DNA of 64,000 nt, taken from assembly GCA_949288415.1 (NCBI GenBank), contig CASEKE010000048.1, forward strand, positions 62,001 to 126,000, in the 5' to 3' direction. This document shows, piece after piece, positions 1-64,000 of the stretch; position 1 is the stretch's first letter, and each line of letters begins with the position of its first letter. The DNA is from an uncultured Spirochaetales bacterium (GTDB taxonomy: Bacteria > Spirochaetota > Spirochaetia > Sphaerochaetales > Sphaerochaetaceae). Under the pieces are notes generated by a model that was not told where the DNA came from, ran no database searches, and saw nothing but the letters and a program-made list of their open reading frames with translations. The position numbers and the translations under genes were made by a program.

Positions 1-1126
1 TTTCGTCGGCCTGCCGGATCTATATGAGTCCGAGGGCTTCGACAGGAAAAATCTCCTCCTTCCCGCCGGCATGGACGAGCTTGCAGAAAGGCTTACGGAG
101 AGAAACGGCAACGTCGTTGTTGTTCTTTCTGTCGGTTCTCCGGTCGTCCTGCCATGGAGAGAAAAGGTGAAGGCAATACTTCTTTCGTACCTTTCCGGCG
201 AGGCGAGCGGAAGCGCAGTGGCCGACATCCTCTCAGGAAAGGTCAATCCGTCCGGGCATCTTGCCGAGACCTGGCCGCTTGGAATCGAAGACACTCCGTG
301 TTTCGGATCATACGCCACGGACGATCTTAACGTGAGATACATGGAGAGTCTGCTTGTAGGCTACAGGTACTACGACTACATGGGAAAGAATGTGGAATAC
401 CCGTTCGGCCATGGTCTGTCGTATACGACGTTCGACTACCAGATTACGAAGGTGACGCTGTACGTAGAGAAGAATACGGGCGAAGTGGAGGTAAGGATAA
501 GGAATTCCGGCAAAGTCTCGGGGGACGCAGTTGCAGAGCTGTACATAGGAAAGGTCGGCTCATCGATATTCCGTCCGGTGAGAGAGCTGAAGGGATTTGC
601 CAAGGTGCATCTCGAGCCCGGTGAGGCCGTTACCGTGACGATTCCTCTCTCTCCGAGATCCTTTGCATTCTATTGCACGCAAAGGAATGAATGGGTGGTC
701 GAGGATGGAGATTACGAGATAGCCGTAGGGGATTCCAGCCGGAACCTCGTTTCTCGCATCGTTACGGCAATCAAGGGAGAAAGCAGGCTGGAAGTTCCTG
801 GCACAGAGGAATACTCGAGGGAGAAAATAGAGAGGGACGGCTTTACTGGCGATGGCTTCAGCTCCCTGTTCCCTGATGGAGTTCCGCTGCATGACTTCTC
901 CCGCTTCGACATGTCCAGTCCTGTCTGCAGCGTGATCGGCAGCGAGGAGGGAAGCTGGCTTGGGCAGCTGTTGGAGAAATACGAGGAAAACTACGACGGA
1001 CAGCCGGAGATGTTGCCGATGATGAAGGCGATGGCGCTGGAGATGCCTCTCAGAAACCTTCCGTCTTTCTGCGGCCTGGACAGGAACAGGCTTGTCGAAC
1101 TGGTGGAGAGCCTCAATTCGAAATGA
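1..1126 (+). CDS. Glycoside hydrolase family 3 (beta-glucosidase type), C-terminal part, truncated by window start
   Basis: The reading frame is open from base 2, so the gene starts before the window; the first Met at 71 is internal. The visible part matches the C-terminal (alpha/beta)6 sandwich of GH3 enzymes (motifs GEASGSAVADILSGKVNPSG and the following LAETWP), followed by a fibronectin type III-like domain (PFGHGLSYTTF, then a beta-rich stretch with the family phrase VAELYIG). GH3 enzymes release terminal glucose or related sugars from beta-linked glycans. The catalytic nucleophile Asp lies in the missing N-terminal barrel and cannot be checked. A tail of about 100 residues follows the FnIII domain. 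No signal peptide can be assessed. Substrate specificity is unknown. Confidence 0.93.
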   Translation, partial: FVGLPDLYESEGFDRKNLLLPAGMDELAERLTERNGNVVVVLSVGSPVVLPWREKVKAILLSYLSGEASGSAVADILSGKVNPSGHLAETWPLGIEDTPCFGSYATDDLNVRYMESLLVGYRYYDYMGKNVEYPFGHGLSYTTFDYQITKVTLYVEKNTGEVEVRIRNSGKVSGDAVAELYIGKVGSSIFRPVRELKGFAKVHLEPGEAVTVTIPLSPRSFAFYCTQRNEWVVEDGDYEIAVGDSSRNLVSRIVTAIKGESRLEVPGTEEYSREKIERDGFTGDGFSSLFPDGVPLHDFSRFDMSSPVCSVIGSEEGSWLGQLLEKYEENYDGQPEMLPMMKAMALEMPLRNLPSFCGLDRNRLVELVESLNSK

Positions 1127-1127
1127 A

Positions 1128-1157
1128 AAAAAGCGCGTCGGAAACGGCGCGCTTTTT
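1128..1157. terminator. Bidirectional rho-independent terminator
   Basis: A 10-bp perfect stem (1128-1137 with 1148-1157, core GCGCG/CGCGC flanked by A5 and T5) and a 10-nt loop start directly after the GH3 stop. The A/T flanks make it work in both directions, so it also ends the leftward histone-like gene. Confidence 0.85.
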
Positions 1158-1182
1158 CAATGGAAACAATGGCGAATCCTTT

Positions 1183-1359
1183 TCAGGCCTCGACCTTCTG
1201 CTCCTGGATCTCTTTTCTTCTCTCCTTGCAGAGCTTCGCGATTTCGGCCAGGGCCTTGCGCGCTCTGGCGGCGGATGCCTTGACACCCTTTTCCTGGAAT
1301 CGTGCGCTCTCAGAGCGGTAGATTTCCCACTGTTCCTCTAGCTTTTCATGTAAAGTCAT
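1183..1359 (-). CDS. Histone H1-like small basic protein (58 aa)
   Basis: A 58-residue protein, MTLHEKLEEQ... to ...QEQKVEA. The C-terminal half has the pattern seen in bacterial histone H1-like (Hc1-type) proteins of spirochaetes, chlamydiae and Bacteroidetes: a K/A/R-rich helix (KASAARARKALAEIAKL) ending in KERRKEI. Proteins of this type are small, helical and bind DNA non-specifically in the nucleoid; that role is by family resemblance. The gene sits alone between the GH3 terminator, which it shares, and a GT2 gene. Upstream there is a GGATGGG stretch 7-13 nt before the ATG that could serve as a weak ribosome site. The alternative is a generic coiled-coil protein. Confidence 0.7.
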   Translation of the reverse strand: MTLHEKLEEQWEIYRSESARFQEKGVKASAARARKALAEIAKLCKERRKEIQEQKVEA

Positions 1360-1456
1360 CTTCGACCCATCCTTCTTTTTTTTCTACAGTTTATCACGGG
1401 AAGGAGCAAAAGCAAGAGAAAATATGTATTATTTCAAATTTTTTGCGATTCTGGAG

Positions 1457-2596
1457 CTATATTTGTCGTCCTTTCCACGTGAAATGTCTGCCGGTAAGTT
1501 TAACCCAGATGCCGTAAAGATACATCGATCCGGTCTGGAAGATCGCTATGGGTCCGGATATGCTTACTTTGATCGAAAGCTTCTCCTCTATGGCGGATAG
1601 GAACCACGAGAAGTAGAACATGATCCAGCCGAGCGTCAGATACATCATGCTGAGAGGTGCGACGGACCACAGCGGGATTACGAGAGAGACGAGAGGTGCC
1701 GTGACGAGATGGGCAAACGTAAATAGAATGACCGCCACTATGGGGATTGCCGCTGCGCTCATCGGTACTGCACCGTTGAGGCTTCTCGCGATTCCGTTGA
1801 ATGCTTCCTTCCTTTCCTTGTACATGTTGCATGTGATGTGCTGGCAAACCGTCACGAAATGGTACTTCATCCCGTTCTCGACGAAGAGCCTGCATATGGA
1901 CATGTCGTCGCAGACATTGTTCTTTATTGATTCGTATCCTCCCACCGCTTTGTATGCGGAGGTCCTCATCATTATGAACTGTCCTATCGCTACGCTGAGT
2001 GCCGGTATTCTGACGAACCTTGCCAGGAAATGCGGGATGAATACGACGCAGAAGAGCATTGCGCTCATGTTCACGGCGCCCATGTAGGATTCGCATCTTT
2101 CGGCGGGAAAGCCTGAAATTATGTCGAGGTTCCTGTCCTTCATGACGGAGTAGGCGAACGATATGGCATCCTTGCCGTGCACCGTGTCAGCATCGGTGCA
2201 GTAGAGAAACTCTCCTTTCGCCTCCGGTAGGATCTGCATCATCGCGTTCACCTTGCCGTTTCTTGCATTCCTTTCCCCACTTCCCATGAACGCCCTTATC
2301 CGCGAGTCCTTCTCCTTCGCCTTGTCGATCACATCCTGCGTCCTGTCGGTCGAGCAGTCGTTTATGACGAGTATCTCTATGTTCCTGTAGCTCTGTGTCC
2401 TCAGACTTTCAAGGAGATTCGGCAGGTGATTCTCTTCGTTCCTTGCAGGAATGATGACCGAGATCAGAGGTCCTTCGGTCACGTTTCCGGCCTTCTTCTC
2501 GATATTCCTGAAGTGGACGATGTTGCAGGCCGATACAAGCAGAGTATAGATTCCCATTGCCAGCATGACGATTGCGAAGATGTAAAGGTAGGTCAT
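1457..2596 (-). CDS. Membrane-anchored family 2 glycosyltransferase
   Basis: 379 aa. An N-terminal membrane helix (residues about 3-25) is followed by a GT-A fold: ISVIIPARNEE, then the NDCS(T/D)D nucleotide-binding motif, then DADT (the DxD metal site, residues about 135). The acceptor-side motifs GQFIMMRTSAYKAVGGYE and CDDMSI (ED-type catalytic region) follow, and two to three hydrophobic helices close the protein (about 275-345). The layout resembles CrtQ/CruC-like or cellulose-synthase-like GT2 enzymes that transfer a sugar to a lipid or carotenoid-like acceptor at the inner membrane. It is the last gene of the leftward lon operon, 3 nt after the preceding stop, with AGGTGACTT before its ATG. 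The acceptor is unknown. Confidence 0.85.
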   Translation of the reverse strand: MTYLYIFAIVMLAMGIYTLLVSACNIVHFRNIEKKAGNVTEGPLISVIIPARNEENHLPNLLESLRTQSYRNIEILVINDCSTDRTQDVIDKAKEKDSRIRAFMGSGERNARNGKVNAMMQILPEAKGEFLYCTDADTVHGKDAISFAYSVMKDRNLDIISGFPAERCESYMGAVNMSAMLFCVVFIPHFLARFVRIPALSVAIGQFIMMRTSAYKAVGGYESIKNNVCDDMSICRLFVENGMKYHFVTVCQHITCNMYKERKEAFNGIARSLNGAVPMSAAAIPIVAVILFTFAHLVTAPLVSLVIPLWSVAPLSMMYLTLGWIMFYFSWFLSAIEEKLSIKVSISGPIAIFQTGSMYLYGIWVKLTGRHFTWKGRQI

Positions 2597-2599
2597 AAG

Positions 2600-3328
2600 T
2601 CACCTCAGTTTCTTTTCAAGTTTTTCCAGATACTCCAGCATGGCCGGATCGGCCTTGTATATTTCCATTGCTCTTTCGAAATAGTCTTTGCTCAGCTCGT
2701 ATAGCTTCCGTTCGTAGGATGCAATTCCGAGCCCTGAGAAAAGCGAAAATCTGTCCAGCGGATTCATTCCGCCTTCCTCTAGGTAGATTTCCTCGAAGAG
2801 CTCGAGGGCCTTTTTCGAGGATCCTCCGGCGATGCCCGGCGTGTTCAGAAGCCTGAAGGCCTCGGTGAGGGCCACGTAGTATTCGTCGGGGTAGGCCTTG
2901 TACAGCTGCTTTGTCTTGTTGGACGAATCGAGTCCGACCGAGAGCTTTCCGCCGATGTAGTAGTCCGCGCTGATCTTGTCCAGTTCCGCCAGATCCCGTG
3001 CCAGAGCGCTCTCGTTTTCCGGTATGCCGTCCAGAAGCCTCTTCTCGTTCTCGAGGTGCGCCTCCGCTTCTTCCTCATCTCCTCTGTCTGCATAGTAGCG
3101 CACCATGTGGTATTCGATTCTCGACTTGTCGCTCTGTGCGGCGTCGGAAGCCATGAAAGCCTCGTAGAGCGGCAGTACCTCGTCCTCGTCTCTGTCGTTC
3201 TTCAGTGCGGAGATGAGCGCTGTGTATGTCTCGTCGTCCCACAGGTATGAGAAGCTGTCCTGATAGGCGAGAAGCCCGGAGATCGGAATCAGGATGACAA
3301 GGATTGTCAGCAGGGCTCTTCTTTTCAT
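2600..3328 (-). CDS. Exported TPR-like protein of unknown function
   Basis: 242 aa. The start at 3328 is chosen because its ATG overlaps the upstream U32 stop as ATGA and gives a good signal peptide (MKRRALLTILVILIPISGLLAYQ). No lipobox Cys is visible. The rest is helical with recurring acidic/aromatic pairs; the last 70 residues (ALELFEEIYLEE, GLGIASYERKLYELSKDYFERAMEIYKADP) read as two tetratricopeptide-like repeats. TPR proteins act as scaffolds for protein complexes, here probably in the periplasm. It lies third in the operon after lon and the U32 gene and just before GT2. No named family was recognised. Confidence 0.7.
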   Translation of the reverse strand: MKRRALLTILVILIPISGLLAYQDSFSYLWDDETYTALISALKNDRDEDEVLPLYEAFMASDAAQSDKSRIEYHMVRYYADRGDEEEAEAHLENEKRLLDGIPENESALARDLAELDKISADYYIGGKLSVGLDSSNKTKQLYKAYPDEYYVALTEAFRLLNTPGIAGGSSKKALELFEEIYLEEGGMNPLDRFSLFSGLGIASYERKLYELSKDYFERAMEIYKADPAMLEYLEKLEKKLR

Positions 3329-4557
3329 TTTATCACCTTGTTTTCGCTTTCGCGCCTTATGATGTAGTCTTTCTTCAGGGGAAGATCGGTCCTTATCGCA
3401 CAGTACTTGCCGTGGTCGGCCTGTTCGAGAGGTGTCCCGTCCTCTGAAAGCAGCGTATAGTCCGTCGTTTCGAGAAGCGCGACATCCGGACCTATGAATT
3501 CCAGCCTCTGGCCGGGTTTTATCTGGTTCTTTACATCCAGCATATATACGTTGTCGGAAATTTTCTCGCCGACCGTCCCCAAAAACAGGTATGCGCGTTC
3601 GTAGCCGTAGCTCGTAGGACGCGACACGTCGGCTTTGGTCTCTATCGGTCCCTTCGAGAAGAAGAAACCGGTTGTGAATTCCCTGTGCGACACGTTGAAG
3701 ATGTCCTTTTTGTAGAGGTCCAGATCGGGATCTCTGTCGATGGCCTTCCTGTAGGCTCTTGTGACGACGGCGACGTAGTAGACGCTCTTCATCCGGCCTT
3801 CTATCTTGAGCGAAGAAAGTCCGGCATCCTCGAGCTCCCTTACATGGTCGATCATGCAGAGATCCTTGCTTGAAAGGATTGTGGTATAGCCGTCCTGTTC
3901 GCTGATGGGGTAGTAGACTCCGGGCCTTTCCTCTTCCTCCAGCGCATAATGGAGCTTGTAGTTCCATCTGCAGGTATGGCTGCAGTCGCCCTGGTTCCCG
4001 CTTCTTCCAGCGAGGTGGGCCGAGAGCATGCAACGCCCGGAATAGGCCATGCACATCGCTCCGTGGACGAACGCCTCAAGCTCGATCTCGGGAACCCTGT
4101 CCTTGATCCTCTTTATGTCGTCCAGGCTGGCTTCGCGGCCGAGTATTATGCGCGAGAAGCCCATGTCCAGATACATCTTCGCACTCTCGCTGTTTAGGCA
4201 GCTGGCCTGTGTGGAGAGGTGGAGCTGCCTATCAGGCATGTACTTCCTGAAGAACGGTACAAGTCCTATGTCCGAGATGATGAAGGCGTCGAAAGGCCAG
4301 GCGGCGATCTCGTCCTTCCGTTCGAGCAACTCGTCGATCTGGCTTTCCTTGAACAGTATGTTCATCGTGCAGTAAAGCTTCTTTCCGGTCTCTCTCTTGA
4401 GCCTTGCGACTTCGTCGAGCTCCTGTTGACAGAAGTTTCCTGCGTTTGCTCGCAGGGAGAAACTGGTAAGACCCATGTAGGCCGCATCGGCTCCGTAGCT
4501 GAAAGCCGTACGGAGCTTCTCAGCGTTTCCGGCAGGACTCAGAAGTTCAATCGGCAT
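3325..4557 (-). CDS. Peptidase U32 family protein, TrhP/YegQ-like tRNA U34 hydroxylation enzyme
   Basis: 410 aa, the usual size of the YegQ/TrhP branch. It begins with the family phrase PIELLSPAGN and carries the U32 signature EAFVHGAMCMAYSGRC followed by GNQGDCSHTC, which supplies the four Cys expected to bind an Fe-S cluster. The C-terminal beta-barrel domain (from about residue 320) is present. Despite the peptidase name, YegQ/TrhP members make 5-hydroxyuridine at wobble position 34 of tRNAs using prephenate; other members act on rRNA (RlhA). The gene overlaps the end of lon by 11 bp and the next gene by 4 bp, so the three are co-transcribed. The family is certain; TrhP against a paralogous branch is likely but not proven. 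Confidence 0.88.
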   Translation of the reverse strand: MPIELLSPAGNAEKLRTAFSYGADAAYMGLTSFSLRANAGNFCQQELDEVARLKRETGKKLYCTMNILFKESQIDELLERKDEIAAWPFDAFIISDIGLVPFFRKYMPDRQLHLSTQASCLNSESAKMYLDMGFSRIILGREASLDDIKRIKDRVPEIELEAFVHGAMCMAYSGRCMLSAHLAGRSGNQGDCSHTCRWNYKLHYALEEEERPGVYYPISEQDGYTTILSSKDLCMIDHVRELEDAGLSSLKIEGRMKSVYYVAVVTRAYRKAIDRDPDLDLYKKDIFNVSHREFTTGFFFSKGPIETKADVSRPTSYGYERAYLFLGTVGEKISDNVYMLDVKNQIKPGQRLEFIGPDVALLETTDYTLLSEDGTPLEQADHGKYCAIRTDLPLKKDYIIRRESENKVIK

Positions 4558-7024
4558 TCCTGTTTCCCTCTTTCTCCCATTGTCGCATCTTTTCTTCCAA
4601 TTCGGAAGGCGAAAGTCTTCTCGTCCCGTCGTCTGGGAAGGCTATACGGAGCACTTCCGAGATGTCGGATACCGGATGGAACACTATGTCGCCCGTCACT
4701 TCCTTGTCGAGTTCGGCCAGATCCTTCTTGTTCTTCTCCGGAATGATTATCTCCTTGACGTGGTTTCGCCCGGCGGCCAGAACCTTTTCCTTCAGTCCTC
4801 CGATCGGCATCACCTTTCCCGTGAGCGTAAGCTCTCCGGTCATTGCGAGATTGGGCTTCTCCGGCTTGTCTATGATCATCGACCAGAGTGCGACGGTCAT
4901 GGTTATTCCTGCGCTTGGACCATCCTTCGGGACTGCGCCCTCGGGTACGTGCAGATGGATGCTGTGCTTGCGGAAGAACGCGGGATCCATACCCCTGAGC
5001 GCGGCTTCCTTCTTGACTGTCGAGAGAGCGATGTTGCTCGATTCCTTCATCACTTCACCGAGCTGTCCGGTGACCTTGAATTCCTCATGGCCTATGAGGC
5101 TTTCGGCCTCGATGAGGAGCGTGGACCCTCCGAGCTTCGTCCATGCTAGTCCCAGCGCGGTTCCGCTCTTGTCGGCCTTCACGTCGTCGTCCTTGTCGAA
5201 TCTGGGCATGCCCAGAAGCTTCTCGACTTCGGAAACGTCGACGACGAAATCGTCCGTCTGTTCCTTCTCTATGACCTTGATCGCAAGCTTGCCGAAAATC
5301 CTGTCGAGGTTCTGCTCGTAGTTTCTGACCCCGGCTTCCCTTGAGTACTCTTCGGCTATGGAGAATAGTGCTTCGTCCGTGAAGGTGACGTTTCTTTTCT
5401 TGAAGCCGTTCTTGTCCTTCAGCCTTGGTACAAGGTAGTTCTTCGCGATGTTTATCTTCTCGTGCGGGGTGTAGCCGGAGACCTCTATTATCTCCATCCT
5501 GTCAAGCAGCGGCTCCGGGATCGTCTCTGTGGTGTTTGCCGTTATTATGAAAAGCACCTTCGAGAGATCGTAGGTCAGGTTGAGATAGTGGTCGAGGAAT
5601 TTGGCGTTCTGCTCCGGGTCGAGCACCTCGAGCATGGCCGAAGCAGGATCTCCCCTGTAGGAACCCGATCCCATCTTGTCGATTTCGTCGATAAGGATGA
5701 GCGGATCGACTTCTCCGCACTGGATCATGCCGTGGATCAGCTTGCCTGGAAGCGCTCCGACATACGTCCTTCTGTGTCCCTTTATTTCGCTTTCGTCGCT
5801 CATTCCGCCGACGCTGAAGCGATAGTATTTCCTGCCGAGGGCTTCCGCGATGCTCTTGGCTATGCTGGTCTTTCCAGTTCCGGGAGGACCTACGAGGCAG
5901 AGGATTGCTCCACTGTCGGAACCGGACAGGCTCCTGGTCGCAAGGAACTCCATTATCCTGTCCTTTACGTCCTTCATGCCGAAGTGGTCCCTGTCGAGGA
6001 TCTTCCTGACGTTCTTCATCGAGTACTTCGGCTTGTGGTCCTTGTCCGGGAAGGGTAGGGAGAGTATGGTGTCCACGTACGATCTGCTGATCAGGTACTC
6101 CGGACCGGCGGGATCGGCCATGGATATCTTGACCATCTCCTTCTCGACTGCGTCCCTATATTCGCTCGGGAGATTCTTCTTCTTGATTTTCTCCCTGAGT
6201 TCCTTCATCTCATCGGCCTTGACGTTGAAGCGTGAGTAGACATTGTCGCCTCCGCTCTTTTCGCCGGTTAGCTGTCCGAGCCTTTCCTCGAGCCTGCTGA
6301 TCTGCTGCTTGATAAAATATGCCTCGTCGTTCTTTCTGTTCGACTCGACTATTTCGCTGCGGATCTTGTTCTGCATGGCAAGCAGCGCCTTCTCGCTGTC
6401 GAGGAACGACAGGAGCTTCTCGTACATGCTCTTCGTGTCCGGGCTTTCAAGCAGCTGCTGCAGAGTAAGCTTCGTGGTCGTGATCGAGGATGCGACGAAC
6501 GATGCAAGTACCTCCGGGTCTTTTATGTTCGCAATCGTTGCCTCCGAACCGAAGCTGAATGCAGGAGACTGCGGAACCAGCTCCGAGAGCGTCTTCTTCA
6601 TAAGGCGCATGTATGCGCTCATCTCTCTTGGAGATGCCTTTTCCTTCGTTATCTCCTCCACGGTGGCCGTAGCGTTTATTCCGTGGTCCTCGAGTTCAGC
6701 AATCCGGAAAGTGGAAAGAGTCTCCGCGAATACGTGAAGCGACGTATTGGGTAGACGTACGTATCTTGTGAGCCTGCAGAGGGTTCCTATCATGGCTACG
6801 GCCTTTTTGCCTTCACCCCTCTCGATATGCTCGAATTCGCTTTTGAGATTGTCCTCCAGAAGCAGCGAGACACCGAAGATCGAGCCTTCGGTGCTGATTT
6901 CCTCGATGAGTCTCTTGTCTTCGTCGCGGTTGACGACGAGAGTCGCTACTCCGCCCGGGAAAAGAGGTCGTTCCTCCAGGTAGAGCAATCTGATGGTTTT
7001 TTTTATGTTGTTTTCTTCTGACAC
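4547..7024 (-). CDS. lon: ATP-dependent protease Lon
   Basis: 825 aa, typical LonA size. Domains in order: N-terminal LAN substrate-recognition domain (1-210), helical linker, AAA+ module with Walker A GPPGTGKTS and Walker B LILIDEIDKM, then the protease domain with the catalytic Ser in KDGPSAGITM and the Lys in GGLKEKVLAAGR. Lon degrades misfolded and short-lived regulatory proteins in the cytoplasm. The start is GTG at 7024; there is no Shine-Dalgarno sequence before it, but a TACACT -10 ends 6 nt upstream and a TTGCCC -35 lies 17 nt further, which suggests a leaderless transcript. It is the first gene of an operon of four. Confidence 0.97.
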   Translation of the reverse strand: MSEENNIKKTIRLLYLEERPLFPGGVATLVVNRDEDKRLIEEISTEGSIFGVSLLLEDNLKSEFEHIERGEGKKAVAMIGTLCRLTRYVRLPNTSLHVFAETLSTFRIAELEDHGINATATVEEITKEKASPREMSAYMRLMKKTLSELVPQSPAFSFGSEATIANIKDPEVLASFVASSITTTKLTLQQLLESPDTKSMYEKLLSFLDSEKALLAMQNKIRSEIVESNRKNDEAYFIKQQISRLEERLGQLTGEKSGGDNVYSRFNVKADEMKELREKIKKKNLPSEYRDAVEKEMVKISMADPAGPEYLISRSYVDTILSLPFPDKDHKPKYSMKNVRKILDRDHFGMKDVKDRIMEFLATRSLSGSDSGAILCLVGPPGTGKTSIAKSIAEALGRKYYRFSVGGMSDESEIKGHRRTYVGALPGKLIHGMIQCGEVDPLILIDEIDKMGSGSYRGDPASAMLEVLDPEQNAKFLDHYLNLTYDLSKVLFIITANTTETIPEPLLDRMEIIEVSGYTPHEKINIAKNYLVPRLKDKNGFKKRNVTFTDEALFSIAEEYSREAGVRNYEQNLDRIFGKLAIKVIEKEQTDDFVVDVSEVEKLLGMPRFDKDDDVKADKSGTALGLAWTKLGGSTLLIEAESLIGHEEFKVTGQLGEVMKESSNIALSTVKKEAALRGMDPAFFRKHSIHLHVPEGAVPKDGPSAGITMTVALWSMIIDKPEKPNLAMTGELTLTGKVMPIGGLKEKVLAAGRNHVKEIIIPEKNKKDLAELDKEVTGDIVFHPVSDISEVLRIAFPDDGTRRLSPSELEEKMRQWEKEGNRNAD

Positions 7025-7030
7025 AGAATA

Positions 7031-7059
7031 AGTGTAATAAAGCTTTTGCCACGGGGCAA
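7031..7059 (-). promoter_or_regulatory. Candidate promoter of lon giving a leaderless mRNA
   Basis: On the minus strand, TTGCCC (7059-7054), a 17-nt spacer, TACACT (7036-7031), then 6 nt to the GTG start. The geometry places the transcription start at or within a base of the start codon. The hexamers match consensus in 3-4 of 6 positions. Confidence 0.5.
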
Positions 7060-7127
7060 GTGGAACGGAGGCAAAAACGCTCTTTATCGTCCGAGGAATG
7101 CATGGCCGAAGGCGGAAATGGCGTGTC

Positions 7128-7934
7128 CTAAAGGACGAGATGTATCATCCGGAGCATGCCGAGAAGATCGGAAATGTCCATGCTGAGCCTGGTGGAGAGC
7201 TTCAGTCCTTTCCTGCCGATCGCGCCGAAGTACTTCCCGCTTTCAGCGACCTTCGCCCCGCACCCGATCTCTAAGGCGAGCCTTTTGGCCGAATCTACAT
7301 GGAAGTACATCTTTGCGTCATCGTGTCCCATCTTCTTCATGTATCGCCTTTTCATCATGGCCAGTCCGCATCCGTTGACGGCGTCGAATACTATCTCAAT
7401 GTTCCCGAAGCGCTGCATCATGCGCATCAGAGATAGTACCTTGTCCTTCCCGAAGTAGTGGAAAAGTCCTCCTGCGACGACCATTATCGGACAGTCGGGA
7501 TTCTCTTCCCTTGCCTTTTTTATCCATACGGAGGTAAAAGCGTCGCACGGGACGTATATGTCCCTTTCGCTTTCACGGATCAGTTGCCGTCTGTATTCGA
7601 TCACCTCGGGAAGATCCACCTCGTACCAAAGGCTTTTACCGTTGTCGTTGCGGCTGAACGTGGTCTCGAGCCCGCATCCGAGCTGTACGACGACCCCATC
7701 CTTTCTTTTCGAAAGGAATTCCCTTATGAGGCAATCCATGTTCCTCGATCGTACTGCCGATGCCAGAAGGGTATACTGGTTCTGTCTGCCGTCCATGAAA
7801 ATATCCTGTGGCAGTCTCGGCTTGAGCGCGAGGGCTTTCTCGTCGTATAGAATGCTTCTACAGTTCTCGCTGGCATATATCCGTCCGAGCATGGGAACGA
7901 ACAAGGTCTTCTCGACAGCATCGAAATCAGACAT
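7128..7934 (-). CDS. Leucine carboxyl methyltransferase-family SAM-dependent O-methyltransferase (TcmP/LCMT-like)
   Basis: 268 aa. The SAM-binding motif I (VVQLGCGLETTFSR, residues about 77-92) and the following WYEVDLPEVIEYRR stretch are typical of the PPM1/LCMT/TcmP family (Pfam PF04072), which methylates carboxyl or hydroxyl groups of proteins or small molecules. The N-terminus (F DAVEKTLFVPMLGRIYASE) also matches the bacterial members. AAGGAG lies 6 nt before the ATG. It stands between lon and a membrane protein and appears to be transcribed alone. The substrate cannot be told from sequence. Confidence 0.8.
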   Translation of the reverse strand: MSDFDAVEKTLFVPMLGRIYASENCRSILYDEKALALKPRLPQDIFMDGRQNQYTLLASAVRSRNMDCLIREFLSKRKDGVVVQLGCGLETTFSRNDNGKSLWYEVDLPEVIEYRRQLIRESERDIYVPCDAFTSVWIKKAREENPDCPIMVVAGGLFHYFGKDKVLSLMRMMQRFGNIEIVFDAVNGCGLAMMKRRYMKKMGHDDAKMYFHVDSAKRLALEIGCGAKVAESGKYFGAIGRKGLKLSTRLSMDISDLLGMLRMIHLVL

Positions 7935-8109
7935 TGCATCTCCTTTATTAGCCTACGCTAACATTTGAATACTATATACCATTTTGTCTGTTTCCGCAAT
8001 TGCCAGAAACGGAAATCGATGCATCACAAGACGATCGGAAAATGCATTGGTCGGGCATCTTCCTTTTCCGGCTTCGGCTCCGGACGCTGTACGGAAAGAC
8101 TTCAGTATG

Positions 8110-8850
8110 TCAGGCTTTCCCGGCCCGGGTCTTTCTTCCGTCGAGCAGGTATACTGCTCCATAGAGAATCGTCCAGAGCAGGAAGGCCAGGACGATGAAA
8201 CCGAGCCTGTACCATGGGCCCACGTATTTCTCGAGGATGCTGAGCGGGTTTCCTTCGTCGGCTCCGTTCATGAAGAAGAAGTTCGTCCCGAGGATGCTGT
8301 TCACGAGGAAGGCCAAGGCTGCACCGATTGCGAGATAGGCGGCAAGACGCGGCAGATGCCTTATGTCGGGTCTGAATCCACCTGCAAGAAGGAGGCAAGG
8401 ATACATTACGATCAAAAGGTGGATCGAGAAGCTGTGCATCGACATGATGTTGAAGAAGGGCAGGTTGATCCAGTTCGGGAACAGAAGTGCCATCGCCGCT
8501 CCAGGCAAGCTTACTGCGAATAGAAACTCCTCTGCCAGAGGTCTTTCCGTCCTGTAGTGCAGCAGCGCGACGAACATCGAGATCGAACAGAGATGCAGAG
8601 GCAGGTAAGCCCAGGTCCATTGCCCGGTGGAAATCGTCACGAACCATTTTAGCGCCTCGTCGGCGAACATAGCAATCACGATGTTGCGTTTTATTCTCCG
8701 GCGGCTCTCTTCATTGGCTCTCCTGTAATATCTTGTGACGAAAAAGAGAGCTGCAAAAGATAGAAGAATCCAGAAAATATGCCCTGATGAAAATGAGCCC
8801 ATCCCGATTCCTGGAGGTGCGGACCTCTCCGCGTAAAGAAAGTTCGACAT
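8110..8850 (-). CDS. YwaF/TIGR02206-family integral membrane protein
   Basis: 246 aa with about seven hydrophobic helices. The phrase LPLHLCSISMF with the preceding GQWTWAYLP, and the later NIMSMHSFSIHLLIV, match the TIGR02206/YwaF family of polytopic membrane proteins, whose function is unknown. The charged loop NEESRRRIKRN follows helix 1. No ribosome binding site is visible; a TTGACT-N17-TAGTAT promoter ends 8 nt before the ATG. It is a single-gene unit, separated from the convergent accessory stretch upstream. Confidence 0.82.
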   Translation of the reverse strand: MSNFLYAERSAPPGIGMGSFSSGHIFWILLSFAALFFVTRYYRRANEESRRRIKRNIVIAMFADEALKWFVTISTGQWTWAYLPLHLCSISMFVALLHYRTERPLAEEFLFAVSLPGAAMALLFPNWINLPFFNIMSMHSFSIHLLIVMYPCLLLAGGFRPDIRHLPRLAAYLAIGAALAFLVNSILGTNFFFMNGADEGNPLSILEKYVGPWYRLGFIVLAFLLWTILYGAVYLLDGRKTRAGKA

Positions 8851-8858
8851 GACGTCTT

Positions 8859-8887
8859 ATACTAAGCTTCCGAAGTTCTCAAGTCAA
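8859..8887 (-). promoter_or_regulatory. Sigma-70-type promoter of the YwaF-like gene
   Basis: TTGACT (8887-8882), 17-nt spacer, TAGTAT (8864-8859) on the minus strand, 8 nt before the ATG at 8850. The leader would be 0-2 nt. Confidence 0.6.
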
Positions 8888-8949
8888 TCTCTCTACAGTT
8901 TTATCATTGTCGTTTTCCGTTACTGAAAAAATCTTACGCAAAACCAAAT

Positions 8950-8978
8950 TTGCGATAAAAAGATTTGGATGATATAAT
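8950..8978 (+). promoter_or_regulatory. Sigma-70-type promoter of the P13-like porin gene
   Basis: TTGCGA (8950-8955), 17-nt spacer, TATAAT (8973-8978). The transcript would have a leader of about 34 nt holding the GAAGGAG ribosome site, in contrast to the leaderless candidates nearby. Confidence 0.7.
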
Positions 8979-9018
8979 CATAAATGGAAATGCATAACGG
9001 AACGAAGGAGAAAAACCT

Positions 9019-9693
9019 ATGAAGCGAATTGTTCTAGTAATATTCCTCAGTTTTCTAATCACATTCGGAATGTCTGCGGCATCGGCAGACCTTGTAGATT
9101 TTGCAATGGATGTTACAGACAATGTCATAGATGCAATTGAGTTCGGCGGGCGTCCAGCGATGAATCGGATTCAAGAGCATATGCTGTCGTTGAACGTGGA
9201 CAGCATGAGTCTGGAGCAAAGAAGGGAAATCTACGAATCCTACAGAGTCTCAAGCGGATTTGCGATCCTGAGAAACGTATTCATAGGATTCGGGAACGGT
9301 TCGAAACGTCAGGGTGATTCTTGGGGAACCTTGATAGGCAGTATAGGTGACGGACTTGGCATAGGTCTCCTGACTGCAAGTGCAACCTGCTTTCTCATAG
9401 ATCTCATGACATTCCAGACCATAGGAGCGGCAACAGGAAGTCAGGAGGTCGGGTCCCTATCTGATTCCCCTCTGATGGGTGCGACCAAGGCCCTTGCCAT
9501 AAGCGGTGCGATAGTGATTGGCGTCAATCGTCTGATAGGAATTATTCCTCCGCTTGTGTATAGTGCTCGCTATAATTCCAAACTCCGTGATGGTCTTGGC
9601 CTTGACAAAGATCTCAATCTTGTCGCAGGCCCTGTGGTGGATCCCATCACTGGCGATAGCGGAATAATGATGATGGCCAGCGTTTCTTTCTGA
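9019..9693 (+). CDS. P13-family porin-like outer-membrane protein
   Basis: 224 aa. A cleavable signal peptide (MKRIVLVIFLSFLITFGMSAASA) comes first. The middle carries the spirochaetal P13 pattern: residues YESYR then AILRNVFIGFGNGSKRQGD, followed by long hydrophobic stretches (GLGIGLLTASATCFLIDLMTF and ALAISGAIVIGVNRLIGIIPP). Borrelia P13 proteins are channel-forming membrane proteins. A GAAGGAG ribosome site lies 9 nt before the ATG. It starts the accessory region and has no co-oriented partner within 280 bp. The family call rests on the motif and hydropathy only; a generic spirochaetal envelope protein is the alternative. Confidence 0.6.
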   Translation: MKRIVLVIFLSFLITFGMSAASADLVDFAMDVTDNVIDAIEFGGRPAMNRIQEHMLSLNVDSMSLEQRREIYESYRVSSGFAILRNVFIGFGNGSKRQGDSWGTLIGSIGDGLGIGLLTASATCFLIDLMTFQTIGAATGSQEVGSLSDSPLMGATKALAISGAIVIGVNRLIGIIPPLVYSARYNSKLRDGLGLDKDLNLVAGPVVDPITGDSGIMMMASVSF

Positions 9694-9976
9694 ATCATTT
9701 CGTCATGGTCGTGTCGACCTGTTCACGTTGCCTCAAGTTGTATTCACCCGGTCTTTTCGGCATAGATTCTGAGCTATACGACTGCTTCATTATGCATTCT
9801 ACCTTGTCTGTGAGTTCGTCAATGTGTTTCTTCTTGTCAAGACGTATTTATGTTGTCTGCAATATGCATGTCTTGATCCGCATTGCGCAAAATAGGCACT
9901 TTTGTGTCTGGTGAAAGAAGATTACGACGCATTTCTTAGCCAGGGATATCGATAGAAGGAAAGAGGAGGAATCGTG

Positions 9977-10381
9977 ATGTGGGTATGTCCTGAGTGCAAA
10001 CGCGAATTCAGGAATGTCGGACAGAACCATTACTGTTGTGCGGTACCGAAAACGATCGAAGAATATATTGCACGGCAGCCGGAATACGCACAAAGCTATC
10101 TTATCCAGATCGATGGAGTTCTTGGAAAATCGTTGCCATATGCAGTCAGGAAGATTTCTTGGAGCATGCCGACATACTGGAAAGGACGGAATCTCATCCA
10201 TTTTGCAGCTTTCAGAAAACATATAGGTCTCTATCCGGGGGCTGAAGCAGTTGAAGCTTTTTCCGACCGACTCGGAGGCTTCAGGGCAAGCAAAGGTGCT
10301 ATACAGTTTCCGTACTGCAAACCTCTGCCGCTTGAGCTGATTTCGGACATTGCGAAATGGTGTGAGTGTAACGAACGGTGA
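9977..10381 (+). CDS. DUF1801/DUF5655-type domain protein with N-terminal zinc ribbon
   Basis: 134 aa. An N-terminal CPEC...HYCC set of four Cys looks like a zinc ribbon (residues 4-23). The rest fits the DUF1801 (YdhG/frataxin-like iron-chaperone) fold: KTIEEYIA at the start, ...YAVRKISWSMPTYW in the centre, NLIHFAAFRKHIGLYPG, then the closing GAIQFPYCKPLPLELISDIAKW. Biochemical role is unsettled; iron chaperoning is proposed for some relatives. GAGGAGGA is 6 nt before the ATG at 9977; a GTG 3 nt upstream is too close to this site. Upstream (9694-9973) is a gap with one short leftward open stretch I could not identify. Confidence 0.8.
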   Translation: MWVCPECKREFRNVGQNHYCCAVPKTIEEYIARQPEYAQSYLIQIDGVLGKSLPYAVRKISWSMPTYWKGRNLIHFAAFRKHIGLYPGAEAVEAFSDRLGGFRASKGAIQFPYCKPLPLELISDIAKWCECNER

Positions 10382-10543
10382 ATGCGCACTGTGCTTGATT
10401 CTTTCCAGTCGTGGGAAGATTGCCTGATGGATTTGCAGACGAGCAGAGTATAATTCGCATTGCTGTGAGTGGAAGAAACTGCTTTTTTCTTTTTATCTAT
10501 TTGCTGTATAATTGGAATCATCAAAATGCTCCATGGGGGTGCC

Positions 10544-10990
10544 ATGTCCAATGCTGTTTCAAAAAGCCTGAAGAGGCTGAATCATATAATAAGCGAGACA
10601 GATGCTCTGTATCATGAGGCCTCTTTCAGGCTCGGCATATCGTATAGCGCATGTATGATTCTGTATTCCATATGTCTGTCCGGCAGAAGTTGCCCGTTGG
10701 GGAGGATTGTCAAGAGTTCCGGGCTCAACAAACAGACCGTCAATTCGGCATTGAGAAAGCTGGAGAAGGCAGGCATTGTCTATCTTGAGGCTGCGGACGG
10801 ACGATCGAAGATTGTCTGTCTGACGGACGACGGAGTGCTTCTTGCTTCGAGAACAGCAGAAAAGATCATCGAGATTGAAAATGAGATACTGTCATCCTGG
10901 CCGGAAGATGATATACTGCGGTATTTCGAGCTTTCGGAAAGGTTCCTGGAGGATCTCGGAAGAAAGATGGCGGAGCTGCGTAATCAGTAG
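10544..10990 (+). CDS. MarR-family transcriptional regulator
   Basis: 148 aa with the MarR winged helix: a helical dimerisation start (residues 1-35), then the recognition region LGRIVKSSGLNKQTVNSALRKLEKAGIVYLE (split here: helix-turn-helix about 50-80) and the wing DGRSKIVCLTDDG. A GGGGGT stretch precedes the ATG at 10544 and a TATAAT sits at 10507. Regulators of this type often control an adjacent drug exporter; the decayed MATE remnant immediately downstream on the opposite strand supports such a history. With the exporter broken, its present targets are unknown. Confidence 0.87.
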   Translation: MSNAVSKSLKRLNHIISETDALYHEASFRLGISYSACMILYSICLSGRSCPLGRIVKSSGLNKQTVNSALRKLEKAGIVYLEAADGRSKIVCLTDDGVLLASRTAEKIIEIENEILSSWPEDDILRYFELSERFLEDLGRKMAELRNQ

Positions 10991-11009
10991 CCGTACTTTT
11001 TCTTCTTTG

Positions 11010-11365
11010 TCCGCAGAAAAAGAGTTCGCAGGAACGAAGATCGATGCCTATGCCAGATTGTCGTTCAGTGCGGTGAAGAACGACGAGCCGAAAACAGAGA
11101 AACCGGTGAAAAGGAACGACAGAGAGAAAATCTTGAAAATGTGCACGGTCAGCCTGTATTGTCCGTCGTCGTAGCCTACGAACAGCTCCGAAAGCGGTAC
11201 GTACAGAGGGTATGACGAGATTACCATGGACGGCCATTGCCGAGATCGTCAGGAGGCTTTTCATCTCGGAGGTGTTTTCCGCTCCTTAGCTGTAGCTTAT
11301 GACGGGTGCCAAGCCGACCGAATAGCCTATGACGACTACCAATAAGACATGGTTGATATGTCTGT
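11010..11365 (-). pseudogene. Remnant of a MATE-family efflux transporter
   Basis: Read leftward, one frame gives VVVIGYSVGLAPVISYS, a stop where the family has an aromatic or Gly residue, then GAENTSEMKSLLTISAMA. A shifted frame continues with PLSELFVGYDDGQYRLTVHI, FKIFSLSFLFTGFSVFGSSF and FTALNDNLA, then a second stop. These are consecutive MATE segments (the YNYGA-like motif and the later FGSSFFTALN motif) with a small deletion and frameshift between them. The N-terminal half is gone. It lies tail-to-tail with the MarR gene. Boundaries are approximate. Confidence 0.75.
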
Positions 11366-11670
11366 ACTTTGTTGCTACTCATTATTCTTTCATGCATCAG
11401 GAATATATGTCGCACAATACTATCATTTCGAAAGTGGCATTGTTTCTCATAAGTTTGGATGAGTTGTTTGTATGCAGAACTTGGCGAAAACTAGTTTGCT
11501 GTTCGTGTTTGTCTGAGACTTCTCTGTATGCTGTTGCGACATTCGGCATTTTTGTCTTAATTTGTGGGATGTAGAAAAGAGTTCTTTCCCATCTTTTCGC
11601 TCGACAGTTTATCTTTCATTATCTTTTATTTATTTACTTATATTATATAAATATAAGTAGTATATTATCC
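11366..11670. other. Intergenic stretch without a supported gene
   Basis: AT-rich DNA with only short unrecognisable open stretches. It may hold further decayed MATE sequence at its left edge; from about 11600 on it is promoter DNA with runs of A and T leading to the CarD-type gene. Confidence 0.5.
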
Positions 11671-11698
11671 TTGATTTTTTCTAAAAAAACATTATAAT
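11671..11698 (+). promoter_or_regulatory. Promoter of the CarD-like gene
   Basis: TTGATT (11671-11676), 16-nt spacer, TATAAT (11693-11698), about 25 nt before the ATG. The leader contains GAGGTGATAAT, a standard ribosome site. Confidence 0.65.
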
Positions 11699-11723
11699 AA
11701 TTCGATAGAATCGAGGTGATAAT

Positions 11724-12236
11724 ATGTACAATTCCGGGGACTATGTCGTAGTATCGGGAAGTGGTATTTGCTGTATTGATTCCGTAGGGCATCTTTCAAT
11801 TCCATATGCCGACCCTGAGAAAGAGTATTATACGCTGAGATCGGTCAACGATAATTGCGTTCTTCATATTCCGTTGGACATATCAGATGAACGTATGAGA
11901 CCGATTATCACGAAAGAACAGGCTTTGGATCTGATAAGGAAAATACCGAGTGTAGTAGTAAACAAGAAGAAGGACAATCAGCGAATTGCAAGACTTAAAG
12001 AGGGACTTGTCGACGGTAAACCGGATGCATTGCTCAGAGTTGTGATTGAGATTTATCAGCGCAATGCAGATTCTTTTTCAAAGGGTAAACCAATAGGAAA
12101 AATGAGTGAGGCTTCCATCTTCAGAGAGGCTGAATTTATGTTTAATTCAGAAATTTCCAAGGCAATCGGGTGTGAGCCGTCAGAAGTTCCCAAAGTCATA
12201 CAAAGTATTCTATTGACTTCCGATTCGGTAGAATGA
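11724..12236 (+). CDS. CarD/CdnL-type RNA-polymerase-interacting regulator
   Basis: 170 aa. The N-terminal 60 residues have the CarD_CdnL_TRCF pattern: MYNSGDYVVVSGSGICCIDSV (Tudor-like RNAP-beta binding domain), then KEYYTLRSV and HIPLD...MRPIITKEQALDLI. A helical C-terminal domain (about 80-165) matches the DNA-binding part of CarD proteins, which stabilise open complexes at promoters. It has its own promoter and a GAGGTGAT ribosome site. The gene is surrounded by decayed DNA in the accessory part; whether it is the main CarD of the cell or a divergent extra copy cannot be told here. Confidence 0.78.
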   Translation: MYNSGDYVVVSGSGICCIDSVGHLSIPYADPEKEYYTLRSVNDNCVLHIPLDISDERMRPIITKEQALDLIRKIPSVVVNKKKDNQRIARLKEGLVDGKPDALLRVVIEIYQRNADSFSKGKPIGKMSEASIFREAEFMFNSEISKAIGCEPSEVPKVIQSILLTSDSVE

Positions 12237-12588
12237 GGTGAAAAGATTGAAGAATGGCTGTGACTTATATTGTGTGATGTCCTTGTCCCATATTTATTTG
12301 CACAAAGTTGCTTCTTCTCGTTTTTATCAAAATTAGTACGTTTCCGTTAAAAAAATAATATGTTCATAAAGCAATCCTTAAAGAATGAGAAAACAATATC
12401 GATAGGAAAGATTGTCTGAGAAATGCTTGCATCGGACGCGAAGGACAGATATGGGATTTTCTTGTTTTGTTTCAAGCTTGAAAGTTCCCGGAGCGACTGC
12501 AATCCAGCCTTTTACAGGTCAGTCCCATGTCAAAGTAAAAGTTTGTCGATTGGCTTTGCCATTCGAGCGAACGGCAAAGCAATATATG
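12237..12588. other. Intergenic stretch between the CarD-like and MFS genes
   Basis: No gene is supported. It contains one clear hairpin near its right end (see 12553-12580), which probably ends the leftward MFS transcript. The remainder is AT-rich. Confidence 0.5.
12553..12580 (-). terminator. Candidate terminator hairpin of the MFS gene
   Basis: 8-bp perfect stem GCTTTGCC/GGCAAAGC (12553-12560 with 12573-12580), extendable inside the 12-nt loop by TTC/GAA, starting 9 nt after the MFS stop on the minus strand. The U-tract after it is poor. Confidence 0.45.
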
Positions 12589-13860
12589 TCAGTTATCAAG
12601 TTTTCTCATAGCTTTGAGTCTTGAGAAGATAATACAGACAAGTACTCCCATTATACCGATTACTGCAAAAAGAAATGCGGTTCCGGAACCTTTTCCTGTT
12701 CCGAACAACTTGTTGAGAACGGTGTCGGATCTATCAGCCATGAATGGTTCGAACACTTTGTCGACAAGAAACCCTCCTGCAAGATAGCCAAGCGGTATCG
12801 TGAAGAACTGAAGCATGTTTCTTGCCGAGTATACCCTTCCCTGGATAGCAGGCGGAATCCGGCTTCTCATCAAGGCATCCAGATTTGTATTCATCACGGG
12901 GATACAGAGCCAGCCCAGAAATGCTCCGATGGACCATATTGCGGGGCTTCTTGAGAATGACAGCATGAAGTTCTCCGTGCCCATTGCTATGAACAGCGAG
13001 ATGATGATCACACTTACCCTGCTTTTGGGTTCCGGCAGCATGGTTGCGATTGCGCTTCCTGCAATCATCGCCAGACCCGCTATGGATTGTATTGTCGCAA
13101 GTACGCTTTCGCTTTCGAAACTGAGAATCATGGCAGGAAGTGCCGCATTGTAGATCGATGCTATGAAATTGATTGCAGCCAAAAAGAGTATTACCTCTAG
13201 TATGCCCATGTTCACTCTGAGAAAGATTAGGGCTTCCTTCAGATTCATCACTATATGGCAGTTTTTCAGTTTGCTGCTTCGTGTCTCTGGAATCCTGACA
13301 AACAAGAGAAGCGATAGAGATGCTACAGTGAATGTAGATAGGTCCACGATGATTACAGAGGTCAGCCCTCCAACGGAATATAGGGCAGTCGCAATCACAG
13401 GGGATGCCATATTGATAACACTGGATGCAAGCGCATTGAGACTACCTGCCTTCTGGTATTTATCTTCCGGCGTGACGAGAGTGATGGCAACATCGCTTGC
13501 CGGTTGCTGGAATGCCTGTGCTGTTCCTGTCATCGAGTTCACGACATAGAGATGCCACAGCTCAAGATTCCCGGAAAGCCAAACAAATAGTATCGCGAGT
13601 GTGCATAAAGCTGCGGCTGTATCGGATAATACCATCAGGCGCTTCTTGTTCATTCTATCAGTCAGGGTTCCGACTGGAAGTGAAAGAAGGATATACGGCA
13701 CGTATGACGAGACCGTCAGAAGCGCAGTTCTCAGTGCAGATCCTGTCTCTCCATAGGCCCAGAGAATAAGCGCAAATGGCGTTAACGAAGACCCAAGACG
13801 TGAAAGTGACTGGGTTGCCCATAACAATATGAAATTGCTGAATTTCTTTTTGTCTTTCAT
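12589..13860 (-). CDS. Major facilitator superfamily exporter (macrolide-efflux/EntS-like)
   Basis: 423 aa with about 12 hydrophobic helices. The N-terminus (NFILLWATQSLSRLGSS) and the loop 2-3 motif PVGTLTDRMNKKRLMVLSD (the GxxxDRxxRR-type motif A of MFS) identify the superfamily; the overall pattern is that of the MFS_3/MefA-EntS group of drug or siderophore exporters. The start at 13860 has AAGGAG 8 nt upstream; an in-frame TTG-type start 30 nt further up lacks one. Single gene in the accessory stretch. The substrate is unknown. Confidence 0.85.
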   Translation of the reverse strand: MKDKKKFSNFILLWATQSLSRLGSSLTPFALILWAYGETGSALRTALLTVSSYVPYILLSLPVGTLTDRMNKKRLMVLSDTAAALCTLAILFVWLSGNLELWHLYVVNSMTGTAQAFQQPASDVAITLVTPEDKYQKAGSLNALASSVINMASPVIATALYSVGGLTSVIIVDLSTFTVASLSLLLFVRIPETRSSKLKNCHIVMNLKEALIFLRVNMGILEVILFLAAINFIASIYNAALPAMILSFESESVLATIQSIAGLAMIAGSAIATMLPEPKSRVSVIIISLFIAMGTENFMLSFSRSPAIWSIGAFLGWLCIPVMNTNLDALMRSRIPPAIQGRVYSARNMLQFFTIPLGYLAGGFLVDKVFEPFMADRSDTVLNKLFGTGKGSGTAFLFAVIGIMGVLVCIIFSRLKAMRKLDN

Positions 13861-14224
13861 TGCTTTGCTCCTTATTGGTTTTTGAAGCAAAGCCTGGCGG
13901 ACTCGTTTATTTTTGCTCCATGCGGCCGTCCGCTTCAGGCTTCGCAGGGAGCTACTGCAATGCAGAGCATAAAAGATTTCTCCTATTCTGGTACTGGTTA
14001 TGATATTTCAAAGTGTGCTTTCTGGTCTATAGATCATCTCATAGAATCTATCTCAGGTGTAAAACGAAGTACAGATGTATATGTTGCCATCATAGGTACG
14101 TGCCTGCTTTTGGTTCTGTTGTATGGCTCCATACACATAGGGCGTGGTTGTATGATGAAATGCCCTTCGTACGGAAAGAGGACATGGCATAAGAAAGTTC
14201 TTTCAAGATAGGCTTCTCTTGATC
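13861..14224. other. Intergenic stretch upstream of the PNPOx-like gene
   Basis: No recognisable gene in either direction. The open stretch at 13882-14211 on the plus strand has one hydrophobic segment but no ribosome site and no family features. Promoter elements of the MFS gene (leftward) and the PNPOx-like gene (rightward) must lie here. Confidence 0.45.
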
Positions 14225-14230
14225 TATAAT
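14225..14230 (+). promoter_or_regulatory. -10 element (TATAAT) of the PNPOx-like gene
   Basis: A perfect TATAAT ends 5 nt before the ATG at 14236, with no ribosome site and only a weak -35. This arrangement predicts a leaderless or nearly leaderless mRNA. Confidence 0.5.
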
Positions 14231-14235
14231 TAGGC

Positions 14236-14904
14236 ATGGAAAAGAAAATCTGCCAGAGCTGCGGCATGAAAATGAACGAAAGTCTCTATGGCACGCATGG
14301 AGACGGCCACAAAAACAGCGAGTACTGCATTCACTGCTTCAAGGATGGATTTTTCACTGCTTCCTCGATGGAAGAGCAAATTGAAATAAATTCCTCTCCG
14401 GCAAGATTTGAAGATTTCAACAAATCCTCTGGTTTTAGTTCCTCAAAAGAGGAAGCCGTTCGAGACTTTCGTCAGAATCTGCTTACATTGAAAAGGTGGA
14501 TGAGGTCCGAAAATCAGGCTTCATGGATACTCGACAATACAGGATATGTAACGTTATCTACGATAGATGATGAAGGTTTTCCACGACCTGTTGCGGTAGA
14601 TGTAATATCTCATGATGATATTAAGGTGATCTGGATGACGACATTCAGAAATTCAAATAAGGCAAGACATATTGCCAAGAATCCCAAAGCAGGAATTTCA
14701 TTCGTGCATGAAGCAGATAGTGTAACACTTACTGGAATCGCAGAAGTCATTACAGACAAAACAATCCTTCATGAATCCTGGAAGGACTTTTTTATAAACT
14801 ATTATCCAGCCGGTCCGGATGATGGAAATTACTGCCTCATCAGATTCACGACACGGAAAGCTGTTTGCTGGATAGACGGAGAGAAAAAGGAGTTCTATCT
14901 ATAA
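14236..14904 (+). CDS. Zinc-ribbon plus pyridoxamine 5'-phosphate oxidase-like flavoprotein
   Basis: 222 aa, two domains. Residues 1-40 are a zinc ribbon of the type KICQSCGMKM ... GTHGDGHKNSEYC ... CFKDG, common as a stand-alone or fused N-terminal domain. Residues 85-222 are a split-barrel FMN-binding fold of the PNPOx/general-stress-protein-26 kind (SWILDNTGYVTLSTIDDEGFPRP, then MTTFRNSNKARHIAKNPKAG). Members reduce or bind flavin and heme-like cofactors; the specific reaction is unknown. No ribosome site precedes the ATG, but TATAAT ends 5 nt before it. Monocistronic. Confidence 0.82.
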   Translation: MEKKICQSCGMKMNESLYGTHGDGHKNSEYCIHCFKDGFFTASSMEEQIEINSSPARFEDFNKSSGFSSSKEEAVRDFRQNLLTLKRWMRSENQASWILDNTGYVTLSTIDDEGFPRPVAVDVISHDDIKVIWMTTFRNSNKARHIAKNPKAGISFVHEADSVTLTGIAEVITDKTILHESWKDFFINYYPAGPDDGNYCLIRFTTRKAVCWIDGEKKEFYL

Positions 14905-14998
14905 TGTTCCAAACTCCGTTGAAACAGCATTTCTGTAAAGCGAAGTTCATCCTGTTTTATGGTTCATGGTTTGTCAGCAAATAGTTGAATTAAAATAA

Positions 14999-15337
14999 TT
15001 TAAAAGATGTATTGAATTTGATTTCAACCGACCATACCATTATTGGGGAATAGCATTGGATGACCCCGGATGTGTAGATGAAAATTGCTTGAGATACAAC
15101 GTCGGCCTTGTCGTATCAAGAAATGAAAACATCGGATTGGATGTGCGGGAAATTCCAAACGGTCGATATTCCACCTTTGAAATACCTCATAGAAAAGAAG
15201 CTGTGTCGGAATTCTGGAGCGATCATCCGTCCTTGATAAGCAAGCTGCCGATCGACCTGTCAAAGCCGATCATCGAACGGTACGATTCAAAGAAGGTTTC
15301 GAATCATCTATGTGAATTCTGCATACCTCTCAGGTAA
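14999..15337 (+). pseudogene. 5'-truncated GyrI-like (AraC effector-binding) domain remnant
   Basis: An open frame of about 112 residues without a plausible start. It reads HYWGIALDDPG, then LRYNVGLVVS, EIPNGRYSTFEI, and ends with KPIIERYDSKK...CEFCIPL. This is the second half of the GyrI-like/AraC_E_bind fold (ligand-binding domain of AraC-type regulators and SbmC/GyrI). The first half and any DNA-binding domain are missing, and an in-frame stop lies just before it (14996). A short intact protein starting at TTG 15056 is possible but unlikely. Confidence 0.68.
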
Positions 15338-15432
15338 ATTCAAAATAAAATTTCATACTGCTTGCAATTAAAATTTTGTTTTACTAGGCTTTAGTCGGAA
15401 GTGGCGCCACTCTCTGGTAAGGAGAGTTGAAA

Positions 15433-16401
15433 ATGAGATTTTTTGATTTACGTAACGGGGTTTCTCTATCAGATGAGATAAAGAGAAGAGGAATGGATCT
15501 GCTTGGAGAAATACCTTTTTTACTGACGCAGGACAGATTTGATTTTTCTTCGTCGTGCATGCCTTTGTATGAAAAGCATTATCCGGAAATCATCGCTGAG
15601 ATCCAGGCTTTGTCAAAAGGCTTGAAAATAAAAGAGGATATCCTGTTTGCACTTTTCTTTTCCATGTATGCAATAGTTCCTGCAAGCCACTGTTCATGCG
15701 TTGCCGCAAGGGATGAGGAGAATGTGATTTTTGGCAGAAACAGTGATTTCTACACTCGGATGAAAGAATTGAACAGCCATTTTATCTATGATGATTATTA
15801 CGGAAACAGCACGGCTTTTCTTGAACTTGAGGATGGAAGAAATAGAGCAGGGCTTGCTATAGGATTTACTTCCGTATTTCCCTGCAATCCGAGACCAGGT
15901 CTCAATTCCGGTTTGATTCTAAGGTTGCTTCTTGAAAAATCGGATTCGATCGAAACTGCAATCGGAATACTTGAATCGATTCCTATTTCTTCATCGCAAA
16001 CATATATGATGGCGGATAGAAAGGGTCATATTGCATATGTGGAGTGCTCATCGGAACATATGGAGATAGTGGAATACAGAGAGGGACGACACTTTCTGGT
16101 GTCGACAAATCGTTTCATCCTTTCGGAGATGCAGCCATATTATTTGCGTGTAGATGATGATTGGAATGCGGCGGCAAGGTATGGTTCGATCAAGACAGTA
16201 TTCGCAAAAGCCTCATCCTTTGGTCTTGAAACAATAAAGGATTCTCTCATTTCCGCAAGTTCATATGATGCTGCTTCTGGCCATGATACAGTCTGGTCCG
16301 TCATCGAGGATATGAAATCAGGACAAAGCTATTTATGTGGAGGCAATCCATCCAAAGATGGTTACTATCCGATAAACCCGTGTTTCGAAATGATGTTATA
16401 G
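15433..16401 (+). CDS. C45-family Ntn hydrolase / acyltransferase (penicillin acyltransferase-like)
   Basis: 322 aa. The motif HCSCVAARDEENVIFGRNSDF (shown with its Cys at residues about 88-90) is the autocatalytic cleavage site of C45/AAT-type Ntn hydrolases: processing exposes an N-terminal Cys nucleophile. Further family features are NRAGLAIGFTSVFP, the AIGILESIPISSSQTYMMAD region and the AYVECSS strand, and the late SASSYDAASGHDTVWSV stretch. Relatives hydrolyse N-acyl amides, bile-salt or beta-lactam-type bonds. The start at 15433 is chosen for AAGGAG 8 nt upstream; a TTG 6 nt earlier is closer than usual. It stands alone. Confidence 0.83.
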   Translation: MRFFDLRNGVSLSDEIKRRGMDLLGEIPFLLTQDRFDFSSSCMPLYEKHYPEIIAEIQALSKGLKIKEDILFALFFSMYAIVPASHCSCVAARDEENVIFGRNSDFYTRMKELNSHFIYDDYYGNSTAFLELEDGRNRAGLAIGFTSVFPCNPRPGLNSGLILRLLLEKSDSIETAIGILESIPISSSQTYMMADRKGHIAYVECSSEHMEIVEYREGRHFLVSTNRFILSEMQPYYLRVDDDWNAAARYGSIKTVFAKASSFGLETIKDSLISASSYDAASGHDTVWSVIEDMKSGQSYLCGGNPSKDGYYPINPCFEMML

Positions 16402-17087
16402 CATGTTTTTTCACAAGGTATTGGAAGTTTTTTCTGATATGCCAAGTTTTAGGTAATACCGTATTCGATGGGATATCGCATTGTTTCTCGTCGAATATGT
16501 GTATGATTCTTATGGTATTGTTTTGGCTTTCGCCAAGATATTTTCTCTTTTTGCTTATAGGTTTCCTGCTTTGCGAATCCCATTGTGCTGGGCTGAGTTG
16601 ATGCTACTGTACAAAATCGTCGGTATAGGTGTCTTGTCTGATGGTATTGTCCTTGCTCCCTTCGATGGACAGTCTCATGGGCTTTTTGACATCAGGTCCA
16701 TTTCGATGAAAGAGATTGTTAGGAGAGATGGAAGAACCTAGCAAGAGCTGCAAATATTGCCTGATGGGGGGAGGGATATCTTTCCGTATATTTCACAATT
16801 GACTGAAGTACAAACTGATGATGGTGGATGGCGATATCGTAAAGACATTCTTATTCTGTAAGGAATATGGCAGAAATTTTGCCTTCGGCCGTAGTATCTG
16901 ACATGGTTATGAGAGTGATTGCGAACCCCGGTTGTCCAGGCTATGTTGACCATTTGAACATCCCTGTGGGTATGCCTTGTGCGGTAAAGAATATTTCGTC
17001 CGCAAATGATCGGCATCAAAAATAGGGCCGGTTAAACTATGTCCAAGATAGCTTAATCCGGAGCGTTTATCTTTCATTATTTTTCTG
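16402..17087. other. Long intergenic stretch, probably decayed DNA
   Basis: About 690 bases without a supportable gene. Short open stretches occur on both strands (for example 16601-16741 plus and 16738-17019 minus) but have no ribosome sites and match no family I know. Their broken nature and the neighbouring pseudogenes suggest remnants of lost genes. Confidence 0.5.
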
Positions 17088-17116
17088 TTGTAAATAACTT
17101 ATTGCGAATATAAGAT
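17088..17116 (+). promoter_or_regulatory. Candidate promoter of the YbjN-like gene, leaderless geometry
   Basis: TTGTAA (17088-17093), 17-nt spacer, TAAGAT (17111-17116), then 6 nt to the ATG at 17123. An overlapping TATAAG at 17109-17114 is an alternative -10. Confidence 0.45.
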
Positions 17117-17122
17117 TGAGTC

Positions 17123-17584
17123 ATGAAAAAAATTGTTTGTTTTTTATTATTACTGACTGTTTCTCTATCTTTATTTTCCACATCGAACGAGGGAGTTACT
17201 CCGGAATATCTTGTTGAAGTGATGCAGAATGCTGGATATGAAGCAAAGGTTGATCAAGATGGTGACGTGGAGTTCCAGGACCAATATGAAATGTACTATT
17301 GGATAACCTGTTCTCCTGCAGAAGGCAGATTATATATCCAAAGTGGTTGGCCTGCCGCTATCGAAGTTTCCAGTGAAAAAGCCTATAGAATAGTCAATGA
17401 TTCCAACAGCCGATTCTATTTGATCCGGACTTTTTATGATTCTGCCTATAGAATATTTTACTGCGACTATGATTTCTTTTATCCGGACAATTTTGATGAG
17501 GCCCTTTTTTTAAAAGTTGTTGAAAAATTCCTGTCTTTCTCAGATGTATTCACTGATTATCTGATTGGGGAAGATGTCATATAG
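17123..17584 (+). CDS. Secreted YbjN-like protein
   Basis: 153 aa. A signal peptide (MKKIVCFLLLLTVSLSLFS) is followed by a compact domain with the YbjN/type-III-chaperone-like order: a helix with the start YLVEVMQNAGYEAKVDQDGD, strands around MYYWITCSPAEGRLYIQSG, the NDSNSRFYLIRTFYD strand and a final helix DEALFLKVVEKFLSF. YbjN-like domains fold like secretion chaperones; the exported position here suggests a periplasmic role. There is no clear ribosome site. It stands alone between two gaps. The fold assignment is tentative. Confidence 0.5.
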   Translation: MKKIVCFLLLLTVSLSLFSTSNEGVTPEYLVEVMQNAGYEAKVDQDGDVEFQDQYEMYYWITCSPAEGRLYIQSGWPAAIEVSSEKAYRIVNDSNSRFYLIRTFYDSAYRIFYCDYDFFYPDNFDEALFLKVVEKFLSFSDVFTDYLIGEDVI

Positions 17585-17782
17585 GGAAGTGGCATTTGGT
17601 ACGTCTGCGGCCTTGCTTCTTCTATCTGCAGGTATGCTTGTGATGCTTTGATATATAGGTATATCATAATGATAAAACAGGATTTTAGACTTATCCCGGT
17701 TTGTTAATACGCCGTTCAGGCAACCGTGTCAAAATGGAAATTGGGAAATGATCGGATGTTTAATGGAAACATGGTTGAAAGA

Positions 17783-17800
17783 CAGGGGAATTCCCCCCTG
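17783..17800 (-). terminator. Candidate terminator of the beta-barrel gene
   Basis: On the minus strand, 20 nt after the stop, CAGGGG pairs with CCCCTG around a 6-nt loop; only TCTTT follows. The GC-rich stem is good, the U-tract weak. Confidence 0.4.
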
Positions 17801-17820
17801 CCTCAAGAAAATGGTTGTGT

Positions 17821-18339
17821 TCAGTATCTGAATCCGACAGAAAGAGATGGCGATACATGAAAATCGCCAGAGAAGCCTGTATTTCCAGTGTCGAGGTCCA
17901 CCTTGAGCATGTCGTAGCCGGTGTTGCAGCCGATGAGCAATGCAACTGTGTTGTTAAGATAATAAGTCGCCCCGAGGTATCCTCCGATTCCAAGTCCGAA
18001 AAGAGCTTCGTCTTTGAAATTCCGTCCGGAGAGGGAGGCCCCGACTGCCAGGTCAATAGACATCGGCACATTGGAGAACATATAACGGTAGCTTGGTCCG
18101 ACCAGCATCCCGATAGCCATTGAATTTTCTCCAAGGTTGAAATCGGCATTTACCGAAACAAGATATCCGACAGGACAATTATCGACATACCCGAATGTCT
18201 GAGAAGACAATCCTCCCATATGCACGCCGTCCCTGAACTCATAATTCACTCCCACACTTGTGAGCCCGTCGAAAGCTGCGGATGCAGAACCCACTGCAAC
18301 AATCGCGATGATTGCGATTACCATAATTCTTTTCTTCAT
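17821..18339 (-). CDS. Small outer-membrane beta-barrel protein
   Basis: 172 aa. A signal peptide (MKKRIMVIAIIAIVAVGSASA) is followed by alternating hydrophobic/polar strands (SVGVNYEFRDGVHMG, GYLVSVNADFNLG, MAIGMLVGPSYRYMF, LGIGGYLGATYYLN) ending in SLSVGFRY, a terminal aromatic typical of OmpA/OprF-like barrels recognised by the BAM machinery. About eight strands fit the length. AGGAG lies 5 nt before the ATG. It is close to a repeat protein and a four-helix membrane protein in the same direction, and may share their regulation. Function unknown. Confidence 0.75.
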   Translation of the reverse strand: MKKRIMVIAIIAIVAVGSASAAFDGLTSVGVNYEFRDGVHMGGLSSQTFGYVDNCPVGYLVSVNADFNLGENSMAIGMLVGPSYRYMFSNVPMSIDLAVGASLSGRNFKDEALFGLGIGGYLGATYYLNNTVALLIGCNTGYDMLKVDLDTGNTGFSGDFHVSPSLSVGFRY

Positions 18340-18357
18340 TTTTTCTCCTATATGAAC

Positions 18358-18588
18358 TTATTTATTTGACAAATTTTCCTTGCGCAGCCTTTTCTTGGCT
18401 TCCTCCACGCTCTCTCCATCCCTTGCGAGATAGCGGTCGACGAAGGAATCCTCTATTTTTGTGAAACCTTCAACGACACCTGTTTCGATTTTCTTATACC
18501 CGTTCACGACCCCATCCTGGATTTTCTGGAATCCCGTTGTGACTCCTTCCGCAATCTTTTCATTTGCTTCCATGATTTTTGATTTCAT
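18358..18588 (-). CDS. Small protein with four tandem 11-residue amphipathic repeats
   Basis: 76 aa. Residues about 11-54 are four consecutive 11-mers: KIAEGVTTGFQ, KIQDGVVNGYK, KIETGVVEGFT and KIEDSFVDRYL. Such 11-residue periodicity makes a long amphipathic helix that lies on a membrane or protein surface, as in LEA-type and apolipoprotein-like helices. The C-terminus (ESVEEAKKRLRKENL) is a charged helix. Similar short proteins are common in Firmicutes and some spirochaetes without a known role. It has an AGGAGAG ribosome site and lies 18 nt upstream of the barrel gene, likely the same transcript. No signal peptide. Confidence 0.72.
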   Translation of the reverse strand: MKSKIMEANEKIAEGVTTGFQKIQDGVVNGYKKIETGVVEGFTKIEDSFVDRYLARDGESVEEAKKRLRKENLSNK

Positions 18589-18816
18589 TAATTTCTCTCC
18601 TAAATTTGATCATTGAAATTCCCATTGACGTTATGAATAGGCATATTGCCATCCCTCAGGCTATATGCATCATTCGTGCCCATTCATGATTCTCAATTCC
18701 GATTGAGGATGCTTACGTCCTGTTCAAGATGCCGGATATGGCAGCTTTGACAAGATTCATATCGAATCTGTTCTTTTTCCCATGACCGTGCCATACTCAG
18801 CATCATTGACTTTTCC

Positions 18817-19188
18817 TCAGTCTTCAATTCCCTTGATGAGAGGTATGAGAGTAAGAAGGATGAGTATTCCAATGAGACCAAGGATTATGCCTATCGTCAG
18901 TCTGTCCCATACCATCACAAAACACATGCCGCATCCAAATAGAAGGATTCCGATTATTCCGACAATTATCGTTGACACCATCCTTCCGGATATTTCGATA
19001 GGGGTCTTGTTCGTCATTTTCCTGTAGGCGACCACTGTCACGAGTCCGAGTATTATACCGATGCCCCCAAATACGATGCCCTGTCTGAATGCGTTCCACT
19101 CGGGAATCAGGGCCATGCACATTCCAAGCGCGAAGAACACGATGCTGACGGTTGTCATCATCATTGTTATGAAAGTACTTTTTTTCAT
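18817..19188 (-). CDS. Four-helix membrane protein of unknown function
   Basis: 123 aa with four hydrophobic helices (about 5-28, 37-54, 70-90 and 98-117) and short loops. The pattern ISGRMVSTIIVGIIGILLFGCGMC resembles small Firmicutes-type membrane proteins often found beside TetR regulators. AGGAG lies 8 nt before the ATG. It is divergent from the TetR pseudogene at 19300, which suggests that the regulator once controlled it. Between it and the repeat-protein gene (18589-18816) nothing else is visible. Confidence 0.7.
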   Translation of the reverse strand: MKKSTFITMMMTTVSIVFFALGMCMALIPEWNAFRQGIVFGGIGIILGLVTVVAYRKMTNKTPIEISGRMVSTIIVGIIGILLFGCGMCFVMVWDRLTIGIILGLIGILILLTLIPLIKGIED

Positions 19189-19299
19189 TTTTACCGCTCC
19201 TAATAAATCAACAGTTGTTGTTCTATTTCAATCAGACTTTAATTTTTTTACAGGAGAATCTACAACTACAATTGAACATACAAGTGTTGGGATAAACGA

Positions 19300-19824
19300 A
19301 TGAATACAGCTAATAACAAAGGAAGAATGGAAACCCTGGAAGCAATAAGGAAGGCCTTTGTCGAACTCATACAGAATTTAGATCTGAATCAGATTACGGT
19401 TTCTCAGCTATGCAAGAGGGCAGGGATCAACAGGACTTCCTTCTATGCCGCTATGACAGGCTTTACGACGTCGCTGATTCACTGAGGATGGAGCTCGAAG
19501 AAAACATCAGCAAAATGTATAAGGATGAGATCGAAGGAAGGTACAGCAGCAACGACTTTACCAGGCTGTTTTATCATATAAGGGATAACCAGATTTTTTA
19601 TAGTACATATTTCAAGCTGGGATATGATGCAAAGCTTAGTGGCTTTAGGTTATGACGAAAGCCTTGCCGCAAGGCATTTCGACAACAGGTTCATCGAGTA
19701 TCATATGGAGTTTTTCAGGGCCGGAATCACCAGGGTGCTCAAGATGTGGCTTGAAAGAGGCTGCATGGAAAGCCCCGAGGATCTGATGAAGATACTGAGA
19801 AGCGAATATCATGGTAGACTATGA
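19300..19824 (+). pseudogene. TetR/AcrR-family regulator broken by two compensating frameshifts
   Basis: Frame 1 from the ATG at 19300 gives an intact TetR helix-turn-helix (METLEAIRKAFVELI, then ITVSQLCKRAGINRTSFYA). Near 19447-19458 the sense moves to another frame (YDRLYDVADSLRMELEENIS ... FKLGYDAKL). Near 19636-19645 it returns to the first frame (VALGYDESLAARHFDNRF ... MKILRSEYHGRL). Put together they form one continuous TetR protein of about 175 residues with its C-terminal domain. Both shifts lie at points with no programmed slippage signal. Either the gene is dead or there are two small sequence errors; net length stays in frame. Confidence 0.78.
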
Positions 19825-20081
19825 GAAAACATCGGCGGGAAAAATGTACTCGTTTGTATTTTTTTTATTGTTCCATTTGGAATTGCCGAGATTTCTCTGG
19901 TACGTTTTTGGCCCATTTTATGGTAAAAACAGCATGTTTTGACGTGAAACAGATAATGTGTATAAAAAGGAATCCTTACAGCATAAGGAAATAATTTTTT
20001 CAAAAATGCCAAGAATTTTGTTGCATTTTGTTGCGTCTATGGTAACCTATGACAAGAGAGAACTGCGAGGAGGATTTTTTC

Positions 20082-21029
20082 GTGGACAGCAAGCTGATAG
20101 TCATAGCAATCGGAGGAAACTCGCTTATAGAAGATTCAAAGCATGTGACGGTTGCCGCACAGTACGAGGCTGCGAAGAAGACGAGCGAACACATCGCCAG
20201 TCTTGTCAAGGCGGGACATAGGGTGGTGATCGCCCATGGCAACGGACCGCAGGTGGGGTACATTCTGCTTCGGGCCGAATACGCAAGAAAGATATTGCAT
20301 GCAGTGCCGCTCGACAGCTGTGTGGCAGATACGCAAGGTGCGATAGGATACCAGCTACAGAAGGCGCTCTACAACGAGTTCGTCAAGCTTGGCATCGACA
20401 AGGATGTGTGTACTGTAGTGACACAGGTCGAGGTGGACGACGGAGATCCTTCGTTCGACAATCCGACGAAGCCGATCGGTTCCTTCATGACGGAAGAGGA
20501 AGCGATGGAACATAAGCAGAAAGATGGCTGGACTGTCGTGGAGGATTCAGGAAGAGGATGGAGAAGGGTTGTAGCTTCTCCGAAGCCGAAGAGGATCATC
20601 GAGCTTGGTACGATCAGACGTCTGCTCGATTCTGGCGAGATAGTCATAGCTTCCGGTGGCGGCGGAATACCTGTCGTACGCAATTCCGAAGGTTTTCTGG
20701 AAGGAAGGGAGGCCGTGATAGACAAGGATCTTGCCGCTGCGATAATGGCAAAGAGCCTGAATGCGGACGTGTTCGTAATTTCCACTGCCGTTCCTAAGGT
20801 ATGCCTGAATTACGGCAAGCCGGATCAGAAGGATCTGGAGACGATCACGACGAGCGAAGCGAGAAGATACATGGCCGAGGGACACTTTGCTCCCGGCTCT
20901 ATGCTTCCGAAGATACAGGCAATCGTCGACTTTGTCGAGACGACCGGAAACGAGGGAATCGTCACCGACCCACATCACCTCTACGAGGCTCTCTACGGAG
21001 ACGAGGGAACAAGGATCGTGAAAGGATGA
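20082..21029 (+). CDS. arcC: Carbamate kinase
   Basis: 315 aa, the standard size. It transfers phosphate between carbamoyl phosphate and ADP, giving ATP, the last step of arginine deiminase or agmatine/purine fermentation. Family motifs are AIGGNSL at the start, HGNGPQVGYILLR, the VVTQVEVDDGDPSF...NPTKPIG region, the SGGGGIPV loop and VDKDLAAA. The GTG at 20082 is chosen because GAGGAGG lies 8 nt upstream and the protein then begins like other members; an ATG at 20049 lacks a ribosome site. No arcA or argF partner is next to it. Its last 68 bp overlap the convergent DUF4105 gene. Confidence 0.95.
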   Translation: MDSKLIVIAIGGNSLIEDSKHVTVAAQYEAAKKTSEHIASLVKAGHRVVIAHGNGPQVGYILLRAEYARKILHAVPLDSCVADTQGAIGYQLQKALYNEFVKLGIDKDVCTVVTQVEVDDGDPSFDNPTKPIGSFMTEEEAMEHKQKDGWTVVEDSGRGWRRVVASPKPKRIIELGTIRRLLDSGEIVIASGGGGIPVVRNSEGFLEGREAVIDKDLAAAIMAKSLNADVFVISTAVPKVCLNYGKPDQKDLETITTSEARRYMAEGHFAPGSMLPKIQAIVDFVETTGNEGIVTDPHHLYEALYGDEGTRIVKG

Positions 21030-22239
21030 TCTCTGCAAGACAGATTCCCGACATGAACAGCATGTACGTAATATTGTCCTGAATGAATACTTCGGGAAGA
21101 AGACCTTTCAGGATGGCGAGAACAGCTATTATGCATAGGAGGACGAGCGAAAGCCGTCCTCTTCTTTCATGTCTTTTTCCCCTGAATGCGTCATAGGCGA
21201 AAATGAAGAGTACGGGGTTGAGAAAAAGAATGTTCTCGTTCATGTATGTCACCTCGTGGTTTGTGAAGCACATCATGAACAGCAGTACACAGCTCATCAG
21301 GGCAAGAATGCCGTATATGCATCCGGATACGATGTCCGATATCAGTCTGACCGTCCTATTTCCGCAATTCCCGGTCGAAATCAGGAAAATAAAGACTGAG
21401 ACGGTCAACAGAATCGTTTCGGCGAATATCGAAGGCCCCTTGTATGGCTGCCGGGACAGGCTTTCATAAACCGTCTCGCTGCTCGTGCCGAAGAAATCCT
21501 CGACGCCTTTTCTGAGTTCGTCCGGCAGGTACATGAGTTCCCATCGCGAAAGCGGCCTGTCTACCGACGGACCCTCCAGATAGTTGATGGCGAATGCTGG
21601 CAGGAACTGCGACTGCATCAACCTGTTGCTTGAGCTTCGGAACGATTCGCCTGAAGGAATCTTTTCGCTCCATGCCTTGAATTCGCCTCCTGTGGCCTCG
21701 TCGATTATGTCCCTTACCCTTGTGGCGCAGTTGTCCTCATAATAGTCGTACAGATACGTATTGTTTTCAGGAAGGACGTTGTAGTCCAGAAATTCCATGA
21801 TTCCCTTCTTCTCAGCCGGTCCTAGAGGAAGAACGGTTCTCTCGACCGTCCGATCTTCCGCCATGAATCCGGCTATTCTCATTTCCGCATCGGTTCTGTA
21901 GACGTTGTAGTAGAGCTTACCGAGGGCGAAATCAAGGTAGAAGCCGTCGGAAAATGTGAAAAAACCGTAATCGTAGAACCGACCGGAGGTTCCCTGATAT
22001 TCCAGTTCAAGCGAGGTGTGTCCGAAAAGTGCGTACGTCTCGTCTCCAGCGCCCGTAGTCACCAGGCTGATCTCGAGGTCGTCGTAGAATGCTTCAGGAT
22101 CATCTGCCGAGAAGTCGAATTTCAGAAGATTCTCTCGAGACGGGAATGGGTCCGCCAGTTTCGTCGGGGAGACGGATGCAGCAGAGAGTACCGCAGAGAA
22201 GAGCAATGCCGCGATTGCAGAAAGGACTTTCTTGCACAT
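20962..22239 (-). CDS. DUF4105 / Lnb N-terminal periplasmic domain membrane protein
   Basis: 425 aa from the ATG at 22239, which begins a signal peptide (MCKKVLSAIAALLFSAVLSAAS); a TTG start 36 nt further up is less likely. Residues 45-220 form the DUF4105/Lnb-N domain: VTTGAGDETYALFGHTSLEL, GRFYDYGFFTF, then a later YDYYEDNCATRVRDIID with the conserved Cys of this papain-like (NlpC/CHAP-related) fold. Five or so helices follow. In Bacteroides-type Lnb the domain N-acylates lipoproteins. The C-terminal 23 codons overlap carbamate kinase. A TTGATT-N17-TATAGT promoter ends 7 nt before the ATG. Confidence 0.83.
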   Translation of the reverse strand: MCKKVLSAIAALLFSAVLSAASVSPTKLADPFPSRENLLKFDFSADDPEAFYDDLEISLVTTGAGDETYALFGHTSLELEYQGTSGRFYDYGFFTFSDGFYLDFALGKLYYNVYRTDAEMRIAGFMAEDRTVERTVLPLGPAEKKGIMEFLDYNVLPENNTYLYDYYEDNCATRVRDIIDEATGGEFKAWSEKIPSGESFRSSSNRLMQSQFLPAFAINYLEGPSVDRPLSRWELMYLPDELRKGVEDFFGTSSETVYESLSRQPYKGPSIFAETILLTVSVFIFLISTGNCGNRTVRLISDIVSGCIYGILALMSCVLLFMMCFTNHEVTYMNENILFLNPVLFIFAYDAFRGKRHERRGRLSLVLLCIIAVLAILKGLLPEVFIQDNITYMLFMSGICLAEIILSRSLFPRLRREPRRGDVGR

Positions 22240-22246
22240 ATGGAAA

Positions 22247-22275
22247 ACTATAGTCTTTTCCGGGAAAAAAATCAA
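22247..22275 (-). promoter_or_regulatory. Promoter of the DUF4105 gene, leaderless geometry
   Basis: TTGATT (22275-22270), 17-nt spacer, TATAGT (22252-22247) on the minus strand, 7 nt before the ATG at 22239; no ribosome site. It is back to back with the recO promoter 33 bp away. Confidence 0.6.
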
Positions 22276-22308
22276 AACAACCTTAACCGGATCGGCTTTG
22301 CGGCTTTA

Positions 22309-22337
22309 TTGACAATCTTCGGCCCTTTGCCTATCTT
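22309..22337 (+). promoter_or_regulatory. Promoter of recO-recJ, leaderless geometry
   Basis: Perfect TTGACA (22309-22314), 17-nt spacer, TATCTT (22332-22337), then exactly 6 nt to the recO ATG at 22344. There is no ribosome site in this interval, so the predicted mRNA starts at or next to the start codon. Confidence 0.7.
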
Positions 22338-22343
22338 TTTCGT

Positions 22344-23084
22344 ATGGAAAGGGATTCCAAGGAGCTCTGCATCGTTCTCAGAACCTACGATGCAGGAGAG
22401 ACAAGCAGGCTTGCGACGCTTTTTTCTGCCGACGAAGGTGCATTCGAGGCGATGCTGTACGGAGCGAAGAAGAGTGCGAAGGCTATCAAGGCTCCGCTGT
22501 TTTCCGAGGCCTCGTTCTCGCTCTACCGTGTAAGGGAGCGTAACCAGTGTTCCGTCAAGGATGCGGATTTCATCGCCATACGGGACAATATAATGTCCTC
22601 GTTTCCGGCGACAATGGTAGCAAGTCTAATATCCGAACTCGTAAGGACCTCAAGGATGTCCGGCGCGGGGCTCTATGCTCTTCTGGCATCATGTCTGGAC
22701 GAACTGGAGTTCGGGCAGGATCCTAAACGCATAGCAATCTATTTCGTGATACGCTATCTCGAGCTATTCGGAATTCTTTCGTCTTTGGAAAGCTGCCCGG
22801 TCTGTCAGAGAATCTATGCCTGCGACGAGATTCTGGGCTATAGTCCGAAAGAGCAGAGTCTATGCTGCAGCCTCTGTGACGGATATGACGGCAAACTCAT
22901 ATTGCCGCCGAACGCCAGGGCTTTCCTGATGCGTAATCTCGAGCTTCCGCTCGAAAAGGCGCTCTTGCTTGAAATAAGCGGAAATATGATCGACAGGATC
23001 TATTCCTTCGTTCTCCGCTACCTCAGGCTTGCATACCCGACAAGGCTCAAGATCCTCGAGAGCGGTATGCTTGAAACTGTTTAG
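22344..23084 (+). CDS. recO: DNA repair protein RecO
   Basis: 246 aa, usual length. The N-terminal OB fold (VLRTYDAGETSRLATLFSADEG ... GAKKSAK) and the helical C-terminal domain with the zinc-type Cys set (SCPVCQRI ... LCCSLCDG) are present. RecO with RecR loads RecA on SSB-covered single-stranded DNA in the RecF pathway. The gene starts a two-gene unit with recJ, 15 nt downstream, both of the same repair pathway. No ribosome site precedes the ATG; the promoter geometry implies leaderless translation. Confidence 0.93.
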   Translation: MERDSKELCIVLRTYDAGETSRLATLFSADEGAFEAMLYGAKKSAKAIKAPLFSEASFSLYRVRERNQCSVKDADFIAIRDNIMSSFPATMVASLISELVRTSRMSGAGLYALLASCLDELEFGQDPKRIAIYFVIRYLELFGILSSLESCPVCQRIYACDEILGYSPKEQSLCCSLCDGYDGKLILPPNARAFLMRNLELPLEKALLLEISGNMIDRIYSFVLRYLRLAYPTRLKILESGMLETV

Positions 23085-23099
23085 AAGGACAGGACATAT

Positions 23100-25217
23100 A
23101 TGAAATATTCGGTGAAGGCATCAGAGGGCGAGAAGGCCCGGATGCTGAGCGAGCGTTACGGGCTCGATATGCTTACAAGCACGATACTCGAGCGCAGAGG
23201 GCTCGTGAGCGAGGAAGACATGAAGTTCTTCCTCGAGAAAGACATCATCTACCAGCACTCTCCGTTTCTCTTCGAGGATTCGCAGATAGTCGTGGAGAGA
23301 ATACAGGCAGCCATCGAAGAGGACGAGCGGATACTGGTGTTCGGAGATCGCGACGTCGACGGAATCACCGCGACGGCGATCATGGTGAAGGAACTCGGAA
23401 GGGCAGGGGCGAAGAATCTGGAGTATCGTCTTCCCATGGACGACGAACCTTACGGCCTCACGATGGATACAGTGGCCGAGATACTTGGCAAAAATGTCGA
23501 TCTGCTTATCACTGTCGACAACGGAATCAGTGCCGTCGACGAGATAAGGGCGCTCAGGGATGCCGGAGTGGATACGATCGTGCTCGACCATCACCTTGCC
23601 GGAGACGAACTGCCTCCGGCTCTTGCGATAATGAACCCGAAGGTGGAGGGCTCAGGCTATCCATTCAACGGTCTTGCGGGCTGCATGGTTGCGTTCAAGG
23701 CCTGCTATGCGCTCAGAATGAGCCGAAGCGACATCTACAGCAGTGAGTTCATCCTGCTTCATGCCTCTCTCGGCAACGGAAGCGTCAGGATAAATGCGGT
23801 ACGATTCGAGAATCTTGTAGAGGTAGACAGACTGACGGAGGAGGTCGCCGAGGGATGCTACAGCCTCGAAAATTCGCGGATGATACGTTTTCTGTCAATA
23901 GGACGGCCGATTCTCGTCATGGACAAGGATACCGAACTCAAGCTCCTGAGAAGAGCGTTCGGTAGCAGTGTCGACATAAATCTTGTCGAGATACGCCCGG
24001 CTTTGGAGAAGGTGATATCCTCGGTCAGAGGCAGGAGCCTCTTCGAGCTTTCCAACATTTCCCGCGCAGCCAGATACGAGAAGGGGGATCCCGAGATAGA
24101 GACCCTTGTGTCCCTATATCGCTCGGCCTCCATCTATCAGAAGAAGGAACTCTACAGCAACGGGATCGATGAACTGATAGAGCTTGCTACGCTCGGTTCC
24201 GTGGCGGACCTGATGCCTCTGAGGGACGAGAACCGTCTTTTCGTGAAAAGAGGACTTCTGCTTCTCGAACGCAATCCCATGTTCTCCCTCCGTTACCTTC
24301 TCTCCAAGCTCGAGCTTCTCGGAAGGCCCATAGGGGTGAGGGACATATCTTTCTACATTTCTCCGGTGATCAATGCTTCGGGACGCATGGGAAAACCAGA
24401 CATTGCGCTACGTCTCCTCCTCTCTGAGAACCAGGATGAGATAGTGTCTCTTACGGATAGGCTTCTTGAGCTCAACCGCGAGCGGCAGAGATCTACCGAG
24501 GAGGCTCTCGAGCGCTGCCGTCCCGTCGCGGATGCCTCTCTCGAGTACTACGGCGGGAAGCTCATACTTGTCGAGGGTGATGTGCCAAGAGGTCTCACCG
24601 GTGCGATCGCAAGCAGGTTCCTCAACGAATACGACGTTCCCTCCCTTGTGCTTGCGGGGATGGACGATGGGAGGATAAGTGCGTCGATGAGAACCCGGAA
24701 AGGTTTTGACGCCAGACTCTTTTTGGACAATTTCTCCCATCTCTTCCAGGATTTCGGTGGGCATAGCTGTGCCGCCGGATTTTCCATGGATGCTGCAAAT
24801 CTCGACAGGTTCAGGAGCGAGCTTTCAAGCGTGATTTCCCAGATGAAGACATCTGGTCCCGCGGAGACCGAGCTGGAAGTCGATGCCGAGCTCAGGCAGG
24901 ACATGGTCGACGAGTACCTATGGAAGGTCAAGGAGATGTGCGAACCGTTCGGGCAGGAGAACGAACGGCTTCTTTTCCACCTTTCCAGAGTCCATATAGC
25001 GGATGTGAGCCCGAACAGGAACGGTGGGACGTATCTCAGATTCACGCTTGACATCAACAGTCAGTTCTGGCCATCTGTCTGGTGGGAGCATGACAAGGAG
25101 CCCGGATATTTCGGCAAGGGGGACGAGGTGGACATTGTATTTTCTCCCGAGACGAACACTTGGAAAGGAATGACAAGACTCCAGCTCAATGTAGTTGCGA
25201 TGGAGAAAAGCTCTTGA
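23100..25217 (+). CDS. recJ: Single-stranded-DNA-specific exonuclease RecJ with large internal insertion
   Basis: 705 aa. DHH-family motifs in order: GDRDVDGITA (motif I; note DRDVDG for the usual DYDADG), LITVDNGIS (II), VLDHH (III), then LGSVADLMPL (IV), and the DHHA1 domain with GGHSCAAGFS; an OB-like C-terminal domain follows. RecJ degrades ssDNA 5' to 3' in recombination and mismatch repair. Between motif III's domain (GCMVAFKACYAL, about residue 200) and motif IV (about 360) lie roughly 150 residues absent from E. coli-type RecJ. AAGGACAGGA precedes the ATG. It follows recO by 15 nt. Confidence 0.94.
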   Translation: MKYSVKASEGEKARMLSERYGLDMLTSTILERRGLVSEEDMKFFLEKDIIYQHSPFLFEDSQIVVERIQAAIEEDERILVFGDRDVDGITATAIMVKELGRAGAKNLEYRLPMDDEPYGLTMDTVAEILGKNVDLLITVDNGISAVDEIRALRDAGVDTIVLDHHLAGDELPPALAIMNPKVEGSGYPFNGLAGCMVAFKACYALRMSRSDIYSSEFILLHASLGNGSVRINAVRFENLVEVDRLTEEVAEGCYSLENSRMIRFLSIGRPILVMDKDTELKLLRRAFGSSVDINLVEIRPALEKVISSVRGRSLFELSNISRAARYEKGDPEIETLVSLYRSASIYQKKELYSNGIDELIELATLGSVADLMPLRDENRLFVKRGLLLLERNPMFSLRYLLSKLELLGRPIGVRDISFYISPVINASGRMGKPDIALRLLLSENQDEIVSLTDRLLELNRERQRSTEEALERCRPVADASLEYYGGKLILVEGDVPRGLTGAIASRFLNEYDVPSLVLAGMDDGRISASMRTRKGFDARLFLDNFSHLFQDFGGHSCAAGFSMDAANLDRFRSELSSVISQMKTSGPAETELEVDAELRQDMVDEYLWKVKEMCEPFGQENERLLFHLSRVHIADVSPNRNGGTYLRFTLDINSQFWPSVWWEHDKEPGYFGKGDEVDIVFSPETNTWKGMTRLQLNVVAMEKSS

Positions 25218-25242
25218 CACGGAAATTGCAAAACAGCATAAT
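25214..25242 (+). promoter_or_regulatory. Promoter of rpsU
   Basis: TTGACA (25214-25219), overlapping the recJ stop, a 17-nt spacer and CATAAT (25237-25242). The leader of about 45 nt holds AAGGGGGTGATT before the rpsU start. Confidence 0.7.
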
Positions 25243-25293
25243 TTTCGAGGTTGTTATTCTTGACCCGGTGGCGGGAAAGGGGGTGATTCGGAT

Positions 25294-25503
25294 ATGGCAT
25301 ACGTAAGAGTAGATGACAATGAGCCTTTGGAGAAGTCCATCAAGCGTTTCAAGCGCATGGTCGAGAAGGAAGGCATCATCCGCGAGTGGAAGAAGCGCGA
25401 GTACTATGAGAAGCCCTCTACGATCAAGAACCGCAAGAACAAGGCTCTTGCGAGAAAGCAGATGAAGAAGGTAAGGAAGATGCATGCTTCCAAGGCCTAT
25501 TGA
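25294..25503 (+). CDS. rpsU: 30S ribosomal protein S21
   Basis: 69 aa, basic, with the S21 pattern: [39 protein letters not shown], then a long K/R-rich helix. S21 binds the platform of the small subunit and helps base pairing between the anti-Shine-Dalgarno end of 16S rRNA and mRNA. It has its own promoter, an excellent ribosome site (AAGGGGGTGA), and a strong terminator, so it forms a single-gene unit. Confidence 0.97.
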
Positions 25504-25540
25504 TCTGACACTTCGGGAAAGCCGCCTGTCGGCATCGATA

Positions 25541-25567
25541 CCGTCTCCTTTCGGAGGCGGTTTTTTT
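25541..25567 (+). terminator. Rho-independent terminator of rpsU
   Basis: Stem CCGTCTCC/GGAGGCGG (25541-25548 with 25553-25560, one G-T pair) with loop TTTC, followed by seven T. Confidence 0.9.
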
Positions 25568-25782
25568 GTATCCGTGTCTCAAAGCGATGGGTGCCGGTCG
25601 AGGACGATTCCCGCCCGATTGCGCCGAAGAACACTTCGAGATCCGCGTTATCTTTCTGTAGCCGAAGAAGATATGATATGCATTTTGTCGATCATCGGCT
25701 CAATATGTTATCCATACTGTATTGCTTTTTCTCCGTTACAATCGGGGAAAGTTGTTTTTTTATCAATTTCCAACTTATTTTT
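25568..25782. other. Intergenic stretch before serA
   Basis: No supported gene; a short open stretch on the plus strand (25591-25815) has no ribosome site or family match. The right part is rich in T runs and leads into the serA promoter. Confidence 0.5.
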
Positions 25783-25811
25783 TTGACTTTTCCACAGCTT
25801 CGTGAAATACT
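25783..25811 (+). promoter_or_regulatory. Candidate promoter of serA-serC-Lrp
   Basis: TTGACT (25783-25788), 17-nt spacer, AATACT (25806-25811); TACTAT two bases later is the alternative -10. AAGGAGG follows 6 nt before the serA ATG. Confidence 0.5.
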
Positions 25812-25847
25812 ATGAATGAAAAAGGAAAAAACACAAGGAGGAAATAG

Positions 25848-26738
25848 ATGCTTATTCTTATTTCTGATGCATTCGACAAGAGCTTGCCGGACAAGCTCAG
25901 GGTTTTCGGGGAGGTCACCGACGATACTTCCAGGCTCAAGGAAGCCGACGTCGTTCTCATCCGTAGCAAGACAAAAGCTACGAAGGAATACATAGATGAA
26001 GCTGCCAACATGAAGCTCATCATCCGTGGCGGAGTAGGTATGGACAATATCGATCGTGCCTATTGCGACCAGAAGGGCATCATAAGCACAAACACCCCGC
26101 GATCAAGTGCCATTGCCGTCGCAGAGCTCGCATTCTGCATGATGCTTTCCACTGCAAGCAAGATTGTCTACTACGACAATACGATGAAGGCCGGAGAATG
26201 GAACAAGAAGACAAAGAGGACGGAGCTTTTCGGAAAGAAGCTCGCACTCCTCGGAATCGGAAACATCGCCACAAAGGTAGCGGAGAGGGCAAAGGCCTTC
26301 GGAATGGAGATCGTCGCCTACGACAAGTACGTCAAGTCGTCTCCTGTGGCAACGATGGTCCCGACCGTCGAGGATGCTGTACGCGATGCCGACTATATCT
26401 CGATGCATCTTCCTCTTACGGACGAGACGAAGGAAATCATGAACGCCTCCCTCATTTCCAAGATGGAGAAGGCTCCCGTCATCGTGAACACAGGTCGCGG
26501 AAAGTGCGTCAATGAAAAGGACATGGCCGAGGCGCTTCAGAGCGGCAAGGTATCGTGGTTCTGCACGGACGTGTATTCTTCCGAGCCGCCGGCAAAGGAT
26601 GAGAATCCTCTCTTTGCATGCCCGAATACGACTTTCTCGCCGCACGTCGGCGCGAACAGCACAGAGAATCTCCTGAGAATCGGCCAGGAGGTATACGATA
26701 CGATTGAAAAATATGTCAAGGAGGGAAAAATCCGATGA
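25848..26738 (+). CDS. serA: D-3-phosphoglycerate dehydrogenase (short form)
   Basis: 296 aa. D-2-hydroxyacid dehydrogenase fold: the NAD-binding LALLGIGNIATKVAERA (GxGxxxxxA) and the catalytic set Arg in VNTGRGKCVNE, Glu in TDVYSSEPP and His in FSPHVGANS. It oxidises 3-phosphoglycerate to phosphohydroxypyruvate, the first step of serine synthesis, inferred because serC follows with a 4-bp overlap (ATGA). There is no C-terminal ACT domain, so feedback by serine, if any, does not use it. AAGGAGG lies 6 nt before the ATG. Confidence 0.92.
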   Translation: MLILISDAFDKSLPDKLRVFGEVTDDTSRLKEADVVLIRSKTKATKEYIDEAANMKLIIRGGVGMDNIDRAYCDQKGIISTNTPRSSAIAVAELAFCMMLSTASKIVYYDNTMKAGEWNKKTKRTELFGKKLALLGIGNIATKVAERAKAFGMEIVAYDKYVKSSPVATMVPTVEDAVRDADYISMHLPLTDETKEIMNASLISKMEKAPVIVNTGRGKCVNEKDMAEALQSGKVSWFCTDVYSSEPPAKDENPLFACPNTTFSPHVGANSTENLLRIGQEVYDTIEKYVKEGKIR

Positions 26739-27814
26739 GAAAGATGAATTTCTTTGCAGGTCCGTCGACGATGCCGGTGGAAGTGCTCGAGGAGCTCAGG
26801 GACCAGCTGGTCGACTATGAAGGACAGGGCCTTTCGATGATCGAGGCGTCCCATAGGGGAGGCATGTTCGAGGAGATGTACGATGAATGTCTTGCGACGT
26901 TCAGGGAACTCATGGGCGTTCCTGAGAACTACGATGTGTATTTCCTCGGAGGCGGTGCGACTCTGCAGTTCGCTATGATTCCAATGAACTTCCTTCTTCC
27001 CGGAAAGTCTGCGGACTACTCCAAGACAGGAACGTGGTCGAACAAGGCGACAAGCGATGCAAAGAAGTTCGGTTCCGTGAATCTCTTCTTCGACGGCACC
27101 GAGTCCAACTTCACAACGCTTCCCGACCCGAAGAGCGTCAAGCCCAGTCCGGACAGCTGCTACATGTACCTTTGCTCCAACGAGACGATCGGAGGAATAG
27201 AATGGCAGGACTTCCCGGATACCGGCGACGTACCTCTGATCGCCGACATGTCTTCCGACATTCTGTCCCGCCCTGTGGACGTATCGAAGTTCGCAATGAT
27301 CTACGGCGGAGTCCAGAAGAACCTCGGACCGGCAGGAGCTACGTTCATAATCATGCGCAAGGACATGCTCGAGAGAAGGAACGAAAACCTTCCCGCATAC
27401 CTCGACTACGGTCTGCACGCGAAGGAAAAGGGACTTTACAACACTCCTCCTGTGTTCAGCATCTGGGCCGTCAAGTGCAACCTTGACTGGATCAAGAGAA
27501 ACGGCGGCGCGCAGGGAATGCTCGATAGGGCTTGCAAGAAGGCCGGAATGCTCTACGATACGATCGATTCCTCCGACTTCTTCCGCTCGCCGGTCGACAA
27601 GCGCTACCGCTCGAGAATGAACGTTGTATTCCGCCTTCCGTCCGAAGACCTCGAGAAGAAGTTCGTCAAGGAAAGCCAGGAGGCCGGAATGCTCGGACTA
27701 AAGGGACACAGGTCTGTCGGCGGCCTCAGGGCAAGCATATACAATGCTCTTCCGATGGAGGCGGTCGAGAATCTCTGCTCATTCATGAAGGAATTTGAAA
27801 GGAAGAACGGCTAG
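26735..27814 (+). CDS. serC: Phosphoserine aminotransferase
   Basis: 359 aa, the standard length. PLP enzyme of fold type I converting 3-phosphohydroxypyruvate and glutamate to phosphoserine. It begins with NFFAGPSTMPVEVLEELRDQ, contains the SHRGGMFEEM phosphate-binding segment, GGGATLQF, ADMSSDILSRPVDV, and the Schiff-base Lys in YGGVQKNLGPAG, and ends with the family phrase GLKGHRSVGGLRASIYNA. It overlaps serA by 4 bp and is 1 nt from the Lrp-type gene, so the three form an operon. Confidence 0.96.
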   Translation: MRKMNFFAGPSTMPVEVLEELRDQLVDYEGQGLSMIEASHRGGMFEEMYDECLATFRELMGVPENYDVYFLGGGATLQFAMIPMNFLLPGKSADYSKTGTWSNKATSDAKKFGSVNLFFDGTESNFTTLPDPKSVKPSPDSCYMYLCSNETIGGIEWQDFPDTGDVPLIADMSSDILSRPVDVSKFAMIYGGVQKNLGPAGATFIIMRKDMLERRNENLPAYLDYGLHAKEKGLYNTPPVFSIWAVKCNLDWIKRNGGAQGMLDRACKKAGMLYDTIDSSDFFRSPVDKRYRSRMNVVFRLPSEDLEKKFVKESQEAGMLGLKGHRSVGGLRASIYNALPMEAVENLCSFMKEFERKNG

Positions 27815-27815
27815 C

Positions 27816-28271
27816 ATGCTTCGCAAGTTGGATGACACGAACAAGATGATCATCAGGGAGATGGTCGACGGGAGAAAATCCTTCTCGGCCATCGCCGATG
27901 AGATGAAGATTACCGAGAACACTGTACGTACAAGGGTCAACAAGATGCTCGAGGACGGGGTGCTGCGGGTCATGGGACTCGTGGATCCCGAGCTCGTCCC
28001 CGGGCTTCAGGTCGTCATTATGGGCGTGAAGCTCAAGACGCTTGAGCTCGAGACCAAGGCCAGGGAATTCTCGGCGCTTCGTGGTGTGATCAGCGCAGCC
28101 GTGGTGACCGGTCGATATGACCTCATCGTGGAGCTGATCCTCAACGAGGAAGAGAACCTGTCTCTCCTGGATTTCTTCAAGACGGAGCTTGTCAGGATCG
28201 AGGACGTCCTCGAAGTTGAGACTTTCGTGGTCTATCAGTCGCACAGCCTTTACGTGCCGTACATCCTTTGA
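27816..28271 (+). CDS. Lrp/AsnC-family transcriptional regulator
   Basis: 151 aa. Helix-turn-helix about residues 20-42 (FSAIADEMKITENTVRTRVNKML) and a C-terminal RAM/ASNC ligand domain (LQVVIMGVKLKTLELETKA ... GVISAAVVTGRYDLIVEL). The start is set at ATG 27816, right after the serC stop; the earlier in-frame codon at 27795 lies inside serC. It is the last gene of the serA-serC operon. Lrp-type proteins sense amino acids; autoregulation of serine synthesis in response to an amino acid is the natural hypothesis. Confidence 0.9.
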   Translation: MLRKLDDTNKMIIREMVDGRKSFSAIADEMKITENTVRTRVNKMLEDGVLRVMGLVDPELVPGLQVVIMGVKLKTLELETKAREFSALRGVISAAVVTGRYDLIVELILNEEENLSLLDFFKTELVRIEDVLEVETFVVYQSHSLYVPYIL

Positions 28272-28287
28272 TGGAAAACGGCAATGG

Positions 28288-28318
28288 GCACCGGAAGAGT
28301 ATTCCGGTGCTTTTTTTT
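28288..28318 (+). terminator. Rho-independent terminator of the serA operon
   Basis: 9-bp perfect stem GCACCGGAA/TTCCGGTGC (28288-28296 with 28302-28310), loop GAGTA, then eight T. Confidence 0.93.
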
Positions 28319-28427
28319 CTCCCGAGATACGAAAATAGTTGTTTTTTCCCTTCTTTTTTGCATAAATGGCGGGAAACAGGAACGAAAATGCATTATACTG
28401 TTCCAGTAAACCAAGGAGGATTGACAG

Positions 28428-29402
28428 ATGGCTTCTTTGTCGGTCGAATACCTGGGCCTCAGGCTCAGCAGTCCTATAGTCGTTTCAAGCGGACCTCTTA
28501 CAAAGAGCGTGGAGAGCTTGAAGAAGTGCGAGGAGTACGGCGCAGGAGCCGTGGTTATCAATTCCATTTTCGAGGAGCAGATACTGAAGGAAGCCGACGC
28601 GGCTGTGTCGGAGAGCGAGGAGTATCTTACCCATGCCGGTGCTGAGACCTATATGGCAGGTCTTGCCGCCGACTATTACATAGAGCGATATGCGGATTTG
28701 ATAAAGAGCGCCAAGAAGGAGCTTTCCATTCCCGTCATCGCTTCGATAAACTGCCAGAGCCTCTCTGCATGGCTCGACTATGCCGGACGCTTCGAGGCTG
28801 CGGGGGCGGATGCTCTCGAACTGAACTACTATCCTCTTGTAAGCGATACAGGCGTCAAAGGAGAGACGGTCGACGAGAAGCTTCTCGACTTTGCCCGTAC
28901 GGCAAGAAAAAGGATATCCCTTCCGCTTTCGATAAAGCTCGGCAGGAGCTATTCTGCACTCAGCTGGCTGATAAAGAGTCTAGACGATCTGAAAATTGAT
29001 GGCGTGGTGCTTTTCAACAGGGCTTTCCGGCCGGACATAGATCTAGAGGATCTCTCGTTCAGGAGTGCCAGAATCACATCGTCCCCGGACGAGTATGCCG
29101 ATTCTCTCCGCTGGACCGCTCTGATGAGCGGCGATGTCAAGATGGACATTGCGGCGAATACGGGCATCCATTCCGGTAGCACGGCGGCCAAGATGATTCT
29201 TGCAGGTGCGAAGGTCGTCGAGGTCTGCTCGCATCTGATGGAAAAGGGCGTCGCGGAAATCGCGGTAATGAACAAGGAAATAGAGAGCTTCATGGACAAA
29301 AAGGGCTATGGAAGTCTCGATGACTTCAGAGGACTCCTGAGCCAGGAAAGACATGAAGACAATGCTGCCTGGGAGCGCGTGCAGTTCCTCAGGACGATCT
29401 GA
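28428..29402 (+). CDS. Dihydroorotate dehydrogenase-like flavoprotein
   Basis: 324 aa TIM-barrel protein. The start MASLSVEYLGLRLSSPIVVSSGP is that of DHODH family proteins; later come VIASINCQSLSAWLDYAGRFE, the phosphate-binding end IAANTGIHSGSTAAKMILAGA and the helix KVVEVCSHLMEKG. The usual catalytic Cys/Ser segment and pyrimidine-binding Asn set are only partly kept (ELNYYPL in place of the NxSCPN motif), so it belongs to the DHODH-like group found in anaerobes rather than to true PyrD. AAGGAGG precedes the ATG. It leads an operon with an acyltransferase. Confidence 0.82.
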   Translation: MASLSVEYLGLRLSSPIVVSSGPLTKSVESLKKCEEYGAGAVVINSIFEEQILKEADAAVSESEEYLTHAGAETYMAGLAADYYIERYADLIKSAKKELSIPVIASINCQSLSAWLDYAGRFEAAGADALELNYYPLVSDTGVKGETVDEKLLDFARTARKRISLPLSIKLGRSYSALSWLIKSLDDLKIDGVVLFNRAFRPDIDLEDLSFRSARITSSPDEYADSLRWTALMSGDVKMDIAANTGIHSGSTAAKMILAGAKVVEVCSHLMEKGVAEIAVMNKEIESFMDKKGYGSLDDFRGLLSQERHEDNAAWERVQFLRTI

Positions 29403-29421
29403 TCGAAAGGGGAGAGCAGAC

Positions 29422-30558
29422 ATGGATATGGAAAAGTACAGGGACATCGCACCCTTCAAGGGCGAGGACTTCGAAAAGGAGTTCCACGAATTCCTTTCCC
29501 ACGGAAAAGAGATATCGTCGTTTCTCGATTCTATGTTCTCGGATCCGAGGCAGCAGGGACAGAAGGAACTTTTCGTCTCCCATATAAAAGAGATGGCAAA
29601 AGGAGTCCATTCGTACAGCGATTTCCAGAAGACCTTCACGGCAGGAGTCATCATACCAGCGATCGTCAAGAGTTCCGTGAGGAACTTCACGACCAGCGGC
29701 GCCGATGAGCTTGATGCCGACAAGGCATATCTCTTCATTTCCACGCACAGGGACATCGTCCTCGACTGTACCTTTGTCGATTACGCTCTGATGCTTGGCG
29801 GCAAGCCGCTTTGCGAGATGGCGTTCGGTGACAACCTCATTCAAAACCGCTTCGTGGGCGATCTGCTTCGCCTCAATGGAGGCATCATAGTCAAGCGCGA
29901 TCTTCCGCTGAGAGAGAAGTACAAGGAGACCGTCCGCCTTTCCGAATACTTCGTCGAATCCGTCACGGAGGACAACGTTTCCGTGTGGGTCGCGCAGAAA
30001 TCTGGAAGGAGCAAGGACGGAATCGACGAGACCCATCCGGCAATCATCAAGATGCTTTACATCTCCCAGCGAAACAAAGGCGTGGCCTTCCCGGATCTCA
30101 TAGAGAAGCTCAACATCGTCCCTGTGGCCATTTCGTACCAGTACAATCCGAACGATATCAACATGGGTCGCGAGGAGGTGGCAAAGCAGGAGAAGGGATC
30201 GTACACGAAGAAGAAGTACGAGGACATGATCAGCATGCTCAAGGGCATCAAGGGATTCAAGGGCGATTGCCACGTAGCGATAGGAAAGCCTCTTTCCGGG
30301 CGATACGAGACGCCAGAGGAGGTTGCCAGAGCCATCGACAGGCAGATACATCTCAATTACAAGCTGTTCGATACCAACTACTTCGCCTATGATTTCCTTG
30401 CCGGATCCGACGGCTTCAAGGACAGGTACAGCGATTTGGACACACAGAGCTTCCTTGCACGGCTTGCACACCTCAGTCCGTCGGTACGCGACTTCGTGCT
30501 CGCAAGCTATGCCAATCCTGTGAGGGCATATCTCCGGGAAGTCGGGGAGGGCGCTTGA
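29422..30558 (+). CDS. PlsB/PlsC-type glycerolipid acyltransferase
   Basis: 378 aa from ATG 29422, with AAGGGGAG 7 nt before it. The acyltransferase core shows ISTHRDIVLDC in place of the HX4D block (here the Asp is 6 residues after His, HX5D, or the Asp two residues after it), then GGIIVKRD, the VWVAQKSGRSKDG segment (motif III EGxRS-like) and VPVAISYQYNP (motif IV). Such enzymes acylate glycerol-3-phosphate or lysophosphatidate at the inner membrane. It follows the DHODH-like gene by 19 nt and overlaps the next gene by 4. Substrate unknown. Confidence 0.84.
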   Translation: MDMEKYRDIAPFKGEDFEKEFHEFLSHGKEISSFLDSMFSDPRQQGQKELFVSHIKEMAKGVHSYSDFQKTFTAGVIIPAIVKSSVRNFTTSGADELDADKAYLFISTHRDIVLDCTFVDYALMLGGKPLCEMAFGDNLIQNRFVGDLLRLNGGIIVKRDLPLREKYKETVRLSEYFVESVTEDNVSVWVAQKSGRSKDGIDETHPAIIKMLYISQRNKGVAFPDLIEKLNIVPVAISYQYNPNDINMGREEVAKQEKGSYTKKKYEDMISMLKGIKGFKGDCHVAIGKPLSGRYETPEEVARAIDRQIHLNYKLFDTNYFAYDFLAGSDGFKDRYSDLDTQSFLARLAHLSPSVRDFVLASYANPVRAYLREVGEGA

Positions 30559-30890
30559 AATCCTTCGCCGCTGTTGCCATGGCGGCGTTGCTGCTCGTCG
30601 CGTCCTGCGCCAGGGAGGGCTTCTCCGTCTCATCGGCACGTCTCGAGGAGACGGACGGAGCTTTAGTTTTCAGGTTCGCCCCGACCGATACGGAGCTTGA
30701 CTACGACTTCATCGTCTCCAGCCCGTCCGGGGAGTTGACCTGGAGTGGGAAGGCTGAAAGGGGAGAAGCAGGATATTTCGTTTCACCTCCTCTGGAGATA
30801 ACCGAAGGTGCTTCGTTCGAGAAAGGTGAATACTCTTTCATCCTGTACGGTTCGAACGGGACCGAACTGTCGGATACAGTCCTCTACTGA
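30555..30890 (+). CDS. Small predicted lipoprotein
   Basis: 111 aa. TTG start overlapping the acyltransferase stop (TTGA). A lipoprotein signal MKSFAAVAMAALLLVASCAR has the lipobox LVASC with the lipidated Cys at residue 18. The rest looks like one Ig/FN3-type beta-sandwich (YDFIVSSPSGELTWSGKAE ... GEYSFILYGSNG). It is the last gene of its operon and overlaps mutL tail-to-tail by 7 bp. Function unknown. Confidence 0.7.
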   Translation: MKSFAAVAMAALLLVASCAREGFSVSSARLEETDGALVFRFAPTDTELDYDFIVSSPSGELTWSGKAERGEAGYFVSPPLEITEGASFEKGEYSFILYGSNGTELSDTVLY

Positions 30891-32737
30891 GTCCGGCCAA
30901 CCATCTGTCTGAGCTCTTTTTCGTCGAGTTTTATCAGAAATGTCCTTCCGTGTGGACAGGCCGGATCCTTCATAGCGAACACTTTCTCCAGTATCGCCTC
31001 AGCACTGAAGTCGTCGATATCGTCGCCGGCCTTTATAGCGGCCTTGCAGGCGACGATCGCGAAAAGCTTCTGCTCCAGTTCCTTCTCATCGCCTGTCGAG
31101 GTCGACATGAACGATACGATCTCCTTCTCGACTGGACGCGCGAGGGACGGCAGTGCATTGATCTCCCATTTTCCTTCTCCGACGCGCTGTATCATTATTC
31201 CCAGATTCGTGTATATGTCGGTACGGTCCTTCAGAAACTCGTCCACGTCCTTTTCCAGCTCGACCTCGATCGGGACAAGAAGCGTCTGCAGAGTTTTTTT
31301 CGATACCAGTTCGTCGTAGATGATCCTTTCGTGCGCCGCATGCTGGTCCACGAAGTACAGCGTTCCATCTTTCTCTGCAATCAGAAAAAGTCTGAAGGCC
31401 TGTCCGATGTAGCGGAAGGATGGAAGTTCCTCCTCCTGCTCGTCCGTCTCCTGCGATGCGGCGACAGTCCTTGCAGATGCCTTCTCCTCGTCCCTGAGTG
31501 CCTTCAGCTGCTTAGCTTTCTCGAGCCATCTGTTGTCCTCTGGACGTATTGTCTCTCTTTCGTAGGTATATCCGTTCCGCCTTTCGCCTGCCGTCTTTGC
31601 ACCGCTTTCCCCATGCCCATGCATCCACGATACGGTCGTCACGCTATTGTCCCGAGGACGGGGAAATGGGGCAGGTGCGGTGTTGTAGGGCGCGTTTCCG
31701 GCGCTTTCGAAGAGCTCCTTCTGATTGGCTTTTATTTCGGGGACGACCCTTTCCAGACCTTCGCGCAGAAGCACAGAGATTGCGTGATGCACTTCCTTCA
31801 TGCACCTTATCTTCACCTCCCTCTTTGCAGGGTGTATGTTGAAGTCGGCAAGCTCGTTCTTTATCTCCAGAAAGACGCTGCAGTATGGATAGGAGCCTCC
31901 AGGAAGCATCTCTCCATAACCGTAGGATACGGCCTGCTGGAGCGCGAAGTCGTCCACCTGACGGTTGTTGACATATATCCTTATCTCCTTGCGGTCGCTC
32001 CGTCTCGCGATGCTCTTTGCACAGACTATGGTAAGCGAGAAGTCCTCGCCGTTACCCCTCAGACAGAGAGTGTCCGCATCCGCAATCCCGAGAGGCCGAT
32101 ACAGCATCATAACCCTTTCCTTTATGTCGTTCGTCGCTTCGAAACTGAGCCTCAAGGCTCCGTCCATGTAGAGCTTGAAGGATATCCCGGGAAAAGCGAG
32201 CGCCTTGGAGACGAACGTGTTCCTGCATGCCTGTGCCTCGGTCTGTGCCCGCTTTAGGAAGGATCTTCTTGCAGGCACCTCGTAGAACAGTTCCTCCATC
32301 GTAACCCTGGTTCCCTTTGAAGGCCCCTGCGGTATTATTTCCTGTCTGCGTCCGTTGTCGATCACGATGGTGCTGCCGTTTCCGCTTTCCTCGTCGTGGC
32401 TTGCTATAGTGAGTCTGGAGACGCTTGCAATCGAGTGCAGCGCTTCCCCGCGAAAGCCCAGGGTATGGACGTTGTAGAGATCCTCCCCACTATGGATCTT
32501 GCTTGTGGCATGCCTGTTGGCTATCACGCTTAGATCTTCCCTTGAGATTCCTGATCCGTTGTCGATCACGGATATCCTTTCGACTCCTCCGCCGTCCACC
32601 TCGACGACGATTTCGTCCGCATTACTGTCTATGGCGTTGTCCAGTAGTTCCCTGAGTACCGATTCAGGTCGCTCGATCACTTCTCCTGCCGCGATCCGGG
32701 CTGCCACCAGATCGGGAAGTGTGCTTATTCTCTTCAT
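30884..32737 (-). CDS. mutL: DNA mismatch repair protein MutL (endonuclease type)
   Basis: 617 aa. N-terminal GHKL ATPase: RELLDNAIDSNADEI, VIDNGSGI, and TLGFRGEALHSIASVS. The C-terminal domain has DQHAAHERIIYDEL, the metal motif of nicking MutL proteins (last acidic position Asp in place of Glu), with ACKAAIKAGD and CPHGRTF completing the zinc/metal site. So this MutL probably nicks DNA itself, fitting the absence of mutH. The start codon abuts the stop of the large envelope gene (1-base overlap), making it the last gene of a four-gene leftward operon. Confidence 0.96.
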   Translation of the reverse strand: MKRISTLPDLVAARIAAGEVIERPESVLRELLDNAIDSNADEIVVEVDGGGVERISVIDNGSGISREDLSVIANRHATSKIHSGEDLYNVHTLGFRGEALHSIASVSRLTIASHDEESGNGSTIVIDNGRRQEIIPQGPSKGTRVTMEELFYEVPARRSFLKRAQTEAQACRNTFVSKALAFPGISFKLYMDGALRLSFEATNDIKERVMMLYRPLGIADADTLCLRGNGEDFSLTIVCAKSIARRSDRKEIRIYVNNRQVDDFALQQAVSYGYGEMLPGGSYPYCSVFLEIKNELADFNIHPAKREVKIRCMKEVHHAISVLLREGLERVVPEIKANQKELFESAGNAPYNTAPAPFPRPRDNSVTTVSWMHGHGESGAKTAGERRNGYTYERETIRPEDNRWLEKAKQLKALRDEEKASARTVAASQETDEQEEELPSFRYIGQAFRLFLIAEKDGTLYFVDQHAAHERIIYDELVSKKTLQTLLVPIEVELEKDVDEFLKDRTDIYTNLGIMIQRVGEGKWEINALPSLARPVEKEIVSFMSTSTGDEKELEQKLFAIVACKAAIKAGDDIDDFSAEAILEKVFAMKDPACPHGRTFLIKLDEKELRQMVGRTQ

Positions 32738-35700
32738 CAGAAACCGATCCTTGTCGTTATTGTCAGGCTAGGCACCGTCTCGACTCTATGGTAGGCGTTG
32801 ACGGGCGTATCCTCGTTTTTTTCCCAGAGCGCTCCGGTCTTGAACTCGGCCTTGAGACTCAGGTTGTCGTAGTTCTTGGTTATCGAGGCGGAGTAGATGG
32901 TGAGGTTGCTGTTCATGTAGCCGAAGAAGTCATCCGCGATATCTCCTACGGAGGACGCGAACGCCTGTCTGGAGAGGTTTAGCTCCATTCCGACGCCATT
33001 TGGAAGCGTGAAATCGATTCCAAGCGTCAGGATGTCCCTCGTATAATCGTCGAGCCTCGATATCATCTTCGCCATGTCCGGCACGGAATACTTGCCGAAC
33101 ATATTGAAGGACTTGAAGTATAGCGCAAAGTCCGCGACAAGCCAGTAGGTGTTGTTCTTCACATCCTCCTCGGCTTCGCCTGCGTTTCCTTGATCCTCGT
33201 CATCCACGGCCGATGCGCTGACGCTCAGGTCAGGATTGAACGCGGTGAATGCGTTGAACATGTTCGGTGCCAGCAGACCGGAGTGTATTCCTCCCGACAG
33301 TCCGAGCCGGAATGTATCCGGATCGTCCCACTTTATCTCGGCGCCGAGGAGATAACCGTAGAATTTTCCGTTCTCGAAGTCGTATATGATTTCCGTGACC
33401 GGTGTGTCGCTGTTCTCGTCGTATGTAGCCGTCATCTCTCCGTACACGAAGATGTTTGTCTGGAGTTTTTCCTCGAGAAATGGCACGTGCAGCGTCATTC
33501 CCGGGAAGCTCTTGATCGTTAAGTCGTCCATGCTCTTCAGGATGATTTCGGTAGGGCTGGAGATTATCAGGCCGGAGGAATCCGAATCGAACGGGTAAAT
33601 GCCTATCGACAGGTCGAATATCTTCGGCGATTCCAGATCGTCGACGTATGCGCTTATCGAGAGATTCTTGAACTTCAGCCCAGCTTCCATCGATAGCCCC
33701 TGGAATGGCATGTAGTTATCGAAGAGAATGTCGTTCTTCCTCATGATTCGCGATGCCTTCATGTGGATGAAACTGTCGTCAGAACCGAAGTTGAAGCCTT
33801 CTATCAGGGAAAAGATGTCGGTGATGGAATCGAAGAGAACCCTCTTGTCTATTCTTCCCTGGAACATCGTCCACCATTCGTCTCCCTTGATCGGCGACAG
33901 TCCGATGCTGTTTTCCGAGAGCCTGAGCATCAGGGGAACACGCAGCGAGAAGTTGTTGCTGGCCGTTCCGAAGCCAAGTATGGGTACGAACTTGAAAACA
34001 AGTTCGTGGTCCAGAAGACGTTCAAAGCCCATTTCGAACTGCAGGTCCACTGGTCTCGTCGAGTCCTTCTGCTCGACGTTGTCCAGATCGATCATTGCAA
34101 TCGAACCTTCGTATACCATCTGGGGCTTGCCGTCCGTGAACCTGAAGAGCATCCTCGATGAGAGACTGCCCGTATCGGCTCCGATTCCCGCATAGAGATC
34201 GCTTTTCCTGTAGAAGTTCTCGAAGTCCAGGAAGTTCGTCTTTCTCGCTCCGAATATGAAATCTATGTTCCCGATCCCGAATCCGAGCGAGAAATCTATG
34301 TAGGATTCGTCTGTGAGGAACTTCATCCGTTCAGTATCGAAGTTGACGAAAGAGTTGACTGCAAGTTTGATGTCGTCGAAGAGGATGTCTCCTTCCAGAA
34401 ACAGAGCGAGCTTGGAATTCGTGCTGTGGTCGTTCACGTAGTATTCGCTCAGCCTTCCGTAATAGATGCTTCCCGTCTGGTACATTCCGCCGAAGTTGAA
34501 GTTCACGTCGTTCCTCATGACGAGCGGGAATGAGAAGAGTATGCCCATGTCGGAGAAACTGAAGTCCTCCATCGATATCCCGTCGATGGCCAGAATATAT
34601 GCGAGCCGCATCCCGAAGGATGCGGTGTTGTTGTCTATGAACGGGATGTCGATGTAGGCCGCAGGGTAGAGCGAGGTATCCGCCGCTCTCATGTAAGGTA
34701 TGTCCGCCATCATCTCGAAGCCCAGACTGAATGGCAGATTCTCCGCGAAGTTGAATTTGAAGTCGGTTCCGAGGATCAATCGTGGATCGGAGTCTGCGTA
34801 GTTGGCGAACGATATATCGGGGGAGAACAGTCTCCAATTGAGTATGTTCCCCCTTGTCTGCAGATTCAAACTGAGTTTCTCGTCGACTCCGTCCCAGTCG
34901 TGCACTATGCCGTCGAAAAGACCTACCGAGTCTCCGAGAAGCGTCGTCGTCTTGTCTATAGCTACGACAAATCTCTCGTCGAAGGATCTGTAGTAGAGTC
35001 CTTCGAGAAAGGAGATGCCGTAGCTAAGATAAAAAGGGAGCGTCTTCTCCTCTGCGCTCTTTTCCGCAATCGACATGATCGAGTTAGGATCTATGTTCAG
35101 TTGCAGGAGGAACGAGCCGTATTCCAGCTTGGGAACGATGGAGCTGCGGAGCGAATGCTCGCCCGTGCCGCTGTCCGCGGCAGCCCTCATCTTCAGGAGA
35201 AAATCAAGAGAAAAGGAGTTTTTTTTTCTCTCTCCGGTAATAAGCTCCGTCTTGTTCTCCTGATATGGCAGAAGTATGTTTCCTCTGTCCGAGATTGCTC
35301 CGACCTCAGGCGACTGCAGGCTTTCGTCTATCCTGCTTTCGAGGACCTTGACGACAGGTGCGTCAAGGAGAAGGACCGAATCCCTCTTTCTCAGGGTAGG
35401 TGTGTCTGGTATTGGCTGGAGATCGAGTGCGATGTACTCGTCGTCGGAAACCGTCCTGTCCACGAAGCGCGGGGCTTCCGGGCGGCTGATGAGCTCGACC
35501 TTCTCCACGTTCATCATCGGTACCGCAGGAGAAGCGAATGCCGTATTCACTTCGTTGAAGACGGGTAGGGAAGGAACGAGGAGATGCTGTGCAGCGACGG
35601 ACAGATCGGCCTTCTCGGGAATAGGCTCGGAGAGGTCCAGGAGCTTGAAGTACGAGAAGAGCTCGTATGTATCCTTGTCGATTTCCTCGTCGATCGCTCC

Positions 35701-36204
35701 GGAAAGCAGTGATGAGAAACACAGAGCGTCGAGCTGCGTGGTCTTGCCTGAGATGCCGTCGAACACGTATGCGGCATTTTCCGAAAGGTTGATGAAGAGT
35801 TCCTCATTGGAGCTTGTCACCACGTAGAACTCGCCTTCTGCAGACGTTATAAGCCTCGATGTCGGAGTGTAGATGGAAAGAGTGTATTCCTGCTTGATCA
35901 GGAAGTTCGCAGCTCCGTCGATGAGATATATGGATGGATTGTCCTGATCCAGACTGGTTATCGCGAAAAGGGAATGCGGAGAAAGCACGATGTCCCCGTA
36001 GATGCTGTCGAAGCGTACCGGATCGCTGTCTGTGACTACGATGTAGCCACCCTCCTCGAGGCAGGTCGAGTTGTCGATCCTCTCGCCGTACGAATCGTAC
36101 AGCTTGAAGTTCCCGCTGCTTTCGGGGTTGAGTTCAAGCCCCTGTGCATAAAGCGCTGTTGCCGCAATCAGGAGGATTGCAAGAATGGACTTTATTCTCT
36201 TCAT
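32737..36204 (-). CDS. Large exported protein with FecR-like N-terminus and predicted outer-membrane barrel
   Basis: 1155 aa from the ATG at 36204 (GGAGAGG 6 nt upstream). Signal peptide MKRIKSILAILLIAATALYAQ. Residues about 30-160 have the order of a FecR-like domain: short strands around DNSTCLEEGGYIVVTDSD, SIYTPTSRLITSAEGEFYVV. From about 370 on the sequence is a succession of amphipathic strands (for example SFLLQLNIDPNSI, LSLNLQTRGNILNWRLFSP, FNFGGMYQTGSIYYG) ending in SLTITTRIGF, with the terminal Phe of BAM substrates. It probably forms a very large barrel. No named family recognised. Operon partners are ttcA and mutL. Confidence 0.7.
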   Translation of the reverse strand: MKRIKSILAILLIAATALYAQGLELNPESSGNFKLYDSYGERIDNSTCLEEGGYIVVTDSDPVRFDSIYGDIVLSPHSLFAITSLDQDNPSIYLIDGAANFLIKQEYTLSIYTPTSRLITSAEGEFYVVTSSNEELFINLSENAAYVFDGISGKTTQLDALCFSSLLSGAIDEEIDKDTYELFSYFKLLDLSEPIPEKADLSVAAQHLLVPSLPVFNEVNTAFASPAVPMMNVEKVELISRPEAPRFVDRTVSDDEYIALDLQPIPDTPTLRKRDSVLLLDAPVVKVLESRIDESLQSPEVGAISDRGNILLPYQENKTELITGERKKNSFSLDFLLKMRAAADSGTGEHSLRSSIVPKLEYGSFLLQLNIDPNSIMSIAEKSAEEKTLPFYLSYGISFLEGLYYRSFDERFVVAIDKTTTLLGDSVGLFDGIVHDWDGVDEKLSLNLQTRGNILNWRLFSPDISFANYADSDPRLILGTDFKFNFAENLPFSLGFEMMADIPYMRAADTSLYPAAYIDIPFIDNNTASFGMRLAYILAIDGISMEDFSFSDMGILFSFPLVMRNDVNFNFGGMYQTGSIYYGRLSEYYVNDHSTNSKLALFLEGDILFDDIKLAVNSFVNFDTERMKFLTDESYIDFSLGFGIGNIDFIFGARKTNFLDFENFYRKSDLYAGIGADTGSLSSRMLFRFTDGKPQMVYEGSIAMIDLDNVEQKDSTRPVDLQFEMGFERLLDHELVFKFVPILGFGTASNNFSLRVPLMLRLSENSIGLSPIKGDEWWTMFQGRIDKRVLFDSITDIFSLIEGFNFGSDDSFIHMKASRIMRKNDILFDNYMPFQGLSMEAGLKFKNLSISAYVDDLESPKIFDLSIGIYPFDSDSSGLIISSPTEIILKSMDDLTIKSFPGMTLHVPFLEEKLQTNIFVYGEMTATYDENSDTPVTEIIYDFENGKFYGYLLGAEIKWDDPDTFRLGLSGGIHSGLLAPNMFNAFTAFNPDLSVSASAVDDEDQGNAGEAEEDVKNNTYWLVADFALYFKSFNMFGKYSVPDMAKMISRLDDYTRDILTLGIDFTLPNGVGMELNLSRQAFASSVGDIADDFFGYMNSNLTIYSASITKNYDNLSLKAEFKTGALWEKNEDTPVNAYHRVETVPSLTITTRIGF

Positions 36205-36272
36205 TGAATACCTCTCCATGTTATCAGATAGTCTAACACATATCTGGATAACAATACCACAAGTTTTTGGTT

Positions 36273-37052
36273 TCACTCCCTCCCGGTTTTTTCGCTTTCG
36301 AACGGGTTTTCGTAGGTATGAGCGTTGAAGATATGCTCCCTTGCAAGCTTGTCGATATGGCAGAGTTCCTTGACGATCGGCTTGAGGGAAGCCCTTACGT
36401 TTGTCTGGTCATAAGGACATACGGGCTTGATGCAGGGAAGGTCGTAGGTCTCTGCAAGACGCTTCGTTACGCTTTCGTGTACCTCGATCATGGGCCTTAT
36501 GATATGCATCTTTCCCTTGAAGAACTCCTGAACGGGCTGCATCGTCGAGAAGTTGGCGCGGAAGCACAGGTTCATCAGGGTCGTCTCGACAAGATCGTCG
36601 AGGTGGTGTCCCATGGCTATAAGCCTGATGTTCTCCTTTTCCGCATGCTCGAAGAGTATCCTTCTGCGGTTCCTGGAGCAAAGATAGCAGTTGAATTCTC
36701 CCTTGAAGGAATCAGGGAACTGGTGCTCGTCGACCATGGTGAATCTGATGTCCAAATCGTCGAAGAAGCGCTCGAGCCTTTCTCTGTACTCCTCGGGAAT
36801 AGGATGTTCGATCCAGTTGATCATAAGCGCCTCAAGTTCGTAGTCCACGGGTAGCCATCTACGTCTTATGGAGAGCGCCAGCGACATTGCAAGGGAGTCC
36901 TTCCCCCCGGATGCGGCGATCAGAACCCTGTCTCCGCCTCTTATCATCGAGAAGTCGTTTATCCCTTTTCCTGTCTGCTTGATGAACCTCATCACCCATG
37001 GAGGGATGTCTCCTTCGATGAGGCTTCTGTAGCAAAGCTTTCCGTCGCTCAT
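36273..37052 (-). CDS. ttcA: tRNA 2-thiocytidine(32) synthetase TtcA
   Basis: 259 aa. ATP pyrophosphatase PP-loop SGGKDSLAM at residues about 49-57, and the Cys pairs of the family, CYLC near 120 and CIKP-VC near 208, which bind the Fe-S cluster. TtcA thiolates cytidine 32 of several tRNAs. The phrase GHHLDDLVETTLMNLCF and FKGKMHIIRPMIEV match the family well. It overlaps the upstream HD gene by 4 bp. Confidence 0.9.
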   Translation of the reverse strand: MSDGKLCYRSLIEGDIPPWVMRFIKQTGKGINDFSMIRGGDRVLIAASGGKDSLAMSLALSIRRRWLPVDYELEALMINWIEHPIPEEYRERLERFFDDLDIRFTMVDEHQFPDSFKGEFNCYLCSRNRRRILFEHAEKENIRLIAMGHHLDDLVETTLMNLCFRANFSTMQPVQEFFKGKMHIIRPMIEVHESVTKRLAETYDLPCIKPVCPYDQTNVRASLKPIVKELCHIDKLAREHIFNAHTYENPFESEKTGRE

Positions 37053-38317
37053 CCGAATATCTCCTCGAGAATCTTCGCGACAAGACAGGCATCGACGTAC
37101 TCGGGAGCGAAAACCGAAAGCTTTCGCAAATTTTCAGAGAAGCTCTTTCCGACCATGCGCGAGAATACGCTCTCGTCCTCTCTTATCTCGCTTACGCTGC
37201 CATCGGCCCTCAGAAGTTTCATGTCGTACTCGAATCTTATCGGTTCGGGTATGTCTATGATTACGAGCTGCTCCTCGATTTCCGGATGGATCTTCTGCAG
37301 TTCAAGCCTTATGGCATTCTCGACCCGCCTTCTTCCGGAAAGGTCAGAGGCTTCCTTCGTCAGGCGGGGAAGCTCGTCGAGTCCCCATTCGCCCTTCTTT
37401 GCAAGCAGCTGGCCGTGCTTGACCATGTCGATGAGGACGAACGGGCGGTAGGACGAATGTATCGTCGCAAGCTCGTTGAACTCGTCGTCGTCCTTGAGGT
37501 AGAGATCCTCCGGTGTTATCACACCGTCCTCCAGTGCGGAGAGCAGTGCTTTCTTTATCATCGCGGTGGCGCACCTCGTGCCTTTGTGCCAGTAGATCGT
37601 CTTGTACATCAGATACTTCGAGAAAAGTACGTGCTCGACCGATACCAGCGCTTCCTCCTTCATGACTATGGATCCGTCCCTGTAGTCGAGGCTGGATATG
37701 ATGTAGTCTGTGTTCTGGGTACCGTAGGGGACTCCGGAGAAATAGGCGTCGCGGGACAGATAGTCGAGCTTGTCCGGATCGAGCGTTCCTGAGAGTATTC
37801 CCCTATAGAAGACTGTCTCGCTATCTTCCGTTGCTTTCGCCTTGTCGATTATCGCACCTGTCATCTCCGGATCGGCCCCGGTCCTCTTCACCGCCTCGCA
37901 AAGCTCGGAATCTCCGTTTATCAGGCTGGCAGCGATTTCCTCGTGCTCCCTTATCGGAAGTTCCTTGAGGGAGTGGGCGTATGGAAAGTGTCCGATGTCG
38001 TGGAGCAGGGCCGCGACGAGGAAGCTCATCATTCCCGACTTCGTCAGCGGCAACTCGTCGTTCTTCCTCGCTATCGAGAGCAGTATCTGCCTCGAGAGGC
38101 AGTAGACGCCTATCGAATGGGAGAGCCTGGTATGTACGCTTCCCGGGTAGATAAGGTATGTCGGTCCGTTCTGCTTTATGCGCGAAAGCTTCTCAACGCT
38201 TCTTACAGTGAGCAGCTTTTTCAGTTCATCCGTGAAGAGGACGTTGCCCCAGAGCACGTCTTTGACGCTGTGATTGAATCCGTCGTTCAGGATTTCAAGC
38301 ATCTCGTTTCTTTTCAT
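37049..38317 (-). CDS. HD-domain phosphohydrolase (SAMHD1/dGTPase-like)
   Basis: 422 aa. The HD residues are seen as HTRLSHSIGVYCLS, LLHDIGHFPYAHSLKE (HD pair), EHEEIAASLI, and the later LDPDKLDYLSRDAYFSGV, the arrangement of SAMHD1-like and dGTPase-like hydrolases that remove triphosphate from dNTPs or cleave other nucleotides. The exact substrate is open. It is the first gene of the operon leading to ttcA, the large envelope protein and mutL. No ribosome site is visible; an extended -10 (TGCTATTTT) ends 6 nt before the ATG. Confidence 0.87.
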   Translation of the reverse strand: MKRNEMLEILNDGFNHSVKDVLWGNVLFTDELKKLLTVRSVEKLSRIKQNGPTYLIYPGSVHTRLSHSIGVYCLSRQILLSIARKNDELPLTKSGMMSFLVAALLHDIGHFPYAHSLKELPIREHEEIAASLINGDSELCEAVKRTGADPEMTGAIIDKAKATEDSETVFYRGILSGTLDPDKLDYLSRDAYFSGVPYGTQNTDYIISSLDYRDGSIVMKEEALVSVEHVLFSKYLMYKTIYWHKGTRCATAMIKKALLSALEDGVITPEDLYLKDDDEFNELATIHSSYRPFVLIDMVKHGQLLAKKGEWGLDELPRLTKEASDLSGRRRVENAIRLELQKIHPEIEEQLVIIDIPEPIRFEYDMKLLRADGSVSEIREDESVFSRMVGKSFSENLRKLSVFAPEYVDACLVAKILEEIFG

Positions 38318-38323
38318 ATTATG

Positions 38324-38332
38324 AAAATAGCA
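38324..38332 (-). promoter_or_regulatory. Extended -10 element of the HD-ttcA-mutL operon
   Basis: TGCTATTTT on the minus strand (38332-38324), 6 nt before the ATG at 38317; no good -35, as usual for extended -10 promoters. Leaderless geometry. Confidence 0.4.
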
Positions 38333-38383
38333 TGTTTTCGTTTTTTTTTGCAGATGATTCCTTCAAAACATCCCTCTCTTCTG

Positions 38384-38389
38384 TATAAT
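38384..38389 (+). promoter_or_regulatory. -10 element (TATAAT) of the exported-protein gene at 38397
   Basis: Perfect TATAAT ending 7 nt before the ATG at 38397, with TTCAAA 16 nt further upstream (38362-38367). It overlaps an earlier in-frame ATG at 38388, which therefore cannot be on the transcript. Confidence 0.55.
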
Positions 38390-38396
38390 GGATAGC

Positions 38397-38783
38397 ATGA
38401 AAAGCATCCTGTCCTTTGCTGCAATCGTTTTTCTCTGCGTCCCGCTTTATGCGATCGCTCCTCTCTCGGCCGAGATCGGGCCTGTCGTGGTGAGTCCCTC
38501 CGCTGGCAGCCTGACGGAGAAGGCGTTGGAGGCAGCAGGAGAGAAGGTGGATCTCGAGTGGTTCGAAAAATATACGAACGGAGACAAGGGGCTGATCGAC
38601 TCCCTTTCGCCGTCGCTTCTTGAACTGCTGCCTTTGCAGAATGCGATAGCCGGTGTCGAAAAGGATGGAGCCGTCAGTCTCTATGACCTCGATATGAAGG
38701 TCAGGATATCTTTCGCATTCGATTCCGACGGTCTTGTCGAGGCGATAGGAATAGTCGAGAAAAAGGAAAAAGCCTCGGACTGA
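38397..38783 (+). CDS. Exported protein of unknown function
   Basis: 128 aa. Signal peptide MKSILSFAAIVFLCVPLYA. The mature part is mixed helix and strand: VSPSAGSLTEKALEAAGEKVDLEWFEKYTNG, then ELLPLQNAIAGVEKDGAVSLYDLDMKV RISFAFDSDG (spacing mine). No family recognised. The ATG at 38397 is preferred to that at 38388 because the -10 box covers the latter. Its stop codon lies inside the loop-proximal part of its own terminator. Confidence 0.65.
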   Translation: MKSILSFAAIVFLCVPLYAIAPLSAEIGPVVVSPSAGSLTEKALEAAGEKVDLEWFEKYTNGDKGLIDSLSPSLLELLPLQNAIAGVEKDGAVSLYDLDMKVRISFAFDSDGLVEAIGIVEKKEKASD

Positions 38784-38793
38784 GGCTTTTTCC
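38765..38793. terminator. Bidirectional terminator built over a stop codon
   Basis: 12-bp perfect stem GGAAAAAGCCTC/GAGGCTTTTTCC (38765-38776 with 38782-38793) with loop GGACT. The stop codon of the exported-protein gene (TGA at 38781-38783) lies at the loop/stem edge. It serves this gene and the convergent pepF. Confidence 0.85.
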
Positions 38794-38813
38794 ATGCGTC
38801 TATGCTGCTTTTC

Positions 38814-40592
38814 TCATTGCTGCGAGTCGAGCTTCTCGAAGCGGGAAAGGAGCTCCGCGAAGCGATCGGTCGCCGCCTTTACAGGATCTGGACTGCTCAT
38901 GTCGACGCCGGCCTTCCGGAGCGACTCGATAGGATATTTCGAACCGCCCGAGCACAGGAACGAAAGATATGCGTCCCTTTCTTTCTTGCCACCGTCGAGG
39001 ACCTTTCTGGACAGGGCTATAGAGGCGCTTATGCCGGTTGCATACTTGTATGTGTAGAATGCCCTGTAGAAGTGTGGGATCCTGAGACCTTCGAGATCAC
39101 TTACGTCCTCGAACTCGAGGACCGGACCGAAATATGTCTCCAGCAGTTTCCTGTAGTCCGATCTCAGCCTGTCCACCGTAAGCGGGATTCCCTTTTCTGC
39201 CTCCTCGTGGACCATCAGCTCGTACTCGGCGAACATAGTCTGGCGGAAAAGCGTTGCGACCATGTCGTCGAGCGTCTTAGAGAGAAGGTATTTCTCGAAG
39301 TTTCTGTCCTTGCTTTCCTTGAGCAGGTATTCCGTCAGCAGCTGCTCGTTGAACGTCGAGGCGACCTCGGCCTCGAAGATCGTATAGTCATAGCTCATGA
39401 AGGGATTGTTCCTGACGGAGTAGTAGGAGTGCATGCTGTGGCCGCCTTCGTGTATCAGCGTGAATACGCTGTCCAGCACTTCGTCTTGGTAGTTTGTCAG
39501 GATGTAGGGCTTTCCCGTATAGCATCCGGCGCTGAAGGCACCGCTGCGCTTTCCCCTGTTCTCGTATCTGTCGACCCAGCGATCGGTGGTCAGTCCGGCC
39601 TGGAGCGTCCTTGCGTATTCCTCACCGAGAGGGGCGACGGCTTCCGTTATGATCTTTACCGCTTCATCGTATCCGTATGAGACAGGGACGGTTCTTGCCA
39701 TGTTCATGTACACGTCGTAGTGCTTCAGTTTCGTCTTGCAGAGGCAACGGGCTTTGACCTCGTAGTAACGGTGCAGGACAGGCAATGCATCGTGTATGGC
39801 TCCTATCAGGTTGCGGTATACCTTTGGACTTACCTTGTCCGGGAAAAGCGCGCATTCCAGACTGGATGAATAGCCCCGCGCCTTTGCGCGGAAGATGTCG
39901 TTCTTCACACTGGATGAGAATATCCTCGAGATCACGTGCCTATGTGCGTCGTAGACTCCATAATACTGGAGGTAGGCCCTCCGTCTTTTGTCCTCGTCGT
40001 CCATGCGCATGAACTTGGCATAGCTTGCGTGGGTGAGGGGTTCTCCGTCGATCTCGCCGAATTCGAAGTCCGCATTGTCGAGATCCTGGAAGGCCTCCTG
40101 AAACGATCCGGATACGGGGGCATACAGCGAGAGAAGTCTTTCCTCCTTCTCCGAGAGTACGTGTTCCTTGAATCGCCTGTCCTTCAGGATCGATACCTTG
40201 TAGGGCTTCATTCTCCTATCTCTCAGCGCGTTTTTTATGAAGCCGTCGTCGAGACCCAGCAGCTCGGGATTCAGAAAACTCGTCTTTTCTGCGATCTTCG
40301 CTTCTAGCGCATCGACCATTCCGGCACGTCTCATGACGTCCGGGTTCGTGCTGTCTGCGCTGTACTGCAGAAATGCATAGCTTGCGAGCCGTTCGAATTC
40401 CTTGTAGAAATCCTCTATGGTCCTGTATGCCTCGAAAAGGCTGTCGACGGATTTCCCGAGCGTGCCCTTGAGGGCTTCGAGATCCTTGATTCTCCTTTCG
40501 AGTTTCCTCAGGTCACGTTCCCATTCCCTATCGCTCCCTGAAAGACTGGCAAGGTCCCACGTGTTTTCCGTCTTCTGTTCATTTCTTTCCAT
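38814..40592 (-). CDS. pepF: Oligoendopeptidase F (M3B)
   Basis: 592 aa. Zinc metallopeptidase cleaving peptides of about 7-17 residues in the cytoplasm. The active site HEGGHSMHSYYS (HEXXH) is followed by the third zinc ligand region YTIFEAEVASTFNEQ. The N-terminal helical PepF domain (residues about 100-170) is present. The start is set at 40592, with AAGGAG 9 nt upstream; a TTG 21 nt earlier is weaker. It overlaps the end of rdgB by 14 bp, in an operon with rdgB, a lipoprotein and the sigma-like gene. Confidence 0.94.
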   Translation of the reverse strand: MERNEQKTENTWDLASLSGSDREWERDLRKLERRIKDLEALKGTLGKSVDSLFEAYRTIEDFYKEFERLASYAFLQYSADSTNPDVMRRAGMVDALEAKIAEKTSFLNPELLGLDDGFIKNALRDRRMKPYKVSILKDRRFKEHVLSEKEERLLSLYAPVSGSFQEAFQDLDNADFEFGEIDGEPLTHASYAKFMRMDDEDKRRRAYLQYYGVYDAHRHVISRIFSSSVKNDIFRAKARGYSSSLECALFPDKVSPKVYRNLIGAIHDALPVLHRYYEVKARCLCKTKLKHYDVYMNMARTVPVSYGYDEAVKIITEAVAPLGEEYARTLQAGLTTDRWVDRYENRGKRSGAFSAGCYTGKPYILTNYQDEVLDSVFTLIHEGGHSMHSYYSVRNNPFMSYDYTIFEAEVASTFNEQLLTEYLLKESKDRNFEKYLLSKTLDDMVATLFRQTMFAEYELMVHEEAEKGIPLTVDRLRSDYRKLLETYFGPVLEFEDVSDLEGLRIPHFYRAFYTYKYATGISASIALSRKVLDGGKKERDAYLSFLCSGGSKYPIESLRKAGVDMSSPDPVKAATDRFAELLSRFEKLDSQQ

Positions 40593-41187
40593 CTTTTTCC
40601 ATCTCCTTGGCAATGAGGTCCTTCATGAGCCTGGCTGCCTTGCCTCTGTGCGAATACCTGTTCTTATCTCCTTCCGGAAGAAGGGCCGATATCATCCCGG
40701 CCTCGTTGTTGTAGAACACCGGGTCGTAGCCGAAGCCGGTGGTACCGTCGGGTGCCAGGGCGATGCTGCCCTCTGCCGTCTCCTGGATTATGTAGATCCT
40801 GTTCTCGTCGAGCATGAGACATAGGGCCGCGACGAATGTCGCCCTCCTATCCGCGACACCTTCCATGTTCCTGAGCAGAAGCATGTACTTCTCCCTGTCG
40901 GAAAGTTTTCTTTCCCCTTCGACCTCTCCGTAGCGGGCAGTGTGTATGCCGGGCTTCCCTCCGAGTGCTTCCACGCAGAGTCCGGAGTCGTCCGAAAGCA
41001 CGGGTGCCTTCACGATATTGTAGAGTGCCCTGGCCTTTATCATTGCGTTCTCCACGAACGTGTTGCCATCCTCAACCGGGTCGAATTCGATTCCTTCCTC
41101 CTTTGGAAGGACCAGGGAGACATTGTCGAGCAGAGCCTGCATCTCCTTCTTCTTATGGTCGTTGCCTGAGGCGAAATAAAGTTTCAT
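40579..41187 (-). CDS. rdgB: Non-canonical purine NTP pyrophosphatase (RdgB/HAM1)
   Basis: 202 aa. Hydrolyses ITP, dITP and XTP to monophosphates, keeping deaminated purines out of nucleic acids. Family motifs: ASGNDHKKKEMQALL at the start, NTFVENAMIKAR, VLSDDSGLCVEALGGKPGI, then GTTGFGYDPVF and the end phrase KNRYSHRGKAARLM. The ATG at 41187 has GAGG 4 nt upstream; a longer reading would lack family match. It also has TATATT ending 7 nt before the ATG, so a second, internal start of transcription is possible. Confidence 0.95.
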   Translation of the reverse strand: MKLYFASGNDHKKKEMQALLDNVSLVLPKEEGIEFDPVEDGNTFVENAMIKARALYNIVKAPVLSDDSGLCVEALGGKPGIHTARYGEVEGERKLSDREKYMLLLRNMEGVADRRATFVAALCLMLDENRIYIIQETAEGSIALAPDGTTGFGYDPVFYNNEAGMISALLPEGDKNRYSHRGKAARLMKDLIAKEMEKDGKK

Positions 41188-41206
41188 ACACCTCAATATA
41201 GCACTC

Positions 41207-41596
41207 TCATACCCTGAAGGAAAAGGATTGGAAGAAAAGAGACGACAGCTGGAGAGGTACGTACGCGCTTTCGGCCCCGATGTGGACGTACAAGCATTTT
41301 CCATCGACGATCAAGTTGACTCTTTCCTTCGTCGAGAAGAAGTACCTTGTCCCGTCGTCGTCCGGAGGAAGCTCCGTCAGCAAAATCGCCTCGCTCTCCG
41401 TGTCCGGACGAACGAGCCTGGCTTCGCCCTCCGTCTCGAGACGATACTGGATGCCGCCCAGCACGAAGGACCAGCTGCCGATCATATCGCAGAGCCTGAC
41501 TGTCGTCGTACCATCGCCTCCGCCCTCTCTTCCTGATGAGGCGCACGAGACTGAAAGCAACAGGACCATGGCGAATGCTGCGATGGAATTTCTCAT
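41207..41596 (-). CDS. Small predicted lipoprotein
   Basis: 129 aa. Lipoprotein signal MRNSIAAFAMVLLLSVSCAS with lipobox LSVSC. The mature part is about 105 residues, probably a small beta domain (GSWSFVLGGIQYRLETEGE, then TRYFFSTKERVNLIVDGKC). No family recognised. The ATG at 41596 is preceded by a TTGCCA-N17-TATCAT promoter whose -10 ends 6 nt before the ATG, with no ribosome site: a strong leaderless candidate inside the operon. Confidence 0.72.
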   Translation of the reverse strand: MRNSIAAFAMVLLLSVSCASSGREGGGDGTTTVRLCDMIGSWSFVLGGIQYRLETEGEARLVRPDTESEAILLTELPPDDDGTRYFFSTKERVNLIVDGKCLYVHIGAESAYVPLQLSSLFFQSFSFRV

Positions 41597-41602
41597 GGCA
41601 CA

Positions 41603-41631
41603 ATGATAATCTAGACCTGGCCGCTTGGCAA
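41603..41631 (-). promoter_or_regulatory. Promoter of the lipoprotein-rdgB-pepF unit, leaderless geometry
   Basis: TTGCCA (41631-41626), 17-nt spacer, TATCAT (41608-41603), then exactly 6 nt to the ATG. It lies across the 3' end of the upstream gene (stop at 41611). Both hexamers match consensus in 5 of 6 positions. Confidence 0.65.
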
Positions 41632-42627
41632 ATCCCCAGCGCCCGAGGATGCGAGCATCGTCTCGATGCATCTCATGTTGTCCGATATCGTCGAGCGGCT
41701 CAGTCCGAGGAGGGCGGATATCTGTCTTACCGAGAGTCCCTGGTTGTCCCTCCTGACGGCATTGAGCTTCAGCTCGTGGAGCCTTCTCAGCCGCGTCTCG
41801 TTTTCCAGGACCTTTCTCCTTTCCTCCGCGGTGGAAGCGAGCTCGTAGGCGGTGGAGAGCCTCAGCAGAAGCCTGTAGTACTTCATGGATAGCTCGAGAT
41901 TCCTTCTTCGGCTTTCTTCCTTGTACGCGGTCTCGTCGTCGCGCAGACGCAGAAACTCAAGCAGGCTCTCCTCGCTTACCTTGAGAATCCGCGAGAAGTA
42001 GGGGACGTAGTTCGTACCCGTTCCCCTGGGAAGCTTCAGAAGGTATGCAAGAAGTCCCAGCTTCTTGTTCCTCTTGTCTAGCTTTTCCCTCATCCTGGCG
42101 ATCATGAGTGTCTCGTCGACATCCGTGTTCCTGTTCTCCTCGCTCTCGTGAAGGATAAGAAGGGCCGATTCCTTGAGCGAAGTTGCGAACGGGGCATCCT
42201 TTTTTCTGGGATATCCGATTTCTTTTGTCCCATCTTCGTAGATGGACTCGAGATCGAACACTGCGCTTCTCGGTTCGTTCCTGACGAAGTCGTAATCCAT
42301 GCGCTCCCTGTCGCTTTCGGCCTCCCTCTTGTGGATGAGATAGTTCCTGACCCTGACTCTCATGACCTGTGCTATGTATTCGCTGTACGGAAGCTGGGAT
42401 ATTCTGTATGCATCCATTATCCTTCCGGCGTTCTTCTTTTCCGTGAGGAAGAACTCGGCGGCCTCCCTTTTTTCAAGGTAACCCTTCTCGACGGGGACCG
42501 TGTAGATCAATTCCTCGGTCAGTCTTATCAGTGCAGCGTATTCCTCGCCGTTTCTGCGTTTTTCCGGCAGAGAGTTGAATCTGACAATCTCGGCGGAAAT
42601 TTCGTCCTTCTGATTTCTTGTGAGCAT
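41611..42627 (-). CDS. Sigma-factor-like helix-turn-helix protein of unknown family
   Basis: 338 aa. The C-terminal 45 residues contain a clear helix-turn-helix: GLSVRQISALLGLSRSTISD (recognition helix about 305-325). The N-terminal half (about 50-115) reads like sigma region 2: AEFFLTEKKNAGRIMDAYRI followed by SQLPYSEYIAQVMRVRVRNY LIHKRE, comparable to the 'yl...vvrN...d..RK' pattern of sigma factors. Between lie about 190 helical residues. It may be a divergent sigma-like or sigma-derived regulator, but it does not match a family I know with confidence. CAGGAGG precedes the ATG. It is the first gene of its unit. Confidence 0.6.
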   Translation of the reverse strand: MLTRNQKDEISAEIVRFNSLPEKRRNGEEYAALIRLTEELIYTVPVEKGYLEKREAAEFFLTEKKNAGRIMDAYRISQLPYSEYIAQVMRVRVRNYLIHKREAESDRERMDYDFVRNEPRSAVFDLESIYEDGTKEIGYPRKKDAPFATSLKESALLILHESEENRNTDVDETLMIARMREKLDKRNKKLGLLAYLLKLPRGTGTNYVPYFSRILKVSEESLLEFLRLRDDETAYKEESRRRNLELSMKYYRLLLRLSTAYELASTAEERRKVLENETRLRRLHELKLNAVRRDNQGLSVRQISALLGLSRSTISDNMRCIETMLASSGAGDLPSGQV

Positions 42628-42754
42628 TTTTTCCTCCTGTTTGCAAAAGAAAGAGAATGCAAATCATGCCAAGAGGAAAAAAAGGAAAGCCGGTCGTGAT
42701 GCAGTTCCTTGTCCTGAAAGGAATTGCTCGCGGCCGGTTATAGGTCGATCGAAT

Positions 42755-43735
42755 TCAGGCGAGAAAGTCGAACAGGGAAATGGCCATCCGACGCGCCTCA
42801 TCGAGCGAGACGTTCTTCACAGTGGCCCCTGCTGCGAGACGGTGTCCTCCGCCTCCGAGCGAGCCTGCGATGCTTCCCACGTCGACTCCGCTGCCGTTCT
42901 TTGCGCGGAAGCCGATCTCCACGCCGTCCTCCATTTCCTTGAGAAGCAGGACGACCTTGACGTCTCTGACCTCGAGGAGCGTGGAGTAGACTGTGTCTCC
43001 GGGGCGTTCATCGGTGACGCAGTCGATTTTCTCGCATGCGACAAGCAGTCTGCCTTCGTAGTAGCTCTCGACCTCCTCCATGATACGTGCGATCGTGCGC
43101 ACGTCGCAAAGGCTCCTACCATCGTGAAGCCTGTCGTAGAGCTCGTACGGGGATGCTCCTGCCCTGGCAAGATCCGCTACGGCTTCCAGCGCTTCGGGGG
43201 CCTGTACCGACGACAGGAAATGGAAGAAACCGGTGTCCGTGAGGAAGCCGGTCATGATGTATTCTGCACTCTCCTTGTCGAGCTCGACTCCGAGTCTTCT
43301 CCTCAGTCTGTCGACGAGAAGGGTGGTGGAAGGGGATGACGGAACTATGTATGAAAGTTCCGCGTCGTAGAACACCTCTCCCGAGCTGTGATGATCGATG
43401 ACTATCAGAGGCTTGTCCTCAAAGCCGCCGTACACTTTGCCGGGCCTGTCGGGAGTGGAACAGTCCAGGATGATTGCTACGTCCGTCTCCTTTCTGATTT
43501 CGTCCGTCGCCTGCGATGAGAACCTGGACTCGAACTTTTCTACCTCCCGTCGTCTGAACGGGCCGTCCGAGAGCAGGAAGACCTTCTTTCCGAGGCTTTC
43601 AAGCACTTTTTCCAGGGCGAGGGACGAGAAAACGGCGTCGCCGTCAGGAGCTATGTGGCTCATGACGGCGAAAGTCCCGTTGCTTAGTATTGTGTCGACC
43701 AGACGGTCATTTATCGGAGGAAATATAGTTTCCAT
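42755..43735 (-). CDS. nrnA: DHH/DHHA1 phosphoesterase NrnA-like (oligoribonuclease / pAp phosphatase)
   Basis: 326 aa. DHH motifs [11 protein letters not shown] (DxD), [10 protein letters not shown] and VIDHHSSGE, and the DHHA1 motif [14 protein letters not shown] at the end. NrnA-type enzymes finish RNA decay by hydrolysing nano-RNAs and dephosphorylate pAp. The gene overlaps the 3' end of clpX by 29 bp, so it is translated from the clp message. Downstream to 42628 there is a short gap with no strong terminator. Confidence 0.93.
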
Positions 43736-44966
43736 CGGTAACTACTCTGGGTCTCGATCCGGTCTCGACGTTCTCCCGGTCGACGATGACCTCGGTCACT
43801 CCGTGCATGCTAGGCAGATCGTACGATATGTCCAGCATGAGGTTTTCCACTATGCTGCGGAGTCCTCTTGCGCCCGTCTTCTGGCTGTATGCCTTCTCAG
43901 CGATCGCGTTGACCGCATCGTCCGTGAACGTGAGCTTTATTCCGTCGAGCTTCAACGACATCTGATACTGCTTTATTATCGAGTTCTTCGGCTCGGTGAT
44001 GATCCTCTTGAGGTCGTCGACCTTGAGATCGGACAACGTCACATGTATCGGCAGCCTTCCTATGAACTCCGGGATGAGGCCGAACTTGACGAGGTCGTCC
44101 GGAAGAAGCTGGCTGTACAGTTCGCTGAGCTCCTTTTCGCTCTTTTCTCCGATGACGGCGCCGAATCCGAGGGCCGCATGGGCGGTCCTGCGTTCGATCA
44201 CCTTGTCTAGCCCGACGAAGGCGCCTCCGCAGATGAAGAGGATGTTCTTAGTGTCGATCTTGAGCATCTCCTGATTTGGATGCTTCCTTCCTCCCTGCGG
44301 AGGGACGGAAGCGACGGTACCTTCGATGATTTTGAGCAGCGCCTGCTGGACTCCTTCTCCAGATACGTCGCGCGTGATCGAGACGTTCTCGCCCTTTTTT
44401 GCTATCTTGTCGATCTCATCGATGAAGATTATTCCCTTTTCTGCCTTTGCGATGTCGAAGTCGGCCGCATCGATGAGCTTCAGAAGAATGTTCTCTACAT
44501 CCTCGCCGACGTATCCGGCCTCTGTGAGCGTAGTGGCATCGGCTATGGCGAAGGGTACCTTGAGCTTCTTTGCAAGCGTCCGCGCAAGGAGGGTCTTTCC
44601 GGTTCCGGTCGGACCGACGAGCAGTATGTTGGACTTGTCGAGCTCGACGCCGGCTTCCTCGATCTCCCTCTGGTGGAGCACCCTTTTGTAGTGGTTGTAT
44701 ACTGCGACGGATAGAACTCTTTTAGCGGCGTCCTGTCCGATGACGTACTCGTCCAGATATTCCTTTATCTCCCTGGGGGAGGGAATGTCGCTCTGGAGGA
44801 ATGTGTCGTCGTTCTTCTCCTCTTCGCCGTACTGGGACGAAAAGAGCGTCCTGCACGTCTCGACGCAGTCGCGGCAGATGGAGACTCCGTTGCCGTTGAT
44901 GAGCTGGCCCGCTTCCTGGACGGAGCGGCCGCAGAATGAACAATACTTACCGCCTCTGGCCATCAT
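43707..44966 (-). CDS. clpX: ATP-dependent Clp protease ATP-binding subunit ClpX
   Basis: 419 aa. N-terminal zinc-binding domain with CSFCGRSV ... [11 protein letters not shown]+ core with Walker A GPTGTGKT, pore loop GYVGEDVE, Walker [11 protein letters not shown], the RKH-like ERRTAH loop and sensor 2 GARGLRS. ClpX unfolds tagged proteins and feeds them to ClpP; the IGL-type docking loop is expected around residues 265-275. It overlaps clpP by 4 bp (ATGA). Confidence 0.97.
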
Positions 44967-45544
44967 TTCCTCACTACTGAATCGACGATTCCGAATTCGA
45001 GCGCCTCTTCGGCCGAAAGATAGAAATCCCTCTCTATGGCCTTGAGTATCTCCTCGTCGCTTTTTCCTGTATGCTCAGCCAGTATCCTCGTCGTGGCCTT
45101 CTTGATCCTCTGAAGTTCCTTGTTGGCGACGATTATGTCGCTGGCCTGGCCTTCGGCACCGCCGTAAGGCTGGTGGATCATGACCCTCGCGTTGGGCAGG
45201 ATGCTTCTCTTTCCCTTGCTTCCGCCTGCAAGCAGCAGTGCGGCCATCGAGCAGGCCTGGCCGAGGCAGATCGTCCTGACGGGACAGGAGATGTACTGCA
45301 TCGTATCGTATACGGCCAGTCCGGCTGTGACGCTTCCGCCCGGGCTGTTGATGTAGATGTTGATGTCCTTCTCGGGATGTTCGGCCTCCAGAAAAAGAAG
45401 CTGAGCGACAACCAAGTCGGCTGTCGCATCAGTTATCTCTCCGTCTATGAAGACTATTCTTTCCTTGAGAAGGCGACTGAAAATGTCGTACTGCCTTTCA
45501 CCGGTTCCCGTCTGTTCGACGACGTAGGGAACCAGCGAATTCAT
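44963..45544 (-). CDS. clpP: ATP-dependent Clp protease proteolytic subunit ClpP
   Basis: 193 aa from ATG 45544 ([20 protein letters not shown]), the start of most ClpPs; a GTG at 45577 that overlaps the tig stop would add 11 residues without family match. Catalytic Ser in [14 protein letters not shown], His in VMIHQPYGG and the later Asp. The short propeptide is typical. Ribosome site GGAAGAG. Second gene of tig-clpP-clpX-nrnA. Confidence 0.96.
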
Positions 45545-45573
45545 CTTCTCTTCCAATGTTTTTCTCCAGTTTC

Positions 45574-46923
45574 TCACTCGGCCTTCTCAGCCTTCTTCTC
45601 CCTGTATTCCTTGAGGCTGAGCTTCTCGGGCGAGACGAAGGTGTTGTTCTCGAGGAGGAACGGTACGACCTTTGCAAACTGCATGTCGTCCTTGATCATG
45701 TTCTTGTAGTACTCGATGCTGCTCTCGTCCTTGATGGATGCGAGCTGCTCGTCGCAGGCCTTCTTGAATTCCTCATCGTCGAGCTTGAAATCCTCCTGCT
45801 TCTTTATGTCCTCAAGGATGAGCTGGTCGCGGATGTTCTTCTCTGCGGAAGGTCTCCACTCCTTGAGGATGCTGTCCTTGCTCTGGTTCTGCATGCTGAA
45901 GAACTGGAGAAGCTTCTCCTCCTCGAGTCCGCTCTGCTGTACGAACCTTCTCCAGGACTGATCGAGCTCAACGTCGATCATGGATGCGGGAACCTCGAAC
46001 TTCGTCTCGTCCCTGAGAATCTCGAGCAGAGCCGTGATCTTGTCGTTCTTCATCGACTCTTCAAGTTCCTTCTCGAGCTTCTCCCTCGTGCCCTTGACAA
46101 GGTCGTCGACAGTCTTGTAGTCGTCCTTGACGTCCTGGGCAAGCTCATCTGAGAGTTCGGGAATCTCCCTGTACTTGATCTCGTCGACCTTCACCTTGAG
46201 TGTGATGCTTGCACCCTTGAACGTCACGTCGTTGTCGTCGTACTTCTTCTCGATGATCTTCTCGTCGCCCTTGGCGAGGCCTACGAGATCCTCGTCGATC
46301 CTGTAGTAGTTGTATCCGGTACCAAGAGTGAAGGTGAATCCCTCCCTCTTCGTATCTGCCTTCTCTGCCTTGTTCTCGTCGAGCTCAACATAGTCGAGCG
46401 TGACGATGTCGCCCATGGCGATGGTTCCGTCCTTCGTCCTGACGACGGCGTTCTGGTCTCTGATCCTGTCGAGCTCCTCGTTCACGTCGCTCTCCTTGAC
46501 CTCGGCTCCGTCGTACTTCACCTCGCGTCCCTTGTAGGACTCGACCTTGAACTGGGGATAGACGTCGTAGTGGACGGTGAATGTGACGTTCTCGTCCTTC
46601 TTGAACGGAACGAGCTTCTCCTCGTCCTGGAGGACGGGGGTAGAGTAGGCCAGGGGTCTGTCCTTCTCGTCGAGCGTCTCGATGACCTGCTTGAGGTTTT
46701 CCTCGAGAGCCTCGAACGTGCTTTCTTCCCTGATCGCATCGCCGTACTTTCTCTCGATGACAGCGATAGGTGCCTTGCCCTTTCTGAAGCCGTCAAGCTG
46801 GATGTTGGCCTGATACTTCTTCATTTTGTTCTGGTATGCTTCCTCGATCGCTGCAGCGTCGACTGTGATCGTGAGCGCTACCTGCGAGCCGTCAAGGCTC
46901 CTGATACTCTTTTCGACAACCAT
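45574..46923 (-). CDS. tig: Trigger factor
   Basis: 449 aa ribosome-associated chaperone. N-terminal ribosome-binding domain containing [19 protein letters not shown] (GFRxGxxP motif), central FKBP-type PPIase around residues 160-240 ([15 protein letters not shown]), and a long helical C-terminal substrate-binding domain. It leads the tig-clpP-clpX operon, the classical order. AAGGAAGGG precedes the ATG; the promoter is at 46980-47008. Confidence 0.96.
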
Positions 46924-46979
46924 ATTGCCCTTCCTTGTATTTTCTGTTTTTTTATTTCGTTTCGAATCTCAGCTTTACC

Positions 46980-47008
46980 AATATACAGTTTTTTTTCCGT
47001 TCTGTCAT
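46980..47008 (-). promoter_or_regulatory. Promoter of tig-clpP-clpX-nrnA
   Basis: ATGACA (47008-47003), 17-nt spacer, TATATT (46985-46980) on the minus strand, giving a leader of about 50 nt with a normal ribosome site. Confidence 0.65.
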
Positions 47009-47053
47009 CTGCCTTCTTCCCATTTGGGAACAAGATGGAGAAGGGGATGGAAT

Positions 47054-48724
47054 CTAGACCGACGTCACGTGAGAAAGCTTCACTTCGGCGTCGATGGCGA
47101 CCTCGATGTAGCTGCGGCTATTGCGGCTTTTCCTGTATCTCACAGAGAGCATCGGGGAATCGTCGCTCAGGCTTTCGATCGTGGGGATCATGTATATGTC
47201 GGAGGGTTTGAGCGAGAGAAGCGCATCGTGCCAGCTGGCCTTCCTGATCCGGTTTTTTCTCATGTATCGCCTAATCGCCGGGTCCTTTTCCGCATCCTGG
47301 CTCGTAAAGTAGTCCTTTATTCCCTCGAAGATATAGGAAAGATTGTCCAGCAGATACACGTAGCTGTCCTTTATTGCCGAGTATTCGTACTCGCTTCCCG
47401 GAATGTGGAAAAGCAGGGTGTTCTTCCTGTCGTTGTAGAAGAACGACAGCGGGCATGTGATACCTTCGTACCTGTTGTAGCTTATGTCCCCGTGGAACTC
47501 CGTCGAGAGCGTCATGCGGTCCTCCTCGTCCGGGCTGCGGACGCAAGTGACCTCGAATATCGCCTCGTCGATTCTCTCCATGAGCTTCAGACGATACTTG
47601 GTCTTTCCCTCGTTGTAGGAGAGTATGTCGCCGTCCTTAACTTCGATCCCGCTCTGCAGGATGTAGTTCGCAAGGTCCTGGACCGCGCAGAATAGCGCTT
47701 CCCTGTCGACTTCGTCGGCTTTGCTCATGGCCATGAGCTCGACATAGCCGTAGTTGGCAAGGCCGAGAGTAAGTATGATCCCGCTTCCGTCCTCCGCGGT
47801 CTCCAGATAGGTGTAGCAGAAGAGATCCACAGGAAGGTATGTATCGTTGTCCAGTTCGTCGACGAGTGAACGATAGCTGTCCTTCTCGTATATCCTGCCG
47901 TTGGAGCATACCGCGATAGCCCCGTCCATAGAGGCTGCGATGCCTGCCAGGCGGACAGCCATCTCTGCCTTTTCGAACATGTGGTCCATCTCTTCGCCGG
48001 CTTCGCCGATGCCCGGAGCCAGGAAGACTTCGAAGAACCTTCCTTCATATCCTTCGATCTTCTTTCTCGTCTCGTCTGTAAGATCCTCCGTCGTATTCGA
48101 AAGAAGCATCGGGATCGCGTCGCCGCCTGTCAGCGTGTCCGTTGTCGTGATTCCGACGATGTTGCCGAAGATATCCTCGGCGAAGAATCCTCCGTCCTCG
48201 ATCTCGGCCGCTTCCTCCTGCGAGACGTGGAAAGTCGATTCCCTGTCGCCGATATCCTCTCCGTCGACACTTCCGTTTCCGTCGAGTATTATCCGGTACT
48301 CGGGGTAGGCTGCCTTGAAGCACTCCTTGAGCATGGACATATCCGCCTTTGCCGAGGGGTCCGGAATGAAGGCTATAGCCCTGAATTCAGGGTTTATCGA
48401 CATGTCGTCCAGCACGTCGTGGACATACTCGTAATCGGGATCGAAATCGGACGTGTCCATCGCGGCGAAGAGACCGTGGAACATGTCGAAGAATGCCGAG
48501 AGCGACTTTCCGTCGTCTCCGAGCTCCTTTTCCGCCCTTGAAAGGTCAGCATATGTCTGTCTGGCCAGCTCTGTAAGATCCTGGTCCGTATTGACCAGCC
48601 GCATGGCCTGGCGCATCTTCATGAGCGCCTTCTCGAGGTATGTCCCCGCATTGCCGCTTCTTGCCATCTCGACGAAATCGCCGAGGCCTGAAGATGAATC
48701 CTTCTTGTCGTTTTCTTCGTTCAT
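47054..48724 (-). CDS. DUF4261-domain protein
   Basis: 556 aa, no signal peptide. The middle (about residues 250-380) matches DUF4261: SNGRIYEKDSYRSL, DLFCYTYLETAEDGSGIILT LGLANYG, VELMAMSKADEVDREALFC, YILQSGIEVKDGDILSYN. The N-terminal 100 residues are helical and the C-terminal 150 are a mix with DYFTSQDAEKDPAIRRYM. The gene is upstream of tig, about 130 bp before it, but its operon membership is unclear. An extended -10 (TGTTATATT) ends 12 nt before the ATG and a GGAG lies 5-8 nt before it, so the leader would be only about 5-6 nt. Function unknown. Confidence 0.72.
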   Translation of the reverse strand: MNEENDKKDSSSGLGDFVEMARSGNAGTYLEKALMKMRQAMRLVNTDQDLTELARQTYADLSRAEKELGDDGKSLSAFFDMFHGLFAAMDTSDFDPDYEYVHDVLDDMSINPEFRAIAFIPDPSAKADMSMLKECFKAAYPEYRIILDGNGSVDGEDIGDRESTFHVSQEEAAEIEDGGFFAEDIFGNIVGITTTDTLTGGDAIPMLLSNTTEDLTDETRKKIEGYEGRFFEVFLAPGIGEAGEEMDHMFEKAEMAVRLAGIAASMDGAIAVCSNGRIYEKDSYRSLVDELDNDTYLPVDLFCYTYLETAEDGSGIILTLGLANYGYVELMAMSKADEVDREALFCAVQDLANYILQSGIEVKDGDILSYNEGKTKYRLKLMERIDEAIFEVTCVRSPDEEDRMTLSTEFHGDISYNRYEGITCPLSFFYNDRKNTLLFHIPGSEYEYSAIKDSYVYLLDNLSYIFEGIKDYFTSQDAEKDPAIRRYMRKNRIRKASWHDALLSLKPSDIYMIPTIESLSDDSPMLSVRYRKSRNSRSYIEVAIDAEVKLSHVTSV

Positions 48725-48788
48725 CGTACTCCAAATAATATAACAGCACGGCCTTCATGCGGCAACCTCGGAATGTTATAATGCCGGC

Positions 48789-49288
48789 ATGGACATATTC
48801 GAACCGATCGACATGGTCTGCTTCCTGGCGCAGGATCTATCCGGCCCTTATGCATGCAGCCCTGGTCGCGGTCAATTCCATCTAAGAGGCCAGAATTGAC
48901 TTCGGCGTATGCGGCAGCCCCAGTTTCTGGAACCGTATGCATGCGTCGTTCACCCACATGGAAAAGGACGGGAACCGATTCTGCGAGCTTTTTATCGGCT
49001 TCTGTGAGGACAGGGATATTATGCCCGCTCCGTCCTCGTGTGCGATCCGCCAAAGGATGGCATACCTAAAAATGTCGTCTGCTTCTCGATGATTCCATGG
49101 GCGGACTTCACGTCCTTCTGCCACCATCCAAAGGAGAAATGAAGCCGATATTCACGTTCGACAGGTTCTCCATGGATCCCGACGGACGGACGAGGATTCC
49201 CGTCTCTCTGCATGTGCACCACGGCGTGCTCGATGGCCGACACGCATCGATGCTCGTCTCGAGGATGGCGGAAAAGCTGTTGCGATAG
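48789..49288 (+). pseudogene. Decayed chloramphenicol acetyltransferase-family (CAT) gene
   Basis: The final frame gives KPIFTFDRFSMDPDGRTRIP followed by VSLHVHHGVLDGRHASML and a close VSRMAEKLLR: this is the C-terminus of CAT, with the catalytic His in HHxxxDG. Shifted frames carry CFSMIPWADFTSFCHHP (the IPWxxFT motif), CELFIGFCED and, further back, SPSFWNRMHASFTHMEKDGN. At least three frame changes and a stop near 48886 interrupt the protein, and the N-terminal third is poor. The old promoter is recognisable: TGTTATAAT ends 6 nt before the former ATG. Confidence 0.78.
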
Positions 49289-49300
49289 CACTCTGGCACG

Positions 49301-50647
49301 TCATATTTTCTGTTCGAGCCCGTGCAGCCAGTCCGCCTTCGCAAGATACCATATGAAGCATATGCAGCTTATCGTCCATGTCAGAGGATAGGCCGTGTAT
49401 ATGATTTCTATCCTGTGCACGAAGGAGAGTGCCACGGTTATGTAGGCCACCCTGAGGGCGCACCATACTCCGAACATTATGTACATCGGCACCGCCGCCT
49501 TGCCTGCGCCTCTCAGAATTCCAGCTATGCAGTGGGCAAGGGCGAGGAAGCAGAAGAACAGACTTTCGATCCTGGCCTGCCTGGTGCCGTATGCGACAAC
49601 TGCGGGATCGTCGTTGAATAGAGCCACCAGAAACGGCGCGAAGATAAATAGGGCCACACCGATCAGTTCCGCCATGCTCATCGAGCAGACTATGCCGAAC
49701 CTTGCACCCTTTTTTGCCCTGTCGTAGTTTTTCGCTCCGAGATTCTGGCCCATGAACGTGGTTAGCGCGAGCGAAAAGCATGTGATCGGGAGGAATACGA
49801 ATCCCTCGATCTTGGAATAAGCGCCGCTTCCTGCGACGGCGTTCGATTGGAATGTGTTGATATTTGTCTGCACAATCAGGTTCGCGAACGCGGTCACCGA
49901 GTTCTGAATCCCTGCAGGAAGGCCGAAGCGGACGATCTCTCGCAGCATCGGACCGTCGAGACGGAGCTCTTTGAGCCTTACCTGGTAGAACGTCTTTTCC
50001 TTCGTGAGCTTCCCGATGCAGAGGACCATGCTTATCGCTTGGCTGATGGTCGTCGCAAGCGCGGCGGAACCGACCCCGTAGCCCAGACCCCTTATGAAGA
50101 AGACGTCCAGAACGACGTTCGTCACAGAGGATATCACCAGATAGTAGAGCGGATGCCTGCTGTCTCCCAAGGCGTTCATTATTCCAGTCGCGAAGTTGTA
50201 CACTACCGAGAATATGATTCCGTACGAGTATATCCTGAAGTACGAGATGGATTGAGGCAGGATGTCTTCAGGGGTCTTCATCAGCCTGAGTATCGTCGGT
50301 GTGAACAGAACGCTGAAGAAAGTCAGGAAAATCCCAGATGCCAGACCGAAGGCGATGTCCGTGTGTACAGCCTTGCCGAGTCTATCGTAATCGCGCGCTC
50401 CGAAGCACTTCGAGATCACGATTCCCGCTCCGAGAGCGACGCCGTTGAAGAAGCCTACCATCATGAATATCAGAGACCCGGAAGACGAGACGGCTGCAAG
50501 GGCCTCGGGCCCGAGGTAGTTTCCGACTATCAGACTGTCGGCGGCGTTGTAGAGCTGCTGGAACAGATTGCCGAGAAAGAGAGGCACTGCGAACTGCACT
50601 ATCCCTCTCTGGATGGAACCTGTTGTGAAATCGATGTTCCTGTTCAT
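49301..50647 (-). CDS. MATE-family multidrug efflux transporter
   Basis: 448 aa with 12 helices from the start at 50647 (GGAGGGG 5 nt upstream). Begins TTGSIQRGIVQFAVPLFLGNLFQQLYNAADSLIVGNYLG (family N-terminus; split by me) and contains GVALGAGIVISKCFGARD, later VTAFANLIVQTNINTF and TFMGQNLGAKNYDRA. MATE proteins exchange drugs for Na+ or H+. It is intact, unlike the remnant at 11010. It lies next to the decayed CAT gene, tail to tail. Single gene. Confidence 0.92.
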   Translation of the reverse strand: MNRNIDFTTGSIQRGIVQFAVPLFLGNLFQQLYNAADSLIVGNYLGPEALAAVSSSGSLIFMMVGFFNGVALGAGIVISKCFGARDYDRLGKAVHTDIAFGLASGIFLTFFSVLFTPTILRLMKTPEDILPQSISYFRIYSYGIIFSVVYNFATGIMNALGDSRHPLYYLVISSVTNVVLDVFFIRGLGYGVGSAALATTISQAISMVLCIGKLTKEKTFYQVRLKELRLDGPMLREIVRFGLPAGIQNSVTAFANLIVQTNINTFQSNAVAGSGAYSKIEGFVFLPITCFSLALTTFMGQNLGAKNYDRAKKGARFGIVCSMSMAELIGVALFIFAPFLVALFNDDPAVVAYGTRQARIESLFFCFLALAHCIAGILRGAGKAAVPMYIMFGVWCALRVAYITVALSFVHRIEIIYTAYPLTWTISCICFIWYLAKADWLHGLEQKI

Positions 50648-50818
50648 CTTCACCCCTCCGGACAAACATCGGACCATACATGTTGTATACCATTCATAAA
50701 GACGATAGGCAAGACGGAAAACCATTCCGGAAGCAGCGGACGGCAGGGGCGGGAATACACTTTTGACATACGGAAAACCGCATTGCAGAAAAATTTTTTC
50801 TTTTTTGGATCAAACGTG

Positions 50819-50847
50819 TTGACAATAATCGAAGAAATCTGCATAGT
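50819..50847 (+). promoter_or_regulatory. Promoter of tRNA-Lys
   Basis: TTGACA (50819-50824), 17-nt spacer, CATAGT (50842-50847), about 25 nt before the tRNA. Confidence 0.7.
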
Positions 50848-50871
50848 ATTTCGAGGTTGAATTGGAAGAAT

Positions 50872-50944
50872 GGGCCGCTAGCTCAGCTGGTAGAGCAACA
50901 GACTCTTAATCTGTGGGTCAAAGGTTCGATCCCTTTGCGGCTCA
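50872..50944 (+). tRNA. tRNA-Lys (anticodon CTT)
   Basis: 73-nt cloverleaf: acceptor GGGCCGC/GCGGCTC (one G-U pair), D arm GCTC/GAGC, anticodon stem ACAGA/TCTGT with loop CTCTTAA (anticodon CTT), T arm AAAGG/CCTTT with TTCGATC. Discriminator A; CCA is not encoded. Confidence 0.96.
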
Positions 50945-50947
50945 AAG

Positions 50948-50975
50948 AGGACACTTGCACGGGTGTCCTTTTTTT
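50948..50975 (+). terminator. Terminator after tRNA-Lys
   Basis: 7-bp stem AGGACAC/GTGTCCT (50948-50954 with 50963-50969) and a run of T. Confidence 0.88.
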
Positions 50976-50976
50976 G

Positions 50977-51561
50977 TCACCCGAGCGCAGGAAACAGTTC
51001 GGACTCGCCCCTGAACAGGATCATCCTGTAGAAATCGTAGTATCTGCCGTCCCTCAGCTTCATCGCGTTTTTCTCTGTCCCGTATATCTTGAAACCATGC
51101 GAAAGGTACAGTCCGACGGCTCTTTCGTTGACGGTCACCACCGAGAGCTCTATCTGTTCTAGGCCCTCTATCCTTGCTGCTGTCCTCAGCATGGTCTCGA
51201 GAAGAGCGGAGCCGATTCCCTTCCCCTGGTGGGCCTTCAGCACGCTTATGCCGAATTCCCCGCGATGGGCGAGCTTGCCCCTGTTCGGTGCGATTTTTCT
51301 GAAGTCGAGGCTTGCGACGATTTCTGGTTCGATTTTTCCGACCAGATAAAAATTTTCCGATGAAGAAACGTACCCTTCGAGATACTTGACTTCATCTTCG
51401 GCGGTTGTGGACCACTCGTCGCCATAGCGCGAGAGGAAATCCGTTTCCGAAAAAACCTTCTTTGTGTAACGAGTCAGTTCTTCGGCATCTCCCGGGAAGG
51501 CCGTAGATATCGTAAGTGTTTCACCCGTTTTGAGTTGCTGTGATGTTTTCTTTATTGTCAT
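50977..51561 (-). CDS. GNAT-family N-acetyltransferase
   Basis: 194 aa. GNAT core with the acetyl-CoA loop VLKAHQGKGIGSALLETML (Q/RxxGxG/A) and the end VNERAVGLYLSHGFKIYGTEK, as in RimI/YjcK-like enzymes. The ATG at 51561 is chosen over that at 51570: the upstream one overlaps a perfect extended -10 (TGCTATAAT) and cannot be transcribed. The -10 ends 7 nt before the chosen ATG and no ribosome site exists, so the mRNA is probably leaderless. Substrate unknown. Confidence 0.85.
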   Translation of the reverse strand: MTIKKTSQQLKTGETLTISTAFPGDAEELTRYTKKVFSETDFLSRYGDEWSTTAEDEVKYLEGYVSSSENFYLVGKIEPEIVASLDFRKIAPNRGKLAHRGEFGISVLKAHQGKGIGSALLETMLRTAARIEGLEQIELSVVTVNERAVGLYLSHGFKIYGTEKNAMKLRDGRYYDFYRMILFRGESELFPALG

Positions 51562-51568
51562 GATCTGC

Positions 51569-51577
51569 ATTATAGCA
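51569..51577 (-). promoter_or_regulatory. Extended -10 of the GNAT gene, leaderless geometry
   Basis: TGCTATAAT on the minus strand (51577-51569), 7 nt before the ATG at 51561. The match is full for both the TGn and the -10 box. Confidence 0.6.
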
Positions 51578-51609
51578 TAAAAAAATTACGTCGCCACAAA
51601 AAATAAAGA

Positions 51610-51664
51610 GGTCTCCCGGGAAGGAAAATTTTCGTTTGGGGTATGAAGAAAAACCCGGGAGACC
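51610..51664. repeat. 11-bp perfect inverted repeat between divergent GNAT and TetR genes
   Basis: GGTCTCCCGGG (51610-51620) and CCCGGGAGACC (51654-51664) with a 33-nt AT-rich spacer. It lies upstream of both genes and so is neither's terminator in the usual sense. It could be an RNA leader hairpin, an operator pair or the end of a small transcript. A second, weaker inverted repeat (GGCCA/TGGCC, 51697-51721) lies next to it. Confidence 0.6.
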
Positions 51665-51831
51665 AAAGTCTATTCTGCTATGATTCGGATGATAGCGGCC
51701 AAATATGACATATGAATGGCCTTTTGTTCATAATTTGGTATTAGTTTTTTGAAGAAATGTGTGTTTTTTAATTTTGCAGTAGTCTTTTTTTCATTTTTGT
51801 ATATTCTAGTATAAACAGAGGAACACATATC

Positions 51832-52395
51832 ATGGCAAACCAGGAAATCACAAAAAGTGCACTTGCTGCAGCTTTCAAGGCGCTTCTGGAGACCGAGAAC
51901 TACGAGAGCGTCACAATCGGAAGCATCGCTGACAAGGCAGGGATAAGTAGGAATACGTTCTACTATCATTTCAAGGACAAGTCGGAATTGGTGAACTGGA
52001 TTTTCCAGAAGGCCGTCGACACTATGAGCAAGGAAGATGAGACTAGCTACGTACGTCTCAGCGCGCTGGGAAGGTACTTCTATGAGAATCGCGGATACTA
52101 CTCCAAGATTCTGCTTTCATCGGCCTATCTGAACTTCATCACCTATTTCACCGATTACGAGCAGAAGGTAATCCGGGAGAGAATCCTTTCTCTCGGCGGG
52201 GACCTGGCATTCACCGAGAAGGAGCTTCAGAGAATTTCCAGGTTCTATGCGAACGGCCTCGTGGGCAACCTTATGGATTGGGCAAGACGCGGCATGGAGA
52301 AGGACCCGGAGACATATGTCCGCATGATTACGGACATCATCAACGGCGAAGTCTCTCGCAGAATAAAGGAAGCCAAGGCCTCCGAAGAGGACTGA
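51832..52395 (+). CDS. TetR/AcrR-family regulator
   Basis: 187 aa. N-terminal TetR helix-turn-helix (VTIGSIADKAGISRNTFYYHFKDKSELVNW; recognition helix about 35-48) and an all-helical ligand domain. The C-terminal half (RFYANGLVGNLMDWARRGMEKDPETYV) is of the kind seen in DhaS/DhaR-like TetRs. GAGGAA lies 8-9 nt before the ATG. It is divergent from the GNAT gene; what it regulates is not known. A strong terminator follows. Confidence 0.88.
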   Translation: MANQEITKSALAAAFKALLETENYESVTIGSIADKAGISRNTFYYHFKDKSELVNWIFQKAVDTMSKEDETSYVRLSALGRYFYENRGYYSKILLSSAYLNFITYFTDYEQKVIRERILSLGGDLAFTEKELQRISRFYANGLVGNLMDWARRGMEKDPETYVRMITDIINGEVSRRIKEAKASEED

Positions 52396-52429
52396 GAGGG
52401 CGGGGCGTTCCCATCCGTTTCTGGATGTG

Positions 52430-52477
52430 GGCTGTGGCGGCATCCGGTAAGACCGGATCCGATCGCAGCCTTTTTTT
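52430..52477 (+). terminator. Terminator of the TetR gene
   Basis: Two-part hairpin: GGCTG/CAGCC (52430-52434 with 52466-52470) enclosing ATCCGG/CCGGAT (52442-52447 with 52453-52458), then seven T. Confidence 0.75.
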
Positions 52478-52503
52478 ATCCCCTTGCCCTGGAGAATGCG
52501 GGT

Positions 52504-53292
52504 TCAGGCCATTCCGTCCTTTTCCATCTGTTCCCTCGTCTCGTGCCAATACGCATCGAGCTTGCCCGCATAGCCGTCCTTCCATGGCTTCATCCTTCCG
52601 GCATAGTGGATGATTGCTGCGTCCTTTTCGTCGGCGTTCCTTAGTACCCTGATCCTTTCGGAGAGGTTGTACCGGGTCTCCTCGATCAGTTCGATTCTGT
52701 TGCCATGGGCAATGTAGAGCACATCCTGGTCCGGCAGGATGAAGAGATTTCGCCTCCTTCTCATGATTCTCATCAGCCTTTTGTCCTCGTTGCCGATCTT
52801 CCTCAGCTCGGCGAGGTTTATCATCATGACTCCAGTATTCGGGTAGACCTTCCGAGGGAATGCAAGCAGTCTGATCGAATTGAGCATCCGCATGAGAAAT
52901 TTGACATGGCTTGTCGCCTTGTAGAGGGATGCGTTCCTGAACGGGCTGTGGTACAGCTTATTGAGGTCCTTCCTCACGATTATGTCCGGATCCAGGTACA
53001 GGACACGGTCCGCATCGTCCGGAAGGAAGTCCTTTGCAAACAGTCTCAGATACATCTCTACGGGATATCTGGAAGTTGTCTTGACCTTCTCTGCAAGATT
53101 GTCCGCCCTGATTGCCGTGAATTCCATGGCTTCGTCGGCAAGCCCGCTTTCGAGACGTCTTTCGTCTTCCTCATCCAGGCTCGTCGAGAGGACATATACG
53201 CAGAGCGGCTCGCTCTGCGTGCGCTTGAGCGAATAGAGCATCGTCCTGGCGATGTCCAGGTAACGTCTGTCAAGAGTTATCAGAATGTTCAA
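52504..53292 (-). CDS. Family 8 glycosyltransferase
   Basis: 262 aa. GT8 (glycogenin/LgtC-like) fold with NILITLDRRYLDIARTMLYS at the start, the DxD metal site in RVLYLDPDIIV, then VYPNTGVMMINLAELRKIG and DQDVLYIAHGN. It transfers galactose or glucose from UDP-sugar, probably to a cell-surface polysaccharide or lipid. TTG start with GGGAGGACAAA upstream. Single gene, downstream of and convergent with TetR. Acceptor unknown. Confidence 0.9.
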   Translation of the reverse strand: MNILITLDRRYLDIARTMLYSLKRTQSEPLCVYVLSTSLDEEDERRLESGLADEAMEFTAIRADNLAEKVKTTSRYPVEMYLRLFAKDFLPDDADRVLYLDPDIIVRKDLNKLYHSPFRNASLYKATSHVKFLMRMLNSIRLLAFPRKVYPNTGVMMINLAELRKIGNEDKRLMRIMRRRRNLFILPDQDVLYIAHGNRIELIEETRYNLSERIRVLRNADEKDAAIIHYAGRMKPWKDGYAGKLDAYWHETREQMEKDGMA

Positions 53293-53420
53293 TTTGTCCT
53301 CCCATCGGGACGGCCATCTACGTTCCGGACAGGTCGTCCCTTACTGATGATAAGTCCATATCGCTACGTTTTCAAAGCCCTGAAGAAAAATTTTGCATCT
53401 TGAACGAAAAATCATGCCCA

Positions 53421-53438
53421 TGGTATTGAATAATACCA
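53421..53438 (+). promoter_or_regulatory. Operator-like palindrome before the activase gene
   Basis: TGGTATT-GAAT-AATACCA, 7-bp perfect arms, centred about 120 bp before the activase ATG. It overlaps a possible promoter (TTGAAC at 53400-53405 with TATTGA 18 nt downstream), so a bound regulator would block transcription. A half-site TTTGGTATTA occurs near 51735 before the TetR gene. Confidence 0.5.
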
Positions 53439-53548
53439 TCGCTTTGGTTTAAGTTCTTTTCAACGGATGGGGACTGTCCGTGTCCAAACTTCGACCGTTT
53501 TTTATTATTTTCTTTTGCAAAAAGAAGTTGAATGCAGGGGAGAAATTG

Positions 53549-56479
53549 ATGGAATACTATTTGGGAATAGATATCGGGAGTACCACGGTAAAGCTTGTGC
53601 TTGTGGACAGCTCCGAACAGTTGCTTTACAAATCCTATCGAAGGCATTTTTCGAGGACCAGCGAGATCGTTCTCGAGGAGTTGGAGAAGATAATGTCCAA
53701 GTACTCCAATATCGACGTCCACGTCGCAATGACCGGATCCGGAGGCCTCGATCTGAGCACGAAGGCAGGAATACCGTTCGTTCAGGAGGTCTTCGCGACG
53801 GGCAGCTATGTGGAAAAGTTCTATCCTGACACCGATGCGGCAATCGAACTTGGAGGAGAGGATGCCAAGATCATCTTCTTCGGTGCGTCCACCGACGAGA
53901 GGATGAACGGAACGTGCGCCGGAGGGACGGGAGCGTTCATCGACCAGATGGCGAGCCTCATAAACGTGAGCCTGGACGAGATGGACGAGCTCAGTCAGAC
54001 TACAGATGTGTCATATCCGATCGCATCCCGTTGCGGCGTATTCGCAAAGAGCGACATACAACCCCTGATCAACCAGGGCGCTAGCAAGGCAAGCATCGCG
54101 AGGAGCGTATACCGTGCCGTTGCGGACCAGACTATAGGCGGCCTTGCCGGCGGCCATCCCATAAAGGGCAACGTGCTTTTCCTCGGAGGTCCTCTGACAT
54201 TTACGAAGGGACTGAGGGAAGCGTTCACCGACGCATTGCCGGACATCAATCCGATTCTGCCGGAGGATACGGAATTCTTCGTCGCGTTCGGAGCCGCGTA
54301 TTTCGCCCATTCCGACGGAAAAACGCTCATACTCAGGGAACTTATCTCAAACATCCATCGTGCAAGCGAGATGAAGGGAGACCAGAACACTCTTGCGCCT
54401 CTTTTCACCAGTCATGCGGAATGGCAGGAGTTCAGCAAGGCGCACGAGAACTCCGCAGAGCTTTTCGAGACAGACAAGTCATCGAGCCGGATAGCGTACA
54501 TAGGTGTCGATTCCGGAAGCACCACGACGAAGCTCGTCGCGATCAACGAGAACTGCAGGATAATCTTCCAGGTATATTCGGCGAACATGGGCAGTCCTCT
54601 GGACACTGTCCGGCAGGAGCTGCTCGAGTTCCATGCGCAGTTCCCGTCGATCAAGGTGGCTGGGGTCACAGTTACGGGCTATGGCGAAGAGCTCATGAAG
54701 AGTGCGTTCTCCCTTGACCATGGAGTCGTCGAGACAGTGGCGCACTACAGGGCGGCACGTTTCTTCAAGAACGACGTCGACTTCATAATCGACATCGGCG
54801 GGCAGGACATGAAGTGCTTCTCCGTATCGGAGGACGGAATCGATGACATAACGCTGAACGAGGCGTGCTCCTCGGGCTGCGGCAGCTTTTTGGAGACATT
54901 CGCCAAGAGCATGGGTCTTTCGATAGAGCAGTTCTCGCATCTGGCACTCTTTGCGGAACATCCGGCGGACCTTGGTTCGAGGTGCACAGTATTCATGAAC
55001 TCTTCAGTGAAGCAGGCCCAGAAGAACGGTGCAAGCCTTGCCGACATCGCCGCAGGTCTTTCCATAAGCGTTGTCAAGAACGCTCTCTTCAAGGTTCTCA
55101 GGGTCCGTTCTGCCGAGGATCTGGGCAGGAACGTGGTCGTGCAGGGGGGAACGTTCCAGAACGACGCGGTGCTTCGGGCTTTCGAGCTTATGCTGGGGCG
55201 TTCGGTGATAAGGCCCTCGATTGCAGGACTCATGGGAGCAATGGGGGCAGCCCTTATAAGCCATGACATGTTCAAGGACGGGGAAAGTTCCATTTCGTGG
55301 CCACTTGTGGAGGAGTTCAGGCACGAGAGCAGGCATACGAAATGCTCGGGATGCCAGAACCATTGCGACCTGACCATAAACATTTTTCCGAACGGAAGAA
55401 GATACATCTCCGGTGCACGCTGCTCGAAGGGAGAAGGCAAGGGGAACAACGAGGTTCTGCCGAACCTTTACAGGTGGAAGAAGGAGGCCCTTTCGAAGTA
55501 TTTCGACATGAAGGCGGACGGGCCGGTCATCGGCATCCCGATGGTGCTGTATTTCTACGACCTTCTTCCGTTCTTCGCTACCGCGCTTCACGAGATGGGC
55601 TTCTCTGTTTCGGTCTCTGGATTCTCCACTAGGAATCTATACAGGAAGGGACAGATGACGATTCCTTCCGACACGATATGCTATGGCGCGAAGATTGCCC
55701 ACGGCCACGTGATGTTGCTTGCCGAGAAGAAGGTGGATGCCATCTTCTATCCTATGACAAGTTACAACATTGATGAGCACATGGCGGACAATCACTATAT
55801 GTGTCCTGTTGTGGCGTACTATCCTGAGGTTCTGAAGGCAAACGTCGAGGCTTTGGCCGATACGCGGTTTTTGACCCCGTTCCTCGATTTCTCGCACGAG
55901 GGGAATCTTGCACGGCAGCTGTTGGAGGCCCTCTCGCCCCTCAAGGGCGATCTGAACCTGCATCGCGTGTCTGCGGCGCTCGAGAAGGGCAGACAGGCTC
56001 AGGACAGCTATCGCAAGGCTCTTTCGGACGAGCGCGTGAAGGCCTTCGAATTCGCCCGCAGTCAAGGCCGCAAGATTGTCGTGCTTGCAGGAAGGCCATA
56101 CCATGTGGATCCGGAGCTCAACCATGGCATAGACGAGCTCCTCTCGTCCCTTGGATTCGTCGTGGTCACCGAGGATTCGTTTCCGCTTTCCAAGAAGAGG
56201 GAAAGGCACGTGCTCAACCAGTGGACCTACCACAACAGAATGTACAACGCAGCGGAAGCCATCAAGGATGAGCCCGATACCGAGCTGGTACAGCTCATCA
56301 GTTTCGGATGCGGCCTCGATGCGGTCACGAGCGACGAGGTCAAGGAGATACTCAAAGGAGAAGGCAAGCTCTATACTTCCCTCAAGATCGACGAGATAAA
56401 CAATCTCGGTGCGGCCAGGATAAGGCTCAGAAGCCTCGCGGCTGCGATGGACGAAAGGAAGAGAAAGCAGAATGGCTAA
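53549..56479 (+). CDS. 2-Hydroxyacyl-CoA dehydratase activase (tandem BcrAD/BadFG plus DUF2229)
   Basis: 976 aa. Two consecutive actin-like ATPase domains of the HgdC/BadFG type: GIDIGSTTVKLVLVD and GGEDAKIIFF in the first, GVDSGSTTTKLVAI and DIGGQDMKCFSV in the second. Each has the Fe-S cysteines (CAGGTGAF with SRCGVF; CSSGCGSF with SRCTVF). A CSGCQNHC cluster and a DUF2229 domain follow from about 610. The protein injects an electron, with ATP hydrolysis, into a 2-hydroxyacyl-CoA dehydratase. The usual relatives of this build are about 1400 aa because they also carry the part found in the next gene. AGGGGAG lies 6 nt before the ATG. Confidence 0.9.
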   Translation: MEYYLGIDIGSTTVKLVLVDSSEQLLYKSYRRHFSRTSEIVLEELEKIMSKYSNIDVHVAMTGSGGLDLSTKAGIPFVQEVFATGSYVEKFYPDTDAAIELGGEDAKIIFFGASTDERMNGTCAGGTGAFIDQMASLINVSLDEMDELSQTTDVSYPIASRCGVFAKSDIQPLINQGASKASIARSVYRAVADQTIGGLAGGHPIKGNVLFLGGPLTFTKGLREAFTDALPDINPILPEDTEFFVAFGAAYFAHSDGKTLILRELISNIHRASEMKGDQNTLAPLFTSHAEWQEFSKAHENSAELFETDKSSSRIAYIGVDSGSTTTKLVAINENCRIIFQVYSANMGSPLDTVRQELLEFHAQFPSIKVAGVTVTGYGEELMKSAFSLDHGVVETVAHYRAARFFKNDVDFIIDIGGQDMKCFSVSEDGIDDITLNEACSSGCGSFLETFAKSMGLSIEQFSHLALFAEHPADLGSRCTVFMNSSVKQAQKNGASLADIAAGLSISVVKNALFKVLRVRSAEDLGRNVVVQGGTFQNDAVLRAFELMLGRSVIRPSIAGLMGAMGAALISHDMFKDGESSISWPLVEEFRHESRHTKCSGCQNHCDLTINIFPNGRRYISGARCSKGEGKGNNEVLPNLYRWKKEALSKYFDMKADGPVIGIPMVLYFYDLLPFFATALHEMGFSVSVSGFSTRNLYRKGQMTIPSDTICYGAKIAHGHVMLLAEKKVDAIFYPMTSYNIDEHMADNHYMCPVVAYYPEVLKANVEALADTRFLTPFLDFSHEGNLARQLLEALSPLKGDLNLHRVSAALEKGRQAQDSYRKALSDERVKAFEFARSQGRKIVVLAGRPYHVDPELNHGIDELLSSLGFVVVTEDSFPLSKKRERHVLNQWTYHNRMYNAAEAIKDEPDTELVQLISFGCGLDAVTSDEVKEILKGEGKLYTSLKIDEINNLGAARIRLRSLAAAMDERKRKQNG

Positions 56480-57680
56480 GGATTTCAGGGACTATACGAT
56501 ACTTGTGCCGATGATGGCGGAGCCTCATTTCACTCTGATGGTGGATGCACTCAACAAGTCGGGATACAATTTCGAGATTCTTTCCACGGGATTCGAGCAG
56601 GTTATAGACTACGGCCTCAAGTTCGTCCACAACGACATGTGCTACCCTGCGCTTATAGTGATAGGGCAGTTCATAGAGGCTCTTTCATCCGGCAGGTACT
56701 CGGGCAGAAAGGTCGCGGTCCTTCTTCCCCAGACGGGAGGAGGCTGCAGGGCCTCGAACTATGTGTTCCTTCTTAGGAAGGCTCTGGAGAGATCCGGCTT
56801 CAAGGATGTACCCGTCATATCCCTGAACGCCTCCGGTATAGACGAGAACACGCTACACGTTCCGTTCGGCGTGCTGATGAAGCTCGTAAACGCCCTTTTC
56901 TACGGCGATTTCATCAGGCTTCTCTACAACCAGGCCAGAAGCCATGAGAAGAACAAAGGAGATTCGAAGAAGGTCTACGACGAGGCTGTCGCGTTCCTCT
57001 GCGACGGCTCGCGGATGACACACGGCTTCAGGAAGAACATAGAGCACATAGCGGACATGTTCGAGACCGTCGAGAGGACGGACGAAAGAAAGCCGGTCGT
57101 CGGCATCGTCGGAGAGATATATTTGAAGTACTCCCCGATAGGCAACAACTACCTCGAGGACTACCTCGTCGAGAAGGGGGCCGAACCGGTGACAAGCGCC
57201 CTGGCGGACTTCATGCTCTATTGCATGAACAATACCATAGTCGACCATAGGGTCTACAAGATGGAGGGGATATCATGGCTTCTGGTCAAGCCAGTGATGG
57301 ATTTTGCCGTGCATAGGGAGAAGATGATGAACGATGTCATAAGAAAACGTACCGGATTCAGGGGAAGCCATACTTTCAGGGACATAGAGAAGGCCAGAAG
57401 CGGGATAATAGACGTCGAGGTGAAGATGGGGGAGGGCTGGCTTCTTTCCTCCGAGATTGCCTCCTACATCGAGGAAGGGATCGAGAACGTCGTCATCGCG
57501 CAGCCCTTCGGATGCCTGCCGAACCACATCGTCGCCAGGGGCGCCCTTGCCAACATAAGGCGCAAGTATCCCGTGAGCAACGTCGTATCGGTGGACTACG
57601 ACCCGTCGGCATCCCGTGCAAACCAGGAGAACAGAATCAATCTGATGCTGATGAACGCCCGGAAGCTTCTCGAGAAGTGA
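56472..57680 (+). CDS. 2-Hydroxyglutaryl-CoA dehydratase D-component-like protein
   Basis: 402 aa. It reads as the C-terminal half of the long activase-related proteins, with the HgdB-type fold: NDMCYPALIVIGQFIEAL, LLPQTGGGCRASNYVFLLR, VGIVGEIYLKYSPIGNN, and VVIAQPFGCLPNHIVARGAL. The Cys in DMCYP, GGGCR and FGCLP are in the positions that bind the Fe-S cluster or substrate in dehydratases. It overlaps the activase gene by 8 bp, which makes coupled translation likely. The true substrate is unknown; no acyl-CoA transferase or dehydrogenase is next to it. Confidence 0.85.
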   Translation: MAKDFRDYTILVPMMAEPHFTLMVDALNKSGYNFEILSTGFEQVIDYGLKFVHNDMCYPALIVIGQFIEALSSGRYSGRKVAVLLPQTGGGCRASNYVFLLRKALERSGFKDVPVISLNASGIDENTLHVPFGVLMKLVNALFYGDFIRLLYNQARSHEKNKGDSKKVYDEAVAFLCDGSRMTHGFRKNIEHIADMFETVERTDERKPVVGIVGEIYLKYSPIGNNYLEDYLVEKGAEPVTSALADFMLYCMNNTIVDHRVYKMEGISWLLVKPVMDFAVHREKMMNDVIRKRTGFRGSHTFRDIEKARSGIIDVEVKMGEGWLLSSEIASYIEEGIENVVIAQPFGCLPNHIVARGALANIRRKYPVSNVVSVDYDPSASRANQENRINLMLMNARKLLEK

Positions 57681-57699
57681 TTTTTCCCTTTTGTCGGAC

Positions 57700-57725
57700 A
57701 GCCCGTATGAAATCGGGCTTTTTTT
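57700..57725 (+). terminator. Terminator of the activase unit
   Basis: Stem AGCCCG/CGGGCT (57700-57705 with 57714-57719), 8-nt loop, seven T. Confidence 0.88.
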
Positions 57726-57775
57726 GTATGATTTTCAGCTTCTTTATATCTGATTACCATACTGTTACAATATAA

Positions 57776-58471
57776 TTATGATATCAGCTTAGCTTGGAAT
57801 TTATATCCCGAATTTCGAACTGTCATTATGAGGTCGGGACAGTATTCTTCGGTCTTTGCCCTGATGTTTTTGATATGGCTGTCGACGATTCTTTCCGAGG
57901 TGCCTTCGTTCGGGTCGAAGCACGTCCTGAGGATCGTTTCCCTGGAGAGCGTCTCGCCGCAGTGCTCGCACAAAAAAAGAAGTACCCTGTATTCGGTCGA
58001 TGTGAGATGCAGCTTCTCGTCGTTGATGCTCGCAATCCTGAGTTCCTTGTTCAGCGCGATCTTGACCTTGCCGTTTGCATAGAGAAGTATCCTGGAGTTC
58101 CTGCGGCCTTCCGCTCTTCTCTCGAGTATCCTCGAGCACCTGAGGCAGAATTCCCTGTACGAGAAAGGCTTTTTCACATAGTCGTCGCATCCGAGCTCAT
58201 AGCTGAGTATGAGAATGCTCTCGAGGTCGCTGCTGCTCATGACGATCACGGGACAGGAGCTGCGCGCCTTTATTCCCTTTATAAGGTGCAGCAGCGAGAC
58301 GTCGTTGTTCTGCACCGAGATGACGGCAAGATCGATAGCCGTGTTCCGGCATGCCTCTTCGGTCTCTTCCGCAGTCTCCCTCTCGAGAACGACATGTCCT
58401 GAAAGAGAAAGGTATTCCTTTATTTTTTTCCTTTCGGAAGAATCCCGGTCTGTTATCAAAATCGTTGCCAT
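57776..58471 (-). CDS. OmpR-family response regulator with atypical receiver
   Basis: 231 aa. Receiver domain (1-120) begins ILITDRDSSERKKI and has the VKKPFSYREF segment with the conserved Lys. The phospho-acceptor site reads DLAVISVQNND where active receivers have DLvllDlmLPgmD: Ser takes the place of the Asp. The C-terminal winged helix (about 130-230) is normal: LHLTSTEYRVLLFL, SERIVDSHIKNIRAK, TVRNSGYKF. So DNA binding is probably not controlled by phosphorylation. No histidine kinase is adjacent. No clear ribosome site precedes the ATG. Confidence 0.86.
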   Translation of the reverse strand: MATILITDRDSSERKKIKEYLSLSGHVVLERETAEETEEACRNTAIDLAVISVQNNDVSLLHLIKGIKARSSCPVIVMSSSDLESILILSYELGCDDYVKKPFSYREFCLRCSRILERRAEGRRNSRILLYANGKVKIALNKELRIASINDEKLHLTSTEYRVLLFLCEHCGETLSRETILRTCFDPNEGTSERIVDSHIKNIRAKTEEYCPDLIMTVRNSGYKFQAKLIS

Positions 58472-58723
58472 ATAATGAGAAACTTAAGACTGCGGGGATG
58501 AATAAACAAGTGGAATAGGCCATAATGACGGAATAAACCAGAAATCTATATTTTTTCTTCACATATTCTACATATCGAGTCATTTTTCAACATTTTTCGG
58601 CTCTTTCGGGAAGTGTTTTCGACGAATTGCTTGCTTCTTCCGGATTTCCGCCGTCCGGCTTTTGCCGTATTTCTGCCTTCCATATGGAAAAAAATTCCAT
58701 GGAGAATTACAATCCGAGGTATC

Positions 58724-59824
58724 ATGATCGGTTTTGTCAAAAGGGAGATGACTTTCTCCATCGCATTTGTTCTCACCGTCCTGGCCATGGTGTTCTTTCC
58801 CCTTGGCGTAGGGGAATACATCGAGGCCATAGATTTCAGGATTCTTGCCCTCCTTTTCTCGCTCATGTCCGTCTCGGCTGGGCTGCGCAGGAGCGGATTC
58901 TTCCGCGACGTCTCGACTCTGCTGCTTCGCAAAGCCTCCGATTTCAGGAGACTTTCACTGCTGCTCGTGACAATCGTTTTCTTCACGTCCATGCTGGTGA
59001 CGAATGATGTGGCGCTTATCGTATTCGTTCCCTTCACCCTGATGATCCTGGAGGGCAGAGCAGGGGAGAAAAGTCTGATATATCTTGTAGTGATGGAGAC
59101 TATTGCGGCCAATCTGGGCTCGATGGCCACTCCTGTCGGCAACCCGCAGAACCTTTTTCTCTACTCCTATTACGGATTCTCCGCCTCGTCGTTCTTTTCG
59201 ATAATCCTACCCCTCGTGGCAGTAAGCTACGTTCTGGTGGCGGTCTCCACTGTCCTGCTCTGTTCGGAGAATGCTAATATCGCAATCCCGTCGTCGGAGA
59301 CAAAGGAGAACATGAAGGAGAGCCTCTTGTTCTTCTTCCTGCTGTTTCTTGCGCTACTTTCGGTCTTCAGGGTCCTGGATTACCGCATCCTGCTGCTGAT
59401 CGTCGTCGCGGCTCTTCTCGTCTTCGACAGGAAGATATTCTTCGATGTCGACTACATACTGCTGCTGACGTTCGTCTGTTTCTTCATTTTCTCCACTACG
59501 ATGGGCAGAATCCCTGCGGTAAGGGATTTCCTTGTCGTCCTCATGGACGAGAATGCACTGGTCACGTCGATGCTCACAAGCCAGGTGATAAGCAACGTAC
59601 CGTCGGCGGTGCTGCTCGCTCCGTTCAGCACGGACGGCGAGGCTCTTCTGGTAGGCACCGACATAGGTGGGCTCGGCACGCCTGTAGCTTCCCTGGCCTC
59701 GCTGATTTCCATGAAGTTCTTCTTTGCCCGTCCTTCTGCGTCGAAAGGCCGTTACATGGCGGTCTTCCTCGTTTTGAACTTCGCTTTCCTGCTCGTGCTA
59801 TATCTCTTCCATCTGCTGTTCTGA
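58724..59824 (+). CDS. SLC13/ArsB-NhaD-type ion transporter
   Basis: 366 aa with about ten helices. The segment MLVTNDVALIVFVPFTLM and ANLGSMATPVGNPQNLFLYS is the first hairpin motif of the IT superfamily (ArsB, NhaD, CitT), and QVISNVPSAVLLAPFST with GGLGTPVASLASLIS the second. It probably moves a carboxylate or a Na+/H+ pair. The ATG at 58724 has GAGG 4 nt upstream; a longer reading to 58613 lacks a site. It faces the response regulator gene on the other strand. Confidence 0.85.
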   Translation: MIGFVKREMTFSIAFVLTVLAMVFFPLGVGEYIEAIDFRILALLFSLMSVSAGLRRSGFFRDVSTLLLRKASDFRRLSLLLVTIVFFTSMLVTNDVALIVFVPFTLMILEGRAGEKSLIYLVVMETIAANLGSMATPVGNPQNLFLYSYYGFSASSFFSIILPLVAVSYVLVAVSTVLLCSENANIAIPSSETKENMKESLLFFFLLFLALLSVFRVLDYRILLLIVVAALLVFDRKIFFDVDYILLLTFVCFFIFSTTMGRIPAVRDFLVVLMDENALVTSMLTSQVISNVPSAVLLAPFSTDGEALLVGTDIGGLGTPVASLASLISMKFFFARPSASKGRYMAVFLVLNFAFLLVLYLFHLLF

Positions 59825-59847
59825 TGGCGCGGCGTGCATTGCGGTGG

Positions 59848-59853
59848 TAGAAT
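59848..59853 (+). promoter_or_regulatory. -10 element (TAGAAT) of the gene at 59860
   Basis: TAGAAT ending 6 nt before the ATG, no ribosome site. Leaderless geometry; the -35 is poor. Confidence 0.35.
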
Positions 59854-59859
59854 GCTCAT

Positions 59860-60081
59860 ATGTTCAGAAAGCGTAGAGCAAAAGAATCTTCCGGAATGGA
59901 TATGCGGCGCTTTGAGGCCGTGGTGATCGCCAGCATATGCACCGGCGAGCGCAGGGCAGGATTCCGCGACCGGAACACGGGTGTGTTCAAGGAAGTCATG
60001 TGCATACGGGATGACAGGGACTATGAGGCGTTCCTGGACGAGTTCGGACTTTCGAAAGGCGATGTGAAGGAGGAGTACTAG
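59860..60081 (+). CDS. Short hypothetical protein (73 aa)
   Basis: 73 aa, basic N-terminus and acidic C-terminus: RRFEAVVIASICTGERRAGF ... DDRDYEAFLDEFGLSKGDVK. No family recognised. Its stop overlaps that of the convergent TVP38 gene by 4 bp. Base use is like the neighbours. No ribosome site; a TAGAAT ends 6 nt before the ATG. Confidence 0.5.
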   Translation: MFRKRRAKESSGMDMRRFEAVVIASICTGERRAGFRDRNTGVFKEVMCIRDDRDYEAFLDEFGLSKGDVKEEY

Positions 60082-60779
60082 TCGGGATTGTTTTCCGGCT
60101 TTCTCTTCTCGTCCCGTCTTTCCTTCCGTCCTTCGAGGAATGATACCACCTTGTCGTGGAAAAACTTCCTGTAGAGGATCCCTGCTGCCAGCAGCAGGAT
60201 GAGTATCGCGGCTGCGATGGCTACCTTCTGCGGTGTGATGTCGGTTCCTATGCCTCCGAGTCCGGATGCGACCATGAGCCCCCATGGCCTGGCGACTATG
60301 GCTATCAGAGCGAACTTCCAAAACTTTATCCTGGTCAGGCCCGCGAGATAGCAGAGTATGTCGTCGGGGAAGATCGGGAGCAGGAATGCTATGAAGAGAA
60401 ATGCCGACGGTTTCTCGTAGAGCAGCGAGAGATACCTCCTGTCCTCTATCTTTGCCTCGAGCCTTCCGTGGTCGAATTTCTTCTTGAAGAACCGCACGAA
60501 CATGAACACCGCAATGGATCCCGATATCACCGCGAGGTACGTCAGGATGAACGTCGGGATCGCACCGAAGACCATCGCTCCGGCCGCTGCGGTCACGTTG
60601 CTCGGGATAGGGGCGAATATGACCGAGAGCAGCTGTACGAGGAAGAACACGAGATGGGAATACGGGGCCGTTCTTTCCAGAAGTCCCTCGATATCCTTCT
60701 GTGCATATATGATGAACCCGAAGAGGGCTATTGTCGCAAGCACTGTGATCGCCGCGATCGCTATAGATTTCTTTTTCAT
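60078..60779 (-). CDS. TVP38/TMEM64 (DedA-related) membrane protein
   Basis: 233 aa with five to six helices. The VTT/SNARE-associated core is seen as VQLLSVIFAPIPSNVTAAAG AMVFGA, FMVRFFKKKF-like loop and LLPIFPDDILCYLAGLTRIKFW (the F..P.D motif of the DedA family). Members help move phospholipids such as undecaprenyl phosphate or PE between leaflets. The ATG at 60779 has only a weak GGA site. Single gene. Confidence 0.88.
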   Translation of the reverse strand: MKKKSIAIAAITVLATIALFGFIIYAQKDIEGLLERTAPYSHLVFFLVQLLSVIFAPIPSNVTAAAGAMVFGAIPTFILTYLAVISGSIAVFMFVRFFKKKFDHGRLEAKIEDRRYLSLLYEKPSAFLFIAFLLPIFPDDILCYLAGLTRIKFWKFALIAIVARPWGLMVASGLGGIGTDITPQKVAIAAAILILLLAAGILYRKFFHDKVVSFLEGRKERRDEKRKPENNPD

Positions 60780-60848
60780 TTTTCCGCGTTGGAAATATAT
60801 TCTACCAATTTGTGGAAATTATGGATAGGACAGGTCTTTTCCATGTTT

Positions 60849-61346
60849 TCATTTTTTCTTCGGCAGAGGAAGAAACATATCGTGCCATGCGACGTTCCCG
60901 TGGACGGAACATGATATTCCCCGGTCGATGAAGCCATGCGGAACGTAGAACGGGAGAAGGGCCTTCTTGCATGTGAGAAATACGCCTTTCCTTCCTTCCT
61001 TTTCCGCCTTCATGATCAGTGACTTGAGCAGGAGACCCCCGATTCCACTTCCTCTGGCCTCAGGGATTACCGATATTCCAAGAACGCTCTGGTATGAGCC
61101 AAGCGGATCGTCCAGGCATTCGTCCTCGTACATTGCGTCTTCAATCCTGTCTGCATCAGTCCTGAGCCCGTCGATGAAGCCGAGGATAGTCCCGTCCTCC
61201 TCCGCGATCAGGAACCCGTCGGGGTAGGAGGAAAAACGCCTTTCGAGCTTTTCCCTGCTCGCTCCTTCCTCCGGCGGAAAGCACATCGCCTCGATTTCCG
61301 CCAGTCTTGCGATCTCGTCTTTTCTCGGTTGCCTTATCACTGCCAT
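60849..61346 (-). CDS. GNAT-family N-acetyltransferase
   Basis: 165 aa. GNAT core: IRQPRKDEIARLAEIEAMCF at the start, VLGISVIPEARGSGIGGLLLKSLI with the acetyl-CoA loop RGSGIG, and a C-terminal FYVPHGFIDRG strand. It is the YitH/YhbS-like short type. The ATG at 61346 has no ribosome site; TATAAT ends exactly 6 nt upstream, so a leaderless mRNA is predicted. Substrate unknown. Confidence 0.86.
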   Translation of the reverse strand: MAVIRQPRKDEIARLAEIEAMCFPPEEGASREKLERRFSSYPDGFLIAEEDGTILGFIDGLRTDADRIEDAMYEDECLDDPLGSYQSVLGISVIPEARGSGIGGLLLKSLIMKAEKEGRKGVFLTCKKALLPFYVPHGFIDRGISCSVHGNVAWHDMFLPLPKKK

Positions 61347-61352
61347 GCGAAG

Positions 61353-61358
61353 ATTATA
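61353..61358 (-). promoter_or_regulatory. -10 element (TATAAT) of the GNAT gene at 61346
   Basis: Perfect TATAAT on the minus strand ending 6 nt before the ATG, with TTGCAT 18 nt upstream (61382-61377). Confidence 0.55.
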
Positions 61359-61428
61359 GGAAAACATGGGGCATGGATGCAAGAATGCCACTGGAAGAGA
61401 TTGCCCGAATCGATTATCATAGAGCCAT

Positions 61429-61500
61429 GGTCCTGTAGTTTAATGGATAAAACTGCAGAATCCGGATCTGCCGATCTGAGTTCGATTCTCAGCAGGACTA
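61429..61500 (+). tRNA. tRNA-Arg (anticodon CCG)
   Basis: 72-nt cloverleaf: acceptor GGTCCTG/CAGGACT with G1-U72, D arm GTTT/AAAC, anticodon stem GCAGA/TCTGC with loop ATCCGGA (anticodon CCG), T arm CTGAG/CTCAG with TTCGATT. Discriminator A; no encoded CCA. Confidence 0.92.
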
Positions 61501-61502
61501 TG

Positions 61503-61528
61503 AGGAGACAAGAATGTCTCCTTTTTTT
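61503..61528 (+). terminator. Terminator after tRNA-Arg
   Basis: 7-bp stem AGGAGAC/GTCTCCT (61503-61509 with 61516-61522), 6-nt loop, then a run of T. Confidence 0.88.
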
Positions 61529-61577
61529 CTTCATTTGCATCATACCTTTCGTTTGCCACGTCTGGACTTGCGTAGTC

Positions 61578-61606
61578 TTGCCGGTGAAGCAATCGGACAA
61601 TATAAT
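61578..61606 (+). promoter_or_regulatory. Promoter of the GNAT gene at 61613, leaderless geometry
   Basis: TTGCCG (61578-61583), 17-nt spacer, perfect TATAAT (61601-61606), then 6 nt to the ATG. No ribosome site other than a stray GGAAGA within those 6 nt. Confidence 0.65.
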
Positions 61607-61612
61607 GGAAGA

Positions 61613-62404
61613 ATGACAGAGGAACTGGACGACGTGACAGGTCTCGCCGACATACTGCGGCGGGATAGGTATGCAAATCTCTTTTTCATCAACGATCTCG
61701 ATGAGTTCGGCAGTGACCACATACATGTATACCGCATCGACGGGCTCTACGCTCTGAATTACCGAGGCGAGGGGCTCTGCCTTTATCAGGAGGGAAGTTA
61801 CGACCTCGCAGAGGCCTTGGATTTCCTTTCACGCCAGACTTTCAGTACGCTCATGGGACCTGCAGGCACAATCGAGCCTTTCTTCGACTTCTTTCCTGGA
61901 TCTAGAATCATGGTCCGTCCGATGCTGGGGCTGGAGAAATCGGGATTCGTTCCTTTTCTGGCCGGCTATGAGACCAGAATTCTGACTGTCAAGGACGATT
62001 TTTTGTCGATGTTCGAGCTTTGGGATGGAATCGAGGAATTCCGTTGTACCAATCCTCCTTTCCCGCAAAGGCTTTCCATGGCCTCGTCCTACGTCGATCG
62101 GCCTGGAATCCGTTTCTTCGGCACGTTCACAGGCAAAAGTCTGGTTTCAACTGCAGGACTTTCTGCGATAGCGAACAGAAGCGCCATGGTGGTCGGTGTC
62201 GCGACCAGGAAGGAACGCGAGGGAAGGGGGTATGCCAGCCATACTCTTTCGGTCCTTCTGGAGCATGCTTTTTCCGAGCTTGCCCTGAACTACGTCTGCC
62301 TGTGGCATTCGAACGGGAGGGCGTACAACGTCTATAGAAGGCTTGGATTCAGGAAAGTAGGTACCTATGCCAGCATTACGGTCGTTCCGGATGGACAGTC
62401 CTGA
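61613..62404 (+). CDS. GNAT-family N-acetyltransferase (two-domain, FR47-like)
   Basis: 263 aa. The C-terminal half (about 150-263) has the GNAT core: VSTAGLSAIANRSAMVVGVATRKEREGRGYA, with the acetyl-CoA loop KEREGRGYASH and then NYVCLWHSNGRAYNVYRRLGF. The N-terminal half (ELDDVTGLADILRRDRYANL, then FFINDLDEFG) resembles the degenerate first domain of two-domain GNATs. It starts directly after the tRNA-Arg terminator with its own promoter, leaderless by geometry. Substrate unknown. Confidence 0.85.
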   Translation: MTEELDDVTGLADILRRDRYANLFFINDLDEFGSDHIHVYRIDGLYALNYRGEGLCLYQEGSYDLAEALDFLSRQTFSTLMGPAGTIEPFFDFFPGSRIMVRPMLGLEKSGFVPFLAGYETRILTVKDDFLSMFELWDGIEEFRCTNPPFPQRLSMASSYVDRPGIRFFGTFTGKSLVSTAGLSAIANRSAMVVGVATRKEREGRGYASHTLSVLLEHAFSELALNYVCLWHSNGRAYNVYRRLGFRKVGTYASITVVPDGQS

Positions 62405-62483
62405 AAAGTTGCCATCATCGGACAATACTTGGATCGGCATGTGTTTTTACAATAAATGGAAGCAATCTGCCGATGCTTCTGGC

Positions 62484-62510
62484 ATAAAAAAAGCAAGTCA
62501 AAGACTTGCC
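62484..62510 (-). terminator. Terminator after tRNA-Gly
   Basis: On the minus strand, GCAAGTC/GACTTGC (62509-62503 with 62499-62493) with a 3-nt loop and seven T. Confidence 0.88.
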
Positions 62511-62515
62511 TTTAG

Positions 62516-62587
62516 AGCGAAAGACGGGACTCGGACCCGCGACATCCACCTTGGCAAGGTGGAGCTCTACCACTGAGCTACTTTCGC
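62516..62587 (-). tRNA. tRNA-Gly (anticodon GCC)
   Basis: 72-nt cloverleaf on the minus strand: acceptor GCGAAAG/CTTTCGC, D arm GCTC/GAGC, anticodon stem CCACC/GGTGG with loop TTGCCAA (anticodon GCC), T arm GCGGG/CCCGT. The T loop reads TCCGAGT with C in place of the usual T55. Discriminator T. Confidence 0.94.
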
Positions 62588-62659
62588 ATTGCTCCGATAA
62601 GTTAGCATGAATCGGGATTTTTGTCCATAGGTTTGCACGATTCAGTGAAAAAACTCTCG

Positions 62660-63550
62660 TCAGACATCCTCTCCCTTGTATAGCGCGACTATTTCCTCAA
62701 GTATCTCTGGGTGGGGAAAGTCCTTTGCCGCTACGATGTCGATTTCCCTGAGCATGCTAAGATTCTCGATCGGAAGAGCTTTGAGCTTTCCTTTCCTTAT
62801 TTCGTCGAGGCAGGCGGAGACCGGAAGCACGGACACTCCGATGTCCTTTCTTATCAGATCCTTTATCGTCGCTATGTTGTCTACCTCGAGCGCGATGTTG
62901 AATCCGTCGATGCTCTCGCCCAGACTTCTGAGTGACGCCTCGAACAGGCGTCTTGTGGATGATGAGGGGAGGCGGAGCAGCAGCTGTTCCTTCCTCAGCT
63001 CCTTGATCTTCACGAATTCCTTCTCTCCGAGTGGGCTGTTGGGGGAGATGATGCAGGCCAGGTAGTCAGTGTCGAGCATCAGGTATCTGAGATGTCCGTC
63101 CCTGCGCTTTTCTTCCACTACGAGAAGGTCGAGCTCGTAGTTGCCCATCATCTCGTACAGCTTTTCGGTGGTGTCGGCGATCATGGTGAGAGTAGTCTCC
63201 CTGTGCCTGCTGCCGTATTTCGCCAGGGCCTCCGCGATTGCATTGCTTTCCGTCGTATGGGTTATTCCGACCCTGAGTCTCGAAAGCGTGTTGCCGCAGG
63301 TCCTTATCTCCTCCTTCATACTTGAATAGAGGCCTTTGAGACGGTAGGCATAGCGTACAGCGATTTCTCCCTCCTTCGTAGGGACGAACTTGCCACCGTT
63401 GCGGGTGAAGAGCTTCGCACCGAGTTCATCCTCCAGCAGCCTTATCTGGTGACTGACTGCCGGCTGCGTCAGAGACAAGGCCTCGCTGGCCTTTGTATAG
63501 CTTTGTTTCTCCGCTACTGCAAGCAGAGTGTCCAACTTGAAATCGAGCAT
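62660..63550 (-). CDS. LysR-family transcriptional regulator
   Basis: 296 aa. N-terminal winged helix (FKLDTLLAVAEKQSYTKASE ALSLTQPAVSHQIRLLEDE; recognition helix about 27-40) and a periplasmic-binding-like effector domain (VGITHTTESN ... LPVSACLDEIRKGK). TGGAG lies 5 nt before the ATG. It is divergent from the cation antiporter gene and a palindrome with LysR character lies between them. The ligand is unknown. Confidence 0.9.
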   Translation of the reverse strand: MLDFKLDTLLAVAEKQSYTKASEALSLTQPAVSHQIRLLEDELGAKLFTRNGGKFVPTKEGEIAVRYAYRLKGLYSSMKEEIRTCGNTLSRLRVGITHTTESNAIAEALAKYGSRHRETTLTMIADTTEKLYEMMGNYELDLLVVEEKRRDGHLRYLMLDTDYLACIISPNSPLGEKEFVKIKELRKEQLLLRLPSSSTRRLFEASLRSLGESIDGFNIALEVDNIATIKDLIRKDIGVSVLPVSACLDEIRKGKLKALPIENLSMLREIDIVAAKDFPHPEILEEIVALYKGEDV

Positions 63551-63569
63551 TCGGACTCCATAAAAAAAT

Positions 63570-63587
63570 TTTATATCAATATAAAAA
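63570..63587. promoter_or_regulatory. Palindromic LysR-type operator candidate
   Basis: TTTTATA-TCAA-TATAAAA, 7-bp perfect arms, 20 bp before the LysR ATG and about 160 bp before the antiporter. It fits the T-N11-A LysR box with dyad symmetry. Confidence 0.5.
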
Positions 63588-63743
63588 AGTATTACTTGCT
63601 TTTATTTCAATAAAGTTTAACATTGTATGCAACAAAAGAAAAGCGAAACGTGCATTGCATGGTTTTCGCATCTATGTTTCCCATTGGTCTGCTTTCCTTT
63701 CCGAGGAGAGCGGATTTGTTTTAATATCTTATGGAGGAAAAAA

Positions 63744-64000
63744 TTGGAAATGTTGAGGGAGCTTTACAACCAGATTTTTCTAGGTGATTCCAAAGAGGCT
63801 CTTGTAGTCACCACGCTTGCGATAATGCTTCTTTCCGGATTCCTTCTGACAAGGATCACAAAGAAACTGAAGCTTCCCAACGTGACAGCATACATCGTCG
63901 CAGGAATCCTCATCGGTCCGTACGTGCTCGATCTGGTGCCGCAGAGCATGCTGGACGGTACGTCGTTCCTTCCGGATGTGGCTCTGGCTTTCATCGCTTT
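63744..64000 (+). CDS. CPA2-type cation:proton antiporter, N-terminal part, cut by window end
   Basis: About 85 residues are visible. They read MLRELYNQIFLG, LVVTTLAIMLLSGFLLTRITKK and LKLPNVTAYIVAGILIGPYV LDLVP, the N-terminus of KefB/Kef-type Na+(K+)/H+ antiporters (second helix with the GYLLAGILLGP-type motif). A TTG at 63744 is 6 nt after GGAGG and adds two residues; the ATG at 63750 is 12 nt after it. The gene faces away from LysR, which may regulate it. The rest lies beyond the window. Confidence 0.85.
   Translation, partial: MEMLRELYNQIFLGDSKEALVVTTLAIMLLSGFLLTRITKKLKLPNVTAYIVAGILIGPYVLDLVPQSMLDGTSFLPDVALAFIA

Follow-up and report, generated by a model that had tools for sequence, protein, structure and literature searches.

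The window analysed here, a stretch of 64,000 nucleotides from an uncultured Spirochaetales bacterium (Sphaerochaetaceae), encodes a 338-residue protein that belongs to a family almost certainly homologous to the sigma-70 factors, as judged from sequence comparisons, and that is likely to work as an alternative sigma factor of an ECF-related branch. Sigma factors direct bacterial RNA polymerase to the genes that are to be switched on. Profile searches, a structure model and the genomic context agree with the interpretation, already advanced in the initial annotation of the window, of a sigma-factor-like family, and, judging from searches that covered spirochaete genomes, its members are spread over many spirochaete lineages, including some beyond the class Spirochaetia.

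The open reading frame on the minus strand from which the initial annotation set out is present and is a real gene, with an ATG start codon at 42627 that follows an AGGAGG ribosome-binding site (Table 1), orthologues across the genus and a signature of purifying selection (see below). The spacing of the genes agrees with the view that it heads a unit with a lipoprotein gene, rdgB and pepF: 14 nt lie between the sigma-like gene and the ATG of the lipoprotein gene and 19 nt between the latter and rdgB, the rdgB and pepF frames overlap, and a gap of 127 bp separates the sigma-like gene from the nrnA-like gene upstream. Farther 5′ of the nrnA-like gene are located genes that we take to be clpX, clpP and tig; these names, as well as rdgB and pepF, derive from recognition or from the initial annotation, a family search not being their source. 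For a promoter of its own, the region 41100–42900 contains one consensus match (0.7 expected), which sits at the 3′ end of the gene. The source genome comprises 2.1 Mb in 53 contigs, and the closest relatives found in named records are uncultured Spirochaetaceae or Spirochaetales and one Candidatus Ornithospirochaeta. The gene order tig-clpP-clpX-nrnA-sigma-(lipoprotein)-rdgB-pepF-HD protein-ttcA-large outer-membrane-like protein-mutL, which spans positions 30884–46923 of the window, is kept in the longer loci of the genus (e.g., L066, L072, and L082). In many loci of the genus, rdgB directly follows the sigma-like gene and a lipoprotein gene would not fit. A role of the downstream lipoprotein as an anti-sigma factor was considered and ruled out because the lipoprotein appears to be exported and because of this lack of room ahead of rdgB.

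Table 1. The sigma-like gene, its predicted domains and the adjacent genes (positions in the window).
Feature	Position	Strand	Basis
pepF	38814..40592	minus	Synteny; name without family-library check
rdgB, kept downstream neighbour in Spirochaetia	40579..41187	minus	Synteny; name without family-library check
Small lipoprotein gene, no Pfam match	41207..41596	minus	Lipobox by eye
Sigma-like gene, 338 aa	41611..42627	minus	ORF, orthologues, purifying selection
Region-4.2-like helix-turn-helix, residues 297–327	41647..41739	minus	hhalign to ECF sigma-4; class consensus IAxxLxIPKGTVDS
Long helical hairpin, residues 235–295	41743..41925	minus	AlphaFold helices 235–263 and 267–295; same in C-terminal model
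Middle helical domain, residues 151–234, weakly sigma-4-like or sigma-3-like	41926..42177	minus	hhalign, C-terminal model, PDB profile search
Linker, residues 107–150, partly low confidence (116–136, pLDDT <50)	42178..42309	minus	AlphaFold
Sigma-2-like N-terminal domain, residues 2–106	42310..42624	minus	VIA, hhalign to ECF sigma-2
Ribosome-binding site AGGAGG, 5 bases 5′ of the ATG	42633..42638	minus	Read from sequence
nrnA-like DHH/DHHA1 phosphoesterase gene, upstream neighbour	42755..43735	minus	Pfam DHH and DHHA1; synteny

Taken alone, the window protein matches TIGR02937, the NCBIfam sigma70-ECF model, with an E-value of 1.3e-5 and 24.9 bits, short of the curated cut-off (42.9 bits), as is also the case for six further proteins of the genus that were scored singly (18.2–32.9 bits). 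The same model has matches in 29 of the 30 genus members (best E-value 8e-13) and in 56 of 72 members taken across the class (best 3.1e-9), and three of four outgroup members that were scored singly pass the cut-off (111.5, 95.3, and 63.0 bits), the fourth reaching 42.7. A profile of 38 members retrieved Bacillus subtilis SigW from the PDB (2.7e-10), the alignment falling into two collinear segments that correspond to sigma-2 together with region 4.1 and to region 4.2; with a single outgroup protein as the query, nine of the 10 PDB matches at E ≤ 1 are sigma factors (best 1.1e-4). Among the Pfam families, Sigma70_r4_2 has matches at E ≤ 0.1 (the best being 3.3e-6) in 20 of the 30 genus members, and the cut-off of Sigma70_r2 is not reached in any member for which a score was examined. 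PHROGs yielded nothing beyond weak helix-turn-helix matches. By eye, the canonical D-x-x-Q-E of region 2.2 is altered in the window protein.

An ordinary helix-turn-helix protein without sigma ancestry, in which the N-terminal likeness arose by chance among helical proteins, would account for some of these results: on its own, the window protein fits several generic helix-turn-helix families of Pfam as well as it fits sigma families, and the genus profile found chiefly helix-turn-helix proteins in the PDB, with sigma-E at E-values of 0.17 and above, the stronger matches having needed outgroup members. Such an origin is very improbable given that the SigW match extends over sigma-2 and that the N-terminal domain is recognized independently of the helix-turn-helix. 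When compared by hhalign with eight ECF factors from spirochaete genomes, the N-terminal domain matched ECF sigma-2 at 55.6% with the members of the class, at 92.4% once 11 outgroup members were included and at 96.3% with outgroups only, and the C-terminal profiles matched ECF sigma-4 at 96.6–97.1%. The controls, nine unrelated neighbouring families, did not exceed 5.6%, and 0.9% in the case of the N-terminal domain match; the sigma resemblance originally perceived by eye thus exceeds chance. Against sigma-2 of 15 longer sigma factors, the N-terminal domain yielded 3.6–31.8%, far poorer than against the ECF factors.

Profiles and AlphaFold models also support the layout proposed in the initial annotation, namely a sigma-2-like N-terminus and a sigma-4-like C-terminal helix-turn-helix about 190 residues apart. 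The stretch RVRVRNYLIHKRE (residues 90–102) is located inside the AlphaFold helix 81–116, the C-terminal helix-turn-helix is modelled at 300–327, and the region between them consists of helices and coil. The full-length model, built with 30 sequences, has a pLDDT of 82.6 and a pTM of 0.62; a model of residues 148–338, built with 59 sequences (pLDDT 93.1, pTM 0.84), consists of a small helical domain, a long hairpin and the helix-turn-helix. In the structural comparison with sigma regions that had been suggested at the outset, the N-terminal domain resembles sigma-E (1or7; Z 8.2, rmsd 3.2, 93 aligned residues), region 2 of SigC (2o7g; Z 7.7, 88 aligned) and SigI1 (8i23; Z 7.3, 108 aligned), VIA scores that are to be read with the caveat that helical proteins commonly reach Z ~8. 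All seven rows of the VIA list that are restricted to residues 1–121 are sigma factors. Foldseek with the full model found nothing at E ≤ 0.001, the top match being sigma-B (E 0.51), and the rows shown for the C-terminal model in both VIA and Foldseek are generic helical hairpins, with no sigma factor among them, an absence to which we attach no weight.

The middle domain, initially read as sigma-3, may be related to either sigma-3 or sigma-4: class members alone favour sigma-3 (42.2% vs. 1.9–4.4% for sigma-4 in hhalign), whereas outgroup members fit sigma-4 better (83.5% with ECF factors and 91.7% with longer factors vs. 30.5% for sigma-3). With all members taken together, the values are 71.4% for sigma-3 and 61.1–76.5% for sigma-4; the comparisons with sigma-3 span 26–27 columns. 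The HMMER alignment of the 38-member profile to SigW places ~100 residues between regions 4.1 and 4.2. On these alignments, the arrangement could be either a sigma-4 split by an insert or tandem copies of sigma-4, both of which are possible. By eye, the C-terminal helix-turn-helix is apparently lost in the outgroup members at loci L190, L238 and L249, and the Sphaerochaetaceae member of genome G330 lies in a 673-residue open frame, about twice the usual length (L100:4213-6231).

In a search of 60 relatives, matches were found in all 36 genomes of the genus, the source genome included, and in one of the 24 others; in two of the 36, the match is incomplete or fragmented (residues 174–324 in G005; two pieces in one frame in G011). 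The class search recovered 34 of 35 genus genomes, the exception, G363, also being without an rdgB match, and the genus profile matched 206 of 394 genomes of the class. With the class profile, 308 of the 392 genomes of the phylum had a match at E ≤ 0.001, a tally that is too generous because ordinary ECF factors also matched. The search was repeated with a phylum-wide profile on 39 genomes, 38 of which had been unmatched before or served to re-check an absence. In the 35 from other classes that the class profile had left unmatched, there was one clear member (G487, 323 aa, 6.1e-52), the remaining matches being weak and located mostly in frames of 170–250 residues, like ordinary ECF factors, and several in frames of 294–307 residues. 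Of 20 genomes without a first match, rdgB was found in 17, where in 10 cases it is immediately preceded by a diverged member; in two further genomes missed at first, G042 and G057, a member is present elsewhere. No match was obtained in 17 listed genomes of a family that we take to be Borreliaceae-like from size and gene order (f19), which is also absent among the phylum matches, and in a genome that we take to be Treponema pallidum-like from its size and an Arp-like repeat gene (G110), no member adjoins rdgB and elsewhere one weak match of ECF size is found. Given that rdgB is present in the checked genomes without the sigma-like gene (G053, G076, G175, and G110), this gene was probably lost in the Borreliaceae-like family and in G110.

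The sigma-like gene evolves under purifying selection, with dN/dS of 0.05–0.23 in six pairs of relatives (frames taken stop to stop; four more pairs were saturated or identical), and nrnA and rdgB show 0.02–0.15 in the same pairs. Divergence is fast, identity to the window protein being 18–28% in the genus alignment. Several phylum matches (e.g., G225, G335, and G071; loci L184, L225 and others) contain a single stop codon, which probably marks the end of the matched segment.

Across 69 loci of the class (some of which end at contig edges and two of which, L088 and L089, are near-identical), rdgB directly follows the sigma-like gene in 54; excluding the ten loci that had been retrieved through rdgB, the count is 44 of 59. 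The sigma-like gene is preceded by nrnA in 38 of the 69. This conserved context would be expected if the protein regulated the operon in which it is encoded (nrnA, rdgB), in the service of nucleotide housekeeping and without a separate regulon. We regard such a role as improbable, considering that targets are hardly deducible from operon membership alone and that neither rdgB nor nrnA adjoins the sigma-like gene at any of the 37 loci taken from other classes (35 genomes), within flanks of ~1.5 kb.

The other-class loci often carry a different neighbour. When the products of ten genes that immediately follow the sigma-like gene were compared with Pfam, four matched zf-HC2, a zinc motif common among anti-sigma factors, above the gathering score, and six had no match. 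A profile built from eight such proteins detects a directly downstream partner at E < 0.01 in 19 of the 37 loci; as eight of the 19 had built the profile, the independent count is 11 of 29, three of the 29 loci ending at a contig edge. Sub-threshold matches occupy the same position in six more loci, and the sigma-like and partner frames overlap in several. The partner family (e.g., L264:4449-4994, L265:6013-6588, and L274:5940-6677) consists of small proteins, many with an N-terminal zf-HC2 motif, that share a C-terminal segment with a terminal G-x-Y motif; zinc ligands are missing in some partners, such as that of the Brachyspira-like L261. With the same partner profile, no adjacent anti-sigma-like gene was found in any of the 69 Spirochaetia loci, and the single zf-HC2 gene in the genome of the window adjoins an ordinary ECF factor outside the window.

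The loss of the partner in Spirochaetia, together with the fast evolution, the changed residues of region 2.2 and the scores of the Spirochaetia members below the curated sigma cut-off, would also suit a regulator of ECF descent that, at least in this class, does not open promoters but modulates transcription through binding to polymerase or DNA, for instance in competition with other sigma factors. We consider this unlikely, although worth keeping in mind: both DNA-reading ends are conserved across the class under purifying selection, and the outgroup members resemble an intact ECF sigma-2. If, as we favour, the protein acts as an alternative sigma factor, its sigma-2-like domain would hold the clamp of RNA polymerase and would read and open the −10 element, leaving the −35 element to the region-4.2-like helix-turn-helix at the C-terminus. 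The ~100 extra residues, which comprise part of the small helical domain and the long hairpin, would split sigma-4 between regions 4.1 and 4.2; alternatively, they may come after an initial sigma-4 that has degenerated. The zf-HC2 anti-sigma-like protein that many lineages outside Spirochaetia encode directly downstream would keep the factor inactive. In Spirochaetia, where this neighbour is gone and the gene stands before rdgB, control must therefore differ. A speculative scenario, in which we place little confidence, is that sigma-4, split by or duplicated around the hairpin, provides two DNA-reading heads that recognize unusually spaced promoters, and that, in Spirochaetia, entry of the gene into the nrnA-rdgB operon was accompanied by loss of the zinc anti-sigma factor, so that a stress-type switch became a standing part of the transcription machinery, which was later dropped in Borrelia and the syphilis spirochaete.

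If the protein is a working sigma factor, many spirochaetes hold a transcription factor that curated annotation models can miss, inasmuch as all seven genus proteins scored singly, that of the window included, fall below the sigma70-ECF cut-off, and the family may be absent from lists of spirochaete sigma factors. Its architecture would then also probe what separation of regions 2, 4.1 and 4.2 is compatible with the guiding of polymerase, and the absence of the gene from Borreliaceae-like and T. pallidum-like genomes would offer a natural comparison for the identification of its targets.

A literature search, conducted largely without subscription papers, found no description of the family as such and no functional test. 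The initial annotation had called the family undescribed, which appears to hold for the family as such, though perhaps not for each of its members, given that a probable relative is in print as an unclassified ECF factor: LIC_10225 of Leptospira interrogans, with 301 aa and a sigma-ECF region at 21–194 in the accessible part of PMC12655853, is also listed in tables of PMC6941012 and PMC5100919, the latter of which records a transposon mutant in lic10225. The length and proportions of this protein (a ~174-residue sigma core followed by ~107 residues) match those of the outgroup members, as far as the published description goes.

The closest known systems are the ECF (group 4) factors, such as SigW (5wuq), in which sigma-2 and region 4.2 follow each other in the same order; outgroup members share with them an ECF-like linker and, at many loci, the zf-HC2 anti-sigma-like neighbour. 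ECF factors measure roughly 170–220 residues and usually, albeit not universally, adjoin a cognate anti-sigma gene; the members of the family measure about 280–340, with ~100 extra residues ahead of region 4.2, and those of Spirochaetia have no adjacent anti-sigma gene. The window protein has the sigma-2 domain (by profile and model) and the region 4.2 helix-turn-helix of ECF factors but lacks their compact size, a TIGR02937 score above the curated cut-off and an adjacent anti-sigma gene; with 338 aa, an extra middle segment and a hairpin, it is therefore classed as an ECF-related variant and not as an ECF factor. Some ECF groups, such as ECF41, ECF42 and ECF238, combine C-terminal regulatory extensions with the absence of an anti-sigma factor, according to the accessible text of PMC8999054, the main text of which does not contain the terms “coiled,” “helix-turn-helix” or “Spirochaet.” The family resembles these groups in having residues beyond the two-domain core and, in Spirochaetia, no adjacent anti-sigma gene, but differs from them in that its extra part is a helical hairpin that ends in a region-4.2-like helix-turn-helix.
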